64,000 bases of DNA, from the NCBI GenBank assembly GCA_963580285.1, contig OY757020.1:104163497-104227496 (forward strand), given 5' to 3'. This document shows positions 1-64,000 of this stretch, piece by piece. The DNA is from Lucinisca nassula (Eukaryota > Mollusca > Bivalvia > Lucinida > Lucinidae). How positions within the stretch are numbered: position 1 is the stretch's first letter; each line of letters opens with the position of its first letter. The notes below the pieces were generated by a model, which saw nothing but the letters and a program-made list of their open reading frames with translations, ran no database searches and was not told where the DNA came from. A program made the position numbers and the translations under genes.

Positions 1-467
1 CCAAAGACACCAAAGGGAAAGAAACACAAACATGAAGCGACCAGACCATAATGGAAACCATAACAAAGGATGGCCATAAGGACAGTTCCTTTCCCACAAA
101 ATGGCCAAAATGGCCATCCAACACAAAAACAACACAAGCGATACATACAGTAAATAGTAACAAACAACAACATAAATAAAGCGCCACAGAAGAACCGCCT
201 TGGAACGGTCAGTGGGAAGAAATCCACTGGGGGGGGGGGGCTTAAATCGATTTTACATGGCCATAATCCTCGCCCTTACCTCTGTCGCGGTATACACTAA
301 TTTTGTTTAGTCCACATGAAGGCTTCCTAACGCATCAGTGTAACATCTCCGAGAACATACAAATCAAAAAACTACAGAGATGAAACAAGGTTGAGGACTC
401 GACAGCATACAACAACAGAATTGCTGGTGCAAAAGAAAACCAACAGTCAGACCCCGAGGAAATAAGA
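1..467. repeat. Dispersed repeat family I, copy 1 (left end cut by window)
   Basis: Shares long stretches with 7690-8445, 34741-35262, 38560-38950 and others (marker: the GAAAGTAACTGTCC / TCGATTTTACGTGGCC blocks). Short open frames are not conserved between copies, so I see no coding function. Contains a run of G at 229-240. Confidence 0.8.
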
Positions 468-589
468 GCGAAAATAAGAAATTGAAACAAGCCGTTGAAA
501 TTCGACAATATTTATAATTAACCAATAAGAACCTAGGCTGAGGGCACTATTGTGATTCTATTAATCAATAATTTGTATTGACCCAGTTA

Positions 590-960
590 CTGTATTGGTC
601 CGAGGCCAAAGGTTTGCCGAGGACCTGTATATCTTTTCCAATGCGAAATAACTTGATTAATGACAATTTTATAAAAACGTGGTTATTGATTTTTGCAAAT
701 TGACCTCCGAGTAATATTGGTTGATCTGGTGTTAACACGGATGACCTACGACCAATGGAGAACGGTGTTTATTACTAATTTAACTATCCTGTATTACACC
801 AGGTCAACCAAATTTGAATATTAACTGGAGGTCAAAAATCATAAATCATGTTTTCAATTTTTTGAATTAATAAAATTTTCATTAATCAAGTAATTTCGTA
901 TTGGCCAAGTTACAGGTCCTCGGTCAGCTGAATTGCCTCGGCCTTAATAACATTATATAA
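590..960. repeat. Foldback (palindromic) element
   Basis: The left half (GGTCCGAGGCC..., GCCGAGGACCTGTA..., AACTTGATTAATGA..., GACCTCC...) recurs in reverse complement in the right half, ending CTCGGCC. The arms are about 170 bp with scattered mismatches. No coding content. Confidence 0.7.
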
Positions 961-1189
961 TGGAGTACCCGAGGGTCCGCGGCTCAGGCCATATCAACCC
1001 GGCGGTCCAGGCCTTGTCCCGAGGGCAGTCCATTAACCTTGGTTAGGCAGTGCATTGGACAATTACTCCAAAACAATACACCACAAACACAGGGTTTTAG
1101 GTTAGTTTCCTGTAAATCAACGAAGCGACAACAAGAAACAAGAATTCCGCCGAAGGCTATGTCGCGCCTGTGAGGGCGCAAAGTCACAG

Positions 1190-1742
1190 AACCATGAAAT
1201 CTAGGGCATGGTCAAATGTTTATGCTTCCACCAAATATCATTAATGAAGCTCTAATAGTTCTTGAGAAATGAACTAAAACATTAGGTTGAACACTAGGGT
1301 TGGTGCAATAGTTCACCAAGTCAGTGGACCATGAAATTTAGGTCAAGGTCAAATATGGATGCTTGCATTTAAGTTGCCATCAACAGGTACAAGTTTGTAC
1401 CAAGTATCATTAATGAAGCTCTTATATTTCTTGAGAAATAAACTTGAACCTTTGGGTGAACGCTAGGGTGGTCGCAATATTTTACAGAGTGGGTGAACCA
1501 TGAAATGTAGGTCAAGCTCAAATATGGATGCTTGCACTCATGTTGCCATCCACAGATACAAGTTTGTACTAAATATCACTAATGAAGCTCTTATAGTTCT
1601 TGAGAAATAAATTTGAACCTTTGGGTGAACGCTAGGGTGGTCGCAAATGTTGACGCCTTTACAAACGGACGAACAGACGTACGGACTGAAAACCGGGCAC
1701 CTTTATCGCATCATGCTAATAGCAGGTGCTACAATAAAACTC
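1190..1742. repeat. Pearl-like tandem array O
   Basis: Three imperfect units (starting near 1190, 1329 and 1498) share CCATGAAATntAGGTCAAG and TAATGAAGCTCTTATA. Followed by ACAAACGGACGAACAGACG microsatellite-like sequence and a short terminal hairpin (CACCT...AGGTG, about 1699-1733). This organisation matches bivalve pearl / non-autonomous Helentron-like elements. Confidence 0.65.
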
Positions 1743-3495
1743 AGCAAAACTAGAACTGTCAGAGGATCTGACTATAGCCCCGCTATAGCCCTGTCAGAGG
1801 AGAAAGACTCATGAATTAAAGGTAAAGACTTGTGAGAGGGTTAAATCCCTAACAAGGTACCTACGCCTTATAGACTTTTCGCGTTATTAGATCTGAAAAA
1901 CAGTCTAAGTTAAAAAATAGGTTTTGGATAATGAAAAAAGCACATGCACATCTTCAGACCTATATGAAAACACCTGTTAAATTTCAAAAGGATTGACTAG
2001 AACTGTAAGAGGAGTTGCGATCACAAGGTAGCAACTTTCTATACATTTTAACATTAGTAGATCTAAAAAAATTGTCTAAGTTAAAAAAGGTGAAATAAGT
2101 AAAAAAATTATTTAAGGATAATGAAAAAAGAAAATGCACATCTTCAGACCTATATGAAAACACCTGTAAAGTTTCAAAAGGATTGACCTAGAACTGTAAG
2201 AGGAGTTGTGGTCACAAGGTAGCTACTCCCTATACATTTTAACATTAGTAGATCTCAAAAATTGTCTAAGTTAAAAAAGGTGAAATAAGTGAAAAAATTA
2301 TTTAAGGATAATGAAAAAAGAAAATGCACATCTTCAGACCTATATGAAAACACCTGTAAAGTTTCAAAAGGATTGACCTAGAACTGTAAGAGGAGTTGCG
2401 GTAACAAGGTAGCTACTCCCTATACATTTTAACATTAGTAGATCTCAAAAATTGTCTAAGTTATAAAAGGTGAAATAAGTGAAAAAAATTATTTAAGGAT
2501 AATGAAAAAAGAATATGCATATCTTCAGACATATATGATAATACCTGTAAAGTTTCAAAAGGATTGACTTAGAACTGTAAGAGGAGTTGCGGTAACAAGG
2601 TAGCTACTCCCTATACATTTTAACATTAGTAGATCTAAAAAAATTGTCTAAGTTAAAAAAGGTGAAATAAGTAAAAAAATTATTTAAGGATAATGAAAAA
2701 AGAAAATGCACATCTTCAGACCTATATGAAAACACCTGTAAAGTTTCAAAAGGATTGACCTAGAACTGTAAGAGGAGTTGTGGTCACAAGGTAGCTACTC
2801 CCTATACATTTTAACATTAGTAGATCTCAAAAATTGTCTAAGTTAAAAAAGGTGAAATAAGTGAAAAAATTATTTAAGGATAATGAAAAAAGAAAATGCA
2901 CATCTTCAGACCTATATGAAAACACCTGTAAAGTTTCAAAAGGATTGACCTAGAACTGTAAGAGGAGTTGCGGTAACAAGGTAGCTACTCCCTATACATT
3001 TTAACATTAGTAGATCTCAAAAATTGTCTAAGTTATAAAAGGTGAAATAAGTGAAAAAAATTATTTAAGGATAATGAAAAAAGAATATGCATATCTTCAG
3101 ACATATATGATAATACCTGTAAAGTTTCAAAAGGATTGACTTAGAACTGTAAGAGGAGTTGCGGTAACAAGGTAGCTACTCCCTATACATTTTAACATTA
3201 GTAGATCTCAAAAATAGTCTAAGTTAAGAAAGGTGAAATAAGTGAAAAAAATTATTTAAGGATAATGAAAAAAGAATATGCACATCTTCAGACCTATATG
3301 AAAACACCTGTAAAGTTTCAAAAGGATTGACCTAGAACTGTTAGAGGAGTTGCGGTAACAAGGTACCCACTATCAAATATTACAGACAGACAGACAGACA
3401 GACGGAATTCCGGACAAATTACCGACAGACGGAATTCCGGACAAGCCAAATCCAATATAGCCCCCGCTTTTTCAAAGCGGGGCTATAATAAATGT
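1743..3495. mobile_element. Pearl-like element with 190-bp tandem array and higher-order structure
   Basis: About 7.5 units of 190-191 bp (anchor ACATTAGTAGATCT at about 2051, 2242, 2432, 2623, 2814, 3004, 3195). Then a (CAGA)n/CAGACGG tract at about 3380-3440 and a terminal hairpin (TAGCCCCCGC...GCGGGGCTA, 3458-3488). The left end carries a matching sub-terminal TATAGCCCCGCTATAGCCC at about 1772-1792. Tandem core, ACRG microsatellite, sub-terminal inverted repeat and 3' hairpin are the layout described for pearl / Helentron-associated elements. Confidence 0.7.
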
Positions 3496-3786
3496 CACAC
3501 AGCGATAGTCCGTAAAAGAAAATTCCAGCCATCTCCGTAGTGGATACTGGAATTGGATCGTTCCGATTTAAATGCTATAGTGCCCGTTGTGCATCTACCG
3601 AAGATTAGCGACTTTCACGTAATGCGTTTCTAGCCACTGAAATAGATATGTTTCATTTGTGATATGCACTAAACAGACAACCTACCCTGCATGCATAGAA
3701 CGTTGACTCGACGTTTTATCAAGTCTGAAGCAAAATTTCCAAAGTTGTTTCAACGTTAATCCAAAGTTGAGGGTCTGCTGAGTACC
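3496..3786. other. No recognised feature
   Basis: Single-copy-looking sequence in the glycosyltransferase upstream intron. I find no acceptor-ORF-donor combination and no match to the repeat families in this window. Confidence 0.5.
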
Positions 3787-4050
3787 CATAATGAAAACAC
3801 ACATGTTCAAAAACACTGCAAACACAAAGATTTTAAGCTGAAAAATTGTGATATTTTTTCTTAATTCTGTTCAAAATATAGTTTGTGGGTACACGTTAGA
3901 ACCGCCTCATCGAGGCGGTTCAAAAGAGTACCCACTTTCTATAATTTAGGCCAGAAATAAGAAAAGTTAGGTTACACCTGTAAACCCAATTTTACTATAT
4001 AAAAGTGGGCTTCAAGGGGGGCAATATTATATTTGCGTGTTTTCGTGATG
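3787..4050. mobile_element. MITE H, abutting the glycosyltransferase acceptor
   Basis: Ends CATAATGAAAACACAC and GCGTGTTTTCGTGATG; central hairpin GTTAGAACCGCCTC/GAGGCGGTT at about 3890-3935. Its right end is 13 bp from the exon at 4064. Confidence 0.85.
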
Positions 4051-4063
4051 ATTTATTTTTCAG

Positions 4064-4143
4064 TTTATGGCGGTGTATACCTGGACTGGGATACAGTAGT
4101 TCTTCGCTCAGTGGACAACCTGAGGGACTTCGACATGACTATG
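4064..4143 (+). CDS. Glycosyltransferase internal exon carrying the DXD motif
   Basis: An 80-bp exon between a TTTTTCAG acceptor (ends 4063) and an ATG|GTAAGA donor (4144). It enters with two bases of a split codon and then reads YGGVYLDWDTVVLRSVDNL followed by RDFDMTM. YGG-x-YLD-x-D is the hallmark of the DXD sugar-binding glycosyltransferase family (Gly_transf_sug, the A4GALT/A4GNT-like group). Here the DWD pair should bind the divalent metal and nucleotide-sugar. These are normally type II Golgi enzymes; the transmembrane N-terminus is not in the window. The frame joins exactly to the exon at 8953 (MTM-GLERPNA). The end of a MITE lies 13 bp upstream of the exon. Donor sugar and acceptor cannot be told from sequence. 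Confidence 0.9.
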
Positions 4144-4186
4144 GTAAGAATACATTATGTTGAAACATACACGTACTAGAACGGTC

Positions 4187-4478
4187 GTTTGTTTGTTTGA
4201 AATGAGGTTTAACGTCCCCATCAACCCCATATACGTCACTTTGGAGACGTTGCTTCCAATTCTGTGGGTCTATTACCCAATATTGAGATGAAGTGACCGC
4301 TTAAAGTAACCAATATGGTTTATATATAAGGGATTGAGATGCCATTTCATCTCAGTGTCGGATAAAAGGCCCACACAATTGGAAGCACCATGCAGCCCAA
4401 TCTATTGAGCCCCGATCGGCGAGGGCAACGTTTGTCCGTCGTTAAACCACAACACAAATCAATCAACCCGCCTGAACC
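4187..4478. repeat. SINE A, internally rearranged copy
   Basis: Begins as a reverse-strand SINE A (tail GTTTGTTTGA, GGTTTAACGTCCCC). Midway, about 4340-4400, it switches to forward-strand SINE A sequence (GAGATGCCATTTCATCTCAG, CACACAATTGGAAGCA). Head-to-head rearrangement within one copy. Confidence 0.7.
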
Positions 4479-4689
4479 CATTCATGGCACATAGAAATAT
4501 ACAATAACACATTTTGACAAGTCAATTTCCAGCTTTATTGATCCCAGCAGGCACACGTCGCTAGGGCAACGTCAAATCAACGTCGGTGCAATGTATCGAC
4601 GTAGATGTGACGTTACACAGATGTCATGACGTTGATGTGACATCAGAATAACGTCCTGTGCATGCTGTCCGGTTTATTGACTTTATTGT

Positions 4690-4774
4690 AAGTCTCACAA
4701 AGCAAGCTGTGAAGGCACGCATCAGACGCCGCGTTCTATGAAGTTTGATTTTGGTCTTCACTGTTTGCCATGGC
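4690..4774. repeat. Fragment of dispersed repeat T
   Basis: Shares the CATCAGACGCCGCG ... CACTGTTTGCCA block with 32780-32810 (reverse orientation) and more loosely with 39400-39460. Confidence 0.5.
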
Positions 4775-4788
4775 CCCCTTTTTTGAAG

Positions 4789-5088
4789 TTTGTTTGTTTG
4801 ATTTGAGGTTTAACGTCCCCGTCAACACTGTAAAGGTCATTTTGGAGACGTTGCTTCCAATTTTGTGGGACTTTTACCCGACATTGAGATGAAATGACAT
4901 CTCAAGCCCTGCCGCCCAATGAAACCAATAGGGTTTATTAGCATGGACGGTCCGCCTCGCTCCGCAGTTCCTGGACAGGCTTAGATCCTCTTAGCGGTTT
5001 ACCAGTACTAGTTTGCGGGCCGGAGTCAGCTCTGCGTGGAAGCATCGTGCAGCCCATATATTTCTTCAAGCCCCTATGGGCGGGGGCG
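4789..5088 (-). mobile_element. SINE A, full length
   Basis: A 300-bp copy flanked by a 14-bp target-site duplication CCCCTTTTTTGAAG (4775-4788 and 5089-5102). The 3' tail reads GTTAAACCTCAAATCAAACA on the - strand. The head is GC-rich (CCCCCGCCCATAGGGGCTTG) and does not look like a tRNA. Confidence 0.9.
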
Positions 5089-5200
5089 CCCCTTTTTTGA
5101 AGACACTACATAATTCAATAAAGGCACTAGTGCTCAAAACCGTGGCTAAATACGCTTTAAAATGTACATGCACACGGATACTGTCGGAAGTAAAAAATTA

Positions 5201-5548
5201 TACAGTAGCACGTCAATGGCTTGAACCCTGATGGCTCGTTTATCATGGATGAGTCGAACCTGTTCTTGAGTCCGCAAATAGGATAAAGGTATAATTTAGA
5301 GAGATTTTCTTCATTTTTCTTGCAAATGTATGTTGTGTTTACTCATTAGAATCGCCTCGATGAGGCGATTCTAAAGAGTACACACAACAAACATTTATAA
5401 TATAGAACACCGAAAAGATATCCTGAAATTATCTCCATTATGCCTCCTGGTATGGCACTAAAAGTAGCTCTTTGTGGCTCGAACTCCCACTGTCTAAAAC
5501 AAATACTCGTGGTCCCAAAGGGGTTCGAGCTATCGAAGTTCGACTGTA
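5201..5548. mobile_element. Pogo-like MITE L, copy 1
   Basis: TIRs of the form TACAGT-GAAC-TC-ATGGCTCGAAC at both ends, with TA at the borders as in pogo/Tigger elements. Central hairpin GTGTTTACTCATTAGAATCG / CGATTCTAAAGAGTACACAC at about 5335-5390. Confidence 0.8.
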
Positions 5549-5680
5549 CTGAGCATGTTTACAAAGATGCCAAAACTGTTCAAAATTCCTCTTTAAGACC
5601 TTCCTGGAACAGTACCTAAGGCAGGATTCCTGCTAGAGAACACTGGGTATAGAAAACAAAGAGAAAGAAGCCATAAAAAG

Positions 5681-5687
<7 letters not shown>

Positions 5688-5739
<52 letters not shown>
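5688..5739. repeat. (GA)n microsatellite
   Basis: About 25 uninterrupted GA units. Confidence 0.97.
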
Positions 5740-5741
<2 letters not shown>

Positions 5742-5756
5742 CCCATAATTTAGCCC

Positions 5757-6032
5757 ACCGTGAACACTCCTCTACACCCCACTTTATAAGACAAAACTAG
5801 TGTTAACAGGGGTATACATTACTTTTCTTATTTATGTTCCTAGACATAGTCTGTTGGTACTCGTTGAAACCGCGGTTCTAGCGAGCACCTTCAATCTGTG
5901 TGGGTTAGAATGAGGCGTTTCTAACGAGCACACTGAACCTATGCGTGGAGTAAAATTAAGAAATATGTTACAGATTTTCATCAGAAAAATACCAAAGATT
6001 GCACTATGTCCTACGGGTGTGTTATCGTAATG
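5757..6032. mobile_element. MITE H2 (degenerate core)
   Basis: Right end CTACGGGTGTGTTATCGTAATG. The core hairpin is present but rearranged: two right-arm-like segments, GTTCTAGCGAGCACC and TTCTAACGAGCACAC. Confidence 0.65.
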
Positions 6033-6086
6033 GCCTCGGGATAGAAAAAAAAAAACTCAGAATGATGAAAAAAACTCAGAATGATC

Positions 6087-6387
6087 CGGCCCCCGCCCAT
6101 CGGGGCTTGAAGAAATAGATGGGCTGCATGATGCCTCCACGCAGAGCTGAAATCGACCCGCACACGAGTACAGGTAAACCTCTTAGAGAATCTAAGCATG
6201 CCCAGGCAAACGGTGCACGAGTCGGACTGTCCATGTTAATAAACCATATTGGTTTCATGGGGCGGCGGGGCTTGAGATGTCATTTAATCTCAAGGTCGGG
6301 TAAAAGTCCCACAAAATTGGAAGCAACGTCTCCAAAATGACCTTTACAGTCTTGACGGGGACGTTAAACCTCCAATCAATCAACCAG
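6087..6387 (+). mobile_element. SINE A
   Basis: Flanked by AGAATGATC (6078-6086 and 6388-6396). Head CGGCCCCCGCCCATCGGGGC, tail GACGTTAAACCTCCAATC. Confidence 0.88.
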
Positions 6388-6507
6388 AGAATGATCGCAA
6401 CAACTAACTCTTAACAAACAACCTTCCTCTTCCGCAGGTTGATTAGACCTCTGCAACAAGGACTATCGGAACCCGAATGTTATGGTTAATTGGTATATAA
6501 ATTCAGA

Positions 6508-6742
6508 TTTTTTTTTTTTTGGTTTTGGTTTTACGGCCCTTTCAAGATTATTTCACTCATATCGAGCCGATTGTTAATCAGAACTGGGCGAAAACCGGAG
6601 TACCGGGAGAAAAAAGCACCTGACCTTCCGTTGCAGAACTTGGCGTCTCACATGTGACCCGAGCGAGGCTTGAACCACAGCGGTGAGAGACCTAATGATC
6701 AAGAGTCAGCGCTCTTAACCACTAGGCCACGGAGGCCCGTTT
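6508..6742 (-). mobile_element. SINE C, tRNA-headed, full length
   Basis: On the - strand it starts GGCCTCCGTGGCCTAGTGGT (A box). A B box GGTTCAAGC follows, then a 3' unit ending GAAAGGGCCGTAAAACCAAA and a poly(A)-like tail. Target-site duplication AAATTCAGA at 6499-6507 and 6743-6751. The anticodon-loop region (GACTCTTGATC) resembles tRNA-Lys(CTT). Confidence 0.88.
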
Positions 6743-6755
6743 AAATTCAGAAAAA

Positions 6756-7035
6756 CATTACGCTAACACACCCGTGTGACATAGTGAATTTTTTTCTCAT
6801 CCCCAAAATGGCTTCTTTTCTGATGAAAATCTGTGATATTTTACTTCTTGTTACTGTGAACATAGGATGTGAGTGCTCGTTAGAACCGCCTCATCGAGGC
6901 GGTTCTAACGAACACCCACAACCTATGTCTTGGAGCAGAAATAAGAAAAAAAATGTTTACCCCCGTAAACCTAAGTTTTCTCTGTATAAAGTAGGGTTAA
7001 GGGGGTGTTCATTTCACGGACTAGTTCACGTGATG
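6756..7035. mobile_element. MITE H2
   Basis: Ends CATTACGCTAACACACCCGTG and CACGGACTAGTTCACGTGATG. Long central palindrome at about 6860-6935 (GTGAGTGCTCGTTAGAACCG / CGGTTCTAACGAACACCCAC). Confidence 0.88.
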
Positions 7036-7337
7036 TATATACTTGTAATGACTTTAGCCCCCGATTTCGTAAAATCATTCTTCGATATACAAAGATTGGG
7101 TACAACATAAATGTTATACGACAGACTTCATGCATGGTAGTTAACCAAATCACGGTTGACAACTTTGCTCCCCTCTTTAATTGCACGCCGGTGGGTCATA
7201 CCTCAGATTCTAGCATAAAGGCTTGGTGCACAATTGTGTAGATTATATTTGGTTTTCGCTGGATGCATCGAGTCCATTGCGAGTAATCTTAAAACCGAGT
7301 ACTAGGGGGCGCATTCAGCCTTGCAGACAGCCGTGCT

Positions 7338-7582
7338 GTTTTGTTTGTTTGATTTGATGTTTAACGTCCCCGTCAGCACTATATGTGTCATTTTGGAGAC
7401 GTTGCTTCCAATTCTGTTGGACTTTTACCGACATTGAGATGAAATGACATCTCAAGCCCTGTCGCCCAATGAAACCAATAGGGTTTATATAAAAGCATGG
7501 ACGGTCCGGCTCGCACCGCTTTGCCTGGGCTGGCTTAGATCCTCTAAGCGGGTTACCAGTACTCGTGGGCGGTCATATTCGC
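7338..7582 (-). mobile_element. SINE A, 5'-truncated
   Basis: Tail and body of SINE A, lacking the GC-rich head. Flanked by a short duplication GCTGTTT at both edges, as expected for truncated LINE-mobilised insertions. Confidence 0.75.
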
Positions 7583-7689
7583 TGTTTATGAAGAAACTCA
7601 ATAAAACCGAGTTTCGGACGTAAGTCAACGTTTTCATTTATTACTGAGAATTAAAATTAAATTTTATATAATGTTGGTTGGTACCTGAT

Positions 7690-8445
7690 GATCCGTCTCA
7701 GGTCGGGCCAGTCGGAGTCTAACTGTTGGTTTTCTTTTTCTTTTGCTCCAGCATTTCAGTGGTTTCTTGTTGTCGAGTCCTCACCGTTGTTTCATCTCTG
7801 TGATTGTTTGATTAATGAGTTAGGAGGCCTTCATGCAGACCGAACCATTTGTTTGTCTAAATCGCGGCGGAAGTAAGGACGAGGATTGCGGCCGCCTAAA
7901 ATCGATTGAACCCCCACCCCCCAGTAAAATTCTTTTCACTGACCGTTTCAAGGCATTTCTTCTGTCGCGGTTTACTTTTGTTGTGGTTTGTCTTTGAGCA
8001 TGTGCATCGCTTATATCTTTTTGTTTTGGCTAGCCAGTTAGCCGTTTTGTGGGAAAGTAACTGTCCTTTTCACTTTCCGCTAGTGATGTTTCCATAATCA
8101 TATGGACCCCGTCAAGCGATTTTGGTTCTTATCGCCTATGCGAGCAGCGAAGTTCAGGCGAGCCTGCGCATCCGCGCAGTCTCGCCAGAACCTTCGCTGC
8201 TCGCTCATACAAGCAGTATACTAAGAGGAACCTTCAGACAGAAAGCCATATGCCTGGCCCCTCTGAATGGCTGGGCAGCCGCAATTAAAATTTGTCATGA
8301 CGGAATGCTCGAAGACACAAATTCGCTTGGCGGGGCTCATATGGTCTAGCTAATTCATGTTTGTGTTTCTCTCTCTTTGAGGTCTCTGATGGGAGCTGTG
8401 GGATAACTGTATCGATTCCTGATCATTGCCTTCACTTCTGTTCTG
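7690..8445. repeat. Dispersed repeat family I, copy 2 (interrupted)
   Basis: The longest copy: 7690-8103 and 8339-8445, split by MITE J at 8104-8338. The right part (TCTGATGGGAGCTGTGGG, TCGATTCCTGATCATTGCC) recurs at 41465-41545. Confidence 0.75.
8104..8338. mobile_element. MITE J, copy 1
   Basis: 235 bp with TIRs GGACCCCGTCAAGCGATTTT / AATTCGCTTGGCGGGGCTC and 4-bp target duplication ATAT (8100-8103, 8339-8342). An internal palindrome, GCGAGCAGCGAA...TTCGCTGCTCGC, lies at about 8139-8207. A copy of identical length is at 26143-26377. Confidence 0.88.
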
Positions 8446-8507
8446 AAAAGCACAAAACAATAAAACGGCACAGTGCCGTTTAAAAACAGAAATAAATACA
8501 ATGTATC

Positions 8508-8856
8508 TACAGTAGAAATTCGATGGCTCGAACACCGATGGCTCGTTTACCATCGATGTGTCGAACCCATTCTTGAACCCTAGCGAAATCCTCTACATAA
8601 AAAATAGTGGGGGATAATTAAGGAGATGTTAGTTTTTTATTTTGCAAATGTATGCTGTGTGTACTCATTAGAATCGCCTCGATGTGGCGATTCTAATGAG
8701 TACACACAGCATGCATGCTCATTATAGAACACCGAAAAGATGTCTTAAAGGATCTCGTTATGCCTCCTGACAGTAACCTCAGTGGCTCGAACTACCCCTG
8801 CCTCGAACAGATTTTCGAGGTCCCAAAGGTGTTCGAGCCATTGAAGTTCGACTGTA
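8508..8856. mobile_element. Pogo-like MITE L, copy 2
   Basis: TIRs TACAGTAGAAATTCGATGGC and GCCATTGAAGTTCGACTGTA with TA borders. Central hairpin GTGTACTCATTAGAATCGCC / GGCGATTCTAATGAGTACAC at about 8655-8712. Confidence 0.88.
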
Positions 8857-8952
8857 TGTACAAATCTGATATAAATAAATCCATTAATCCTTAAAGCGTC
8901 ATACGAATTATAAAGCAGACGACAGTTAATTGTTATTCTCATTTACAAACAG

Positions 8953-9333
8953 GGATTGGAGAGGCCGAATGCCATGGCTTCTCAGTTTCTTATGGCAAGG
9001 AAAGGAGCACCGTTCTTATATCTCTGGCATAAAAGCTACGAGAATGACTACCGTAATTACTGGACGTACAACGCTTTGGCAGTGCCTTTTAGAATAGCAC
9101 AGAAACATCCGGATTTTATACATGTAGAAGGCAACAGATTCAATCTGCCTAACTGGGAGTCAAGAAGTCAGATTTTTCGGCAAAACTATGACTGGTCAGA
9201 CAGTTATGCTATGCATTTATATATACGATGGTACAAAAAAAGGTTCGATGAAAGTATTATAGGCCTATTAAATACAACTCTAGGCAGTGTTTCTCGACAT
9301 ATTTTATTTGGCAACAAAGAGTTATGTGTTTAG
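8953..9333 (+). CDS. Glycosyltransferase terminal exon
   Basis: Acceptor TTTACAAACAG ends at 8952. The exon reads 126 codons to a TAG at 9331-9333, continuing in phase 0 from the exon at 4064-4143. Visible family features are ERPNA, the ARKGAPFL segment (residues 16-23), the YNALAVPF block, IHVEGNRFNLPNW and DWSDSYAMHLYIRWYKK, all typical of the C-terminal half of DXD-type alpha-1,4-glycosyltransferases. The run is open with no lesion, so the gene is probably functional. The protein ends with GNKELCV. A MITE begins 5 bp after the stop codon, so the 3' UTR is repeat-derived. No AATAAA is close to the stop; the first candidates are in later repeats. Confidence 0.92.
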   Translation, partial: GLERPNAMASQFLMARKGAPFLYLWHKSYENDYRNYWTYNALAVPFRIAQKHPDFIHVEGNRFNLPNWESRSQIFRQNYDWSDSYAMHLYIRWYKKRFDESIIGLLNTTLGSVSRHILFGNKELCV

Positions 9334-9338
9334 ATGTG

Positions 9339-9590
9339 CATCGCGAAAACATGCCTAAATATAGCTTTGCTATATACAGGTGGGGTTTAGAGGGGTAAAC
9401 CTTATTTGTCTTATTTCTGCTCAAAATATAGATTGTGCGTACTCGTTAGAACCGGTTCTAACGAGTACCCACTATCTATATTTTAGAGCGGAAATAAGAA
9501 AAATAAGGTATACCCCTTTAAAACCCAAGTTTTACGATATAAAAGTGAGGTTCAATGGGGTCAAAATTAAATAGGTGTGTTTTTGGTGAT
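9339..9590. mobile_element. MITE H, 5 bp after the glycosyltransferase stop codon
   Basis: Ends CATCGCGAAAACATGCC and GGTGTGTTTTTGGTGAT. The hairpin is shortened: arms CGTTAGAACC/GGTTCTAACG meet directly, without the GCCTCGATGAGGC tip. Confidence 0.83.
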
Positions 9591-9654
9591 TTATCGAGAT
9601 TATTGGTGCTTAAGTTGTTACCTGTTCTAGCAAGTACACTATCTAATAGTCTCG

Positions 9655-9908
9655 CATTGTGACCTTTATCGCCGAAAAAATGAAAAATTCAAGATGAAAC
9701 ATTGTGATATTTTTCTTATTTCTGATCAAAATATAGATTGTGGGTACTCGAAAGAACCGCCTCATCAAGGCCGTTCTAACGAGTACCCACAATCTATATT
9801 TTAGAGCCGAAATAAGAAAAATAAGGTTTACCCCTGTAAACACCAGTTTTATTATAAAAAAAGTGGGGTACGAGGGGGTCACAATTATATAAGCGTATTT
9901 TCGTGATG
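9655..9908. mobile_element. MITE H, left-truncated
   Basis: Core hairpin at 9735-9800 (TAGATTGTGGGTACTCG / CGAGTACCCACAATCTA). Right end AAGCGTATTTTCGTGATG; the left TIR is missing. Confidence 0.82.
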
Positions 9909-10191
9909 TATGATTGCGTAAAAATTGTGGGTTTTGTCAGGAAACCCGTATTCTTATACAGAAAGTGCATTTACTAATCCATTTTTAATTCACTGTTCTC
10001 CGATTGTGAAAGCAAACTGGTCGAAACTTCAGTAGATTAAACACATATCGGACCAGAGGTCGATGGTATTTTGCTATCAGTGCTGTGAATATGTTGGTAC
10101 CAGATTTAATAAGAATTCCTTGCGCGCCATCAGCCATATATTTCCGGAGGATTTTAGGGACCTGAAAATAAATGTTTCAAAAATTAATCCG

Positions 10192-10495
10192 CCGCCCCCG
10201 CCCATAGGGGCTTGAAGAAATATATGGGCTGCACGATGCTTCCACGCAGAGCTGAAATCGGCCCGCACACTAGTACTGGTAAACAGCTTAGAGGATCTAA
10301 GCCTGTCCAGGAACCGCGGTGCGAGGCGGACCGTCCATGCTAATAAACCCTATTGGTTTCATTGGGCGACAGGGCTTGAGATGTCATTTCATCTCAATGT
10401 CGGGTAAAAGTCCAACAAAATTGAAAGCAACGTCTCCAAAATGACCTTTACAGTGTTGACGGGGACGTTAAACCTCAAATCAAACAAACAAAATA
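10192..10495 (+). mobile_element. SINE A, full length
   Basis: Flanked by the 13-bp duplication AAAAATTAATCCG (10179-10191 and 10496-10508). Head CGCCCCCGCCCATAGGGGC, tail ACGTTAAACCTCAAATCAAAC. Confidence 0.92.
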
Positions 10496-10723
10496 AAAAA
10501 TTAATCCGTGTTATAGAACAAGTCACTGTTTTGACGAGGCTAGGGTAGAACGGCATGTCGATATAAAAGTGGCCTGTCTCCAAATGCGAATTCAAAAAGT
10601 GCTCATTATATATTTTGTTGCGTTTAGTTTAAAATATAGTACATGCATGTATGATTTTAGTAACAAAATAGGGATGGTTCAACGTTTACGTTAGAATTGC
10701 AGCATGCATTTGCTATTGTATAT

Positions 10724-11003
10724 CATTACGAAAACTCATCTGTACAAATACATTGTAAATTTTCCCGCCGAAAAATCGAAACTTTTACGATGAAAAATTG
10801 TGATATTTTTCTTAATTTTGTTCAGAATGTAGATTGTTGATAAACGTAAGATCCGGCTCACTATGGCGGTTCTAACGAGTACCCACAGTCTATATTTTAG
10901 AGCAGAAATAAGAAAAAGTAATGTTTGCCCTTGTAAACCCCAGTTTTACTATATTAAAGGGATTCAAGGGGGTCAAAATTATTGTAGGCGTGTATTCGTG
11001 ATG
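10724..11003. mobile_element. MITE H
   Basis: Ends CATTACGAAAACTCATC and GCGTGTATTCGTGATG. The left hairpin arm has drifted (GTAAGATCCGGCTC); the right arm is intact. Confidence 0.78.
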
Positions 11004-11222
11004 GAAACAATACTCAGTGTTTTTTCGTGCCAAAGCGACAATATACGAGTAATAAGACCTAGTTTACTCTTACAAAACGTTATAAAAATGAAAGCACTCG
11101 ATTAAATTCTAAACAAGAATAAAAAAAATATTACCTATACCAGGGGCCAGTTCTTCAAAACTAACTGTGTCGTTATTTAACGTATTTTTAAAACATTAAT
11201 CATTTATATCAATATAATAACC

Positions 11223-11470
11223 CACCCGATCGACATAGTGCATTTGCTCATATCTCCAAAATGGGGATTCCGTGATCATTTTGTTTTGTTTTTACTGCTA
11301 GCATAAGTTGTGGGTGCTTGTTAGAACCGCCTGAATGCTATCGAGTATCCATAACCTATTTCTTGGAGCAGGAATCAGGAAAATAATGCATATCCCTGTA
11401 AACTCCAGTTTTACTAAATAAAAGTGGGGTTCAAAAGGGTCAAAATTATATAGGCGTGTTTTCGTTTAGT
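11223..11470. mobile_element. Chimeric MITE, H2 left half and H right half
   Basis: The left end matches H2 (CACCCGATCGACATAGTGCA) and the right end matches H (TATAGGCGTGTTTTCGT). The core palindrome is largely collapsed. Confidence 0.65.
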
Positions 11471-11488
11471 GGTGGGGATTCCAATCAC

Positions 11489-11757
11489 ACCATGTTAACA
11501 AGTCCGTGAAATGAACAACCCCGTAAACCCCACTATATATAGAGACAACTGGGGTTTATGGGGTTATACATTTCATTCGTATTTCTGCACCAATACATAG
11601 GTTGTGGGTACTTGTAAGAACCGCCTCAATGAGGCGGTTCCAACGATCACCCACAATTTTTGTTTGGAGTATAAATAAGCAAAAATATCACGGATTTTCA
11701 TCAGAAAAGTAGCGATTAGAACATGTGAAAAAAAGCTTGGGTTGGTTTATCGTAATG
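11489..11757. mobile_element. MITE H2
   Basis: Reverse-oriented H2: left ATGTTAACAAGTCCGTGAAATG, right end TTTATCGTAATG. Central palindrome AAGAACCGCCTC / GAGGCGGTTCC at about 11597-11660. Confidence 0.82.
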
Positions 11758-11960
11758 ATTTCCAGGTAAGAGAACGTTTTCAGTCAAGGCTTGAACATTG
11801 GTTTCAATAGGCAGATATGGTTGGAGTACTTGCGTCGATGCGGTTTAACGAATACCCTAATCGTATCTTCCAAAACTTCAATTAGGTCTACTAAACCCGA
11901 CCTTCCCTATAGTATATATATTATAAAATATGCTCTCAACGATGTTCGTTTGACAGACTG

Positions 11961-12111
11961 TTAACACGACGTAGAATTCTTATACCTTGTGATATCTATG
12001 AAGGCTTGGAACATTGGCTTAGCCACATATGGAAGGCCATGCTTCTTACAGAGTGACTTCACATAAGGTGCTACCTTGCACAGATTATGTCTAGGCATAG
12101 TTGGAAATAGG
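11961..12111 (-). CDS. Fatty acid desaturase terminal exon (end of third His box to stop)
   Basis: On the - strand the acceptor TATTTTTCAG is followed by one base that completes a split His codon, then [28 protein letters not shown] and a short tail ending in a TAA (complement of 11961-11963). [12 protein letters not shown] is the signature after the third histidine box of front-end desaturases. These are ER membrane di-iron enzymes that insert double bonds between an existing one and the carboxyl end in long-chain polyunsaturated fatty acid synthesis. The second His of the box is divided by the intron. The preceding exon is 16.4 kb away at 28564-28740 and supplies CA of that codon. The gene converges on the glycosyltransferase gene to its left. 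Confidence 0.92.
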
Positions 12112-12600
12112 CTGAAAAATAACGAGAATCCCATATCGTAATTATTGAGCTACCATGAATTGTTTTCAGCCCAAGAAATCATTAAGCACCTGGCCACCAA
12201 AGGACACAGCGCTGTTTCAACATTGAGTAAACATCACGAAAACACGGCTATTAGAGATGGAATAGAAACCCTATCTGGTGCTTATGCACGTCTAAATTAT
12301 TTTAGTAGGTATATGCAAAGCAACGCGACTAAAGTATTTAAGATGAAATATGCTAGGCAAAATATGCAGCTTCACGCACCAATCGTGCATATATCATGCG
12401 ATGTATGCATGAGTGGTTTGTGGGGAAATTATTCGCCATACAGTTGTTCGCTATAAGTCTGATTTTCATAAAGTTTGCCTTATAAGTCGCCAAATAGTGT
12501 CATATATATTTTTCATGCCAATCGCATTGTTATGGATATTCGTACTGACGGGAGTTATACAACTGATCTGTAGGGAAGTTTCATCATTTTTCTCTCTAGT
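12112..12600. other. Intron, no supported feature
   Basis: Start of the last desaturase intron. An open + frame at 12145-12456 has a good acceptor-like site (TTGTTTTCAG at 12160-12169), but I cannot assign the peptide and see no clear donor. Confidence 0.4.
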
Positions 12601-12601
12601 T

Positions 12602-12718
12602 CTGCAACGGAAGATCAGGTGGTTTTTCTCCGGGTACTCCGGTTTTCGCCCACCTCTGATTAACGATAGGCTCGATATGAGTGAAATAATCTTGAAAGGG
12701 CCGTAAAACCAAAACCAA
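12602..12718 (+). mobile_element. SINE C, 3' fragment
   Basis: From TCTGCAACGGAAGATCAGGTG to GAAAGGGCCGTAAAACC; the tRNA head is missing. Confidence 0.8.
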
Positions 12719-13594
12719 AAAATATTTTTTCTCCAAAGGAATGCAATTATAACGCAGATCAATTTTCTGCATACACCTGCTTCATGGCTTTAATTGTGGC
12801 TAGTATCTATACGCCTCACAATTTTAGCGAGCTTGCACGGGTATGCATGGTTTTCCTGTAGTGTTGATAGATATAAACATCCTAAAAAATTATCGTAATG
12901 TTAGCAGCAGGTCAAAGGTAAACGAATACCCACAACATTGTGCCGAGCCAAACGCCGAAGCTTTGACGGCATATTATGTCGAGGTGACGTGGATTGACCT
13001 GCTGCTCCCTGGTCTACATAATTAGGTATTGGTACGACGAGTCGTAGGGTAGTAGTGCCCCGGAAAGACGGGCAATACCAGATTGCGGACCGTCAAGACC
13101 AGTCATTGAGATCTCATATTCTACTGGACTGAGATATAACCTCTAGAATTCAGTTATTAAATCGTACGATTTGTGAGAAGACAAAGTGACAACATAGATA
13201 GTTGACTGTGATAAATTCTTCAAGTGAAATTCTGGTGCACCAGCGCGTCGACATAGTCCAACCGAAGTGGACTTATATTTTTATAAGCCAACCAAATATT
13301 TTTCGTTGATTTACTTTGTGTAGTTTGATTCTATATAATTTACACGTCACCGTCCCGACCACAAAACGCAGTTTTGCCTTCGGGGCGTGCGCCGTGCAAT
13401 GTTACAGAAGCAAATAAATATAGTTTTCAATGTTGGTATTGTTGATATAGTTATTGTTAATAATGTATGTCTTGTATATAGCATCTTTCTTGTGCCTTAC
13501 AGTTGCCCGTTCACCTGTCAGAGATCACCCTCGGTCGTCTTGTCAGCATGCGGGTTTGCGGGACGCCGTAAACTCACATGTAACAGGTGGCATT
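12719..13594. other. Intron, no recognised repeat
   Basis: Contains an inverted pair AGCAGCAGGTCAA (about 12903) / TTGACCTGCTGCT (about 12995). Otherwise I see no exon and no repeat shared with the rest of the window. Confidence 0.4.
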
Positions 13595-13689
13595 TTTAAT
13601 ATTTCGATGACATAGTTGGAATTATAAGGAATGAATTATCCTTTTTTGTGGATTTTATCGATGTGTAAACAAGTGATTCGCCGGAGTTT
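13595..13689. repeat. Dispersed repeat K, fragment
   Basis: AATATTTCGATGACATAG...GGAATTATAAGGAATGAATTATC...GATTTTATCGATGTG, shared with 25195-26480, 28765-29540, 39060-39330 and 61645-61945. Confidence 0.7.
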
Positions 13690-14275
13690 ATAAAATTTTG
13701 ACCCCCTCCCCACTGAAACACCACTTTTATGTAGTAAAAATGGGGTTTACAGGGGTATGTACTAATATTTTATTTGTGCTCAAAACACAGATTGTGGGTA
13801 CTCGTAAGAACCGCCTCATTGAGGTGGTTCTAACGAGCACCCGCAACCTTTAATGAAAGCCGAAATAAGAAAGATGTGGCAATTTTACCCAAGTTGTTAT
13901 TGTTTTGGAGTTTACCGGCCCAGTCAACACTATTTCAGGTCATTTGTGAGCCGGTCAGTTTACCTATCCACACTTGTCCTTGGTAGGCTTATACGAAAGT
14001 TGTTAACCAGTACAGTGCACATACTTTCGCCAGAAACTGACAACTGCCCTTCTTGAATCAGCGGAAGGAAGAGAATGACCGTAGAAAAGATTTCATGATC
14101 AATCTCCACGAAAGAATATTGCCGACCCCGGCAGGTATCGAACCCGCGTCCTCCTGATCACCAGTCAGACGCGCATCCGACTGCCCTACCGAGGCCGGTC
14201 AATTTTACCCTAATATTTGACATTTCTGACACCGTGTTGGACGCCGTTATTTCACATGGACATGTTTTGCTAATA
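13690..14275. mobile_element. MITE H3 interrupted by a SINE B
   Basis: The core palindrome is at 13785-13850; the right end AACACGG...GGACATGTTTTGCTAATAG matches the inverted left end of 50594-50874. SINE B sits at 13891-14199. Confidence 0.75.
13891..14199 (-). mobile_element. SINE B, tRNA-headed, full length
   Basis: Flanked by the exact 11-bp duplication CAATTTTACCC (13880-13890 and 14200-14210). Read on the - strand it has a tRNA-like head (GGCCTCGGTAGGGCAGTCGG, a GGT-like anticodon loop, B box GGGTTCGATACC). The middle and 3' module are shared with SINE A, and the tail reads GTTGACTGGGCCGGTAAAC. Confidence 0.93.
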
Positions 14276-15148
14276 GATTTGGGTATTTAGGAGTATGTCC
14301 TTGTGCATTTCTATAATTTCATTACAATAACATATCAATATGGCAAACTGCTATTTTCATGACTGTGCATTACGAAAACACGCCTATACAAATACATTGT
14401 AAATCTTACCAACAAACAACGAAAATTTTAAGATGAAAAAAATATGATATTTTTCTTATTTCTGCTCACAATATAGATTGCGGGTACTCGTTATGGTAGG
14501 GTGACAATCTGGACCAAAAAATGGGAACCCATACCCCCCTGTATAACAAGACAAGTCATATAACAAAATCTTCGTCAGGTTCTGTAGTATCTGAAACTGC
14601 CGGCATAAATTGGCATTAATGATGGCGAGCTGAGAAATCCAAGATGGCGTCCAAGATTGCCGCCATAGCTGTAAATTCCAGTTTTTCGTAAAATATGAAT
14701 ATAAATACCACAAATCATCTTACAAACTTATTTTAATTTATTTTTCTGGTTTAGAAAGAAGATTTGTGCTAGAATATAGATCAAGTTTTTAGGTTTGACT
14801 TGAAAACCGGTGAAAAAATGATATTTTATTGTTTTTGTGTCTAGTTTCATAGGTGGTACATGAAAGCAATTCTGATGTTTCAAAATTTAAACAGTTTTTA
14901 CATATCTATTGTTTTATTTTAACTAAGACACTATTCTAAAATACATTTAACACTATTCTAAAATACATTTATGGTTGGTTATGACTTTTATACCATAAGT
15001 TTAGCCCAGCATTTCCCCACCCACTCAGTTTACCAGTAAAATTCAGTCACATAAATGCTCACACACAAGAGATTTGTAGGCGTGTGCTTCATTTTAGACA
15101 ATTAAGTAGTAGAAAATATTCACAATAATGCTTAGTTCTGTTTCATAT

Positions 15149-15447
15149 TGTCAAGAAAACATGCCCATATGTTTTTGACCCCCTTGAACCTCACTTTTCT
15201 ATAGAAAAAATAGGGTTTTCAGGGGTAAGCATTATTTTTTTAATTTATGCTTAAGGACATAGCTTGTGGGTGTTTGACAGCATCGCCACGTTGAGAGGGT
15301 TCTACCGAGTCCCGGCAATCCACGTTTGGAACAGAAATAAGAAAAATGTAATTTTTATCTGGGTGGGGTTGGGGGTGGGGGGTGAGTGGTTGAGGGGGTG
15401 GTAATAAAATCTTCCAATGGATTTGAATTATGCGTGTTTTCGTAATG
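15149..15447. mobile_element. MITE H inside element Y
   Basis: Ends TGTCAAGAAAACATGCCCAT and ATGCGTGTTTTCGTAATG. The hairpin arms are degraded (AGCATCGCCACGTTGAGAGGG). Confidence 0.72.
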
Positions 15448-15774
15448 TTATATTATGTATTGAGCCATTTGAAACACCACTTCTTTATAATACTGTTTTC
15501 TGAATCCAAGCATAAACCTCTTAGTTAAACAGTGGTATATCCAATCAAACAGGTAGAATAGTGTAAAATAACTTCCTTTACATGTTTTTTTGTCATTATT
15601 TCTATGCAATTAGTTAGGGGTTTGGGCTTTGAACAGTGTTGTATAAAAATGTATTATAAAACGATTTTGCTGTTCTAATAGGCCATATGAGACTACAAGT
15701 ACATGTTTTAAACCTGTCATAGTCCTCGGTATAAACATGAGCTAGTATTGTAAACAAGTTCTTACAAATGTTAG

Positions 15775-16084
15775 TTTTTGTTTGTTTGTTTGAATTGGGG
15801 TTTAACGTCCCCGTCGACACTATTAAGATCATTTTGGAGACGTTGCTTCCAATTTTGTGGGACTTTTACCCGACATTGAGATGAAATGACATCTCAAGCC
15901 CTACCGCCCAATGAAACCAGAAGGCTTATATGCATTGGACGATCTGACACACACCGCTTTGCCTGGGCAGGCTTAGTCCTTCTTAAAAGCGGTTTACCAG
16001 TACTAGTGTGTGGTCAGATTCAGCTCTTTGTGGAAGAAAAATGCAGCCCAATCTATTTCTCCTTGCCCCGATGGGCGGGGGCGA
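15775..16084 (-). mobile_element. SINE A
   Basis: Flanked by the 14-bp duplication CTTACAAATGTTAG (15761-15774, 16085-16098). The right duplication is also the target of the next SINE. Confidence 0.92.
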
Positions 16085-16098
16085 CTTACAAATGTTAG

Positions 16099-16377
16099 TT
16101 TGTTTGTTTTTATTGGGGTCTAACAGCCAAGTCAACACTATTTAGGTCATTTTTGAGCTTGTCAGTTTACTTATCCACGCTTTTCCTGGGCAGGCTTATA
16201 CGTAAGTGATTAACCAGTACAGTGCACATTCCTTCGCCAGAAACTGACAACTTCCCTTCTTGAATCAGCGGAAGGGAGAGAATGACTGTAGAAAAATTTC
16301 ATGATCAATCTCCACGAAAGAATGTTGCCGGCCCCGGCAGGTATCGAACTCGAGTCCTCTTGATCACCATTTAGGCA
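16099..16377 (-). mobile_element. SINE B, truncated head
   Basis: The tRNA-like head ends within the anticodon arm. Flanked by CTTACAAATGT at 16085-16098 and 16378-16391, so it entered the copy of the target site created by SINE A. Confidence 0.9.
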
Positions 16378-16499
16378 CTTACAAATGTAAGAACTATTCA
16401 AACATGCTTTACTACTTGCAAGCTTGAGTACATGGTTGTACTTTCTATGAGCAAATGCAGTCATCACTACACTGATCAGGCTATTTACAATCATATCAG

Positions 16500-17165
16500 T
16501 TAATAGCTGGGGGCTGCTTGTGGCTGTGTTATGCGCTGTGGAATGAATAACACAGTTTCAGGATCAACCATATGCCCTAGGTCTACAGGGCTAGGCAAAT
16601 TAATCTCAGATTTTATAGCTCCCCACCAAATCAGTAGCTGATATGTACACCTGTACAAATGGAGCAAAAAAACTATTAGTTAGTGGTAGATGACTAGGTC
16701 TAACTCTGGATTTTTGGAGCACCATTGTTGTTTAATGTGTTTGTCTGAACAGTAAACCTACAGAAAAATTGCTGCTGCCTTAACTGGCCCTGAGAAATTT
16801 GACTCAGTACCAAGATCTGAAATCTCTTGAAGCTTGAAGTCTGATTTAGGCATTCTTCTTGCCTATTCTATGTAAAGAAGAGCAGGTATCACATCCTGTA
16901 AGGCAATACAGACAGCATATTTGCCCATTCAGCAGACTCTAGCTTCCTGAAAACAGAGTGAAATGGAATACCTGGTGCAGTCAGCATGAATACCCTTCCT
17001 GTCTGTCTTGAAGAATATGTTATCAACATTAAGCTGGCTAAAGTGAAGCAGAGGTAGAACGAAAACATGGGTATATGGACTGACCAGAACAGCTGTGTTA
17101 TTTCCTGCAGAGAACCTGCAAACTGCAGGTGCAAAATCATTCTACTATCGGCTTCTTCATAATTG
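16500..17165 (-). pseudogene. Transposase remnant of element Y, left copy
   Basis: Read on the - strand, the sequence is broken by stops and shifts. It contains EEADSRM-like, a VFVLPLLHFSQLNVD stretch, KGIHADCTRY, KLQEISDLGTESNFSGPVKA and INLPSPVDLGHMVDPET. Shares these blocks with the + strand copy at 18680-19200. This HEEADxR / DTDVF / GCDTxS-type protein is known to me as a recurrent metazoan transposon-like family; I infer a relation to PIN/FEN-type nuclease folds but cannot prove it. Confidence 0.6.
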
Positions 17166-17275
17166 AAATCGAGTTAATGCTGAGCAGCAACAACCTCACT
17201 GGATACTTTCAGAGATTTGTTCTCAAAATAGAAGTAAAGCAATGATCAAGAATCGGTACAATTAATTTACACCTC

Positions 17276-17405
17276 CCATCAATGTCTCTAAAGGTAAAGA
17301 AACACAAACATGAAGTAACTAGAACTTTATGGAAACAACAACAGAGGAAAGCCAAAAGGACAGATACTGTCCCACAAAATGGCAGACTGGCTATCCAGTT
17401 ATATT
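17276..17405. repeat. Dispersed repeat family I, fragment
   Basis: AAAGAAACACAAACATGAAG...GACAG...CTGTCCCACAAAATGGC, shared with 34780-34880. Confidence 0.7.
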
Positions 17406-17608
17406 ATAGGAATCACCCACAATGAAGATATGAACAAGCCCTTATAAGATGGTTTTATAAGTGCTAAGTATACCATGCATAGTTACAAGCTCTACCAAAC
17501 ACCATACCAATACACAGGCTTATAATAAGTCTATTAACAAGATGCTGGATTTATTTCACAATGACAGTTTAAAATTTATTGAACCGTTTTCCCTGACATT
17601 TGGACAAT

Positions 17609-17916
17609 TTTGTTTGTTTGTTGTTTTATTTGAAGTTTAACGTCCCCGTCAACACTGTATAGGTCTTTTGGACACGTTCCTTCCAATTTTGTGGGACTTT
17701 TACCTGTCATTGAGATGAAATGACATCTCAAGCCATGTCGCCCACTGAAACCAATACAGTTTATAAGCATGGACGGTCCGATTCGCACCGCTTTGCCTGG
17801 ACAGGCTTAGATCCTCTAAGGGGTTTGCCAATACTCATGTGCGGTCGGTTTCAGCTGTGCGTGGAAGCATCATGCAGCCCATCTATCTCTTCAAGCCCCG
17901 ATGGGCGGGGGCCGAA
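17609..17916 (-). mobile_element. SINE A, full length
   Basis: Flanked by the exact 14-bp duplication GACATTTGGACAAT (17595-17608 and 17917-17930). It lies between the two arms of element Y. Confidence 0.93.
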
Positions 17917-18189
17917 GACATTTGGACAATATAGCTACTGGAGATGAAGTTCCTCAAGAGATAGAGAAGTTTGATATGTTGCCATAAAATGGGTCAAAAG
18001 CCATTTGAGTCATTCATGCAGGAAAGGCTCATACCCATAGCTTGTTAGGCAGTCCAAAGAACAATCTTATGAGCCTTTGCCTTGGTCAAAACTCCAGACT
18101 ATGAGTGATATCAGGTCAATGGCACTGGTGTCTGGGGAACCCAGTCTGAGGAACTGACTGCCACCGGTGAAGAGATATATGCTTTCTAT

Positions 18190-19200
18190 ACATCAGTTCA
18201 TTCATTCAAGGTTTTGTCTTTCAAAAATGCTCATGCTCACGCGAGTTTGTTTACAGATGAAGAATGTATGATGTCTACAAATAAGTCGGATTTCCTTGAA
18301 AAACTAGAAAGACTTGCTGACTGTATAGTATTTGACAGGATGTCTGTACTTAAAAAGTTGCACCATTCATCATGTCTCAAACTGACATATCAACAGATGG
18401 CTGCTATGTTTTGGTCTTACAGTCTTCTTACCATTATTTGGGTAGCTACCATTCACGTCGGTTTTGACAGGAATGAGGCAAACAGTCTCAAATCACAGAC
18501 CCAACAAAAGTGTGGAAAGAATGTTTCTTCACATGCGCTTGTGTCTACGAGGAAAAATATAGTAACTGGTGATTGATAGATACTTTCAAGCAGTAAAAGC
18601 AAGAACTTTAAACTAGATACCTTAATGAAAATTGCCATGAGCTTCTTAAGAAGAATGCTACTGTTGTTGGTGCAGGTTGACTTGATAACAAGGCTCTGAA
18701 GTTTCCGCTGATGTTGTTCCTGTCCAGCATGAACTTTATTCCAACCGTGAAGAAGCTCATAGTAGAATGATTTGCAACAAGCCGTTGCAGGTTCTCTTGG
18801 AGTTAACGCAGCCCTTGTTGTCAGTTCTGATACCGATGTTTTCTTTCCACTTGTGCATCACTTTAACCTGCTTTATGCTGATGACAGGCAGAAAAGGTAT
18901 TCATGCTGACTGCACCAGGTATATTCCAGTTCACACTGTTTTCAGGAAGCTAGAGCCAGATGAAAGGGCAATTATGCTGTCTGTATTGCCTTATGGGTTG
19001 TGATACCTGCTCTTCTTTACATAGTACAGGCAAGAAGAAGGAAATTCATGTTCTGCCTAAACCAGACTTCCAGCTTCAAGAGATTTCAGATCTTGGGACT
19101 GAGACAAATGTCTCAGGGCTAGTTAAAGCAGCAGAATTTCTTTATAGTGAGCGTGTGCATATCAGCTACCGATTTGATGGGGGCTATAAAATCTAAGATT
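18190..19200 (+). pseudogene. Transposase remnant of element Y, right copy
   Basis: Longest open stretch 18214-18576, then pieces in shifting frames: DRYFQAVKART (about 18575), VQHELYSNREEAHSRMI (about 18720), VVSSDTDVFFPLVHHFN (about 18810), MGCDTCSSLHSTGKKKE (about 18995) and ISDLGTETNVSGLVKAAE (about 19085). The order EEAxxRM, DTDVF, GCDTCSS is the pattern of a widespread metazoan transposon-associated protein. No intact reading frame. Confidence 0.62.
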
Positions 19201-19239
19201 AATTTGCCTAGCCCAGTAGACCTAGGGTATACAGAGTAA

Positions 19240-19458
19240 ATCGCTTAGAGATTCTAAGCATGCCCAGGAAAAGTGGTGCGAGTTGGACCATCCTTGCATA
19301 TAAAACCTTTTGGTTTAAATGTGTGGCGGGGCTTGAGATGTCATTTCATCTCAATGTCGGGGAAAGTCCCACAAAAATTGGAAGCAATGTCTCCAAAATG
19401 CAAAATGACTAATACAGTGTTGACAGGGACGTTGTACCTCAAATCAAACAAAAAATAA
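19240..19458 (+). mobile_element. SINE A, 5'-truncated
   Basis: Starts within the CGCTTAGAG-TTCTAAGC block and ends GGGACGTTGTACCTCAAATC. Confidence 0.8.
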
Positions 19459-19473
19459 ACTAATTGTATAGCA

Positions 19474-19681
19474 TATCCTCTTTATAACACGTTTTTATAA
19501 CACGGGTTTGGATATAACACTTTATAACCCCCAAAACCTAGACAGTTACACAGCAAAAATGACAATAAAAGTCATTTTAGATCAATTTAAAAAACACTAT
19601 TTTGCTATTTTGTTTGGATGTAGCACTGCTTAATTAAGACGATTAATGATCAGATCCCGAAAACAGTGTTATAAAGAGGTA
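19474..19681. mobile_element. Small MITE with CCTCTTTATAACAC ends
   Basis: TIRs TATCCTCTTTATAACAC and GTGTTATAAAGAGGTA with TA at both borders. About 208 bp, inserted in the right half of element Y. Confidence 0.75.
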
Positions 19682-20048
19682 ATGTTTCCAAATGGCTGAT
19701 CATATAATATAGTATTAAAACAGAACTAAGCATTGGTTTCAATGCCCTCTTCTACGTGTTGTGTAAAATGAAATCCTCGCCTGCAAATCCCTTGAGTGTG
19801 AGTATTATGTGAATGAATTGTACTGGTAAACTGAGTGGGTGGGGTAATCCTGGGGCTAAATTTATGGTAAAAAAGTCATAACAAACCATAAATGTACTTG
19901 GGAATAGTGTTAAATGTATTTTCGAATAGTGTCTTAGTTAAAATAAAACAATAGATAAATGAAAACTGTTTAAAATTTTGAAACATCAGCATTGCCTTTA
20001 TGTACCACCTATGAAACTAGCCACAAAAACGATGAAATGTCTTTTATT

Positions 20049-20748
20049 TCACCGGTTTTCAAGTCAAACCTAAAATTTTGATCAATATTCCAGCCCAAAT
20101 CGTCTTTCTATACCAGAATAATAAATTAAAATAAGTTTGTAAGATGATATGTGGCAATATTATGTGAATGACTTTTACTGGTAAACTGAGTGGGTGGGGT
20201 AATACTGGGGCTAAATTGATGGTAAAAAAGTCATAACCAACCATAAATGTATTTTAGAATAGTGTTAAATGCATTTTAGAATAGTGTCTTAGTTAAAATA
20301 AAACAATAGATATGTAAAAACTGTTTAAATTTTGAAATATCAGAATTGCTTTTAAAAACTATGAAACTAGACACAAAAACAATAAAATATCATTCTTTTC
20401 ACCGGTTTTCAAGTCAAACCTAAAATTTTGATCAATATTCCAGCCCAAATCGTCTTTCTATACCAGAATAATAAATTAAAATAAGTTTGTAAGATGATAT
20501 GTGGCAATATTATGTGAATGACTTTTACTGGTAAACTGAGTGGGTGGGGTAATACTGGGGCTAAATTGATGGTAAAAAAGTCATAACCAACCATAAATGT
20601 ATTTTAGAATAGTGTTAAATGCATTTTAGAATAGTGTCTTAGTTAAAATAAAACAATAGATATGTAAAAACTGTTTAAATTTTGAAATATCAGAATTGCT
20701 TTTAAAAACTATGAAACTAGACACAAAAACAATAAAATATCATTCTTT
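20049..20748. repeat. Identical 350-bp tandem duplication in the right arm of element Y
   Basis: 20049-20398 and 20399-20748 match base for base as far as I can compare. A third, more diverged unit precedes them (about 19690-20048). The left arm has only one unit. Confidence 0.85.
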
Positions 20749-21020
20749 TCACCGGTTTTCAAGTCAACCCTAAAAAGTTGATCTATATTCTAGCACAAAT
20801 CTTCTTTCCACACCAGAAAAATAAATTAAAATAAGTTTGTAAAGTGATTTGTGGTATTTATATTCATATTATACGAAAAACCGGAATTTACGGCTATGGC
20901 GGCCATCTTGGACGCCATCTTGGATTTCTCAGCTCGCCATCATTTATGCCAATTTATGCCGGCAGTTTCAGATACTACGGATGTTGACGAACATTTTGGT
21001 ATATGACATGTTTTGTTATA

Positions 21021-21038
21021 CGGGGGGGGGGGGGGGGG
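21021..21038. repeat. Poly(G) run
   Basis: 18 consecutive G near the right end of element Y; possible source of polymerase slippage and assembly error. Confidence 0.9.
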
Positions 21039-21289
21039 GGTTATGGGTTACTACCAGAAATAGTGGACTTTTTGGCCCATTGTCACCCTACCATTAAGAC
21101 CGCCTCGTTGCGATGAGGCGGTTCTAACGAGTACCCGCAATCTATATTTTAGAGCAGAAATAAGACAAATAAGGTTTTCTCCTGTAACCCAAGTTTTACC
21201 ATACAAACGTGGGGTTCAGGGGGGTCAAAATTATATAGGCTTGTTTTCGTGATGAAAAATAAAGAATTGTTTTCAGAGTAAATCTTAAG

Positions 21290-21432
21290 CAGTTTTCATA
21301 TTTCTACTTTAAACTAAACATAGATTGTGTGTGCTCTTAGAACTGTCTCATTGAGGCGTACTATGTCTTTGAGCAAACATATGAAAAAGTATGTTCTTGT
21401 TTTCCTCACATTACATGGCCTTGTATCGTAAT
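21290..21432. mobile_element. MITE H, degenerate
   Basis: Keeps CATAGATTGTGTGTGCTC, GAACTGTCTCATTGAGGCG and TTGTATCGTAATG. Confidence 0.55.
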
Positions 21433-21544
21433 GCATTCGTGCTCATTAACATGTTTTCAATAGTGCATTCCTGAAAAACAAAAGGACCCGGAAGTTTTCA
21501 TCGCTCCACTGAACCCTGAGTATTTTTTCTAATTGTTTTCATAA

Positions 21545-21870
21545 AATAGTTCAAGGTCAACCGTGGGGTCATCATCTAAACACAGTTGGTAATGTTCAGT
21601 CTCTTGGTATTTAGTACCTATTTTCAGTGGGTCTGGAGAAGAAGATTGTTCAGGTTTTACCAAATCTGGGCATGGAGGCCATGTTGGGTTATGTTTTCTG
21701 GAGCAATCGAATAAACGTTCATTCTCTCGATGCCAGGATATCGCATATGAAACTTATGAATTTTTATAGAGATAATGTGCTTTCAATTGCCGATGGACCT
21801 GCAATCAAAGTGATCTTGGTCCAAGGCTGCCGAATGACCTTGACTTTAAGCATTCATACGCATTAATTTT
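21545..21870. repeat. Dispersed repeat N
   Basis: Contains TCTGGAGAAGAAG, CATGGAGGCCATGTTGG and CGATGGACCTGCAATC, also found around 23250, 24540 and 26680-27160. Confidence 0.6.
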
Positions 21871-22784
21871 GTACCTACTCTCATAACATAGACCACACTA
21901 TTGTTTCAAAACAAAAATGAATTGTTTTAACCTTTCGCCATTCAAAAGCCTTAGGAACCAATCTGATCTTTTAAAATAAGTCAAGCTCAACCTATGCACG
22001 GGTGGTAATCAGGGGAACTAGCTAGAAATGAGTCAATTAAATTTGTTCCCTCGACACATCCGGGAACTCTCGAGCTAGCTCCATCTCCAGGAAACTTGTA
22101 AACAAAGGTTGGTCTCGAAGAGTTTAATCACCATTTTTTCTTTGGAAGCTATTTATAAAAAAAAAATCCGGCAATGCAGTGCCACATAGAAATGATTTAA
22201 CTTTTTACCCCGCTTGAATTTGCCATGGAAATTTGCAGTGCTGGAGTATGAATGAAAGGAAACTTTTTATCATGGACCTGAAAATTGTCAATTTATGTCA
22301 ACACTGAGATTTTGGCCGTCGACGATGTTTCATTTTCCGTCAACAGTACGCCCTTCACACCCCAGAAGCAACATCCCTAGTGAAATGGAACATAGAAAGT
22401 TTGCAATAAGCAAAAAAAAAAATGGCCGTGATTATGTAACTTGCATTTTAAGACGAAATTACTGTCCGGGCTTCTTGACAAGGAGCTTGTTCACTTGACA
22501 TGGAGATAGTGCCCTCAAAAAACGATGATGAAACATTCTTCAGTTGACTGGGATCTGATTTGATGTCTTTCTATGGCCCCACCCAATTTTATTTAACTGG
22601 TTTCTTTACCCGTGACTAGTGGGGTAAAAAGATATTATGCCCCCAATACGCCCCCAGTCGTTTCTCCCTGGTCGTTTCCCCCACAATTTGCACCCCTAGT
22701 TGTTTCGCACCAAAAGCCTGGTCTTTTCGTCCTCTTAGTCGTTTCGCCCACCTAGTTGCTTCGTCCCCCCCCATTTAGAACGGA

Positions 22785-23012
22785 TCAATGGATGGATGCA
22801 TGTTGGATGGATGGGTGGGTGGATGGACGGAACGAGGGATGGATGGATAGGTACACTCCAGAGAGGGATAAGTGAGTGGGTATTTGGATGGCTGTGTCCA
22901 ATGGAGGGCGGATTAACGAACAAACATACGGATGGACAGACAGACATGCACACAGACAACAAACAAACGGACGGACGGATGGGTGGGTGGATGGATGGAA
23001 GGTTGGATGGAA
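22785..23012. repeat. (GGAT)n-rich simple repeat
   Basis: Degenerate GGATGGAT tract at the inner edge of the left arm; the complementary (ATCC)n tract is at 23468-23518. Open frames here are repeat artefacts. Confidence 0.9.
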
Positions 23013-23189
23013 AAAGAAAGAAAATATATATGCACACCAATGCCAGTGTCGTGTGAAGGCTTGATTAAATAAATGGAGTATCGGTTTCCTACCGGTAATC
23101 TTTTCGATGATTTTTGTTTTACTCAATAATCACATGTTTTTCCCGCTGGTGATTTGATTATTTATAATAAACCGAGAGTCATCGTTTAA

Positions 23190-23400
23190 ACAAATTATGT
23201 TGAGCTGCAGTTCTAGGCACTACGTACCCAAGATTCTTGAAAATCAGCCCACTGGTTCTGGAGAAGATTTTAATGGTTTTACCATACATGGGCGTGGTAG
23301 CCAATTTGGTCATGTGACCCAGATGCCGCGAACAAACTATCATGTCCCTACCTATAAAGACTCAACACAAATTTCGACTAAATTGTTGAAAGATAAGAAA
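23190..23400. repeat. Dispersed repeat N, fragment
   Basis: GTTCTGGAGAAGATTTT and TTTGGTCATGTGACC blocks as in other N copies. Confidence 0.5.
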
Positions 23401-23902
23401 TAGATTCGTGCTGGTAGTGATTGGTTGCTTACTAGATCACAGGCTGGAAGTCAGTCGTTCAAGTGAATAGATCCATCCATCCATCCATCCATCCACCAAT
23501 CCATCCAACATCCATCCGTTCTAAAAAGGGAGAGAGCGAAGCAACTAGGTGGGCGAATCGACTAAGGGGGCGAAGGGGTGAAACAACTAGGGGTGCAAAA
23601 TGGGGGCGAAACGACCAGGGTGAAACGACTTGGGGGAGGGGAACGTATTGGGGGCCTAGTATCTTGTTACCCCACTTGCCAGAGGTAAAGAAACCAGCTG
23701 GATAAACTGGATCGGACCACAGACAGACATCGAATCATCTGACGAATGTTTCATCTTCGTTTTTTGAGGGCACTGTCTCCATGTCGAGTGAACTAGCTCC
23801 TTGTCGAGAAGACTAGCTCGGACAATAATTTCGTCATAAATTGCAAGTTACGTAATCATGGCCATTTTTTTTATCTTATTTTAAACTTTCCCTGTTTCAT
23901 TT

Positions 23903-24060
23903 AGTTTATACTAATTTATTTTAGTTCGATTGCGATGAAAGCTTTAAGCTTATTGAATCGCTCTCGAACACTCATTCCGGGTGTTTTCACGCGCGCGAGA
24001 GAGAGAGGCAGTGGCTTTTAGACCACTGCTACCCATTTACACCTGGGTGGAGTGGGGCAG
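23903..24060 (-). mobile_element. SINE G, 5'-truncated
   Basis: Same sequence as the 3' part of 25813-26063, lacking the tRNA head. Flanked by GTTTCA on both sides within the right arm of element AA. Confidence 0.82.
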
Positions 24061-24420
24061 AGGTTTCACTGGGGATGTTGCTTCTGAGGGTGTGAATGGC
24101 GTACTTTTTTTATCGGAAAATGAAAAATCGTCCGCCAAAATCTCCGTGTTGAGATACATTGACAATTTTTCTGGTCCATGATAAAAAGTTTCCTTTCTTT
24201 CATACTCCAGCGCTGCAAATTTCCATGACAAATTCTAGCAGGGTACAAAGTTAAATCTTTTCTATGTGGCAAAGAAAAAAATGGTGATAAAACTCTTCTA
24301 GACCAATCTTTGTTTACAAGTTTCCCGTCGATAGAGGTAGCTCGAGAATTCCCGCATGTGTAGAGCGAACAAATTTCCATTGACACATTTTCGAGCCAGT
24401 TCCACTGATTACCACCCGTG

Positions 24421-24640
24421 CTAGGGTAATCCTTTGAACAAACTTGGTAAAACTAGGTCACCTGATGCTGCGGATAGAGTTTCACTGCAATCCGTCTTTT
24501 TATAGTTTTTTAATTTTTTTACCATATTTGGGCATGACATCTATCTTGGTCATGTGACCTCAATCATTTGATCATGATTTCATTCTCGTATTGCCAGAAG
24601 GTTGCATATGAAATTTTACCTATCACGAAAACAGCCCTAT
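24421..24640. repeat. Dispersed repeat N, fragment
   Basis: Continues the N sequence interrupted by element AA at 21996 (AGGTCACCTGATGCTG, CATATTTGGGCATG, TTGGTCATGTGACC). Confidence 0.6.
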
Positions 24641-24666
24641 GCAATTTGACCTCATTGAATCCCACT

Positions 24667-24899
24667 CATAACGAAAACACACCTATACAAATACTATGAA
24701 AAGTTTATCGCCGAAAAAAATGAAAATTTTAAGGTAAAAAGTGTGATTTTTTTCTTATTTCTGCTCTAAAATATAGATTTTGGGTACTCGTTAGAATCGC
24801 CTCGAAAAAGAAAATTAATGTTTATCCCTGCAAACCCCAGTTTTACTATATAAAAGTGGGTACGAGGGGTCAAAATGATATAGGCCTGTTTTCGTGGTG
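24667..24899. mobile_element. MITE H lacking the right hairpin arm
   Basis: Ends CATAACGAAAACACACC and GGCCTGTTTTCGTGGTG. The left arm TTAGAATCGCCTCG runs straight into AAAAAG. Confidence 0.82.
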
Positions 24900-25119
24900 T
24901 TTATATAGTAAAACTGGGTTTTCCAAGAATATACCTTATTCATCCTATTTCTGCTCTGAAATATAGATTGTGCGTACGCGTTAGAATCGAGGCGTTCTAA
25001 CGGGTACCTACAATATATAAAATTTTAGCAGAAATAAGAAAAATATCATAAATTTTCACCGTATTGTTTTTCGGCAGTAAAGTTTACAATGCATTTGTAT
25101 GGGCATGTTTTCGTAATGG
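24900..25119. mobile_element. MITE H, left-truncated, adjacent to the previous copy
   Basis: Short-tipped hairpin (GCGTTAGAATCGAGGCGTTCTAACG); right end GGGCATGTTTTCGTAATG. Confidence 0.78.
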
Positions 25120-25553
25120 AAGTTGGCTTAGCTGAAAAACAGAACATCTTCTTTGAAATGTTGATGGCCCTGCAGTCCAAAATGGCATCGCCAAGTAATT
25201 CCAATTTTCTATCATTATATACATTTGGAGCGTTTTGATTGGTCTTAATAACAGTTTTATACTTCGAATAATTCCATGAGCAAGATTCTAATATCTGTTT
25301 CATACAGTGACAGGCAGTAATATAAAGTGACGTCAAAGGACACGTTTAGAACCCGCGCCTAACGTCAGTATCTACAAAAGACGTCAACAGTGTTCGATTA
25401 GAAGATGGAAAACTATTCAAAACGTTAAGGTTAGAGGACAAATAAACTGAATTTAAAGACGACGTTTTTACGATCGGGTTTCTTTAAAAGATGACATCTG
25501 CTAATGGAATAATTATTCCGCCATGACCATTACGCTTTTGAAAGAATACTGGT

Positions 25554-26092
25554 CATCACGAAAACACGCCTATATGATTTTGACCCCCTCGAACCCCACT
25601 TTTATATAGTAAAACTGGGGTTTGCAGGGGTATTCATTACTTTTCTTATTTCTGCTCAAAAACATAGACTTCGGGTACTCGATAGAACCGCCTCGTCAAG
25701 GCGGTTCTATCGAGTCGCCGCAATCTATGTTTTGAGCAGAAATAAGAAAAAATATCACAATTTTTTCATCTTAAAATTTCTAATTTTTGGCCAGAAAATT
25801 GACAATGTATTTAGTTTATACTAATTTATTTTAGTTCGATTGCGATGAAAGCTTTAAGCTTATTGAATCGCTCTCGAACACTCATTCCGGGTGTTTTCAC
25901 GCGCGAGAGAGAGAGAGGCAGTGGCTTTTAGACCACTGCTACCCATTTACACCTGGGTGGAGTGGGGCAGTGTCATTACGTGTCTTGCCCAAGGACACAC
26001 CTCGATACCGGTGGCGGATTCGAACGCACAACCTCTCGATTATGAGTCGAACGCGCTAACCACTGTATTTGTATAGGCGTGTTCTCGTAATA
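25554..26092. mobile_element. MITE H interrupted by SINE G
   Basis: Ends CATCACGAAAACACGCC and GGCGTGTTCTCGTAATA. Hairpin GATAGAACCGCCTC / AAGGCGGTTCTATCGAG at about 25672-25720: a paired C/G change relative to other copies (ATAG/CTAT instead of TTAG/CTAA). Confidence 0.85.
25813..26063 (-). mobile_element. SINE G, tRNA-headed, full length
   Basis: Target duplication TGTATTT (25806-25812, 26064-26070). On the - strand: head AGTGGTTAGCGCGTTCGAC, anticodon loop CTCATAA (Met-like CAT), B box GTTCGAATCC. A conserved middle (CCTTGGGCAAGACACGTAAT) and a (GA)n-rich 3' part follow. Confidence 0.9.
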
Positions 26093-26142
26093 GATAAATT
26101 TAACATTTCGTTGACAAATTTTGGAATTATAAGGAATTAATT

Positions 26143-26377
26143 GGGCCCCGTCAAGCGATTTTGGTACTTATCGCCTATGCGAGCAGCGAAGGTTCAGGCG
26201 AGCCTGCGCATCCGCGCAGTCGCGCCAGAACCTTCGCTGCTCGCTCACACAAGCAGTAAATCAAGAGGAACCTTCAGACAGAAAGCCATACCCTGGCCCT
26301 TCTGAATGGCGGGGCATGCGCAGTTAAAATTTGTCATGACGGAATGCTCGAAGACACAAATGCGCTTGGCGGGGCTC
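26143..26377. mobile_element. MITE J, copy 2
   Basis: 235 bp; TIRs GGGCCCCGTCAAGCGATTTT / TGCGCTTGGCGGGGCTC; 4-bp duplication AATT (26139-26142, 26378-26381). Confidence 0.9.
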
Positions 26378-26499
26378 AATTATCATTTCCGTTGATTTTA
26401 TCGATGTGTTAACTCCGGTGAGCCACTCATAAACTTAGCAGGAAGCCCGAACTTGGTATTACACATCGATAAAGTCAACAAAAATGAAATTCATTCCTA

Positions 26500-27223
26500 C
26501 AATGACCTTTTGCGTTCAGTACGTATCCTCATATTTTGCGTTTTTCACTCTCAAAAGCTTAAGAACTAAATTTGACCTTTCCATAAAATGTAGGTAAATG
26601 CTATTCCGAGGGTATCATTTGGACAAACGTGGTACATATAGTTCTAAGTCACCTGCTGCTATAAAATAAGTTTCAAGGCAATCTACTCACTGGAGAAGAC
26701 CATATTTGGGCATGGTGGCCATCTTGGTCAAGTGACACGGACAATCCCATCATGGATTCTGCACCCCTCCCCCCCCCCCCCCCCCCCCATTTTAAGTATA
26801 CGAAATTACCAGCTGTTTTAGAGAAAATGACCTTTGAAATGTCGATGGACCTACAATCTAATCGGTCTACGGCAGAGCCACCGACTGACCTTGACCTTTA
26901 CATAGATAGACATTCAGTCTTTAACTACTGTTATGCCAAACACCGAAATATCGTTCGAAAAATGCACTGTTTTATATTTTTCCCGATGAAAAGCCTAAGG
27001 AAGCAAATTTCACCTTGCCGTGAAATAATATTCGAAGTTTCGTTCCCTGATAGTCAGGCGGTTCCCAATGGAATTTAATTGAAATTGGCCAGTCTTCTTT
27101 GGAAAAAATACTTTGAAATGTCGATGGACATGCAATCCAAGTGACCTTGGCCCAAGGTCGTCAAATGACATTGACCCTGGTCTTTTTAAGATATTTAGGC
27201 TTTAAAGTTTGTGATCATCTTGG
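26500..27223. repeat. Dispersed repeat N, longest copy
   Basis: Two partial repetitions of the block GAAATGTCGATGGAC-TGCAATC and TTGACCTT. Contains a run of about 20 C at 26768-26788. Confidence 0.6.
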
Positions 27224-27233
27224 TTATGTGACC

Positions 27234-27569
27234 TGAGTGAGTGTGTGAATTCGGGTTTAACGTCGCTTTCAACAATTTTTCAGTCATATCACGACGGTGT
27301 CTGGTTGCGACAGGGGGCTCAATGCTCACTTATATAGTGCTGCCTCACCGAAGTATCATGTCCCAGACACATTACATCATACCACACCCAGTCACCTTAT
27401 CCTGACACTGGGTCGATCAGTCCTAGCTCTACCCCGTAAATCTGAGTGCCAAGCGAGGAGCAGCTAGTACCTATTTTTAACGACTTTGGTATGTCGCGGC
27501 GCGGGATCGAACCCGTGACCTCCCGTTCCCCGGAGGGGACACTCTACCAACAGAGCTATCGGGGCCGGT
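27234..27569 (-). mobile_element. SINE D, tRNA-headed, full length
   Basis: Exact 10-bp duplication TTATGTGACC (27224-27233, 27570-27579). On the - strand: GGCCCCGATAGCTCTGTTGG head, B box GGGTTCGATCCCG, a long body, and tail GCGACGTTAAACCCGAATTC. Confidence 0.92.
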
Positions 27570-27827
27570 TTATGTGACCGGAACCACTGGAATAAAACTC
27601 AAAAAGTTTTATTGACCTGAACCACTGGAATAAAACTTTTATTCCCCCACTGTGAGGCGTCTAGGTCAAAATGGCCCAGTGGTTTCAGATAATAAGACAT
27701 TTAAAAATGGTTGACGGACGACTGATGGATGCGTGCCATCTATAAACTCACCTGCAGTCTTCTACTCAGGGGAGCTAAAAAGTAATATGTTCCAAAGCAG
27801 AGTGATATCGCAATAATACGAAAGTTC

Positions 27828-28072
27828 CATTACGAAAACACGCCTATACAAATACATTATAAATTTTATCACCAAAAAACAACAATTTTCAGATGAAAAA
27901 TTATGATATTTTTTTCTTATTTCTGCTCAAAATATCGATTGTGGGTAGTCGTCAGTACCGCCTCATTGAGAGCAGAAATAAGAACAATAAGGTTTACCCC
28001 TGTAAACCCAGTTTTACTATATAAAAGTTTGGTTCAAGGGGGTCAAAATTCTATAGGCGTGTTTTTGTGATA
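27828..28072. mobile_element. MITE H with collapsed core
   Basis: Ends CATTACGAAAACACGCC and GGCGTGTTTTTGTGATAG. The right hairpin arm is deleted after CCGCCTCATTGAG. Confidence 0.82.
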
Positions 28073-28143
28073 GCTAAAATGTACAATGTAATATGTTCCA
28101 AAGCAGAGCAATATCATAATAATACAGAAGTTCTAAAGCAAAA

Positions 28144-28460
28144 CATCACGAAAAATTAATGTAATTTTGACCTCCATTTACCCCACATTTACATAGTAAA
28201 AGTGGGGTCAACAGGGGTAAACCATATTTTCTTATTTCTGCTCTAAAATATAGATTATGGGGACTCGTTAGAACCGCCTCGATGAGGCGGTTCTAACGAG
28301 TACCAACAATCTATATTTTGAGCAGAAATAAGATAATTTATCACAATTTTTTCATCTTAAAAATAAGGTTTACCCCTGTAAACCCAAGCTTTACTTTATA
28401 AAAGTGGGGTTCAAGGGGGGGGGGGGGGGGGCAAAATTCTATAGGCGTGTTTTCGTGATG
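28144..28460. mobile_element. MITE H with perfect core
   Basis: Ends CATCACGAAAAATTAATG and GGCGTGTTTTCGTGATG. Hairpin ACTCGTTAGAACCGCCTCG / CGAGGCGGTTCTAACGAGT. Carries a long G run at about 28417-28430. Confidence 0.88.
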
Positions 28461-28563
28461 GCTAAAAAGAACAATGTAAAATGTTCCAAAGCAGAGCAAT
28501 ATCATAATAATACAGGAGTTCTAAAACCAAAAAAAAAGTGAAAACGGAGAAAAACCTACTCAC

Positions 28564-28740
28564 TGGTGCTCAATATGGAAATTCAGATGTCCCGTAAACC
28601 AGTCGTTGAAGATGGAAGGTTCTATGTTGCACGTCGATTCAACCTGGTGTTGAAGCCACGGCCTACTCTCGTTATTCCCGATTTGCATTGGAATGTGATT
28701 GGATAAGCCGACGTTAATGAACCACACTGAATGGATGCAT
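28564..28740 (-). CDS. Fatty acid desaturase exon with third histidine box
   Basis: A 177-bp - strand exon between TTCGTTTAG (acceptor) and CACCA|GTGAGT (donor). It begins with the last base of an Arg codon and reads CIHSVWFINVGLSNHIPM, then QVESTCNIEPSIFNDWFTGH and LNFHIEH plus CA of the next His. NDWF-x-GHLNFxIEHH is the iron-ligand region of front-end desaturases. The box here is HIEHH, whereas QIEHH is usual in Delta-5/Delta-6 enzymes; His at that position could still ligate iron. Both junction phases fit the neighbouring exons. A dispersed repeat (family K) starts about 25 bp upstream of the acceptor. Confidence 0.93.
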
Positions 28741-28764
28741 CTAAACGAATTAAAAAAAATGTTA

Positions 28765-29540
28765 GTGCAATAATTCCAATTATCCATCATTATGTACATT
28801 TCGAGCTATTTGATTGGTTGAAATAAAAGTTTTATACTTCCATAAATCCCATGAGCTATTTCACATAGTAGTAACACGTGACATCAAAGAGTACGTTGAA
28901 AATCCGCGCGTTACGTCATAAAATATGAAGAGTCGCCAACAGTGTTCGATTAAAAGTTTGGGAAATATTTTCAAAAACGCTAATGTTACAATGTAGAAGA
29001 CAAATAAACTGAATTTAAAGTCTTGACGTTTTGTTTTTTTTTCGTTAGGATTCTTTCAAATATTGCAGCTTCTAATTGAATGGACCTTGGTAAGTTCCTT
29101 CTAACGCTTTGGAAAGAATTCCTAAAATTCACCATTTTGCTGACATTTTTAATATTTCGATAACATTGATACATTATGAAAACACGCCTTTTCAAATACA
29201 CTGCAAATTTCACCGCCGAAAAATGAAAATTTTCAGATGCAAAATTGTGATAATTTTCTTATATCTGCTCAAATATGTAGATTGTTGGTACTCGCTAGAA
29301 CCGCCTCGACGAGGCGGTTCTAACGAGTACCCACAACCTATATTTTAGAGCAGAAATAAGAAAAATAAAGTTTACCTCTACAAAACCAAGTTTGACTGTA
29401 TAAAAGTGGGGTTCAAGGCGGTCAAAATTATATAGGCTTGTTTTCGTGATGAGAATTATATGGAATGAATTATCTTTTTTTTTTTTTGAAGATTTTATCG
29501 ATGTGTAACTCCGGCGAATCACAAGTGATAAAACTCATTC
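28765..29540. repeat. Dispersed repeat K with MITE H inside
   Basis: K sequence at 28765-29171 and 29452-29540, split by the MITE at 29172-29451. Begins about 25 bp from the desaturase acceptor at 28741. Confidence 0.75.
29172..29451. mobile_element. MITE H
   Basis: Ends CATTATGAAAACACGCC and GGCTTGTTTTCGTGATG. Core GCTAGAACCGCCTCGACG/ CGAGGCGGTTCTAACG. Confidence 0.88.
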
Positions 29541-29684
29541 CTATAATAAAAGCATGCATTTACAGTGTTATGTAGTGACGTATTGACAGTTTTCAAAACA
29601 AATACAATTCTCAAAACAATTAAAGGAGCAAACTTTAAAGCCTGTATAACATCACCGCTTGGCAAAATTATCAAACTCAGAGAG

Positions 29685-29848
29685 TAAGTGAGTGCGTGTT
29701 TGAGTTTTACGTCTCACCAACCGCTAATGTCATACGCAGACAGGACCTCGGTTTAAAGACTCGTCCGAAGGCCTGGGGAAGCCCGGGATCGATCCTGCGA
29801 CCCCTGGTTTACAAGGCGAGTAGCATATCCACTACACCACGGAGACTT
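29685..29848 (-). mobile_element. SINE E, short tRNA-headed
   Basis: On the - strand: GTCTCCGTGGTGTAGTGGAT head (A box), B-box-like GGATCGATCCCG, and tail GGTGAGACGTAAAACTCAAAC. Confidence 0.8.
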
Positions 29849-30079
29849 CTACCAAATTCAAGGAAAAGCAATATTTTAAAGCGACATCTCTTAACAATAT
29901 TCATGCAAACATCAAGAAGCAAGGTTCACGTACAAAGCAAGAATGTGAGCTACAGTATGGATACCCCTATAAAACGGCTGAAATTCGGTATGGGGCGATC
30001 TGTTCAAAATTTAAGTTCGGGTCAGAAACATGTCAAACCTTCGGCTATGCGTTATTTTTGGCTTTATAGTGTCTTCATA

Positions 30080-31078
30080 CGGTGTTAGGCGGTTCTTGGA
30101 AGAAGTTGAGGTCGCTCAAGCTGTCGCTTTGCGTGAAAGTGGGTACACCCACCCAAAGGTTCGTTGCTGAACGCTTTGATGTATCGAGAAGTGTTGTTGC
30201 CAGGCTTTGGAGACGCTACCAGGAGACGAGAATGGCAAGGCCGTCACAGCACATCTTCGAAATCTAGCGCTACGAAATCGGCAGTACACGGCCAGAAGCC
30301 ACAGATCGATTTCCAGCATGCAATTGGTCAAATGATATCCGACCAAACAACACGTTTCTGGTTATATGAAGGTGATCTAAGGGCCAGACGTCCGACAAGA
30401 GGGCCTATATTCTCACCAGGCAACATCGTGCGCGGCGATATGAGTTTGCCTTAGAGTATCAGAACTGGCGATTGCAAGACTTGCGTACAGTTCCGTTCAC
30501 GGATGAAAACAGAATTCACCTGAGTGCATGTGATCGACGTGTTCGAGTCTGGAGACGACTCAGAGAACGATACGAGGACTGCATCATTGTGGAAACAGAC
30601 AGGTATGGAGGGGTCAGTGATGGTACGGGGTGGAATTTCTTATGAAGGCCGAACGGACTCGTGCGTGATAAACGGTGATAAACGGAGGTTAAATTGACTG
30701 CGTTACGGTATCGAGATGAAATTCTAGATTCTATTGTGAGGCATTTCGCTGGGGCAGTCGGTCACAATTTCATTCTGATGTTCTAATGCAGGATAATGGG
30801 CGCCCCCATACTGCTAGAGTGTGCATGGATTACCTTAATCGTGAGACTATTGAAGTAATGGACTGGCCGGCACGTTCTCCTGACTTAAACCCAATAGACC
30901 ATGTGTGGGAAATTCTTTACAGACCTATCTCACAGGGCGAACATCATCCAATGACTATAACATCCTTAGACATGTGTGGGGAACACTAGCTTTTCAAACT
31001 GTTCAAAATGTGGTTCGTAGCATGCCTCGGCGATGCCAGGAGTGTTGTGCTGCTCGAGGTGGTCTTACACATTACTGA
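30080..31078 (+). pseudogene. Dead Tc1-like transposase
   Basis: Frames are broken by several stops and shifts, but the family order is clear. A helix-turn-helix part reads VAERFDVSRSVVARLWRRYQ (about 30150-30225), followed by LALRNRQYTARSH (about 30265) and YQNWRLQDLRTVPFTDENRI (about 30455-30515, first catalytic Asp). Next come QDNGRPHTARVCMDYL (30786-30835, second Asp) and DWPARSPDLNPIDHVWE (30860-30912). The third acidic residue, 34 residues after the second Asp, is Asp (NPID) where Tc1 elements normally have Glu. The C-terminal LTHY end is at about 31070. TIRs not found. Nuclear cut-and-paste transposase in life, now inactive. Confidence 0.9.
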
Positions 31079-31251
31079 CAGGAACAAGTGACTAATTTGC
31101 GCATGTCCATGCCTTTTGATGCGTTATCGTAATGGTTTACAATGTATCTTCTTTCTACCGAACGACGACAGGGCATAATACGTCAAACTCTTCACATGAA
31201 GAGATAAAAATGCAAAAACAAAAATAATAAAAAGTTCACGCTCGTTTTCGG

Positions 31252-31574
31252 TATTTGTTTGTTTGTTTGACTTGAGGTTTAACGCCCCCTTAAACACTGT
31301 ATAGGTCATTTGGGAGACGTTGCTTCCAAATTTGTGGGACTTGTACCCGACAATGAGATGAAATGACACCTCAAGCCCTGTCGCCCAATGAAACCAATAG
31401 GGTTTATAAGTAGGAAAGCTCCAACTCGCACGGCTTTGCCTGGGCAGGCTTTGATCCTCTAAGCGGTTTACCAGTACTCGTGTACGGTCCGTTTCAGCTC
31501 AGCGTCGAAGCATCCTGCAGCCCATATATATTTCTTCAAGGCCGCGATGGTCGTGGGGTGGGGGTTGGGTTAGT
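31252..31574 (-). mobile_element. SINE A
   Basis: Flanked by CGTTTTCGG (31243-31251, 31575-31583). The head has diverged (GGCCGCGATGGTCGTGG). Confidence 0.87.
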
Positions 31575-31822
31575 CGTTTTCGGAATAATGGAAACAAATT
31601 TACTTTATAAACATTAAACATGTGCTCTGTTAGAACTCTGATTTTTGCCAACGGTTGATCAAATTGATATGATTTAAATAGTCTTGATATGAATGAAATA
31701 AGACTTGAAATGAATGTATTCTCGTATTGTACGACATGATGCTGTTTTTATGTCACGCTATGATCAAAGTCCTTTCTTAAGTTCGAAATGTCATAGATAC
31801 ATTCTATCCGATGTATTTTCGT

Positions 31823-32042
31823 CATCACGTGAACAAGTCCATGAAACATACACCCAACTAAACCCCAGTTTTTATGGAGAAAACTGGGGTTTATGGGGGT
31901 ATACATTATTTTCTTATTTCTGCACCAAGACATAGGTTGGAGTATACGTAAATAAGAAATATTTCACGGATTTCATCAGAAAAGAAGCCATCTTGAAGAT
32001 GTGAAAAGATGCACTATTTCGCACGGATGTGTAAGCCTAATG
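31823..32042. mobile_element. MITE H2 without the core hairpin
   Basis: Ends CATCACGTGAACAAGTCC and TGTGTAAGCCTAATG. The body runs GACATAGGTTGGAGTATACG, with the whole core palindrome missing. Confidence 0.82.
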
Positions 32043-32634
32043 ACATGGCTGATACATAGAGAGCAAGTCCCATCATGATATTTGACACTACAGCCACTAT
32101 TACTGTACAATAATTGGTTTGGTCGCCATGAGGCGGGCAAACCGGGTATAATGACCAGATTGTAACTGTTCCATGGAGGGGCACGTGACGCGATCAACCA
32201 ATCAGCTTTAACGATGATGCAATACTATACTGCAATTACAGGAAACAGCCTGTCTGAATAGCGAAACAGACCGAAAAGCAAGCGTTTTAACTCCAACAAT
32301 AAATATCTTAAGGGAAATGGATACACCTGGCAGGTGTGGCAGTTAGTCTACCATTTTTGGCTTCCGATTTCGATTGGAAGCCCTTTAGATTGGATTGGTG
32401 ATACCCCAGTTTATTTCTAACCGTCTTATGGCGTAACTAGGAAAGCCCTACAGATATTTACGCAGTGAAAACGGGTTCAGAATAAACAGGAATGCAGCGC
32501 CCGTCGATGTCTATTTATAAAGCGTTTCCAGATATCTATTTATAAAGCGTTTCCAAGAAGTCAAACCAAAGAAAAAAAGTTACAGTAGGAACAGGTCCTA
32601 CTTTCAGTTTCGTCCTTTGGATGTAACCTCATAA
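32043..32634. other. Intron, no clear feature
   Basis: One small hairpin (GGCTTCCGATTTCGATTGGAAGCC, about 32360-32383) and a local 23-bp direct repeat (TCTATTTATAAAGCGTTTCCA, about 32509 and 32536). No exon recognised. Confidence 0.45.
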
Positions 32635-32840
32635 TTAACCCATAGGTGCCAAAAATATTCCACTTTTATGAGCCTGGAGTGGTCATTTTCTAAGCATAGG
32701 GATGCCATTTTTAGGTAAGTTTTACAAAAATGCATGTACGTTGAGCAAACAGTTTAGATCTTGATCAGATGCGGCGTCTGATCTGGGTCCACACTGTTTG
32801 CCAATGTCTGAAAAAGGGTCGCTAGGCATATATGGGTTAA
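32635..32840. mobile_element. Small MITE U
   Basis: TIRs TTAACCCATA...TATGGGTTAA, about 206 bp. Contains the repeat-T block CTGATCTGGGTCCACACTG. Confidence 0.7.
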
Positions 32841-33023
32841 TTCGTCAATGTACTTGATTCCAGTTGGCCTACCACGTGCAAGATGAAATTATCTTAACTG
32901 CCGTATTCGACTGCTGTGACTCGAAACTAACCCTATGGTCTGTATAACCCGTCTTCTGCATTGGGATCATTATAAAACATCAACATGTATGTGCTAAAAT
33001 CTCATGAACTAGCATTTTCAGTT

Positions 33024-33223
33024 CATTACGAAAACACGCCTATTCAAATATATACAGAATTTTGCCACCCAAATGAAAATTGCCCGATAAAAAAATTCAG
33101 ATTTGTTCATATTTCTGCTCTAAATATAGATTGTGGGTACTGCTTAGAACCGCCTCGATGACGAGGTTCTAACGACTACCCATTGTCTAGGGGTCAAGAT
33201 TAGGTAGGCGTGTTTTCGTGATG
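33024..33223. mobile_element. MITE H, right part shortened
   Basis: Ends CATTACGAAAACACGCC and GGCGTGTTTTCGTGATG. Hairpin arms TTAGAACCGCCTCG / GACGAGGTTCTAACG. Confidence 0.82.
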
Positions 33224-33229
33224 TGAGAA

Positions 33230-33440
33230 AATATTCTTTTTTTTTCTAGTCCAAATATAGATTGTCGGTGCACGGTGTTCTGAACCCCCTATAAAGGAAA
33301 TAATGTACCCCTGTACACTCAACTTTCTCTATATAAAGTTGGGTTTATAGGGTTGTTCAGTACTTATGCGGTAGCCTCAAAGTGCTTCTAGTGCCTGGTT
33401 ACCTTCGTTGTTCAGTGCACGGACTTGTTGATGTAATGCT
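33230..33440. mobile_element. MITE H2, degenerate
   Basis: AAATATAGATTGTCGGTGC, TATATAAAGTTGGGTTTATAG and CACGGACTTGTTGATGTAATG remain; the core is lost. Confidence 0.6.
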
Positions 33441-34740
33441 TTTCTTTTCTTAAGGATTTGTAAAAGAACCCCAAAAAAAAAACCGCCTACAGATTACAAA
33501 AGTTAATTCTGCCACTCGAGTCACACTTCTCTCGGAGTCTCAAACTTTTCATGGTCACTCAGAATTTCCAGGACGAGTTTACGAAGAGAATTTGACAGTT
33601 GAAATCAGTAAAAAATAGTTTTGCAGAGTCCAGTTACATGTACATGCAGATAGTCTAACTAGCCGATAACTTACTGCGTAAAAAATTCCGAGTTGTATTT
33701 CACGAAGTAGATCAATCAAGTGTGCTTGTTGTAGGGTGATCTCTATGAAAGTGATATGTCATTTTTTCTTCATTTCTATAGCAACATTATTAACCATTCT
33801 TTTATAAGCGGTGGGTGAAGAAAGAAAAAAAAAAAAAAAAACAGTTTTAAACCATGATTGCAGAACTTGTCTCGATCGTACCTCGAACTCAGGCAGAAAG
33901 AGATCTCATATCCTACCAACATGGTCAATTTTACAAACATGCCATTGTTCATCGCATGTCAAACGAGCAATTTAAAAGCTTAACATGTACATGGACAAAT
34001 TTTCCACCAGCGTAAAACCTGTGCGAGTGAGCAGCTCCCAACATTCAGCCTTCTCTGTTCATAAATGCCGATTTTTTAACCAATACAGTTAAATGCGCAC
34101 CGACGTTGCGGTTTTGCTCCTCGCCGGGTCCGTGAATATGTTTCTACGTAGATTGTCCTCCTTTCAATGGTTTAAGACGGACAGCTAACACTGAAACAGT
34201 TTCGTAAAAGCCTTACCAGAAATATCGTGCTTATTTAGAGCGACAACATCGATTCAACGTCAAGACGTGGCATCGGCTTCATGGGCATGACATGGGTTTT
34301 CACAAAGGCGACCAGCACTGGCTTAAACGAGCCTGCGAGTACGTGCAGCCTTACCACAGCCTTTGCTGCTCTCGGATATGTAGAAGAGAAGTTGCGTTTC
34401 AGTTGGCTGCGCACATGCATTTGACAAAATATATGATTATAAGGGAGGTAATACAGAAGAAATGATTAACTTTTTCAGCCCCAGAACCTGGGAAATCGAG
34501 TGAAAAACAATGTGAAAAATATTGTTTTCTTTTTTTTTTATACCAGTTGATAACTTTACTTGAAAATAAATTTGTAAACCAGCACAAATGATTGCTTGCA
34601 GGTAAACTTCAACAAATGCGGACACCGATGCTAACGCCGACGCCGGACGCCGGGGGTATGGTAATAGCTCCCCCTTACTTTTGAAAGGCGAGCAGATTTT
34701 TAACTTTACAAACTAGGGAAAGTAGAAGTAAAACAAAGAT
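33441..34740. other. Intron, no recognised gene or repeat
   Basis: Contains A-runs at 33822-33841 and T-runs at 34532-34541. No exon-like frame with splice borders found. Confidence 0.4.
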
Positions 34741-35262
34741 CAGGAATCAAGCAATTAACTTACTCCACCCATCAAAAACACCAAAGGGAAAGAAACACAA
34801 ACATGAAGCGACCAGACCATAATGGAAACCTAAACAAAGGATGGCCATAAGGACAGTTACTTTCCCACAAAATGGCCAAATGCCCATCCAAAATAAAAAG
34901 ACACAAGTGATACACACAGTGAGTAGTAACAAACAACAACATAAATAAACCGCCACAGAAGAACCGCCTTGGAACGGTCAGTGGAAAGAATTCCACTGCG
35001 GGGCTTAAATCGATTTTACGTGGCCACAATCCTCGCCCTTACTTCCGTCGCGATTTAGACAAATAATTTGTTCAGTCCGCATGAAGGCCTCCTAACTCAT
35101 CAGTGCAACATCTCCGTGAACACAAATAACCAAAGAACCACAGAGGTGAGACAACGGTGAGGACTCGACAGCAAAAAAAAAAAAAAAAACAAAAAAAAAA
35201 ACACAAAAAAAAACACTGAAATGCTGGAGCAAATGAAAACCTACAGTTAGCCTTCTTTTTAA
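34741..35262. repeat. Dispersed repeat family I, near full length
   Basis: Same sequence and order as 1-467; ends near the GGAGCAAATGAAAACC block after an A-rich run (35176-35212). Confidence 0.82.
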
Positions 35263-35576
35263 AAGGAAACTTTATTACCGTATTTCGAAACACACCTATA
35301 CAAATGCATTGTCATTTTTTGGCCAAAGGAAAAGAAATTTTAAAAAGAAACATTTGAATATTTGCCTTTTTGCTCAAAACATAGATTGCGGGGAGTCGAC
35401 AGAAACGCCTCGACGAGGCGATTCTATCGAGTACTCACATTCTAGTGTCTCAGAGCATGAATACGGAAATTAATGTATACCCCTGCAAACCTGTGCTTTA
35501 CTATATGAAAGTGAAGATTATATTTTCTTGTCCTTTGGGATCATTGATTCCATTGTGGAATTTTGAAAATATCTGA

Positions 35577-35622
35577 GGGTCACTGATGAGGCCTAATTGG
35601 CCGAAACTAGCTAGACTGGCCC
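35577..35622 (+). ncRNA. Hammerhead ribozyme, type I, copy 1 (probably inactive)
   Basis: Core CTGATGA (35583-35589), stem II GGCC-TAATT-GGCC (35590-35602), GAAAC (35603-35607), a 3-bp stem III with AGCT loop, then stem I TGGCCC (35617-35622) pairing with GGGTCA (35577-35582). The cleavage triplet position reads GAC (35614-35616) instead of GUC, losing the U that pairs with A15.1. Confidence 0.75.
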
Positions 35623-35837
35623 AGAAAATATGTACACTCCTTATTTTTCAGTTCTGTGGTGTATTCCTTGCTTCCAAAGGATAGCCCTTTTATAGAACAT
35701 ATTAAACTTCACTTCAACTGGTGTATGGGAATGTGTGGCGGCGGTAAAACGTCTCCCTGCCCTACATCATAGTGTAGATTATATTTTCTTGCCCTATGGG
35801 ATCATTGATTCCATTGTGGAATTTTGATAATATCTTA

Positions 35838-35882
35838 GGGTCACTGATGAGGCCTAATTGGCCGAAACTAGCTAGCCTGGCC
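35838..35882 (+). ncRNA. Hammerhead ribozyme, type I, copy 2 (probably inactive)
   Basis: Same elements as copy 1: CTGATGA at 35844-35850, intact 4-bp stem II, GAAAC. The cleavage triplet position reads GCC (35875-35877). Stem I pairs TGGCC with GGTCA. Confidence 0.75.
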
Positions 35883-36054
35883 AAGAAAATATGTGCACAC
35901 CATATTTTTTCAGTTCTGTGGTGTATTCCTTGCTTCCAAAGGATAACCCTTTTATAGAACATATTAAAGGGGATCACAATTCTATAGGCATGATTTCGTG
36001 ATGGAAATACAACTTTAAGGACCTTATGGTTGCTACTCTGTTGGCTCTGTCCAA

Positions 36055-36185
36055 CTGAAAAAGGGGTCTACTCTAAAAGGGGAAGAATTTGCTGCTCAAG
36101 GGGTCTACTCTAAAAGGGAAGAATTTGCTCCTAAGAAGTAAATTATTTCCTTTAAGAGTTTATCCCTTAGACATATCCAAAGAGA
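36055..36185. repeat. Repeat X, two direct units with inverted end
   Basis: GGGGTCTACTCTAAAAGGGGAAGAATTTGCT repeated twice, followed by an inverted version (TTATTTCCTTTAAGAGTTTATCCC). A compact hairpin form is at 59299-59366. Confidence 0.65.
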
Positions 36186-36369
36186 AACTACTTTTGCAGG
36201 AGTAGCCCCACCCCTTTAAGGCGTATCTATTTCCCTTATGGGGAACTTATAACATCCGCAGTCATTTTCGCAAATTTTACGTCTTGCAATGCCATTATGG
36301 AGAAAGTCCATGGGGCCATGGAAACGAAAAACAACAGATTATAACTATACTACTACTCACAAAGTGTGG

Positions 36370-36665
36370 CTGGCTGCGGTAGCTGAGTCGGATGCAGTCT
36401 GACTGGTGATAAGGAAGACTCGGGTTCGATACCTACCGGGGTCGGCAACATTCTTTCGTGGAGATTGATTATGAAATCTTTTCTATGGTCATTATCTCCC
36501 TTCCGCTGATTCAGGAAGGGCAGAGGTCAGTTTTGGGCGACAGAATGTGCACTGAACTGGTAAACCGCTTACGGATGAGCCTGCTCAGGAAAAGCGTGGA
36601 TAGGTACACTGACAGGCCCAAACATGACCCAAATCAGTATTGACTGGGCCGTTAAATAAAAAAAA
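36370..36665 (+). mobile_element. SINE B, full length
   Basis: tRNA-like head (GGTAGCTGAGTCGGATGCAG, B box GGGTTCGATACC), shared 3' module and tail TGACTGGGCCGTTAAATAAA. Confidence 0.88.
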
Positions 36666-36822
36666 ACTTGCAAAGTTTACTTCACACAGATAGGAACAGA
36701 TTTATATATTCTGAACAGCTTTCGGTATGCTATTAGCTCTAATAATACGTACATGTCAATGTTGGAAAGACAGAGAACGTTATTTTTCCTCATTTATAAA
36801 GATCGCTGGGTGTAACGGGCCT

Positions 36823-37033
36823 ACGTGGCCTAGTGGATAAGAGTGCTGACTCTTAATCATTAGGTCTCTCAACGCTGTAGGTTTGAGCATAGCTCAGGTC
36901 ACATAATGAGAAGTTCTGCAACCAAAAGATCAGGAGGTTTTCCACCGGGTACTCCAGTTTTCGCTCACCTCTGATTAACGATCGGCTTGATGTGAGTGAA
37001 ATAATCTTGAAAGGATCGTTAAACGAAACATAA
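36823..37033 (+). mobile_element. SINE C
   Basis: Head GGGCCTACGTGGCCTAGTGG with GACTCTTAATCAT (Lys-like anticodon region). Tail TCTTGAAAGGATCGTTAAACG. Confidence 0.87.
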
Positions 37034-37394
37034 AAAAGATCGCTGGGTGTGTAAAAACATGTTCATGTTTTTGCTACTAGAATTAACGTCAGTGCCAAGG
37101 TCGAACCTTCTAACTCTTCCAAATATATAAAACATTTAGGGAGCGAAACAGTCATAACGTTGATGGGTTTCTGTTCAAAAACTTCATGACTACTAAGTGA
37201 CCTGCCACCAGTTACAGACCGAGTTGTTAAATGCTTTTTTGGCACATTCGATGGGAACTATTGTATCAGATAACCACTCAATACTTGACGGTTTACTAAT
37301 CAGTTTCTTTTACAATTAAGTTGTGATCCAGAAAGATATACAAAAGGATTGCAAATTTCAGGTTTTTGCGGAGGTACCGCTCAAAGAAACTGTC

Positions 37395-37770
37395 GAGGTT
37401 TAAGATACATTCTGATTCACAGCACTTTGTCTGGGCAGGCTTAGATCTTCCTAGGCGGTTCAGCAATACTTCAAAGTTCGGTCGGTTTCAGCTCATGCAG
37501 TCAAATATATTGCCCCAAGGTCTGATCGGCCCCAGTCCATCGGGAACTGAAGAAATAGATTGGGTTGCATGGTGCTTCCACGCAGAGCTGATACCGGCCA
37601 CACTTGAGTAGTGTTAAATCGCCAAGAAGTTCTAAGCCTGTCCAGGAAAAGTGGCTCGAGTGGGACCGTTCATGCATTTCAACCATTTAGTTTCATTGGG
37701 CGACAGATTGGAAGCAATGTCTAAAAAAGACTCATACAGTGTTAACAGGGGCATTAACAACAAATGAAAT
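37395..37770. repeat. Two SINE A pieces in opposite orientation
   Basis: 37395-37500 is a reverse-strand fragment (GGGCAGGCTTAGATC...GTCGGTTTCAGCTC). 37515-37770 is a forward-strand copy (CATCGGGAACTGAAGAAATA ... GTTAACAGGGGCATTAA). Confidence 0.75.
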
Positions 37771-37937
37771 AGATAACCAAGGCCCTATAGAAGGCATGAT
37801 GACTTAGGAAAAATCTTTCTATGTACCCGTTTGAAAAACAAAAACAACAACAACAACAAAAACGGTCGTATTAAGTTATGCTTTGGTTGGTGTCCATCCG
37901 TCCGTTCGTAAACTTTTTTTTCGTTTCCGTATAACTC

Positions 37938-38221
37938 CGGCCCCGATAGCTCAGTGGTAGAGCGTCCGCTTCGGGAATGGGAGGTCGCGGGTTCGATACC
38001 CGGCCGCGCCATACCAAAGGCGTGAAAAATGGTACTAGGAGCTCCCTTGGCTGGCGCTCGCATTATCAGGGGTAGTCCTAGGAAGATAAATGAAGGCAGG
38101 TAAGTATTTGTTAGAGGATACTTTGTTTGTCGCAATAAAAGCTCTGCAGAGCTTATGTTATTTGTTTCGAATGTGCGACGTTAAATAAAGCTTCTTTATC
38201 TTTATCTTCATCTTTATCTCC
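37938..38221 (+). mobile_element. SINE F, tRNA-headed
   Basis: GGCCCCGATAGCTCAGTGGT head, B box GGGTTCGATACCC, body, then GCGACGTTAAATAAAGCTTC and a (TCTTTA)n-like tail. Confidence 0.88.
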
Positions 38222-38559
38222 TACTATACAGTTTTCATCCGATTAAGCCTAAAATGTGTATGTAGTAAGGCTAAGATGTGAAGATATGCCTTAAGTTTCG
38301 AGAATTACTGTCCACCAAATATTAACAGAGTTATGACCTTTGAAAAATTCGGTTTACATTTTCGTATGGTTAAGTTTTGTGCTATACATGTGTAAAACAT
38401 ATGTAAGTTACATTTAGTTTATACTTGCCATGGCGTTAAACAATTTACCACAGAATACTCATCACTACCCACCCCTCCTGATACTAAGGTCACAGACTTT
38501 GACATTTTATATACACGTTTTGTATTAAAAAATAGAAGTGGAGGCAATGCTCAGGAATC

Positions 38560-38950
38560 GTTACAATCAACCCACAGCTCCCATCAGAGACACCAAAGGG
38601 AAAGACACACAAACATGAAACAACAGACCCTAATGGAAACACCAACAGCGGAAAGCCAAAAGGACAGTTACTTTCCCATAAAATGGCCAAAAGGCTATCC
38701 AAAATAAAATCATATAAACGACACAAACAACCATAACAAAAACAAACCACGATAGAAAAACCGCCTTGGAACGGTCAGCGGAAACGAATTCCACTGGGGG
38801 GCTTAAATCGATTTTACGTGGCCACAATCCTCGCCCTTACTTCCGTCGCGATTTAGGCAAATAAAATTTGCTCAGTCCGCATGAAGGCCTCCAGACTTCA
38901 GACAAACCATAACAAAAATATACCGCGACAGAAGAACCGCCTTGGAACGT
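38560..38950. repeat. Dispersed repeat family I, with a partial second copy
   Basis: Main copy 38560-38890; the segment with CCATAACAAAAA and GAAGAACCGCCTTGGAACG occurs again at 38905-38950. Confidence 0.78.
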
Positions 38951-39059
38951 TTAAAGTTTATTATTTTTATTAAAAAAATGCATTAAGTGGGATAATGATA
39001 TCAGCTGGCTCAAATCAGAATGTAGACTGACAAGACCAAACCTATTGGATGCTTTTTGA

Positions 39060-39330
39060 AAGCAGCCAACTTGTTTCACACAGCGACAAGTAGTAATATA
39101 ACGTGATGTCAAAGAGTACGTTTATAATCCACGCGTCACGCCATTGTGTATACAATGACACCAACAGCGTTCGATTTAAAGATGGAAAACTATTGAAAAC
39201 GTAAATGTTAGAAGATAGAACATTTAACATAAAACTGGTGTTATTAGGAATAAATTAAACCCGAGTGCTCTATGCTAAGTGTGGGTTATCCGCCAGAGTT
39301 TACACATCAATAAAATCAACAATGAAACGT
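39060..39330. repeat. Dispersed repeat K
   Basis: AGTAATATAACGTGATGTCAAAGAG...TCACGCC...AACAGCGTTCGATTTAAAGATGG, shared with 25310-25440 and 28870-28960. Confidence 0.72.
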
Positions 39331-39621
39331 AAATGTATAATCTGAAACCCAAATGTGTTGACGATAATGCATACGGACAGATAGGCCAATCAAAACAATG
39401 CAGACCCATATCAGACGGGTAGGAGCAGTCTGATCAGGGTCTGCACTTTTTGCCATTCCGTCTGCATCTTTTGGACTGATTGCTGGATCGTGAAACAAAT
39501 TTGTCAATATTTTGGGAGAATTACTGAAAGTCCTTAATATGTCCGATTTTTTACGGTAGTTCGGCAAACTCTAAACACAGTGGTTGCCTTAGTATCAAGA
39601 TATGTCTAAGCTATACTTTAC

Positions 39622-39719
39622 CTTATACAAACAAACATCACTAGTGACCATCGAAGTCCAAGAAGTGGTTCGTATAGATAATAATATCTTAGAAAACAAA
39701 ATGACCATAACAACAAATC
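39622..39719 (-). CDS. Fatty acid desaturase exon (membrane segment)
   Basis: A 98-bp - strand exon: acceptor GGTTTCTTTCAG, donor ATAAG|GTAAAG. It reads DLLLWSFCFLRYYYLYEPLL then GLRWSLVMFVCI and two bases of an Arg codon completed by the exon at 28740. It matches the desaturase stretch between the second and third His boxes (the WS-x-x-FLRY pattern followed by PLLG). The segment is hydrophobic, as expected for the last membrane-spanning pair. The phase starts at 0 and matches the upstream exon (43923-43999). A longer upstream reading is open but lacks a fitting acceptor phase, so the short exon is preferred. Confidence 0.88.
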
Positions 39720-39898
39720 CTGAAAGAAACCATTGAAGGTTAAAACGGACGGCAACATTGGTGGTAAGGGAATGTATGACGACCATACAAAATCCATGCC
39801 CTTCATCATAGTGCATTTTCTAGTTCTTTTGAACCTTTACCGCACTCTGAGCTACAGATTGCTAGTTTTTTTCTTATTTTTTCCAAGAAATCAGGATC

Positions 39899-39948
39899 TG
39901 ACATCTCATGCAAATTGTCTCCTTTGGGACAATTTGCATGAAATGTCA
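39899..39948. repeat. Strong small hairpin
   Basis: CATGCAAATTGTC / GACAATTTGCATG (13 bp) with an 8-base loop, extended by TGACA/TGTCA after a small mismatch. Lies about 180 bp upstream (gene orientation) of the desaturase exon. Confidence 0.85.
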
Positions 39949-39999
39949 AAATTTTGTTTAAAAGGAAAAATATGAAAAAAAATTCAAAATGTCGTCTGC

Positions 40000-41460
40000 T
40001 GAAAAATACCCAGCATGCAGAGCGATAATCGTTAATTCCATGGTAGGATAGTTAAAACCAAAGATGCCCTAATTGATCGAAACTAGACAAAAAAATTGTA
40101 GATGAGTATTTCGTGTTTCATTTGTGGAACATATTTACAAAAAATGAAGATATGAAAAGTTAGCCGTGATAAGAAAAAATAATTGTTTCTTTGAACACAC
40201 AGCATTCTTGTCAGAATCATCTCACTAAAACGGTACATGTAGCATCATGTTAGCTAGCTAATGTCATACAATGTCACTTTTTGCATTGGTTTAAACAATA
40301 GTTTATTAAGCATATCAATATGTACAACACAAACATACACAAATGACACAAAGGATCAAATAACCGAGTTAAATGGGTTGTAACAGTCATTCAAAAGAGC
40401 GTCATTAGATTCAGTAAATAATTTTCAATTTTGCCACACCAAACATTTGTTTCTGACGATTGACGAACTGACATATAAAGCTCCACATGGATTTGACGCA
40501 ATAAATTGCACGATTAAGGAAGAAAAACCACTGATCTGTAGTTTTGTATAAACAAGTTCATATATGATTAGCTTAATCATAGCTTATTTGAAATCTTCTC
40601 CTATTTTTGCATTGTTATTGAGTATACAAAATCTAATATGTAAATGATGCTGTGGCGGCTAGCTATAGAATAATATTTTAGACAGAGCCATTACCTACTG
40701 CTCCTTACTCAGTAAAATGCCATGATGATGGCTTATATGTACTTTGGGCCCGATAAGAGAAGACATCTCATATAATAAATCAAAGCGCCACAGGCACTGA
40801 ACTGACAGATTCTATAAGAAAATCATAACACTGTGAAAACTTACAGAAAACCTTTCTAAAAAGATCTTAAAATTTAGAAAGGTAGGTCTGCAAATTCCAA
40901 CATATGATACGTTTGCAGATGTCTATAGACCGGTGGTATATGAAACGCCATTCGATGTTTCAATTTTTTTAAAGAAGCTATTTACGTTTTTAAAATCCAA
41001 GTTTTAACAATGCTACTGTCCATAAGTAACAGTTTATGTCTGGTCGGTTGTGGATACCTCACCCAAAAGATACTCTATGGGAAATAGATCGGAGGAGAAA
41101 GGTTGGCTAGTCGAGTACATGAATTCCATTGGCTTGAAGACATTTTTGAGTAAGAACAGCACTATGAGGCCGTAAACAAATAAATGGAACCATGTCAAGC
41201 CGAAGTACTTGATTGATGTAACGTCTCGCTGTTCAGTTCACGTCTCAGCCATGATATTGAATGTTCTTAATGACACTTAGCTGCGTTCGCTAACTACATG
41301 CAATAGCTCGCCACATAGTGACGCTTATTTCACCCGATATGTCATGCTCTATTACACACGCGTCGCCTCGGCATACCTTACACCTATACGTTGAAACACC
41401 CGGAAACGACAATCGGCGTTATTCACGCTGAAGTGGGATTTGTCACTGAAACGCATATGT
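40000..41460. other. Intron, no recognised repeat
   Basis: AT-rich sequence between desaturase exons. I scanned the - strand for the missing exon phases and found none; no repeat family from this window occurs here. Confidence 0.45.
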
Positions 41461-41461
41461 C

Positions 41462-41555
41462 AGTCATGTTTGTGTTTCTTTCCCTTTGGTGTCTCTGATG
41501 GGAGCTGTGGGTTAATTGTATCGATTCCTGATCATTGCCTCAACTTCTATTTTTA
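41462..41555. repeat. Dispersed repeat family I, end fragment
   Basis: CATGTTTGTGTTTCTTTCCC...TCTGATGGGAGCTGTGGG...CCTGATCATTGCC. Confidence 0.75.
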
Positions 41556-41564
41556 AACCAGTTT

Positions 41565-41945
41565 GATCTAGTGGCCTTGTTCTTTACCCAGCATGACCTA
41601 TATACGAACTTGACCAAGGTATCATCAACACAATTATTCTGCTAAAGCTTCATGAAGATGAAGTAAAACTGAGGTCTAAAGAAGGTGAAAAAGGTTTTTA
41701 CACAATTTGACTTACTGACCCATTTTTTTAATTCGTAATGATCAAAGTTCGAACTTGAGCAAGATATCATCAGGACAAATAATCTGATAAAGTTTCATGA
41801 AGATCGAAGCAAAACTGCGGCCTCTAGGAGATGAACAAGGTAATTGTTGACAACAGACAAAGCAAATTTAACGGACGACGCACATAGGACAGACACAGGG
41901 TGATCACAATAGCTAATCGTGAGCACTTCGTTCATCCCCAAACTT
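41565..41945. repeat. Pearl-like tandem fragment
   Basis: Two units sharing CGAACTTGA-CAAG-TATCATC and GCATGACC-like blocks. Then AACGGACGACGCACATAGGACAGACACAGGGTG and the hairpin-like ATCACAATAGC end, resembling the 62-64 kb array. Confidence 0.6.
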
Positions 41946-41984
41946 ACTTATTTTTTAGTATCAGGAAAATCCTATCAAAACGAA

Positions 41985-43910
41985 AGGATTTGTTAGGATA
42001 ACAAGGTCCAAAATAGTTATTTTCAGCAAAGACGTGGACATAACTCTATAAGTAATAATCCGACATTGTCATGTTTTGAACCCGTTCGAGCTTTTATTCC
42101 TTACTTACCTATATGCAAGTTTCAGGAAGAGACGGTCAAAACTTAGGGGCTCATGGTGATGGCAATGTCAAAAATAGGCATTTCAACAATCAAAGGGATG
42201 TAACTGCATGACAGACAAGCTAACTTCGCGTTTTCAAACTCATCCAAGCAGTTTTCCCGAGCCACTTATGTGTTGGTTTCAGGAAGATCCGATTATAGCT
42301 AAGGGACTTATGGTGATGACAAGGCCCAAAACTCATTCAAGTTGTTATCCCCAACCTACTCATGTGTTAGTTTCAGGAGAATCCGATTAAAGCTAAAGCG
42401 CTTATGGTGATGACAAGGTCCACAATAGGCTTTTTCAGCAATCAAAGGGACATAACTCTATTAAACAGAGGCCGACCTTGCCAGTTTCGAACTCACCCAA
42501 GCCGTTATCCCCAACCTACGTATGGTTTAGTTTCAGGAAAATCATATTAAAACTATAGGACGTATGATGATGACAGGGCCCGAAGTAGGCATTTTTAGCA
42601 ATCCAAGGGACATTACCCTATGACAGACAGGTCGACCTCACCAGTTTTCGAACTCACACAAGCTGTTATCCCCAACATCTATGCATTTAGTTTCATGAAG
42701 ATCCGATTAAAGCTGAAGGACAGATGGTGATGACAAGGTCCCAAAATAGACATTTTCAGCAATCTATGTCCTCTATAAGTAATAGGCCGACATCGCCAGT
42801 TTTTCGAACTCATTTGAGTTGTTATCTCTGACTTACTTACAAGTAAGTTTCTAGAAGATACGATCAAACCTGAAGGGGCTACGGTGGTGACACGGTCACA
42901 AATAGGCTTTTTCAGCAATCAAGGGGACACAGCTTTATGATTAATAGGCCGACTTCACCAGTTTTCGAACTCATCCGAGCCTTTAACCCAAGACTACTTA
43001 TATATAAGTTTCAGAAAGAGGCGATCAAACCTGAAGGGGCTATGGTCGTGACACGAGCAAAAATAGACATTTTCAGCAATCAATGGGACATATCTCTATG
43101 ACTAATAGGCAGACTTTGTCAGTTTTCAAACCCATCCAAGCTTTTAGCCCATGCCTATATAAAGGGGCTACGGTGGAAACAAGGTCAAAAATTTTTAGCA
43201 ATTAATGGGACATTTGTTTGTTTGTGTGTTTGTATTAAAATTTAACGACCCAGTCAACACTATCAAGGTCATTTTTGAGCCGGTCAGTTTACTTATCCAC
43301 ACTGTTCCTGGGTAGACTTAGCTGCAAGCGGTTAACCTGTATAGTGCACATTCTTGCGCCAGAAACTGACAGCTGCCCTTCTTGAAGACAGGCAAATGAC
43401 CGTAGAAAAGATCCGATGATCAAACTCCAAGAAAGAATGTTGCCGACCCCGGCAGGTATCGAACCCGCGTCCTCCTGATTACCAGTCAGACGCGCATCCG
43501 ACTGAGCTACGGAGGCCGGCCAATCAATGGGACATAACTCTATGATTAACTGGCTGACTTCACAAGTTTTCGAACTCATCCGAGCTTTTTACCCCAAGCC
43601 TACTCATATACATGTGTGTTAGAAAGATCCGTTAAAAGCTGAAGGCGCTACAGTGGTTACAAGCATTTATCCGTTGTAAGTTTGTGGGACCTTGTTGTTG
43701 CCATAGCAATCAGAGTTTTTATTGAATTTTGGAAGAAAGCTTTAATATGTCACCAATCCTCCACCAGAGACATGTTATAGATGAGAAATGATTGAGATCA
43801 GCCTGCGAGCTGCAAAGATACAGTGTATAACTCGTCAAAGGTGCTGACTGACTGACGGACTAACGACGGATCGACTACCATACTATTAGCTCGGCCCAGC
43901 TGAGCTAAAA
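41985..43910. repeat. Pearl-like tandem array Q (about 150-bp units)
   Basis: About eleven degenerate units with GGGACATAACTCTATGA, CCAGTTTTCGAACTCATCC, GTTTCAGGAAGATCCGATTAAA and GGTGATGACAAGGTC. Interrupted by SINE B at 43214-43520. The end has ACTGACTGACGGACTAACGACGG and a terminal hairpin AGCTCGGCCCAGCTGAGCT at about 43891-43916. Confidence 0.75.
43214..43520 (-). mobile_element. SINE B, full length
   Basis: 15-bp duplication CAAT(T/C)AATGGGACAT (43199-43213, 43521-43535) inside array Q. The tRNA-like head on the - strand is GGCCTCCGTAGCTCAGTCGG. Confidence 0.93.
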
Positions 43911-43922
43911 CACGTTACTTAC

Positions 43923-43999
43923 CAGCCAACATCTGTTGATAACCATAAAGATGAAGCCACTTATCTGCATAAACAGGGACATCGTGAATGGAGGACTCA
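43923..43999 (-). CDS. Fatty acid desaturase exon
   Basis: A 77-bp - strand exon, acceptor TTCTTTCAG, donor GGCTG|GTAAGT. It enters with two bases (completing a Val codon) and reads SPPFTMSLFMQISGFIFMVI then NRCWL, ending in phase 0. The PP motif followed by a long hydrophobic run corresponds to the GPPLLIP-type membrane segment after the HQHKYFF region. Found by following the phases of the flanking exons, which fit exactly on both sides. An H-family MITE begins about 41 bp upstream of the acceptor. Confidence 0.87.
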
Positions 44000-44040
44000 C
44001 TGAAAGAACCGAGGGACATATTTTACTCACAACATCATTC

Positions 44041-44303
44041 CATAACAATAACACATCCGTGTGTCAACTGAGATTGTATTCTCTCATACCTCTAAAACGG
44101 TTATTGTTCTCATGAAAATTGGTAATAGTTATCATTTTTTTTTCAAACGTAATGGCTGTGGGTGCTCATTAAAAACCACAACCGATGTCTTGGAACTGAA
44201 ATAAGAAAAAAATATAAATACATGTACTCCTGTAAACCCCAGTGTTCTCAAATAAAGTGTGGTTTACAGGGGTCTTCGTTATATGGACTTGTTGATATGA
44301 TGG
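44041..44303. mobile_element. MITE H2, diverged, close to a desaturase acceptor
   Basis: Left end CATAACAATAACACATCCG, right end ATGGACTTGTTGATATGATG. Core reduced to GTGGGTGCTCATTAAAAACC. Confidence 0.75.
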
Positions 44304-44491
44304 ACTGTTACGCATTGTGTGGTAATACATGTAGATTTTTTTCTCAAATAACGAAAATAAATTCTTATGTTTGAAGGATTGTTGTCTAGCAACAGCCTAA
44401 GTTTCTAATGTCCAGTTTCACTTCTCAGGAGTTTCGCCTTTGAACAATAAGGATATATTTTGCTATGAATATGCTACCGCCAATCTATTTT

Positions 44492-44769
44492 CATTACATA
44501 ACACCCCCGTGCGGCATAGTGCATTTTTCACATCTCCAAAATGACTACTTTTCTGAAGAAAATCCTTGATATTTTTCTTATTTAAACTGCAAACATATGT
44601 TGTGGGTGCTCGTTAGAACCGCCTCTTTGAGGCGGTTTTAACGATTACCAACAGTCCATGTCTTGGAGCAGAAGTAAGAAAAATAATGCATGCCCCCGTA
44701 GACCCCAGTTTTCTCAATATGAAGTGGTGTTTAGTGGGATGTTCATTTCACGGACATGTTCACGTGACG
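44492..44769. mobile_element. MITE H2
   Basis: Ends CATTACATAACACCCCCGTG and CACGGACATGTTCACGTGACG. Palindrome CGTTAGAACCGCCTCTTTGAG / GCGGTTTTAACG. Confidence 0.87.
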
Positions 44770-44984
44770 TTAGTGGAAAATGAAAATCTCATTTGCCTAC
44801 ATGGATGAAAAAAAAATCAAAGAGAGAAAACACAACATCAAGCACATAAGAACGAAGGGGTTAATGGTTATATTTGCAGTTTATTTTAAGCTCTAAGATT
44901 GCAGATTAGTGGAAATCAGTGCAAGGCCAAAAAATGTCTCCAAGTTTCTTAAGGGATGACATTACGAATATAGTTCTGTATAAT

Positions 44985-45309
44985 TGTCACCCCCTTAAAC
45001 CCAACGTTTAGATTACAGGGGTATACATTATTTTTCTTATTTCTGTCTAAAAGCATACTTTGTGGGTATTCTTTAAAACAACATTACGCAAACAAGCCTA
45101 TGCAAATATATTGCCAACTTTATGGCCGAAAAAATGAACATTTTATGATGAAAACTTGTGACATTTTTCTTATTTCCGCTCAAAATATAGATTGTGGACA
45201 CTCGTTAGAACCGCCTCATCGAGGCGGTTCTAACGAGTACCCACAATCTATATTTTCTCTATATACAGTGGGGTTTAGGTGGGTATACATTTCACTTGTA
45301 AACCTGATG
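44985..45309. mobile_element. Truncated MITE H followed by an H/H2 chimera
   Basis: 44985-45081 is a left-half fragment. 45082-45309 starts CATTACGCAAACAAGCC (H) and switches after its perfect core (45195-45253) to H2-type TATACAGTGGGGTTTAGG. Confidence 0.75.
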
Positions 45310-45429
45310 AGTAGACACCTTTTTTGTATTACTGACAGTACTGCCAGTACTGAGTAGATCATAGTTTTTAGACATTGAAACGCCCTTTTGTGACGTAGCG
45401 TCTTTCTGAACAACTGTTCTGTTTCTTAA

Positions 45430-45600
45430 GAATACTTGCCATAATGTATTACTTCTACAACTACAAATAGAGATTGTGGGTGTTGGAAAGAACCGCCCAA
45501 TTAAAGCTGTTCTATCGAGTACCCGCAATACACTTTCAGCAAAAATAAATCTCATTGTGTCCTATAAACGGTACTTATTTCAGGACATCGCTTGATATGA
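45430..45600. mobile_element. MITE H, degenerate
   Basis: ATAGAGATTGTGGGTG, AAAGAACCGCCC and CTGTTCTATCGAGTACCCGC arms remain. Confidence 0.6.
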
Positions 45601-45772
45601 AATTATGAAAACATTAGTTGAATGATTTTTTTTTGTTTTGTTTTGTTTTACGGCCCAGTTGAATGTTATGAAGTGATGTTACGTTTCGCCAAACGTTGTT
45701 GTTATTCCTGAATATATTTAACTAAGCCACGCCGGTTACCAGCTACATGTATCAGCCAATCAGAGTACATGT

Positions 45773-46069
45773 TTTGTTTTTGTTTGTTTGATTTGAGGTT
45801 TAACGTCCCCGTCAACACTGTAAATGTCATTTTAGAGACGTTGCTTCCAATTTTGTGGGACTTTTACCCGACACTGAGATGAAATGACATCTCAAGCCCT
45901 GTCGCCCAATGAAACCAATAGGGTTTATTAGCATGGACGGTCCGCCTCGCACCGCAGTTCCTGGGCAGGCTTAGATCCTCTAAGCGGTTTACCAGTACTA
46001 GTGTGCGGGCTCTGCGTGGAAGCATCATGCAGCCCATATATTTCTTCAAGCCCCTATGGGCGGGGGCTA
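45773..46069 (-). mobile_element. SINE A, full length
   Basis: Flanked by CAGA(G/T)TACATGT (45761-45772, 46070-46081). Confidence 0.9.
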
Positions 46070-46129
46070 CAGATTACATGTACTTGTTATATATAAGGTT
46101 CATTCAATTCAAAATCTGTATGCCAAATA

Positions 46130-46378
46130 GTGTAATGAGCACCCCTCTAAACCCCACTTTATATAGAGAAAAGTTTGGTTTACGGGGTATTCATTATTTT
46201 CCTGATTTCTGTCCCGAGATATAGGTTATGGGTAATCGTTAGAACCGTCTCGATGAGGCTTTTCTAACAAGCACTCGCAACCTATATTTGAAGTATAAAT
46301 AATAAAAAAATATCACAAATCTACATGTACATAAAAAATAACCATTTTGAAGATGTGAAATGTAATGTGGATAGCAAC
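46130..46378. mobile_element. MITE H2, reverse, joined to the next copy
   Basis: GTAATGAGCACCCCTCTAAAC, core GTTAGAACCGTCTCGATGAG..., then GAAGATGTG...GATAGCAACC. Confidence 0.72.
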
Positions 46379-46657
46379 CATTATGATAACACACCCGTGC
46401 GACATAGTGCAATTTTTTCACATCTTCAAAATGGCTACTTTTCTGATGAAAATTGATGGTAGTTTTCTTATTTCTACTCCTAACATAGGTTGTGGGTGCT
46501 CGTTAGAACCGCCTCATTAAGGCGGTTCTTACCCACAAACTATGTCTTGGAGCGGAGCAGAAATAAGAAAAGTAATGTATACCCCATTAAACCCCAGTTT
46601 TCGCTATATAAAGTGGTGTTTAGGGGGCTGTTCATTTCACGGACTTGTTCACTGATG
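46379..46657. mobile_element. MITE H2
   Basis: Ends CATTATGATAACACACCCGTG and CACGGACTTGTTCACTGATG. The right arm has a 9-base deletion. Confidence 0.85.
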
Positions 46658-46689
46658 ATTAATACAACACCATGAGGAGGTAAAATCAC

Positions 46690-46800
46690 AACAGAACCAA
46701 AGGCGAGGATTGTGGCCACGTAAAATCGATTTAAGCCCACCCAAGCCCCCACCCCACCCCATCCCCATTAAAAACGTTTACTAACCGTTTCAAGGCATTC
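46690..46800. repeat. Dispersed repeat family I, fragment
   Basis: GGCGAGGATTGTGGCCACGTAAAATCGATTTAAGCCC, ACCGTTTCAAGGCATTC. Confidence 0.72.
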
Positions 46801-46878
46801 TTTTTTTCTGTTTCATGTTGCAGCTCGTCTTTACATATACATACATGTTTTGCTACATGCAATACTCTTTCACTTTGC

Positions 46879-47440
46879 ATTATAAAACACGCCCATTCAA
46901 ATATTGAAAATTTTACCACCAAAAATGAAAATTTTCAGATAAAAAGAGGCTGACATTTTTTAGAGTTCTGCTCAAAACATAGAACGAGGCAGTTCTAACG
47001 AGTACCCACAATCCATGTTTTTTAGCAAAAATAAGAAACATAATATATACCGTTGTAAAATCCAGTTTTACTTGTTTGTTTGATTTTAGCTTCAACTTCC
47101 CCGTCAACATTATTTAAGTCATTTTGGAATCTTTGATTCCAATTTTTGTGGAACTTTTACCCAACATCGAGATGAAATGACTTCTCATGCCCTGTCGCCC
47201 AATGAAACCAATAGGGTTTATATGCATGAACGGTTCGACTCGTACCACTTTGCCTGTGTAGGCTTAGAACCCCTAAGCGGTTTTCCAGTACTCATGTTCG
47301 GTCGGTTTCAACTCTTTGTGGAAGCATCATACAGCCCAATCTATTTGTTCTGGCCCCGATGGGCGGGGCGGCCCAGTTCCACTATCCAAAAGGGGAGGGG
47401 GTTGAGGGGGTTAAGGTTCGATAGGTGTGTTTTCGTGATG
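46879..47440. mobile_element. MITE H interrupted by SINE A
   Basis: Ends CATTATAAAACACGCCC and AGGTGTGTTTTCGTGATG; only the right hairpin arm (GAGGCAGTTCTAACGAGTAC) survives. Confidence 0.83.
47073..47372 (-). mobile_element. SINE A, full length
   Basis: 300 bp, flanked by CCAGTT(TT/CC)ACT (47062-47072, 47373-47383), inside the MITE. Confidence 0.9.
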
Positions 47441-47465
47441 GATAGCGGTTTGGCCATTTTGTAGG

Positions 47466-47732
47466 CATCACGAAAACACACCTATATAATTTTGACCCCC
47501 TTGAACCCCACTTTTATATAGTAAAACTGGGGTTTCCGGGGGTATACCTTATTTTTCCTATTTCTGCTCTAAAATATAGATTGTGGGTACTCGTTAGAAC
47601 CGCCTCGATTATGTGCCCACAATCTATATTTTGAGCAGATATAAGAAAAATATCACAATTTTTCATCATAAAATTTTCATTTTTTCGGCGATAAAGTTGG
47701 CAATGTATTTGTATAGGCGTGTTTGCGTACTG
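47466..47732. mobile_element. MITE H
   Basis: Ends CATCACGAAAACACACC and GGCGTGTTTGCGTACTG. The right hairpin arm is cut to ATTATGTGCCCACAATCTA. Confidence 0.85.
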
Positions 47733-47737
47733 AAAGT

Positions 47738-47870
47738 AACTGTCCTTTTGGCTTTCTGCTTGTGACGTTTTCAATAAGGTGAAGTTGTTTTTTCTTCGTG
47801 TTTATTTTCTTCCTTTCGAAGTCTTGGATGGGAGTCGTGAGGTATCGATTCCTATGTTCCCACATAGGTT
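47738..47870. repeat. Dispersed repeat family I, fragment
   Basis: GAAAGTAACTGTCCTTTTGGC...TGACGTTTTCAAT...GGGAGTCGTGAGG. Confidence 0.65.
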
Positions 47871-47976
47871 GGACTGTCATTGGTGATTACACAATGTGAA
47901 AGCGTGTTTCAAGTGCCAAATACACCATGTTTCATTTCCCTGAATGCTCAGCATTTTTTTACAAATATAAACTTAC

Positions 47977-48037
47977 CTGCGAAATAATAAATATGTTGCT
48001 TATGAAATGGTAACGGATTCTTCCAATACTTGGCAGC
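47977..48037 (-). CDS. Fatty acid desaturase micro-exon
   Basis: A 61-bp - strand exon, acceptor TTCTTCCTTTCAG, donor TTTCGCAG|GTAAGT. It reads AAKYWKNPLPFHKQHIYYFA plus one base. This corresponds to the KYLPYNHQHKYFF region of front-end desaturases, here KYWKNPLPFHKQHIYYF. It starts in phase 0 after the exon at 59753-59818. An H2-type MITE begins about 21-23 bp upstream of the acceptor, so the branch point probably lies inside the MITE or in the short strip beside it. Confidence 0.88.
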
Positions 48038-48059
48038 CTGAAAGGAAGAAAACATATTT

Positions 48060-48322
48060 TGTAACGCTAACAAGTCCGTGAAATGAACTCCCCATTTTAC
48101 CCCACTTTATGTAGAGAAAACTGGGGTCTAGGGTGTATACATTGTTTTCCGTATTTCTGCTCATAGACATAGGTTGTGGGTACTCAATGAGGCGGTTCTA
48201 ACGAGCACAAAAATCTATGTTTGAAGTATAAATAAGAATAATATCACAAGTTTTCATCAGGAAATTGACTGTTTTGGAGTTGTGAAAAATGCATTATTAC
48301 GCACGGGTGTGTTAAAGTAATG
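48060..48322. mobile_element. MITE H2 just upstream of a desaturase acceptor
   Basis: Left GTAACGCTAACAAGTCCGTG, right GCACGGGTGTGTTAAAGTAATG. The left arm is lost from the core (ACTCAATGAGGCGGTTCTAACGAGC). Confidence 0.82.
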
Positions 48323-48990
48323 TGGTATTCAAACATAATATTAAGGCAATTAAGAAATGAGCATACATTATTTGGCGTTCATCAAAATATGAAAAACATC
48401 GGGTTACGAGTTAATTAAGTGAACCCTGAAGGGTTTAACTTATTCGAGTTTCACTTAAACATTGCTACTGGCGCGATGTTGTTCATAATTCGAAGAACGT
48501 TACATAAATTACCTTTTTATTACTTATATTTTCTATCTTTTTCATCTAATGGTTCTATATTTTTATCCATTAGATGAAAAAGATAATGTAAAAGTGCTAA
48601 AATGAAAGACGAAAACAATTGCACGCAGTGTTCCTATTGACAGCGGCACAGCGTCGTAGGCGCCGTCCAATCATATTGAAGAGAACCATTGTTTATTTCG
48701 ACATCACTGACGTCGCTTGAGACAATATTTTATACTTTGAAGCAAAATCAATGCATTTCTGAAACAAATAAAAAGTATATGTTCTCACACTGTGGAAAAT
48801 TACATGACCTTGTTATTTTCACAGTTTCAGCCCGGACTACTTTTTCTCGCCAAATGACTCTTTGAACTGTATAAAGCTGGATTCAAAATGGCGACCTGTT
48901 TATGTTTTGAAACGCCATAGCCAGGTCAAAATTGTGACGATACGATCGATCAATTACCGTAAGTGTCCTTATAAATTATAAAATAAAAAG
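48323..48990. other. Intron with one perfect hairpin
   Basis: 48534-48585 is a perfect 19-bp stem (TATCTTTTTCATCTAATGG and its complement) with a 14-base loop. No exon recognised in the rest. Confidence 0.6.
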
Positions 48991-48992
48991 AA

Positions 48993-49128
48993 AATTTACT
49001 TTTTTCGGTGGACATCTCGTGTGTTGAAAACATCCGAATTGGCACTCGTGCTTCGCACTCGTGAAAAATTGGATGTTTTCAACATACTCGATGAAATATT
49101 TTTGGTATCCACCTCAACAAAGTAAATG
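48993..49128. mobile_element. Foldback MITE
   Basis: Arms ATTTACTTTTTTCGGTGGAC ... GTGTTGAAAACATCC and GGATGTTTTCAAC ... ATCCACC-AACAAAGTAAAT, around the centre CACTCGTGCTTCGCACTCGTG. Confidence 0.8.
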
Positions 49129-49133
49129 TCTTC

Positions 49134-49417
49134 CATCACGAAAACAGGCCTATATAATTTTGACCCCCTCGAACCCCACTTTTTTATAGTAAAACTGGGG
49201 TTTCCGGGGTTATACCTTATTTTTCTTATTTCTGCTCTAAGATATACGTAGATTGTGGGTACTCGTTAGAACCGCCTCGACGAGGCGGTTCTAACGAGTG
49301 CCCACAATCTATATTTGGAGCAGAAATAAGAAAAATATCGCAATTTTTCATCATAAAATTTTCATTTTTTCGGCGATTAAGGTGGCAATATATTTGTATA
49401 GGCGTGTTTGCGTAATG
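49134..49417. mobile_element. MITE H, best-preserved copy
   Basis: Ends CATCACGAAAACAGGCC and GGCGTGTTTGCGTAATG. Near-perfect core TAGATTGTGGGTACTCGTT and complement (49250-49314). Flanked by ATGTCTTC at 49126-49133 and 49419-49426. Confidence 0.9.
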
Positions 49418-49577
49418 TATGTCTTCACTGAAGTAAGAACAATATTGCGTCCCAGTGTTAAGTATAGGGTTTTATGTAAATGCACAAAAAATGTAAATAT
49501 AGCAAAATAATGTGGTTTCAAGGATCATTAACGAGTTCCTAATAACAATAATAATAATAATAAACAAGGTATTTCAG

Positions 49578-49880
49578 TTACCCGCCCATCGGGGCTTGTG
49601 GAAAAAAATTTGGGCTGCATGATGCTTCCACGCAGAGCTGAATCCGACAGCACACGAGTACTGGTAAACTACTTATCTAAGCCTGTCCAGGCAAAGCGAT
49701 GCAAGTAGGACCGTCCATGCTTATAAATCCTATTGGTTTCATTGGGCGACAGGGCTTGAGATGTCATTTTATCTCAATGCCGGGTAAAAGTCCCACAAAA
49801 TTGGAAGCAACGTCTCCGAAATGACTTACATAGTGTTGACGGGGACGCTAAACATCATATTAAACAAACAAATCAAAAAC
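49578..49880 (+). mobile_element. SINE A
   Basis: CCCGCCCATCGGGGCTTGTGG head, GGGGACGCTAAACATCATAT tail. Target duplication not clear. Confidence 0.85.
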
Positions 49881-50214
49881 AAAACATAAATCAAACTTGA
49901 AAATTTACCTGTACATTTATATAATCATTTCCATCCATTAGTTGATGTATTTTGATTGGTAGCCAGAAATGCGCGTGGCTAAATTAAATTATTCAGTGGG
50001 ACAAGGGTTAACTATAAGTTTTGTTCCTGGAAATACTCTGAGAATGTAAAGAAATACACCCTGTTCTGCTGAGGCGAGGTCGCAGCTCAATAGTAAACTA
50101 TGACGCTAAAGTATCCGTCTCCGTATGACCTTAGCTGTTGGTGGGACGCAACACTCAAACATTCATTTATGATTGTAAATAAAAGAGGAAAATAACAACG
50201 CATCATTACCATAA

Positions 50215-50527
50215 CATCACGAAAACACGACTATATAATTTTTACCCCCTTGAACCCCATGTTTATAAAGTGAAACTGCCGTTTACAGGGGTAAACCTTA
50301 TTTTTCTTATTCCTGCTTTAAAATATAGATTATGGGTACACGTTAGAACCGCCTTATCGATAAAGATTGTGGGTACTCGTTAGAACCGGCTCGATTAGGC
50401 GGTTCTAACGTGTACCCACAATCTATATTTTCAGAAGAAAAAGAAAAAAATCCAAATTTTTCATCCTAAAATTTTCGAAGTTCGGCGGTAAAGTTAACAA
50501 CGTATTTGTATAGGCGTGTTTTCGAAA
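50215..50527. mobile_element. MITE H with partly duplicated left arm
   Basis: The left arm appears twice: TAGATTATGGGTACACGTTAG, then AAGATTGTGGGTACTCGTTAG, before a single right arm. Confidence 0.83.
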
Positions 50528-50593
50528 TGACACACTAATCTCTAGACCTTAGCGCAAAAAGTCAATAAGTGCAATACAAAATGTATTGCAGTT

Positions 50594-50874
50594 CATTAGG
50601 AAAACATGTCCGTAAGAAATAATGGCGTCCAACATGGTGTCAGAAAATGATAAATATTAGGTAAAAATGAAAACATCTTAATTACTTCTGCTTTCAACAT
50701 AGATTGTGGGTGCTCGCTAGAACCGCCTCAATGAGGCGGTTCTAACGAGTACCCACAATCTATGTTTTAAAGCAAAAATAAAGCAGATAGCGTATAGCCC
50801 CGTAAACCCCATTTTTTCTCTATATAAAGTGGGGTTTAGGGGGGTCTTCATTTCACGGACTTGTTATCGTGATG
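50594..50874. mobile_element. MITE H3
   Basis: Left end CATTAGGAAAACATGTCCG, right end CACGGACTTGTTATCGTGATG, perfect palindrome CGCTAGAACCGCCTC / GAGGCGGTTCTAACG. Confidence 0.88.
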
Positions 50875-51114
50875 ATTGACTTTTTTGCGCTTAGTAGTCA
50901 GGGATTTGAAATTCGTAGCACCCGTATTTAAGGAGTTTAATGCACCTTATTTTCTCACACTTAACTATGATATGAATTTATTGAGAGGTCTCTCCACATC
51001 TTGAAAATGGAGTTAGAAAATCAAAAAAGTGGGGAAAAAGACATAAAAAGGGGGGATAAATGTACCTACCCTCTTTTCTCATTTGAACATCCAAACAAAT
51101 CCAAACGACTTCTA

Positions 51115-51610
51115 CTCTGAAACTACAAGGCCAATTGGAACCAAATTACATGTGAAGCCGCCATGGGGTGGAAGAACAAACATATATTCTGAATGTCGGG
51201 GTCACGTGACCAAAATGTCCACCATGCTCATATATGGTAAAAGCCTTTGAAATCGCCCGTTCTCAGGAACCAATAAACCGATGGCCTTGAAACTTGATAT
51301 ACAATATTGGGCTCCCGGTCCCTTTCACAGTTTTTCAAATGATGACATTTGGTTGACCTTGACCTTTCTTACGTCAAGGTCACATACGGTCACTTAGGGC
51401 TTTGTATGGCAAAGACAGGATTTTCTGGTTCTGTTGCAGCTAATGACATCAGAGATGATATTTGCAACCAGCTAAATGATCCTGGGGCAATAAGATTACA
51501 TATTACTATTTTTTTCCAAAACTACTATGCTAACCGATACCAAATTTCATATACTGCATCAGTGTGGTCGAGAAATCAAAGTTTGTTTGAGGGATCTGTG
51601 TGATTGTCAC
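51115..51610. repeat. Dispersed repeat of N type
   Basis: ACCGATGGCCTTGAAACTTG, TTGACCTTGACCTTTCTTACGTCAAGGTCAC and repeated weak N-like blocks. The 84-codon open frame inside is not recognisable as a protein. Confidence 0.5.
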
Positions 51611-52715
51611 ACCAATATATGGCCAAAAGTGATTTTGAATTCTGCATCTCAGGAAATACAAAACCTTGGTACGCAACATTTTGGACTTTAGACCTGCTGA
51701 GATTGTTTAAAGCTGAACATAATGTATGCGACGGCAACAAAAAACAATGGTTGATTTAAAAATAATTTTGCAGCAATGGTCCTTCGATTGGCCTCTACTA
51801 AACCATTATGGTCGATTAAAATAAATGGCCACCAAAGGTGGGATAATTTATGTCCACTTGAGCTGTGGTGAGCGTAGTTTCCCATGGGCTGCTTATTTAT
51901 AACTTTATGTTCAGGGTAGTTATTAAAAGTCGCGTAAGCTTAATGGCAAGCGTAAACCATATCTAATTGGCGTTGTCATGATACAGCAGTCACAGTTTTC
52001 TGCTTTACTGATGGCGCTTGTTTGGTTATCTTTATTGCTTAGCTGCATTTTTCAGCCTTCATGAACCATTTACTCGATATTCAGTGGTAGTTTGGTATGA
52101 AGTTACCATGACGATAATACTTCTGAAAGACGACACAATCCAGCCTCCTTTTGACTGAAGGTCTGCGAAATTTGTCTGCAAACAAAAAAAAACAAAAAAA
52201 AAAAACATTATATAGTATTTGCATGGTAAAACGACGATTTTTCATAAATGTTTTATAGGTTTGTTTTAGTTTTTACCATTAATTTGCTGCATAAAAAGAT
52301 ACTCTACTAAATTTAAATATCAGCATCTAATTCTCCAACTGCGGATTTGATATACTTATTTGCTGATTGAATGACTCTGGTTTTGGTTGATCTTTTGGCA
52401 AACATGCGCAAATTGTGGTGACCACGTTACATGAAGATGCAGAAAAGGTCAGTCGAGAGTCTGTGTTGAACCCGATGTTCCCACCCTTCTTGACAAAAGT
52501 GTAGAAGAAGAAGCTTGATTTACATAGGAATCGTTACATTTATTAAGCGAAACATCGTCCCTGTTCAAAATAACTGACCTTTAAGGTGTCAACCTCAAGT
52601 AAGTTAAACTTTCATTCAGTTCCTTTCATAAGTACGAATGCATTTCCGCCAGAACGCCTGAAGAAAGGTGCCTGATGCTCTGTCTCTGGTATGGCTAACC
52701 GGAGCCTAACTATGG
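51611..52715. other. Intron, no recognised feature
   Basis: A possible - strand acceptor (GTTTGCAG at about 52182) leads into short open frames that do not fit the desaturase. Not called. Confidence 0.4.
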
Positions 52716-52717
52716 GT

Positions 52718-53190
52718 TCCTTGGCTGCAGCATTCTAGCTATTCCTTGCTGTTGAGTCCTCGTTGTTGTCTCGTCTCCTTATTCATTTGATTTTATGTTC
52801 GCGGAGATGTTGCATTGATGAGCTAGAAATTCATCATGCAGACTGAACAACTAATGGGTTTTAACTAAGACAACCAAGGGTTAAGATTGAGGCCACCTTA
52901 AATCAATTTAAGAGTCCACCCTAAACCCCAACACCCGTAAAACTTCTTACTGACCCCACTCCAAGGCGGTCCTTCTGTTGTGGTTTCTTATTTTCAGAGT
53001 TGGTCTTTAAGATGTATGTATTGCTAATGCGTTTTTCTGTATTTTGGATAGCTGTTTGGCCATGTGGGGAGTTAACTGTCCTTCTGACTTTCCATTCGTG
53101 ACGTTTTCAAGTTGGTGTTTTGAATGGGAGGTGCGAGGTATTTTGTATAGGTTCCTGGTCATTGCCTACACTCTGTTTGTCAAATCATGA
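52718..53190. repeat. Dispersed repeat family I, near full length
   Basis: GCATTCTAGCTATTCCTTGC ... GAGATGTTGCATTGATGAG ... CTCCAAGGCGGTCCTTCTG ... CTTTCCATTCGTGACG. Confidence 0.75.
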
Positions 53191-53567
53191 TAGAAGACCC
53201 TTTTGGCAAATCTGTGTGGAACAATTGGGGTGGTTGGGTGAGGCAAAGGTGACGCCTTTACCTTGCGCCAATAGGGCGTCCAAATGATATTGGCTTACAG
53301 CTAGACAAGACCTGCTGTTCTTGCAGCAGGTAATGGTAGAGGGGGAATACTGTTATTTCTTCTATTTCTGCACTTATATTTATTTTCTTTTTTCTCTTCT
53401 GTCCCTCACTTTCATCTGCTCTACTATCACTTCTATCGCTTTTCTCTGGGAGAGGACACAAAATGACTAACAAGGGTGGACGTGCCTTTAAACCCAAAAC
53501 AATCAATATATGGGACTAATATCAGTAAAAGTAGTAAAAAAATAGATGAAGAACAGGTTAATCAGTG

Positions 53568-53794
53568 CATCACGTGAACAAGTCCGTGTAATGAAGACCC
53601 CTAAACCCAACTTTATAGAGAAAACTGGGGTAAACATTATTTTTCTTATTTCTGTTCCAAGACATAGGTTGTGGGTACTCGTTAAAACCGCGGTAATAAC
53701 GAGCACCCTCAACCTATGTTTTAAACATTTATAAAAGTAGCCATGTTGGAGATGTGAAAAATGCACTATGTCGCACGGGTGAGTTATCGTAATG
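53568..53794. mobile_element. MITE H2
   Basis: Ends CATCACGTGAACAAGTCCGTG and GCACGGGTGAGTTATCGTAATG; short-tip core CGTTAAAACCGCGGTAATAACG. Confidence 0.85.
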
Positions 53795-54213
53795 TGTAGC
53801 AAGAGACACAGGATAATTAAGAGCTAATGGTGAATAGAGGGACAAGGTTATCGAAAGCAATGAAAAGGTAAAAAGTAAGATGCACGTTTACAGGTTATGC
53901 CACTACTCTTGGAAAAGGGAAGAAGGAAGAATGTTTAAGGGGTGGCTTTACATTACATTAAAGCTCGGGTACTATTTATTTTTAATCGGGCGACTTACCA
54001 GAAAATAAGGTACCCAGTAAGATTTCAATAGAGACATTTACGTGTTTAAAATATAATAATATCGATGTTAGTTTTGGAGCCTTCAGCACAAACTGGAAAC
54101 TTTGGATAATGAAGCTTGAAATATACAATGTATTTATTAAATGTTGATAGATTCAAGTCACCAGTTTAGAGAATCACTTGATAGTTAATCGCTGACAAAT
54201 ATGCTTGGTGATG
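53795..54213. other. Intron, nothing recognised
   Basis: No repeat or exon supported. Confidence 0.4.
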
Positions 54214-54395
54214 TACAGTCCAACCTGTATTAAGCAAGCACCTATGGGATAATCAAAAAGTGCTTGCTTAAGACAGGTGCTTACTTAACACAGGTGACTT
54301 TTAATACATTTTCCTTTTTGGGGGACTGAAAGCCTGCTTGCTTAAGACAGGTTGCTTGCTTAATAGAGGTGGCCACTAGGACAGGTTCTACTGTA
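54214..54395. mobile_element. Pogo-like MITE, 182 bp
   Basis: TIRs TACAGTCCAACCTGT and ACAGGTTCTACTGTA with TA borders. Internal repeats of CTTGCTTAAGACAGGT. Confidence 0.85.
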
Positions 54396-55080
54396 TATTG
54401 AATTCCCCTCACTAAATAAGAACCAGAAGGAAATGGTCATCGGTAATTTTTCAAAACTATATCTGTTGGCCCCTGTTATGAATCATCTGTGACCAGCCAG
54501 TAAATTAATTTATTTTATGTATGTTTTAATATGGATTTTTATCACGATCTCTGACTCAGCAGGAAAAAGCAGGAAAAAGCAGCAAAAAGGTCCCTAGGTA
54601 TCTGAGTCCCTTGTTCATTCCCAGATTGACACAGAGTCATCAAGTTTCACATGCATCTGCAAAAATAACCGTCCTGCATACTGACGAAAAAAAAATTCTT
54701 TCAAAACATACTAAACATCCTTGAGCGCAAAAATTGTGTAAAATATACCAAATTTCTGGGGGTAAAATTTCAGTGGTCAAAATTTATGGTAACACCGGAT
54801 GTAGTTACGTCATATCATGAATTTTGGTATCTTCGAGAATTGACTAATATTTTGGCTGATGCAATAAATCAACATTCAGTTGTAAGCGCAAGCTACACAT
54901 AACTAAACTTAATCCAACTATACCATTCGCATGGGGGTGGGTGTAAACACATAGAATTTTCAACCCCTTTCCCCCATCAGATTTGCTAAATAATCACATG
55001 TCATATAGATTAGGCTTCTATCTCAATGAAACAGCACAAACAAAGCGTGAGAATTTAGGGTGCATTAAATTTTAAGAAAT
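54396..55080. other. Intron, nothing recognised
   Basis: Only a short direct repeat (AGCAGGAAAA x2, about 54559-54580). Confidence 0.4.
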
Positions 55081-55081
55081 C

Positions 55082-55260
55082 TGGGGCCAGTTTCATCAAG
55101 AAACATCGTACGATTAATCTTAAATTGTTCTTACGCACTTTTTAAAGAACTGCGTACGTCAGTTTCATCAAAACATCGCAAAGTGTTCGTAGGAGCTAAA
55201 TTTGCGTTTCACTAAAATATGTCGCAGTTTTGAATATGCTCTTAAACGGGGCCACTAATT
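55082..55260. repeat. Repeat S (GGGGCCAGTTTCATCAA ends)
   Basis: GGGGCCAGTTTCATCAAGAAACATCGTACGAT. Inverted copy at 57915-58083 and a fragment at 11143-11200. Confidence 0.6.
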
Positions 55261-55711
55261 GTCACATGCGTGATCATGTGCCGTCTTGAAATAGCCGTGT
55301 AAAGTAAATAACACGTTTTAAAATTATTGTTCCAGTGGACCTAGATATATATCTAGTACAAACAAAGTTGAATCAACGTTGATTCTAGGTTGTTTCAAAC
55401 TTGTGTTTCCATTTCATGATCGTGAGATACAGATATTAATTATCTGGAACCCCTTTCCACTGTACCACGGGCGAGTTAGTCTGTTTTGAGGACGTCGTGA
55501 CGTCAGGCTTACGTTGATTTAACGTTGTCATTATCATAATGAACCTTTTACAATCGCGTTTGTCAGTAAATGCGGGCTGGGGGGTGTCTTCGGCATTGTT
55601 GAGTTTATAATATTAGATGACATGTCGCTGAGCATTTTATTAGCTTTTCACGCTCAATTTATTAATTTAGAAATGGAAGAGCATGAATACAAGATTCAAT
55701 TTGTCGTATGA

Positions 55712-56010
55712 TGTGTTTGATTTTAGGGTTAACGTCCCCGTCAACACTGTAAAGGTCATTTTGGAGACGTTGCTTCCAATTTGTGGGACTTTTACCCGGC
55801 ATTGAGATGAAATGACATCTCAAGCCCTGTCGCAAAACGAAACCACTAGGGTTTATAAGCATGGACGGTCCGCCTCGCACCGCGGTTCCTGGACAGGCTT
55901 GGATCCTCTAAGCGGTTTAACAGTACTAGTGTGCGAGCCGGATTCAGCTCTGCGTGGAAGCATCATGCAGCCCATATATTTCTTCAAGCCCTTATGGGCG
56001 AGGGGGCATT
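55712..56010 (-). mobile_element. SINE A, full length
   Basis: Flanked by AATTT(G/A)TCGTATGA (55698-55711, 56011-56024). Confidence 0.92.
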
Positions 56011-56024
56011 AATTTATCGTATGA

Positions 56025-56769
56025 ACATAAAACACATTTAATGCATGATTTTTTACACAAAACGTCAATACATGACGTTGTTTACTAAGGATAGCGCATA
56101 TAACGTTACGTGACGTAGCCTCTGTAAGTGTTCGTATTTAAAGTATGCCAGTTTTTAGCTCCAGTTTATTGTTGGCAATGGTCTGTATATAGCAAATATT
56201 TATTCATTGATAGTTCATTTGTCAGGCCGTCGAGCCTTTCGATGAAAAATAAATTCATTTCATTTGCAACATGGATCCTACAGGATGACTGATTTTAAAT
56301 TACAAAGAACTTGTTCTATAGCTACATGTATACACAGTTGCACATAGACGAAATGACAGTACGCCAGACAATGACACCCGCCACCCGCCGTCGACATTAA
56401 AGGTTTTCGTACATACGAGCGTATGCACATGCACGTACTTTCTTCCGTATGAGGTGTACATACGTGATCCTGTAACCTCTGGTTAAGGCATTGTACCAGG
56501 AAGAACCTAAACTTTTAAGAGCGTTGCCGATATGTTTATTCAGCAATACATTGGCCCTTACCTATGACCTCTAGCTGCATCAATGCCGATGAGCTCAAAG
56601 TCAAGGTCACGGATTCACAATATTCAACATAAACGCGCCTATGCCCATGACCTCAAAGTCAAGGTCACAGACTCAGATTTTTTAATGTCAACGTTGTTCA
56701 ATAAGAGCTCATATTTCCTAACCAATTTAATGGATTTAGTTCGTATTTGGTATGACGCAAGATACAGGT
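56025..56769. other. Intron with two TCAAGGTCA repeats
   Basis: CTCAAAGTCAAGGTCACGGA at about 56595 and CTCAAAGTCAAGGTCACAGA at about 56654, with a related CTCAAGGTCAATGTCACAGA at about 56866. No exon seen. Confidence 0.5.
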
Positions 56770-56866
56770 AGTTTCTCCTGCTACTCCGTTTGTTTTCGTC
56801 CACATCTGATTAATGATCGGCTAGAAATAAAATAAATAAATCTTGAAAGGGCCGTAAAACCAAAAC
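56770..56866 (+). mobile_element. SINE C, 3' fragment
   Basis: CTACTCCGTTTGTTTTCGTCC...CTTGAAAGGGCCGTAAAACC. Confidence 0.75.
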
Positions 56867-57149
56867 TCAAGGTCAATGTCACAGACTTAGTAATTTACTT
56901 TTTATGGATTTGGTTCATATCACACTTTTTGCAAGATTTAAACGACATTACCCACACCTACGCCGATGTTCTCAAGGACAGTATGCGTTTTTTTTTTTAT
57001 TTGGCAACATGCTTTTGTTCTTGGTGAGGGTGGTCGTTGGGTGGGGGCATCTGTGTCGTATTCACAATTCTAATTGAGGTACACTGAGTCTTCATTTTAA
57101 TCAAAAGTCTAATCGAAGAGAATGGGTAATCGTAAGAACTACCTGAACG

Positions 57150-57455
57150 TATTGGCCCTTTTGTTAAGTCCCCGCCAACCGTTGGTACAATGTACATGTA
57201 CTTAGGTCAGTTTGGAGACGCTGCTTTCGGTTTTGTAAGACTTTTACCCGACCTTGAGGTGAAGTGACATTATAAACCCTACCGACCAAAGAAGCCGCTA
57301 GAATTGAAGGAGCGGTCCCACTCGCACCACTTTTCTACGGCAGGCTTTTACATTCTAAGCGGTTAACCAGTAATCAAGTTTGGTCGGTTTTAGCTGTGCA
57401 CGGAAGCACTAACATGTGACTATGTCTCCAAGCCCCGATGGTCGAAAGCCAGCGT
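57150..57455 (-). mobile_element. SINE A, diverged
   Basis: GTTTGGAGACGCTGC, GACTTTTACCCGACCTTGAGG, CTAAGCGGTTAACCAGTA, CAAGCCCCGATGGTCG. Confidence 0.75.
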
Positions 57456-57469
57456 CGGTTCTAGGTAAC

Positions 57470-57645
57470 ACCATGAAATATAGATTGTGGGTCATATCGT
57501 AAGCACAACCACTTCTAACGAGTACCCTAAATATCTATTTAACAAAAAAAAAAAAAAAAAAAAAAAAATAAGAAGAAAACCCCAAACCAAAACCCAAACT
57601 AAAGATTATAACAAAGGTGTCAGGTTCGAGGGGTCTTCATTGCAT
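57470..57645. mobile_element. MITE H, degenerate, cut by repeat W
   Basis: ATATAGATTGTGGGTCATATCG, CTTCTAACGAGTACCC, an A-run at 57543-57567, GTTCGAGGGGTCTTCATT. Confidence 0.6.
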
Positions 57646-57770
57646 TGGTCACTGATGAGGCCTTATTACCCGAAACTAGCTAGTCTGGCCCAGAAAACAT
57701 GTGCACTCCATATTTTCCAGTTATGTGGTGTATCCCTTGCTTCCAAAGGATAACCCTTTCTGTAACATAT
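57646..57770 (+). mobile_element. Retrozyme-like unit W, single copy
   Basis: Shares the ribozyme and GTGGTGTATCCCTTGCTTCC...AACCCTTTCTGTAACATATT with the dimer at 35513-35970. It starts at the ribozyme and lacks the preceding half unit. Confidence 0.75.
57647..57690 (+). ncRNA. Hammerhead ribozyme, type I, copy 3 (GUC site intact, stem II broken)
   Basis: CTGATGA 57652-57658, GAAAC 57672-57676, stem III ACT/AGT with loop AGCT, cleavage triplet GTC (57683-57685), stem I GGTCA/TGGCC. Stem II GGCC/ACCC keeps only two pairs. Confidence 0.72.
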
Positions 57771-57914
57771 TGTATGAGTCATGGGCGTGATCTGCGAAGG
57801 TAAGCAAAATGACATGTTACCTACCACACTTTTAAGAATGTAACTCAAGATTCTATAACCTATGCTGCGCGTTATCGTCTTCCGCTATGTCAGTGACATG
57901 TCCAAAGTTTAAGA

Positions 57915-58083
57915 CGAAAATTTTAATGTGCGACGTCTAAATTTTCATCTCAGAAATACGACAAAATGTGCGAACATCGCAGATCTCGAGCATTTGATGA
58001 AACAGGATTTTTGTCGTAAGAACTTCGTACGATCTTTTAAAGACGAAAATACGTCGCAAATGCTTTGATGAAACTGGCCCCTG
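57915..58083. repeat. Repeat S, inverted copy
   Basis: Ends TTTGATGAAACTGGCCCC; contains CTTCGTACGATCTTTTAAAGACG. Confidence 0.6.
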
Positions 58084-58111
58084 GTCTCAAATCCCGGACT
58101 ATAGGTGACGA

Positions 58112-58392
58112 CATCACGATGACACAGCCGTGCGACATAGTGCATTTGTCACATCTCCAAAATGGCTACTTTTCTGATGAAAATCCGTGATATTTTTCTT
58201 ATTAATACTGCAAACATAGGTTGTGGGTGCTCGTTAGAACCGCCTCAAAGAGGCGGTTCTAACGGGTATCCACAACCTATGTCTTGGGGCAGAAATAAAA
58301 AAAAAAGATAATGTATACCCCGTAAACCCCGGTTTTCTCTATATAAAGTGGGGTTTAGTGGGTGTTCATCTCACGGACTTGTTCACGTGATG
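58112..58392. mobile_element. MITE H2
   Basis: Ends CATCACGATGACACAGCCGTG and CACGGACTTGTTCACGTGATG; palindrome CTCGTTAGAACCGCCTCAAAG. Confidence 0.88.
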
Positions 58393-58601
58393 ACATGAAA
58401 ACTTTCGGTATTTTTCTTATTATAGTCCAAATATAGATTGTTGATGCTCGTTAGGCGCTGAGGCGGCTATAATGAGTACCAAAAATCTATGTTTTTAGCA
58501 AACAATAACAGAAATAATGAATACCCGCATTAACCCTACTTTTCATTTTATAAACTGGGGTTTAGAGGGGTGTTTGTTTCATGGCCAGCGTGACATGATG
58601 T
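58393..58601. mobile_element. MITE H2, left-truncated
   Basis: ATAGATTGTTGATGCTCGTTAGG..., right end CATGGCCAGCGTGACATGATG; directly follows the previous copy. Confidence 0.75.
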
Positions 58602-59200
58602 TACGATAATACGACGGTATGCTAAAACTGCGTCTTTTTGTCGACGGCATTTTTCACGGATGAAAATATGTTTTTTTTTAGTTTATATTCTAAAAGATTA
58701 ACTGTTTTTTTTTTCGGTAGAACCGCTAGAATGAAGGGTTCTAGCGAGTTCCAACAATCTATACTTTTAAATGTATTTTAGGAAAATTAATGAATGCCCC
58801 TGTAACCCCAACGTACATGTCTCTCTGTTTTCTTTGTTTGTTCGTTTGATTTGAGGTTTTACGTCCCCGTCAACACTGTAAAGGTCATTTTTGAGACGTT
58901 GCTTCCAATTTTGTGGGACTTTTACCCGACATTGAGATGAAATGACATCTCAAGTCCTGTCGCCCAATGAAAACAATAGGGTTTATAAGCATGGGCGGTC
59001 CGCCTCGCACCGCGGTTCCTGGACAGGCTTAGATCCTCTTAGCGGTTTACCAGTACTAGTGTGCGGGCCGGATTCAGCTCTTCGTGGAAGCATCATGCAG
59101 CAGATATATTTCTTCAAGCCCCTATGGGCGGGGGCCGTCATGTCTCTCTATAAAAATTGCGGTTTTCAGGGGTGTTCAAAACATGCACATTAATGTAATG
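58602..59200. mobile_element. MITE H2 interrupted by SINE A
   Basis: Starts TTACGATAATACGACGG; core GGTAGAACCGCTAGAATGAAG/GGTTCTAGCG. Right end after the SINE: GGGGTGTTC...TTAATGTAATG. Confidence 0.75.
58827..59138 (-). mobile_element. SINE A, full length
   Basis: Flanked by CATGTCTCTCT (58816-58826, 59139-59149). Confidence 0.92.
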
Positions 59201-59298
59201 GTGCACATAAAATAAATAGTGAAGCATGGTTAAGCAGAATGGATACACTTTAAAGGGAGGCAACCCCTGCAAAAGTATTTTTGTCTCCCATGTCAAAT

Positions 59299-59366
59299 GG
59301 GGGTCAACTCATAAAAGAAAGAATTTGCTCCTACGGAGCAAACTCTTTCCTTTAAGAGTTGACCCC
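59299..59366. repeat. Repeat X hairpin
   Basis: GGGGTCAACTC...AAAGAAAGA-TTTGCTCC / GGAGCAAACTCTTTCCTTT...GAGTTGACCCC: a 68-bp palindrome with a 3-base centre. Confidence 0.85.
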
Positions 59367-59599
59367 TTTACAATGGATCAGGGCTTATAGAAAAGCGAAC
59401 AGGAAGTCCCAAACGTTGTCTCCCTTTGACACATGGCGGTGAAATCTGCCATATGTTCCCATTCTTCTTGAGCTGGCGACAGAGTGAATGCTTTTTGGCT
59501 TCATGTGAGTAACACTAGCTTCCATTCTTACAAAAAATATAGCCCTCGGTCTATGACCATATGACGTAAGAATCACGAATAGCGATATCACGAGGGGAA

Positions 59600-59720
59600 A
59601 CGCTGTATGTCTTATTTTGTTGCTGTTTGGTGTCCTTCTTTCCCTTTGGTATCTTTGGTGGAAGGATAAGGCAATTGTATCGAGACCTGGTCATTGCCTT
59701 CCCTTCCATTCTTTACATTC
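59600..59720. repeat. Dispersed repeat family I, end fragment
   Basis: TTTCCCTTTGGTATCTTTGG...TCGAGACCTGGTCATTGCC. Confidence 0.65.
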
Positions 59721-59752
59721 CGTTAAAGTTGGTCTCGACAGCTAATACATAC

Positions 59753-59818
59753 CTCTCGGGCCATGGTATCACCAAAAACATAAAAGGGGCCCATCTGTAA
59801 ATCTGGATCTTTATTGAT
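59753..59818 (-). CDS. Fatty acid desaturase micro-exon after second His box
   Basis: A 66-bp - strand exon, exactly 22 codons in phase 0 at both ends. Acceptor is TTTTTTGTTACAG and donor CGAGAG|GTATGT. It reads INKDPDLQMGPFYVFGDTMA then RE. This is the segment following HHAKPN in front-end desaturases (usually xxKDPDxxM..FVLG). The exons with the first two His boxes and the cytochrome b5 domain should lie to the right; I could not find them between 59.9 and 64 kb, which is repeats. An H MITE begins 36 bp upstream of the acceptor. Confidence 0.87.
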
Positions 59819-59854
59819 CTGTAACAAAAAAGAAACAATCAATATTTCGCACTC

Positions 59855-60015
59855 CATTACGAAAGCACGCCTATACAAATACATTGTAAATTTTACCGCC
59901 GTATAAACAAAATATTTAAGATGAAAAATGGTGATATTTTTCTTAATTCTGCCCAAAAACATAGATTGTGGATACACGTTAGAACCGCCTCGTCGACAGG
60001 GGAGAAAAAGGAAAT
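59855..60015. mobile_element. MITE H left half, cut by MITE L
   Basis: CATTACGAAAGCACGCC ... CACGTTAGAACCGCCTCGTCGA, then MITE L from 60016. Starts 36 bp upstream of the desaturase acceptor. Confidence 0.83.
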
Positions 60016-60366
60016 TACAGTCGAACTTCAATAGCTCGAACACCTTTGGGACCTCGAAAATCTGTTCGAGACAGGGGGAGTTCGAGCCACTGAGGGTTAC
60101 TGCTAGGAGGCATAACGAGATACTTTTAGACATCTTTAAGGTGTTCCATAATGAATATGTATGCTGTGTGCACTCATTAGAATCGCCTCATCGAGGCGAT
60201 TCTAATGAGTACACACAGCATACATTTGTAAGATAAAAGACTAAAATCTCCTTAATTATCCCCCACTAGTTCTTATGTAGAGGATTTCGCTAGAGGCTCA
60301 AGAATGAGTTCGACTCATCCATGGTAAACGAGCTATCGGTGTTCGAGCCATCGAAGTTCAACTGTA
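60016..60366. mobile_element. Pogo-like MITE L, copy 3 (inverted)
   Basis: TIRs TACAGTCGAACTTCAATAGC and CCATCGAAGTTCAACTGTA; hairpin TGCACTCATTAGAATCGCC / GGCGATTCTAATGAGTACA. Confidence 0.9.
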
Positions 60367-60567
60367 GATGAAAGAGAAGAAACAAAAGCTTTCCACATCT
60401 TTGCTACAGCAAGTCTTGCCCAACTGTAAGCTACTATCAATTGGACACCCCGATGAGCTAAGACTCATGACACCTCAATAATTCCAAGAGCGCTTTGTTT
60501 TGTTGAAATAAAAGTTGTTTTTTTCTTTGATAAATTCCAGGGCCAAGAATCTCAGATCTATTTCACA

Positions 60568-60845
60568 CATCACGCAAACACGCCTATACAAATACATTGA
60601 CACTTTTATCGCCGAAAAATGAAAATTTTGTGATGAAAGATTGTGATATTTTTCTTATTTCTGCTCAAAATATAGATTGTGGGCACTCGTTAGAACCGCC
60701 TCATCGGGCGGTTCTAACGAGTACCAACAATTTATATTTTAGAGCAGAAATAAGTAAAATAAGGTTTACCCATGTAAACCCCAGTTTTACTATATAAAAG
60801 TGGGGTTGAAGGGGGTCAAAATTATATAGGAGTGTTTTTGTGATG
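60568..60845. mobile_element. MITE H
   Basis: Ends CATCACGCAAACACGCC and GGAGTGTTTTTGTGATG; core TCGTTAGAACCGCCTC / GGCGGTTCTAACGAG. Confidence 0.88.
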
Positions 60846-61945
60846 CATAGCTAACAGTGACAGGTAGTAATATAACGTTGCGTCAAGAAGCACGATTAGA
60901 ATTCGTGCGTTGCGCCACTGTATATGAAGTGGCATCATGAGCGTTTGATTTAAGAAAAAGATCACCTCTAACTGTGATTTGTTGAGTAATAAATCACAGT
61001 TTGGAGGTCAGTTGTAAAGTGAACAAATCACGAGCGCGTAGCGCGCGTGATTTGTCTACTTACAACTGACCGACAAACTGTGATTTATTACCTAACAAAT
61101 CACTGGCTAGAGCTGATCTAGTTCGATGGTAACACGCTGAAACTCGCCAATAATGCTGTTGTTTCCTTCAAGTTCTCACAACTGTTCGCCATTAATAAAA
61201 GAAATCCCGCTAAAATTATCGACTGAAACACATGTATTTTTATCCTTTTCTAACGTTTTCGATGCGAGAAAATGACGTTTCACCGTCCAACGTCAAGGAA
61301 ATCGACTAGTGACGTCATAAAATTGCAGTTTTTAATGACGTCAATCGTCACGCTCTTTCTTGCCGTGATTTGTTGTAGAATAAAACACAGTTATTTTCCA
61401 TTGCCTATATAGGCGCGCTGTGTTAGAATAAACGTTTTGAAACTAGTGCAAACGTAAATGTTAGTGTTTATTTATTTGTTTATTGTAGTGTTAGTTTATT
61501 CTAGTGTTCCGTCGCGGTTTATTTTTGTTATGGCCTTGTCTTTGAGTGTGTTTATCGCTTATATTATTTTGTTTTGGATAGCTAATAGGCCGTTTTGTGG
61601 GAAAGTAACTGTCCTTTTGGCTTTCTACTATTGATGGTTCCATTAGGGTCAAGAGTCAAATAAGCTGAATTTAAAAAATTGACATATTTTTCTTTTTCGC
61701 CTGAGTTCCTTTACAAGATGGCAGCTTCTAATTGAATAATCATTCCGCCGTGGCAGTTGATAAGTTCATTCTTACGCTTTCGAATGAATTCTTAAATTTA
61801 CTATTTTGTGGTATTTTTAATATTTCAATAACAAAACTGGAATTATAAGGAATGAACTATTATTTGTGTGAATTTATCGGTGCGTAAACTCCGGCAAAAC
61901 ACTCACAAACTTAGCATACGTCATGCAGTTTGTGAGAGATTCGAC
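60846..61945. repeat. Dispersed repeat K with insertions
   Basis: K sequence at 60846-60960 and 61645-61945. The foldback (60966-61112), unassigned sequence and a family I fragment (about 61500-61645) lie between. Confidence 0.65.
60966..61112. mobile_element. Foldback element with nested repeats
   Basis: Arms GTGATTTGTTGAGTAATAAA, TCACAGTTTGGAGGTCAGTTGTAA and their complements around an ACAAATCACG...GCGC...CGTGATTTGT centre. Almost perfect over about 65 bp per arm. Confidence 0.9.
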
Positions 61946-61974
61946 GGAGTTGCGACTTGTTTGTCACTATCTGG

Positions 61975-62330
61975 GCACCTTGTGGACATTAAGTGCCAGG
62001 TCCTAGTGCACCAGACGGAGATGAATGGGCTCAATCTAACTAACTAGCAATGACTCATGGTGACAAGGGGGGGGGGGGAGGGGTATCCATCTCTTTGACA
62101 ATACAGAGCTGACTTGTATGTCACTATCTGGGCACCTTGTGGGCATTGAGGGTCAGGTCCTAGTGCACCAGACGGAAATGAACACACTCAGTCTAACTAA
62201 CAATGGTGACAAAGGGAGTGTGGGCGGGGGGAAGGGGGTGGCCCTTTGTAAAAGGTACCACTATATTCCTAAAATACCCCTCCTGACCAAGGTATTACCA
62301 AAAAAGGTCCATTCTGAGCAAGTTTGATGT
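61975..62330. repeat. Two direct copies of a ~170-bp segment
   Basis: TTGTCACTATCTGGGCACCTTGTGG (61959, 62116), AGGTCCTAGTGCACCAGACGG (about 61999, 62154), TCTAACTAAC, G-rich tract. Confidence 0.75.
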
Positions 62331-64000
62331 TGATTGGACTAAAACTGTGGCCTCTATAGTGTCAACAAGATTTTTCTATAATTTTACCTACTCCCCTCTT
62401 TTTGACCCCACATGACCAATATTCGAACTTGACCTAGATATTGCCAAGATGATCATTCTGAGCAAGTTTGATGATACTTAGACTAAAATTGCCGTCAAAA
62501 GAGTGTAAACAAGTTTTTTCTATGATTTGACCTACTGACCTACTTTTTGACCACACATGACCAATGTTCGAACTTGACCTAGATACTGTAGAGATGATCA
62601 TTCTGAGCAAGTCCGACACTGATTTGACCAGAACTGTGGCCTCTAGAGTGCTAACAAGTTTTTCTATAATTTGTCCTACTGACCTACGTTTTGACCCGAC
62701 ATGACATGTATTTGAACTTGACTGAGATATTGTCAGGCTGATCATTCTGAGCAAGTTTGTAGATGACTGGCCCAAAACTATGGCCTCTAGAGTGTTGACA
62801 AGGATTTTCTATGATCTGACCTACTGACCTAATTTTTGACCCGAAATGACCCATATTCAAACTTGACCGAGATATTGCCTGGATGAACATTCTGAGCATG
62901 TTTGAGGATGATTGGACCAAAACTGTGGCCTCTAGAGTATTAACAATGTTTTTCTATGATTTGACCTTCTGACCTACTTTTGACCCAACATGACCCATAT
63001 TCGAACTTGACCTAGATATTGTCAGGATGATCATTCTGAGCAAGCTTGAGGATGATTGGACAAAAACTGTGGCCTCTAGAGTGCTAACAAGGTTTTTCTG
63101 TGGTTTGACCTACTGACCTACTTTTTGACCTGATATGACCCATATTCGAACTTGACCGAGATGTCATCAAGATGATCATCCTGAGCAAGTTTGAGGATGA
63201 TTGGACCAAAACTGTCGCCTCTAGAGTGTAAACAAAGTTTTTCTTTGATTTGACCTGGTGACCTAGTTTTTACCCGACATGACCCATATACAAACTTGTC
63301 CGACATACTGTCAGGATGATCATTCTGAGCAAGTTTGAGGATGACTGGAACAAAACTGTGGCCTCTAGAGTGTTAACAAGGTTTTTCTATGACCTGACCT
63401 ACTGACCTTGTTTTTTGACCCGAAATGACCCATATTCAAACCAAGATATTGCCAGGATGAACATTCTGAGCATGTTCGAGGATGATTGGACCAAAACTTT
63501 GGCCTCTCGAGTGTTAAGAAGGTTTTTCTATGATTTGACCTACTGACCTACTTTATGACCCGACATGACCCGTATTCGAACTTGACCTAGATATTGTCAG
63601 GATGATCATTCTGGGCAAGTTTTAGAATGATTGGACTAAAACTGTGGCCTCTAGAGTGCTAACAATGTTTTTCTGTGGTTTGACCTACTGACCTACTTAA
63701 TGACCTGACATGACCCATATTCGAACTTGACCGAGATATTATCAACATGATCATCCTGAGCAAGTTTGAGGATGATTGGACCAAAACTGTCGCCTCTAGA
63801 GTGCAAAACAAGGTTTTCCTTTGATTTGACCTGGTGACCTACTTTTTGACCCGACATGACCCATATTCGAACTTGTCCGACAAATTGTCATGATGATCAT
63901 TCTGAGCAAGTTTGATGATGATTGGATCAAAACTGTGGCCTCTTGAGTGTTAACAAGAAAAGTTTACGCACGCACGACGAACGACGACGCCGGACATCTC
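62331..64000. repeat. Pearl-like tandem array P (145-bp units), runs off the window
   Basis: About eleven units of 144-145 bp (GTGGCCTCTAGAGTG near 62347, 62636, 62780, 62925, 63069, 63214...). Blocks: GACCTACTGACCTAC, CATATTCGAACTTGACC, CATTCTGAGCAAGTTTGAGG. Ends in ACGCACGCACGACGAACGACG at about 63968-63990, the ACRG-like terminus of pearl elements. Confidence 0.85.

Follow-up and report, generated by a model that had tools for sequence, protein, structure and literature searches.

Animal retrozymes have been established with the non-LTR retrozymes of coral, mussel, and axolotl (PMC7229834; also PMC7761336). The metazoan non-LTR retrozymes are described as non-coding tandem units within 170–400 nt that carry type I hammerhead ribozymes, have a GC content below 50%, lack an LTR, a primer binding site, and a polypurine tract, and occur in thousands of copies. 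Their target duplications, when present, are longer than 4 bp, the axolotl retrozyme possesses a short stem III with a palindromic loop, and the hammerheads of newt and axolotl cleave better as dimers (PMC7229834). Penelope-like elements have been proposed as a strong candidate for retrozyme integration, with neither the enzyme nor the primer demonstrated in the accessible parts of these papers (PMC7229834, PMC7761336).

A 64-kb stretch of Lucinisca nassula DNA, referred to here as the window, contains a tandem pair of hammerhead units that shares the type I layout, the non-coding tandem organization with a unit length in the described range, the low GC content (0.41–0.42 in three real units), the high copy number, and the short stem III with a palindromic loop of the described elements. 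Judged by sequence, the L. nassula family is a new member of the animal retrozymes, an identity that is well supported, and the window pair belongs to this large non-LTR family. In comparison with the metazoan retrozymes, what is documented here is a 3′ end fixed at a distance from the cleavage site, 5′ ends that vary, and the lack of regular target duplication. No title or abstract reporting a fixed retrozyme start site or a retrozyme inside a Helentron was found in a literature coverage from which subscription journals are mostly excluded.

The hammerhead pair and its genomic family

The array in the window (35501..35968, forward strand, with a 5′ limit uncertain by about 10 nt) comprises about 1.8 units with a period of 261 bp and ends with ...AGAACATATT(AAA). 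Based on the sequence and on comparison with 20 copies of the surrounding host element, hammerhead 1, of type I layout, was placed at 35577..35622 and hammerhead 2 at 35838..35883, both on the forward strand. Their CTGATGA motifs start at 35583 and 35844, which confirms the pair exactly 261 bp apart, located as the initial annotation had placed it. The parts listed in that annotation are likewise present in each unit, namely CTGATGA, a 4-bp stem II (GGCC-TAATT-GGCC), GAAAC, a short, AGCT-looped stem III, and stem I, whose strands are GGGTCA and TGGCCC. Stem III has only 2 pairs in the window units, in contrast to 3 in intact copies, and hammerhead 2 lacks the outermost pair of stem I (TGGCCA). 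The cleavage U is absent from both units, as had been noted, because position 16.1 is A at 35615 in unit 1 and C at 35876 in unit 2; the predicted cut position of hammerhead 1 lies after 35616. The two units are 91% identical over 148 nt and 98% identical over 63 nt. When the window was searched with a core 25-mer allowing up to 3 mismatches, 3 matches were obtained against a mean of 0.00 across 100 shuffles, and the core matches are therefore not due to chance. The third match, at 57652, was absent from the initial annotation and belongs to a separate partial retrozyme insertion of about 0.48 unit (57647..57771, forward strand), which has the same 3′ end as the pair, retains GTC, and has a truncated stem I and two broken stem II pairs.

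The host genome (2.93 Gb in 696 contigs) was searched for exact matches to a 34-nt intact core pattern that begins with CTGATGA, ends with GTC, and leaves one base of loop II free. This search for genomic copies with an intact GUC, which the initial annotation had proposed, yielded 16,492 exact matches, 8,290 on one strand and 8,202 on the other, and the same pattern read backwards gave none. The core places listed occur as singles and as runs at a spacing of about 261 bp. A sample of 44 arrays was assembled from the 2 window arrays, 22 distinct arrays obtained from 30 loci (L039, L041, L045, L046, L053, L058, L062, and L063 being second views), and 20 further arrays at the next listed places, with same-array neighbours skipped. 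The 42 arrays outside the window were chosen for one intact core and all come from the initial 8 Mb of contig C1. A variant with the loop II sequence TTATT, with neighbouring cores 346 bp apart and not 261, was observed at locus L038.

Among the 41 units that were not selected for the core, position 16.1 is T in 38/38 and position 17 is C in 33/37 of the units with a letter there. Mean conservation differs little between the strict core (95.6%), the ribozyme (94.6%), and the sequence outside it (93.4%). Pairing was assessed in a larger set that includes core-selected units and the window units. In this set, inner stem I is paired in 70–76 of 77–79 units per pair, stem II in 72–77 of 76–79 units, and stem III in 74–75 of 77 units; outer stem I pairs weakly, and one of its pairs exists in just 6/80 units. 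Genomic copies without pairing in stems I and II, which had been named as evidence against a hammerhead, are thus not what this set contains, since inner stem I and stem II do pair. Only two of the 77 units with a letter at 16.1 deviate from T, one with A and one with C, and these are the two units of the window.

A covariance-model search with Rfam, also suggested in the initial annotation, detected no hammerhead reaching the gathering score in the window. Under lax settings, the window insert matched Hammerhead_3 alone, at 18.2 bits (gathering score 48.5; E 1.2) for each unit. The gathering-score search was equally without a hammerhead in five intact-copy loci and three phage loci, as was a lax search with E up to 1 in three intact-copy loci and two phage loci, and the three phage loci missed carry hammerheads with a 5-bp stem III. 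Absence from Rfam, which the initial annotation had named as refuting evidence, counts against the reading but says little, because intact copies and these longer-stemmed phage hammerheads are also missed, and Rfam was set aside as an arbiter. The phage-like IMG/VR contigs, which were found through the same stem II, possess type I hammerheads, with stem lengths of 6, 4, and 5 bp, at 8958(-) and 9349(-) in L001, 5186(+) and 5577(+) in L002, and 1385(-) in L003. The pairs in L001 and L002 are each 391 nt apart, and that in L001 brackets a 106-aa ORF; such a pair could release a gene-bearing RNA.

Folding lends the window units little support, with z values of -1.55 and -0.42, and neither unit has a complete hammerhead as its minimum-energy structure. 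In 66/80 units, the segment forming stem III reads as the perfect palindrome ACTAGCTAGT, and two ribozymes could therefore build a common stem III of 10 bp. For four real copies, the designed dimer was computed at -46.3 kcal/mol compared with -46.5 to -48.3 kcal/mol for the best dimers, and the predicted best dimer at locus L057 includes the hammerhead dimer. The dimer energy of the window units was discarded, as the designed fold fell below the computed minimum, probably through the scoring of non-standard pairs. The type I hammerhead of L. nassula probably acts as a dimer through its palindromic stem III. The hammerheads of newt and axolotl likewise have a weak stem III and may work as dimers (PMC7229834); here, in contrast, the entire stem III strand from A15.1 to U16.1 is a 10-nt palindrome, and dimer action is predicted.

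The Helentron-like carrier of the window pair

Both flanks of the pair match a MITE copy near window positions 49169–49185, in agreement with the claim that the pair was inserted into a MITE. The left part of the interrupted MITE (35281..35505, reverse strand, limits approximate) is a 225-nt match of 73% to the MITE copy at window 49100–49460, and the right part at the 3′ junction (35968..36006, reverse strand) is a 39-nt match of 87%. The MITE in turn lies within a high-copy, non-coding host element of about 7 kb (32114..39076, forward strand), whose copies align up to these limits and have different flanks beyond them; the ends were defined by comparing the window with two copies at each end. 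A genome search with a 601-base query gave 40 scored places, all at least 99% identical over essentially the full query. Twenty host copies were taken in 5-kb pieces (L005–L011 being views of seven of them), together with end pieces of three more. In all 20, unit 1 has GTC and unit 2 has GCC. Accordingly, the GCC of unit 2 was inherited, whereas GAC is a change of the window copy alone. The missing cleavage U, noted for both units, is thus a trait common to the sampled copies for unit 2 but is confined to this one copy for unit 1.

The host element is likely of the Helentron/HINE class. Its inverted repeat, which consists of a perfect 9-nt match or 11/12 nt (BLAST E 0.20) and is weak when taken alone, has one arm at the 5′ start and the other about 31 nt ahead of the 3′ end. 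A palindrome, GCTTT-TTG-AAAGC, is situated about 10 nt before the 3′ end, and TTT follows the 3′ border in the window and in two copies. HINE/Helentron elements, as described, possess subterminal inverted repeats of 12–15 bp, found 38–60 bp from the 3′ end in mite families, and share their ends with an autonomous Rep/helicase element (PMC4067079). The host element resembles them in being non-coding, in its 3′ palindrome, in its border T residues, and perhaps in the placement of its inverted repeat near the two ends; it differs in its length of about 7 kb, in a shorter repeat nearer to the 3′ end, and in carrying a retrozyme pair (PMC4067079). On this sequence evidence, the window pair is a passenger in a MITE inside a Helentron-like element of about 7 kb. 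The proposal that the pair is the remnant of an element that moved through a self-cleaved circular RNA is supported in part: retrozyme identity is well supported at the level of the family, the circular RNA is a step proposed from the junctions, and the pair reached this site by DNA-level copying of the host element and not by its own retroposition.

Spread of the units solely as DNA-transposon passengers, for example in this host element, would extend that nearer cause of the window pair to the whole family. Only 610 exact matches to the retrozyme/host 3′ junction exist in the genome, however, against the 16,492 intact cores (both being exact-match counts), the flanks of the 42 arrays outside the window are varied, and usable empty sites in repeats exist for 12 insertions. 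Exclusive spread as DNA is thus highly improbable.

Several other features were observed in and around the host element. At G000:C1:28520658-28521246, the retrozyme/host junction occurs three times at a spacing of 276 bp, where a fragment of the host element has secondarily become an array of tandem repeats. A hairpin at window 36094–36172, within the host element, has sub-threshold matches to several microRNA families (best E 0.012). The window also contains tRNA-like matches, perhaps heads of SINEs, at 14123–14195(-), 37940–38011(+), and 43444–43516(-), as well as tandem arrays at 1850–3371 and 62284–63957 with repeat units of about 0.15–0.2 kb.

Insertion junctions and the proposed retrozyme cycle

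For the family as a whole, target-primed reverse transcription around a circular RNA is the likely route of insertion, with the window pair as an old insertion later copied by the host element. When u=1 is defined as the first base 3′ of the cleavage site, the 3′ end falls at u=85–92, reading ...AGAACATATT(TA), in 36/44 arrays (binomial P 5e-47). The remaining eight 3′ ends are at u=32, 72, 74, 75, 81, 83, 97, and 101, the last two of which look like chance extensions of the alignment. In contrast to this fixed 3′ end, the 5′ ends of the 44 arrays range from u=11 to u=260. Thirteen of them cluster at u=148–153, yielding a common form of about 200 nt in which about 60 nt of the unit are missing; this cluster counts against the main reading. 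It includes the window pair and L051, whose left flanks resemble each other, so that these two are possibly not independent. The left flank of L052 is still unit-like, and its 5′ end is therefore uncertain. With the cluster included, the 44 ends depart slightly from uniformity (KS P 0.049), and the other 31 fit it (P 0.26). Circle folds, considered as an explanation for the start site and the 5′ cluster, differ among three real units.

The array lengths are fractional, from 0.48 to 6.7 units: 15 of the 44 are shorter than 0.97 unit, 17 span 0.97 to 2 units, and 12 reach at least 2 units. The tandem arrangement, the homogeneity of some arrays, and the existence of those 15 insertions of less than one unit could be accommodated if fixed-3′-end single insertions were expanded later by unequal crossing-over or slippage, with no multi-lap reverse transcription. 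An insertion of less than one unit cannot, however, expand to whole units, and the other 29 arrays, with fractional ends, extend over roughly one unit or more; such satellite-like growth is accordingly improbable as the source of the arrays.

Exact repeats of at least 8 nt near both ends were found in 0/44 arrays. Ordinary LINE insertion is expected to leave a target duplication, and since its absence is unlike such insertion, it counts against target-primed reverse transcription as the main reading. Long repeats flank L066, L068, and L084 and were not accepted as target duplications because they resemble tandem repeats local to the target. For 14/44 insertions, a repeat copy without the insertion was found among the sequences compared. 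Two of these empty sites were set aside, that of L068 because of a local tandem repeat and that of the window pair because of its gap of 21 and its poor match on the left. The remaining 12 have gaps of +5, -2, +7, +6, +4, +3, 0, +8, -10, +4, +9, and -14 nt, where plus denotes target loss, and L079 and L082 use one common reference. At 9/12 sites, at least 2 nt, T-rich, are shared with the insert end (scored by eye with no control), and the shared sequence is mostly CTT, CTTT, or CTTA in the target. The empty sites suggest that a fixed start site on the RNA is engaged through microhomology and that the second end is joined irregularly. In 7/44 insertions, the junction lies in copies of the window MITE (49134–49421), in both orientations, and six of these seven junctions are at positions matching 49169–49210, a possible target hot spot counted with no base-rate control.

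A circular template is favored because the insertions start far from the cleavage site, cross it (which partly reflects the selection of full-core loci), lap the unit more than once, and in the youngest arrays repeat one monomer. A cut linear monomer was rejected as the template, as it cannot cross the cleavage site and lap repeatedly. The main rival to the circle is an uncut linear multimer, in which read-through transcripts of arrays would be reverse transcribed from the same internal start; it accounts equally well for the ends, fixed on the 3′ side and variable on the 5′ side, and for the arrays of several units. Among 22 arrays with at least two near-full units, mean divergence is 5.1% within arrays and 9.2% between them. 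In nine, the divergence inside the array exceeds that to the nearest other array, and one more is tied; these arrays, internally no more alike than to their nearest neighbor, agree with the linear multimer and give no support to a single circular template, and age could explain them. On the other hand, the six most homogeneous arrays differ by 0.5–1.4% inside and by 2.0–5.4% from the nearest other array. These are the youngest, with nearly identical units that repeat one monomer, whereas a copy of an old array would have inherited its differences. Circles are also described as accumulating for other animal retrozymes (PMC7229834). The linear multimer is thus rather unlikely, and the circular RNA is preferred on the strength of the junctions.

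In the proposed cycle, array transcripts would be cut by the type I hammerhead, probably as a dimer held by the 10-bp helix of the palindromic stem III strands, and the resulting monomers of about 261 nt would be closed into circles. A borrowed retroelement enzyme may then expose a target 3′ end adjoining CTT/TTT, which could pair with the AUAUU(U) site about 87 nt 3′ of the cleavage site. Reverse transcription would run round the circle for anything between part of a lap and several laps, with a variable stop, and the second end would be joined with small losses of target and no regular target duplication. One such pair, inserted in a MITE inside the Helentron-like element, was carried into hundreds of DNA-level copies, and unit 1 of the window copy lost its cleavage U after the copying of the host element. 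Taken jointly, namely rolling-circle target-primed reverse transcription from an internal AUAUU(U) site, microhomology-primed at CTT/TTT with fractional laps and no regular duplication, together with paired ribozymes of palindromic stem III and a dimer captured and multiplied by a Helentron-like transposon, the scheme is about evenly balanced between holding and failing in some part.

The source of the putative enzyme was sought among GIY-YIG-domain frames, of which 138 matches, up to 820 aa long, were obtained among 150 scored candidates. Some are paired 3.8–4.0 kb apart (e.g., G000:C5:35878300, C6:63493014, and C5:145336487), and these frames are possible intact Penelope-like elements. In three regions beyond such matches (L088–L090, of the 138), neither a complete hammerhead nor a tail shared with the retrozyme was found, and no similarity to the retrozyme unit was detected below E 0.36. 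A Penelope-like link was thus not borne out in these three, and other Penelope families or LINEs may supply the enzyme. Neither the retrozyme unit nor the host element has a coding ORF for the reverse transcriptase and GIY-YIG endonuclease of a Penelope-like element, as no ORF of at least 150 aa occurs within the window and the longest stop-to-stop frame of the host element is 131 codons. The minimal hammerheads of Penelope-like elements, as far as described, are likewise of type I, with a short stem III and a tandem arrangement (PMC7229834, PMC7761336); the family in the window differs in its non-coding unit, and the three GIY-YIG ends carry no hammerhead or shared tail.

The junction anatomy of the L. 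nassula family bears on the integration step by which retrozymes return to DNA. The more than 16,000 intact cores supply many junctions, and the first 44 arrays have a common start and variable stops, which makes the model of a circular template testable by sequence. In addition, the host element represents a second route of spread for ribozyme units, by capture at the DNA level.
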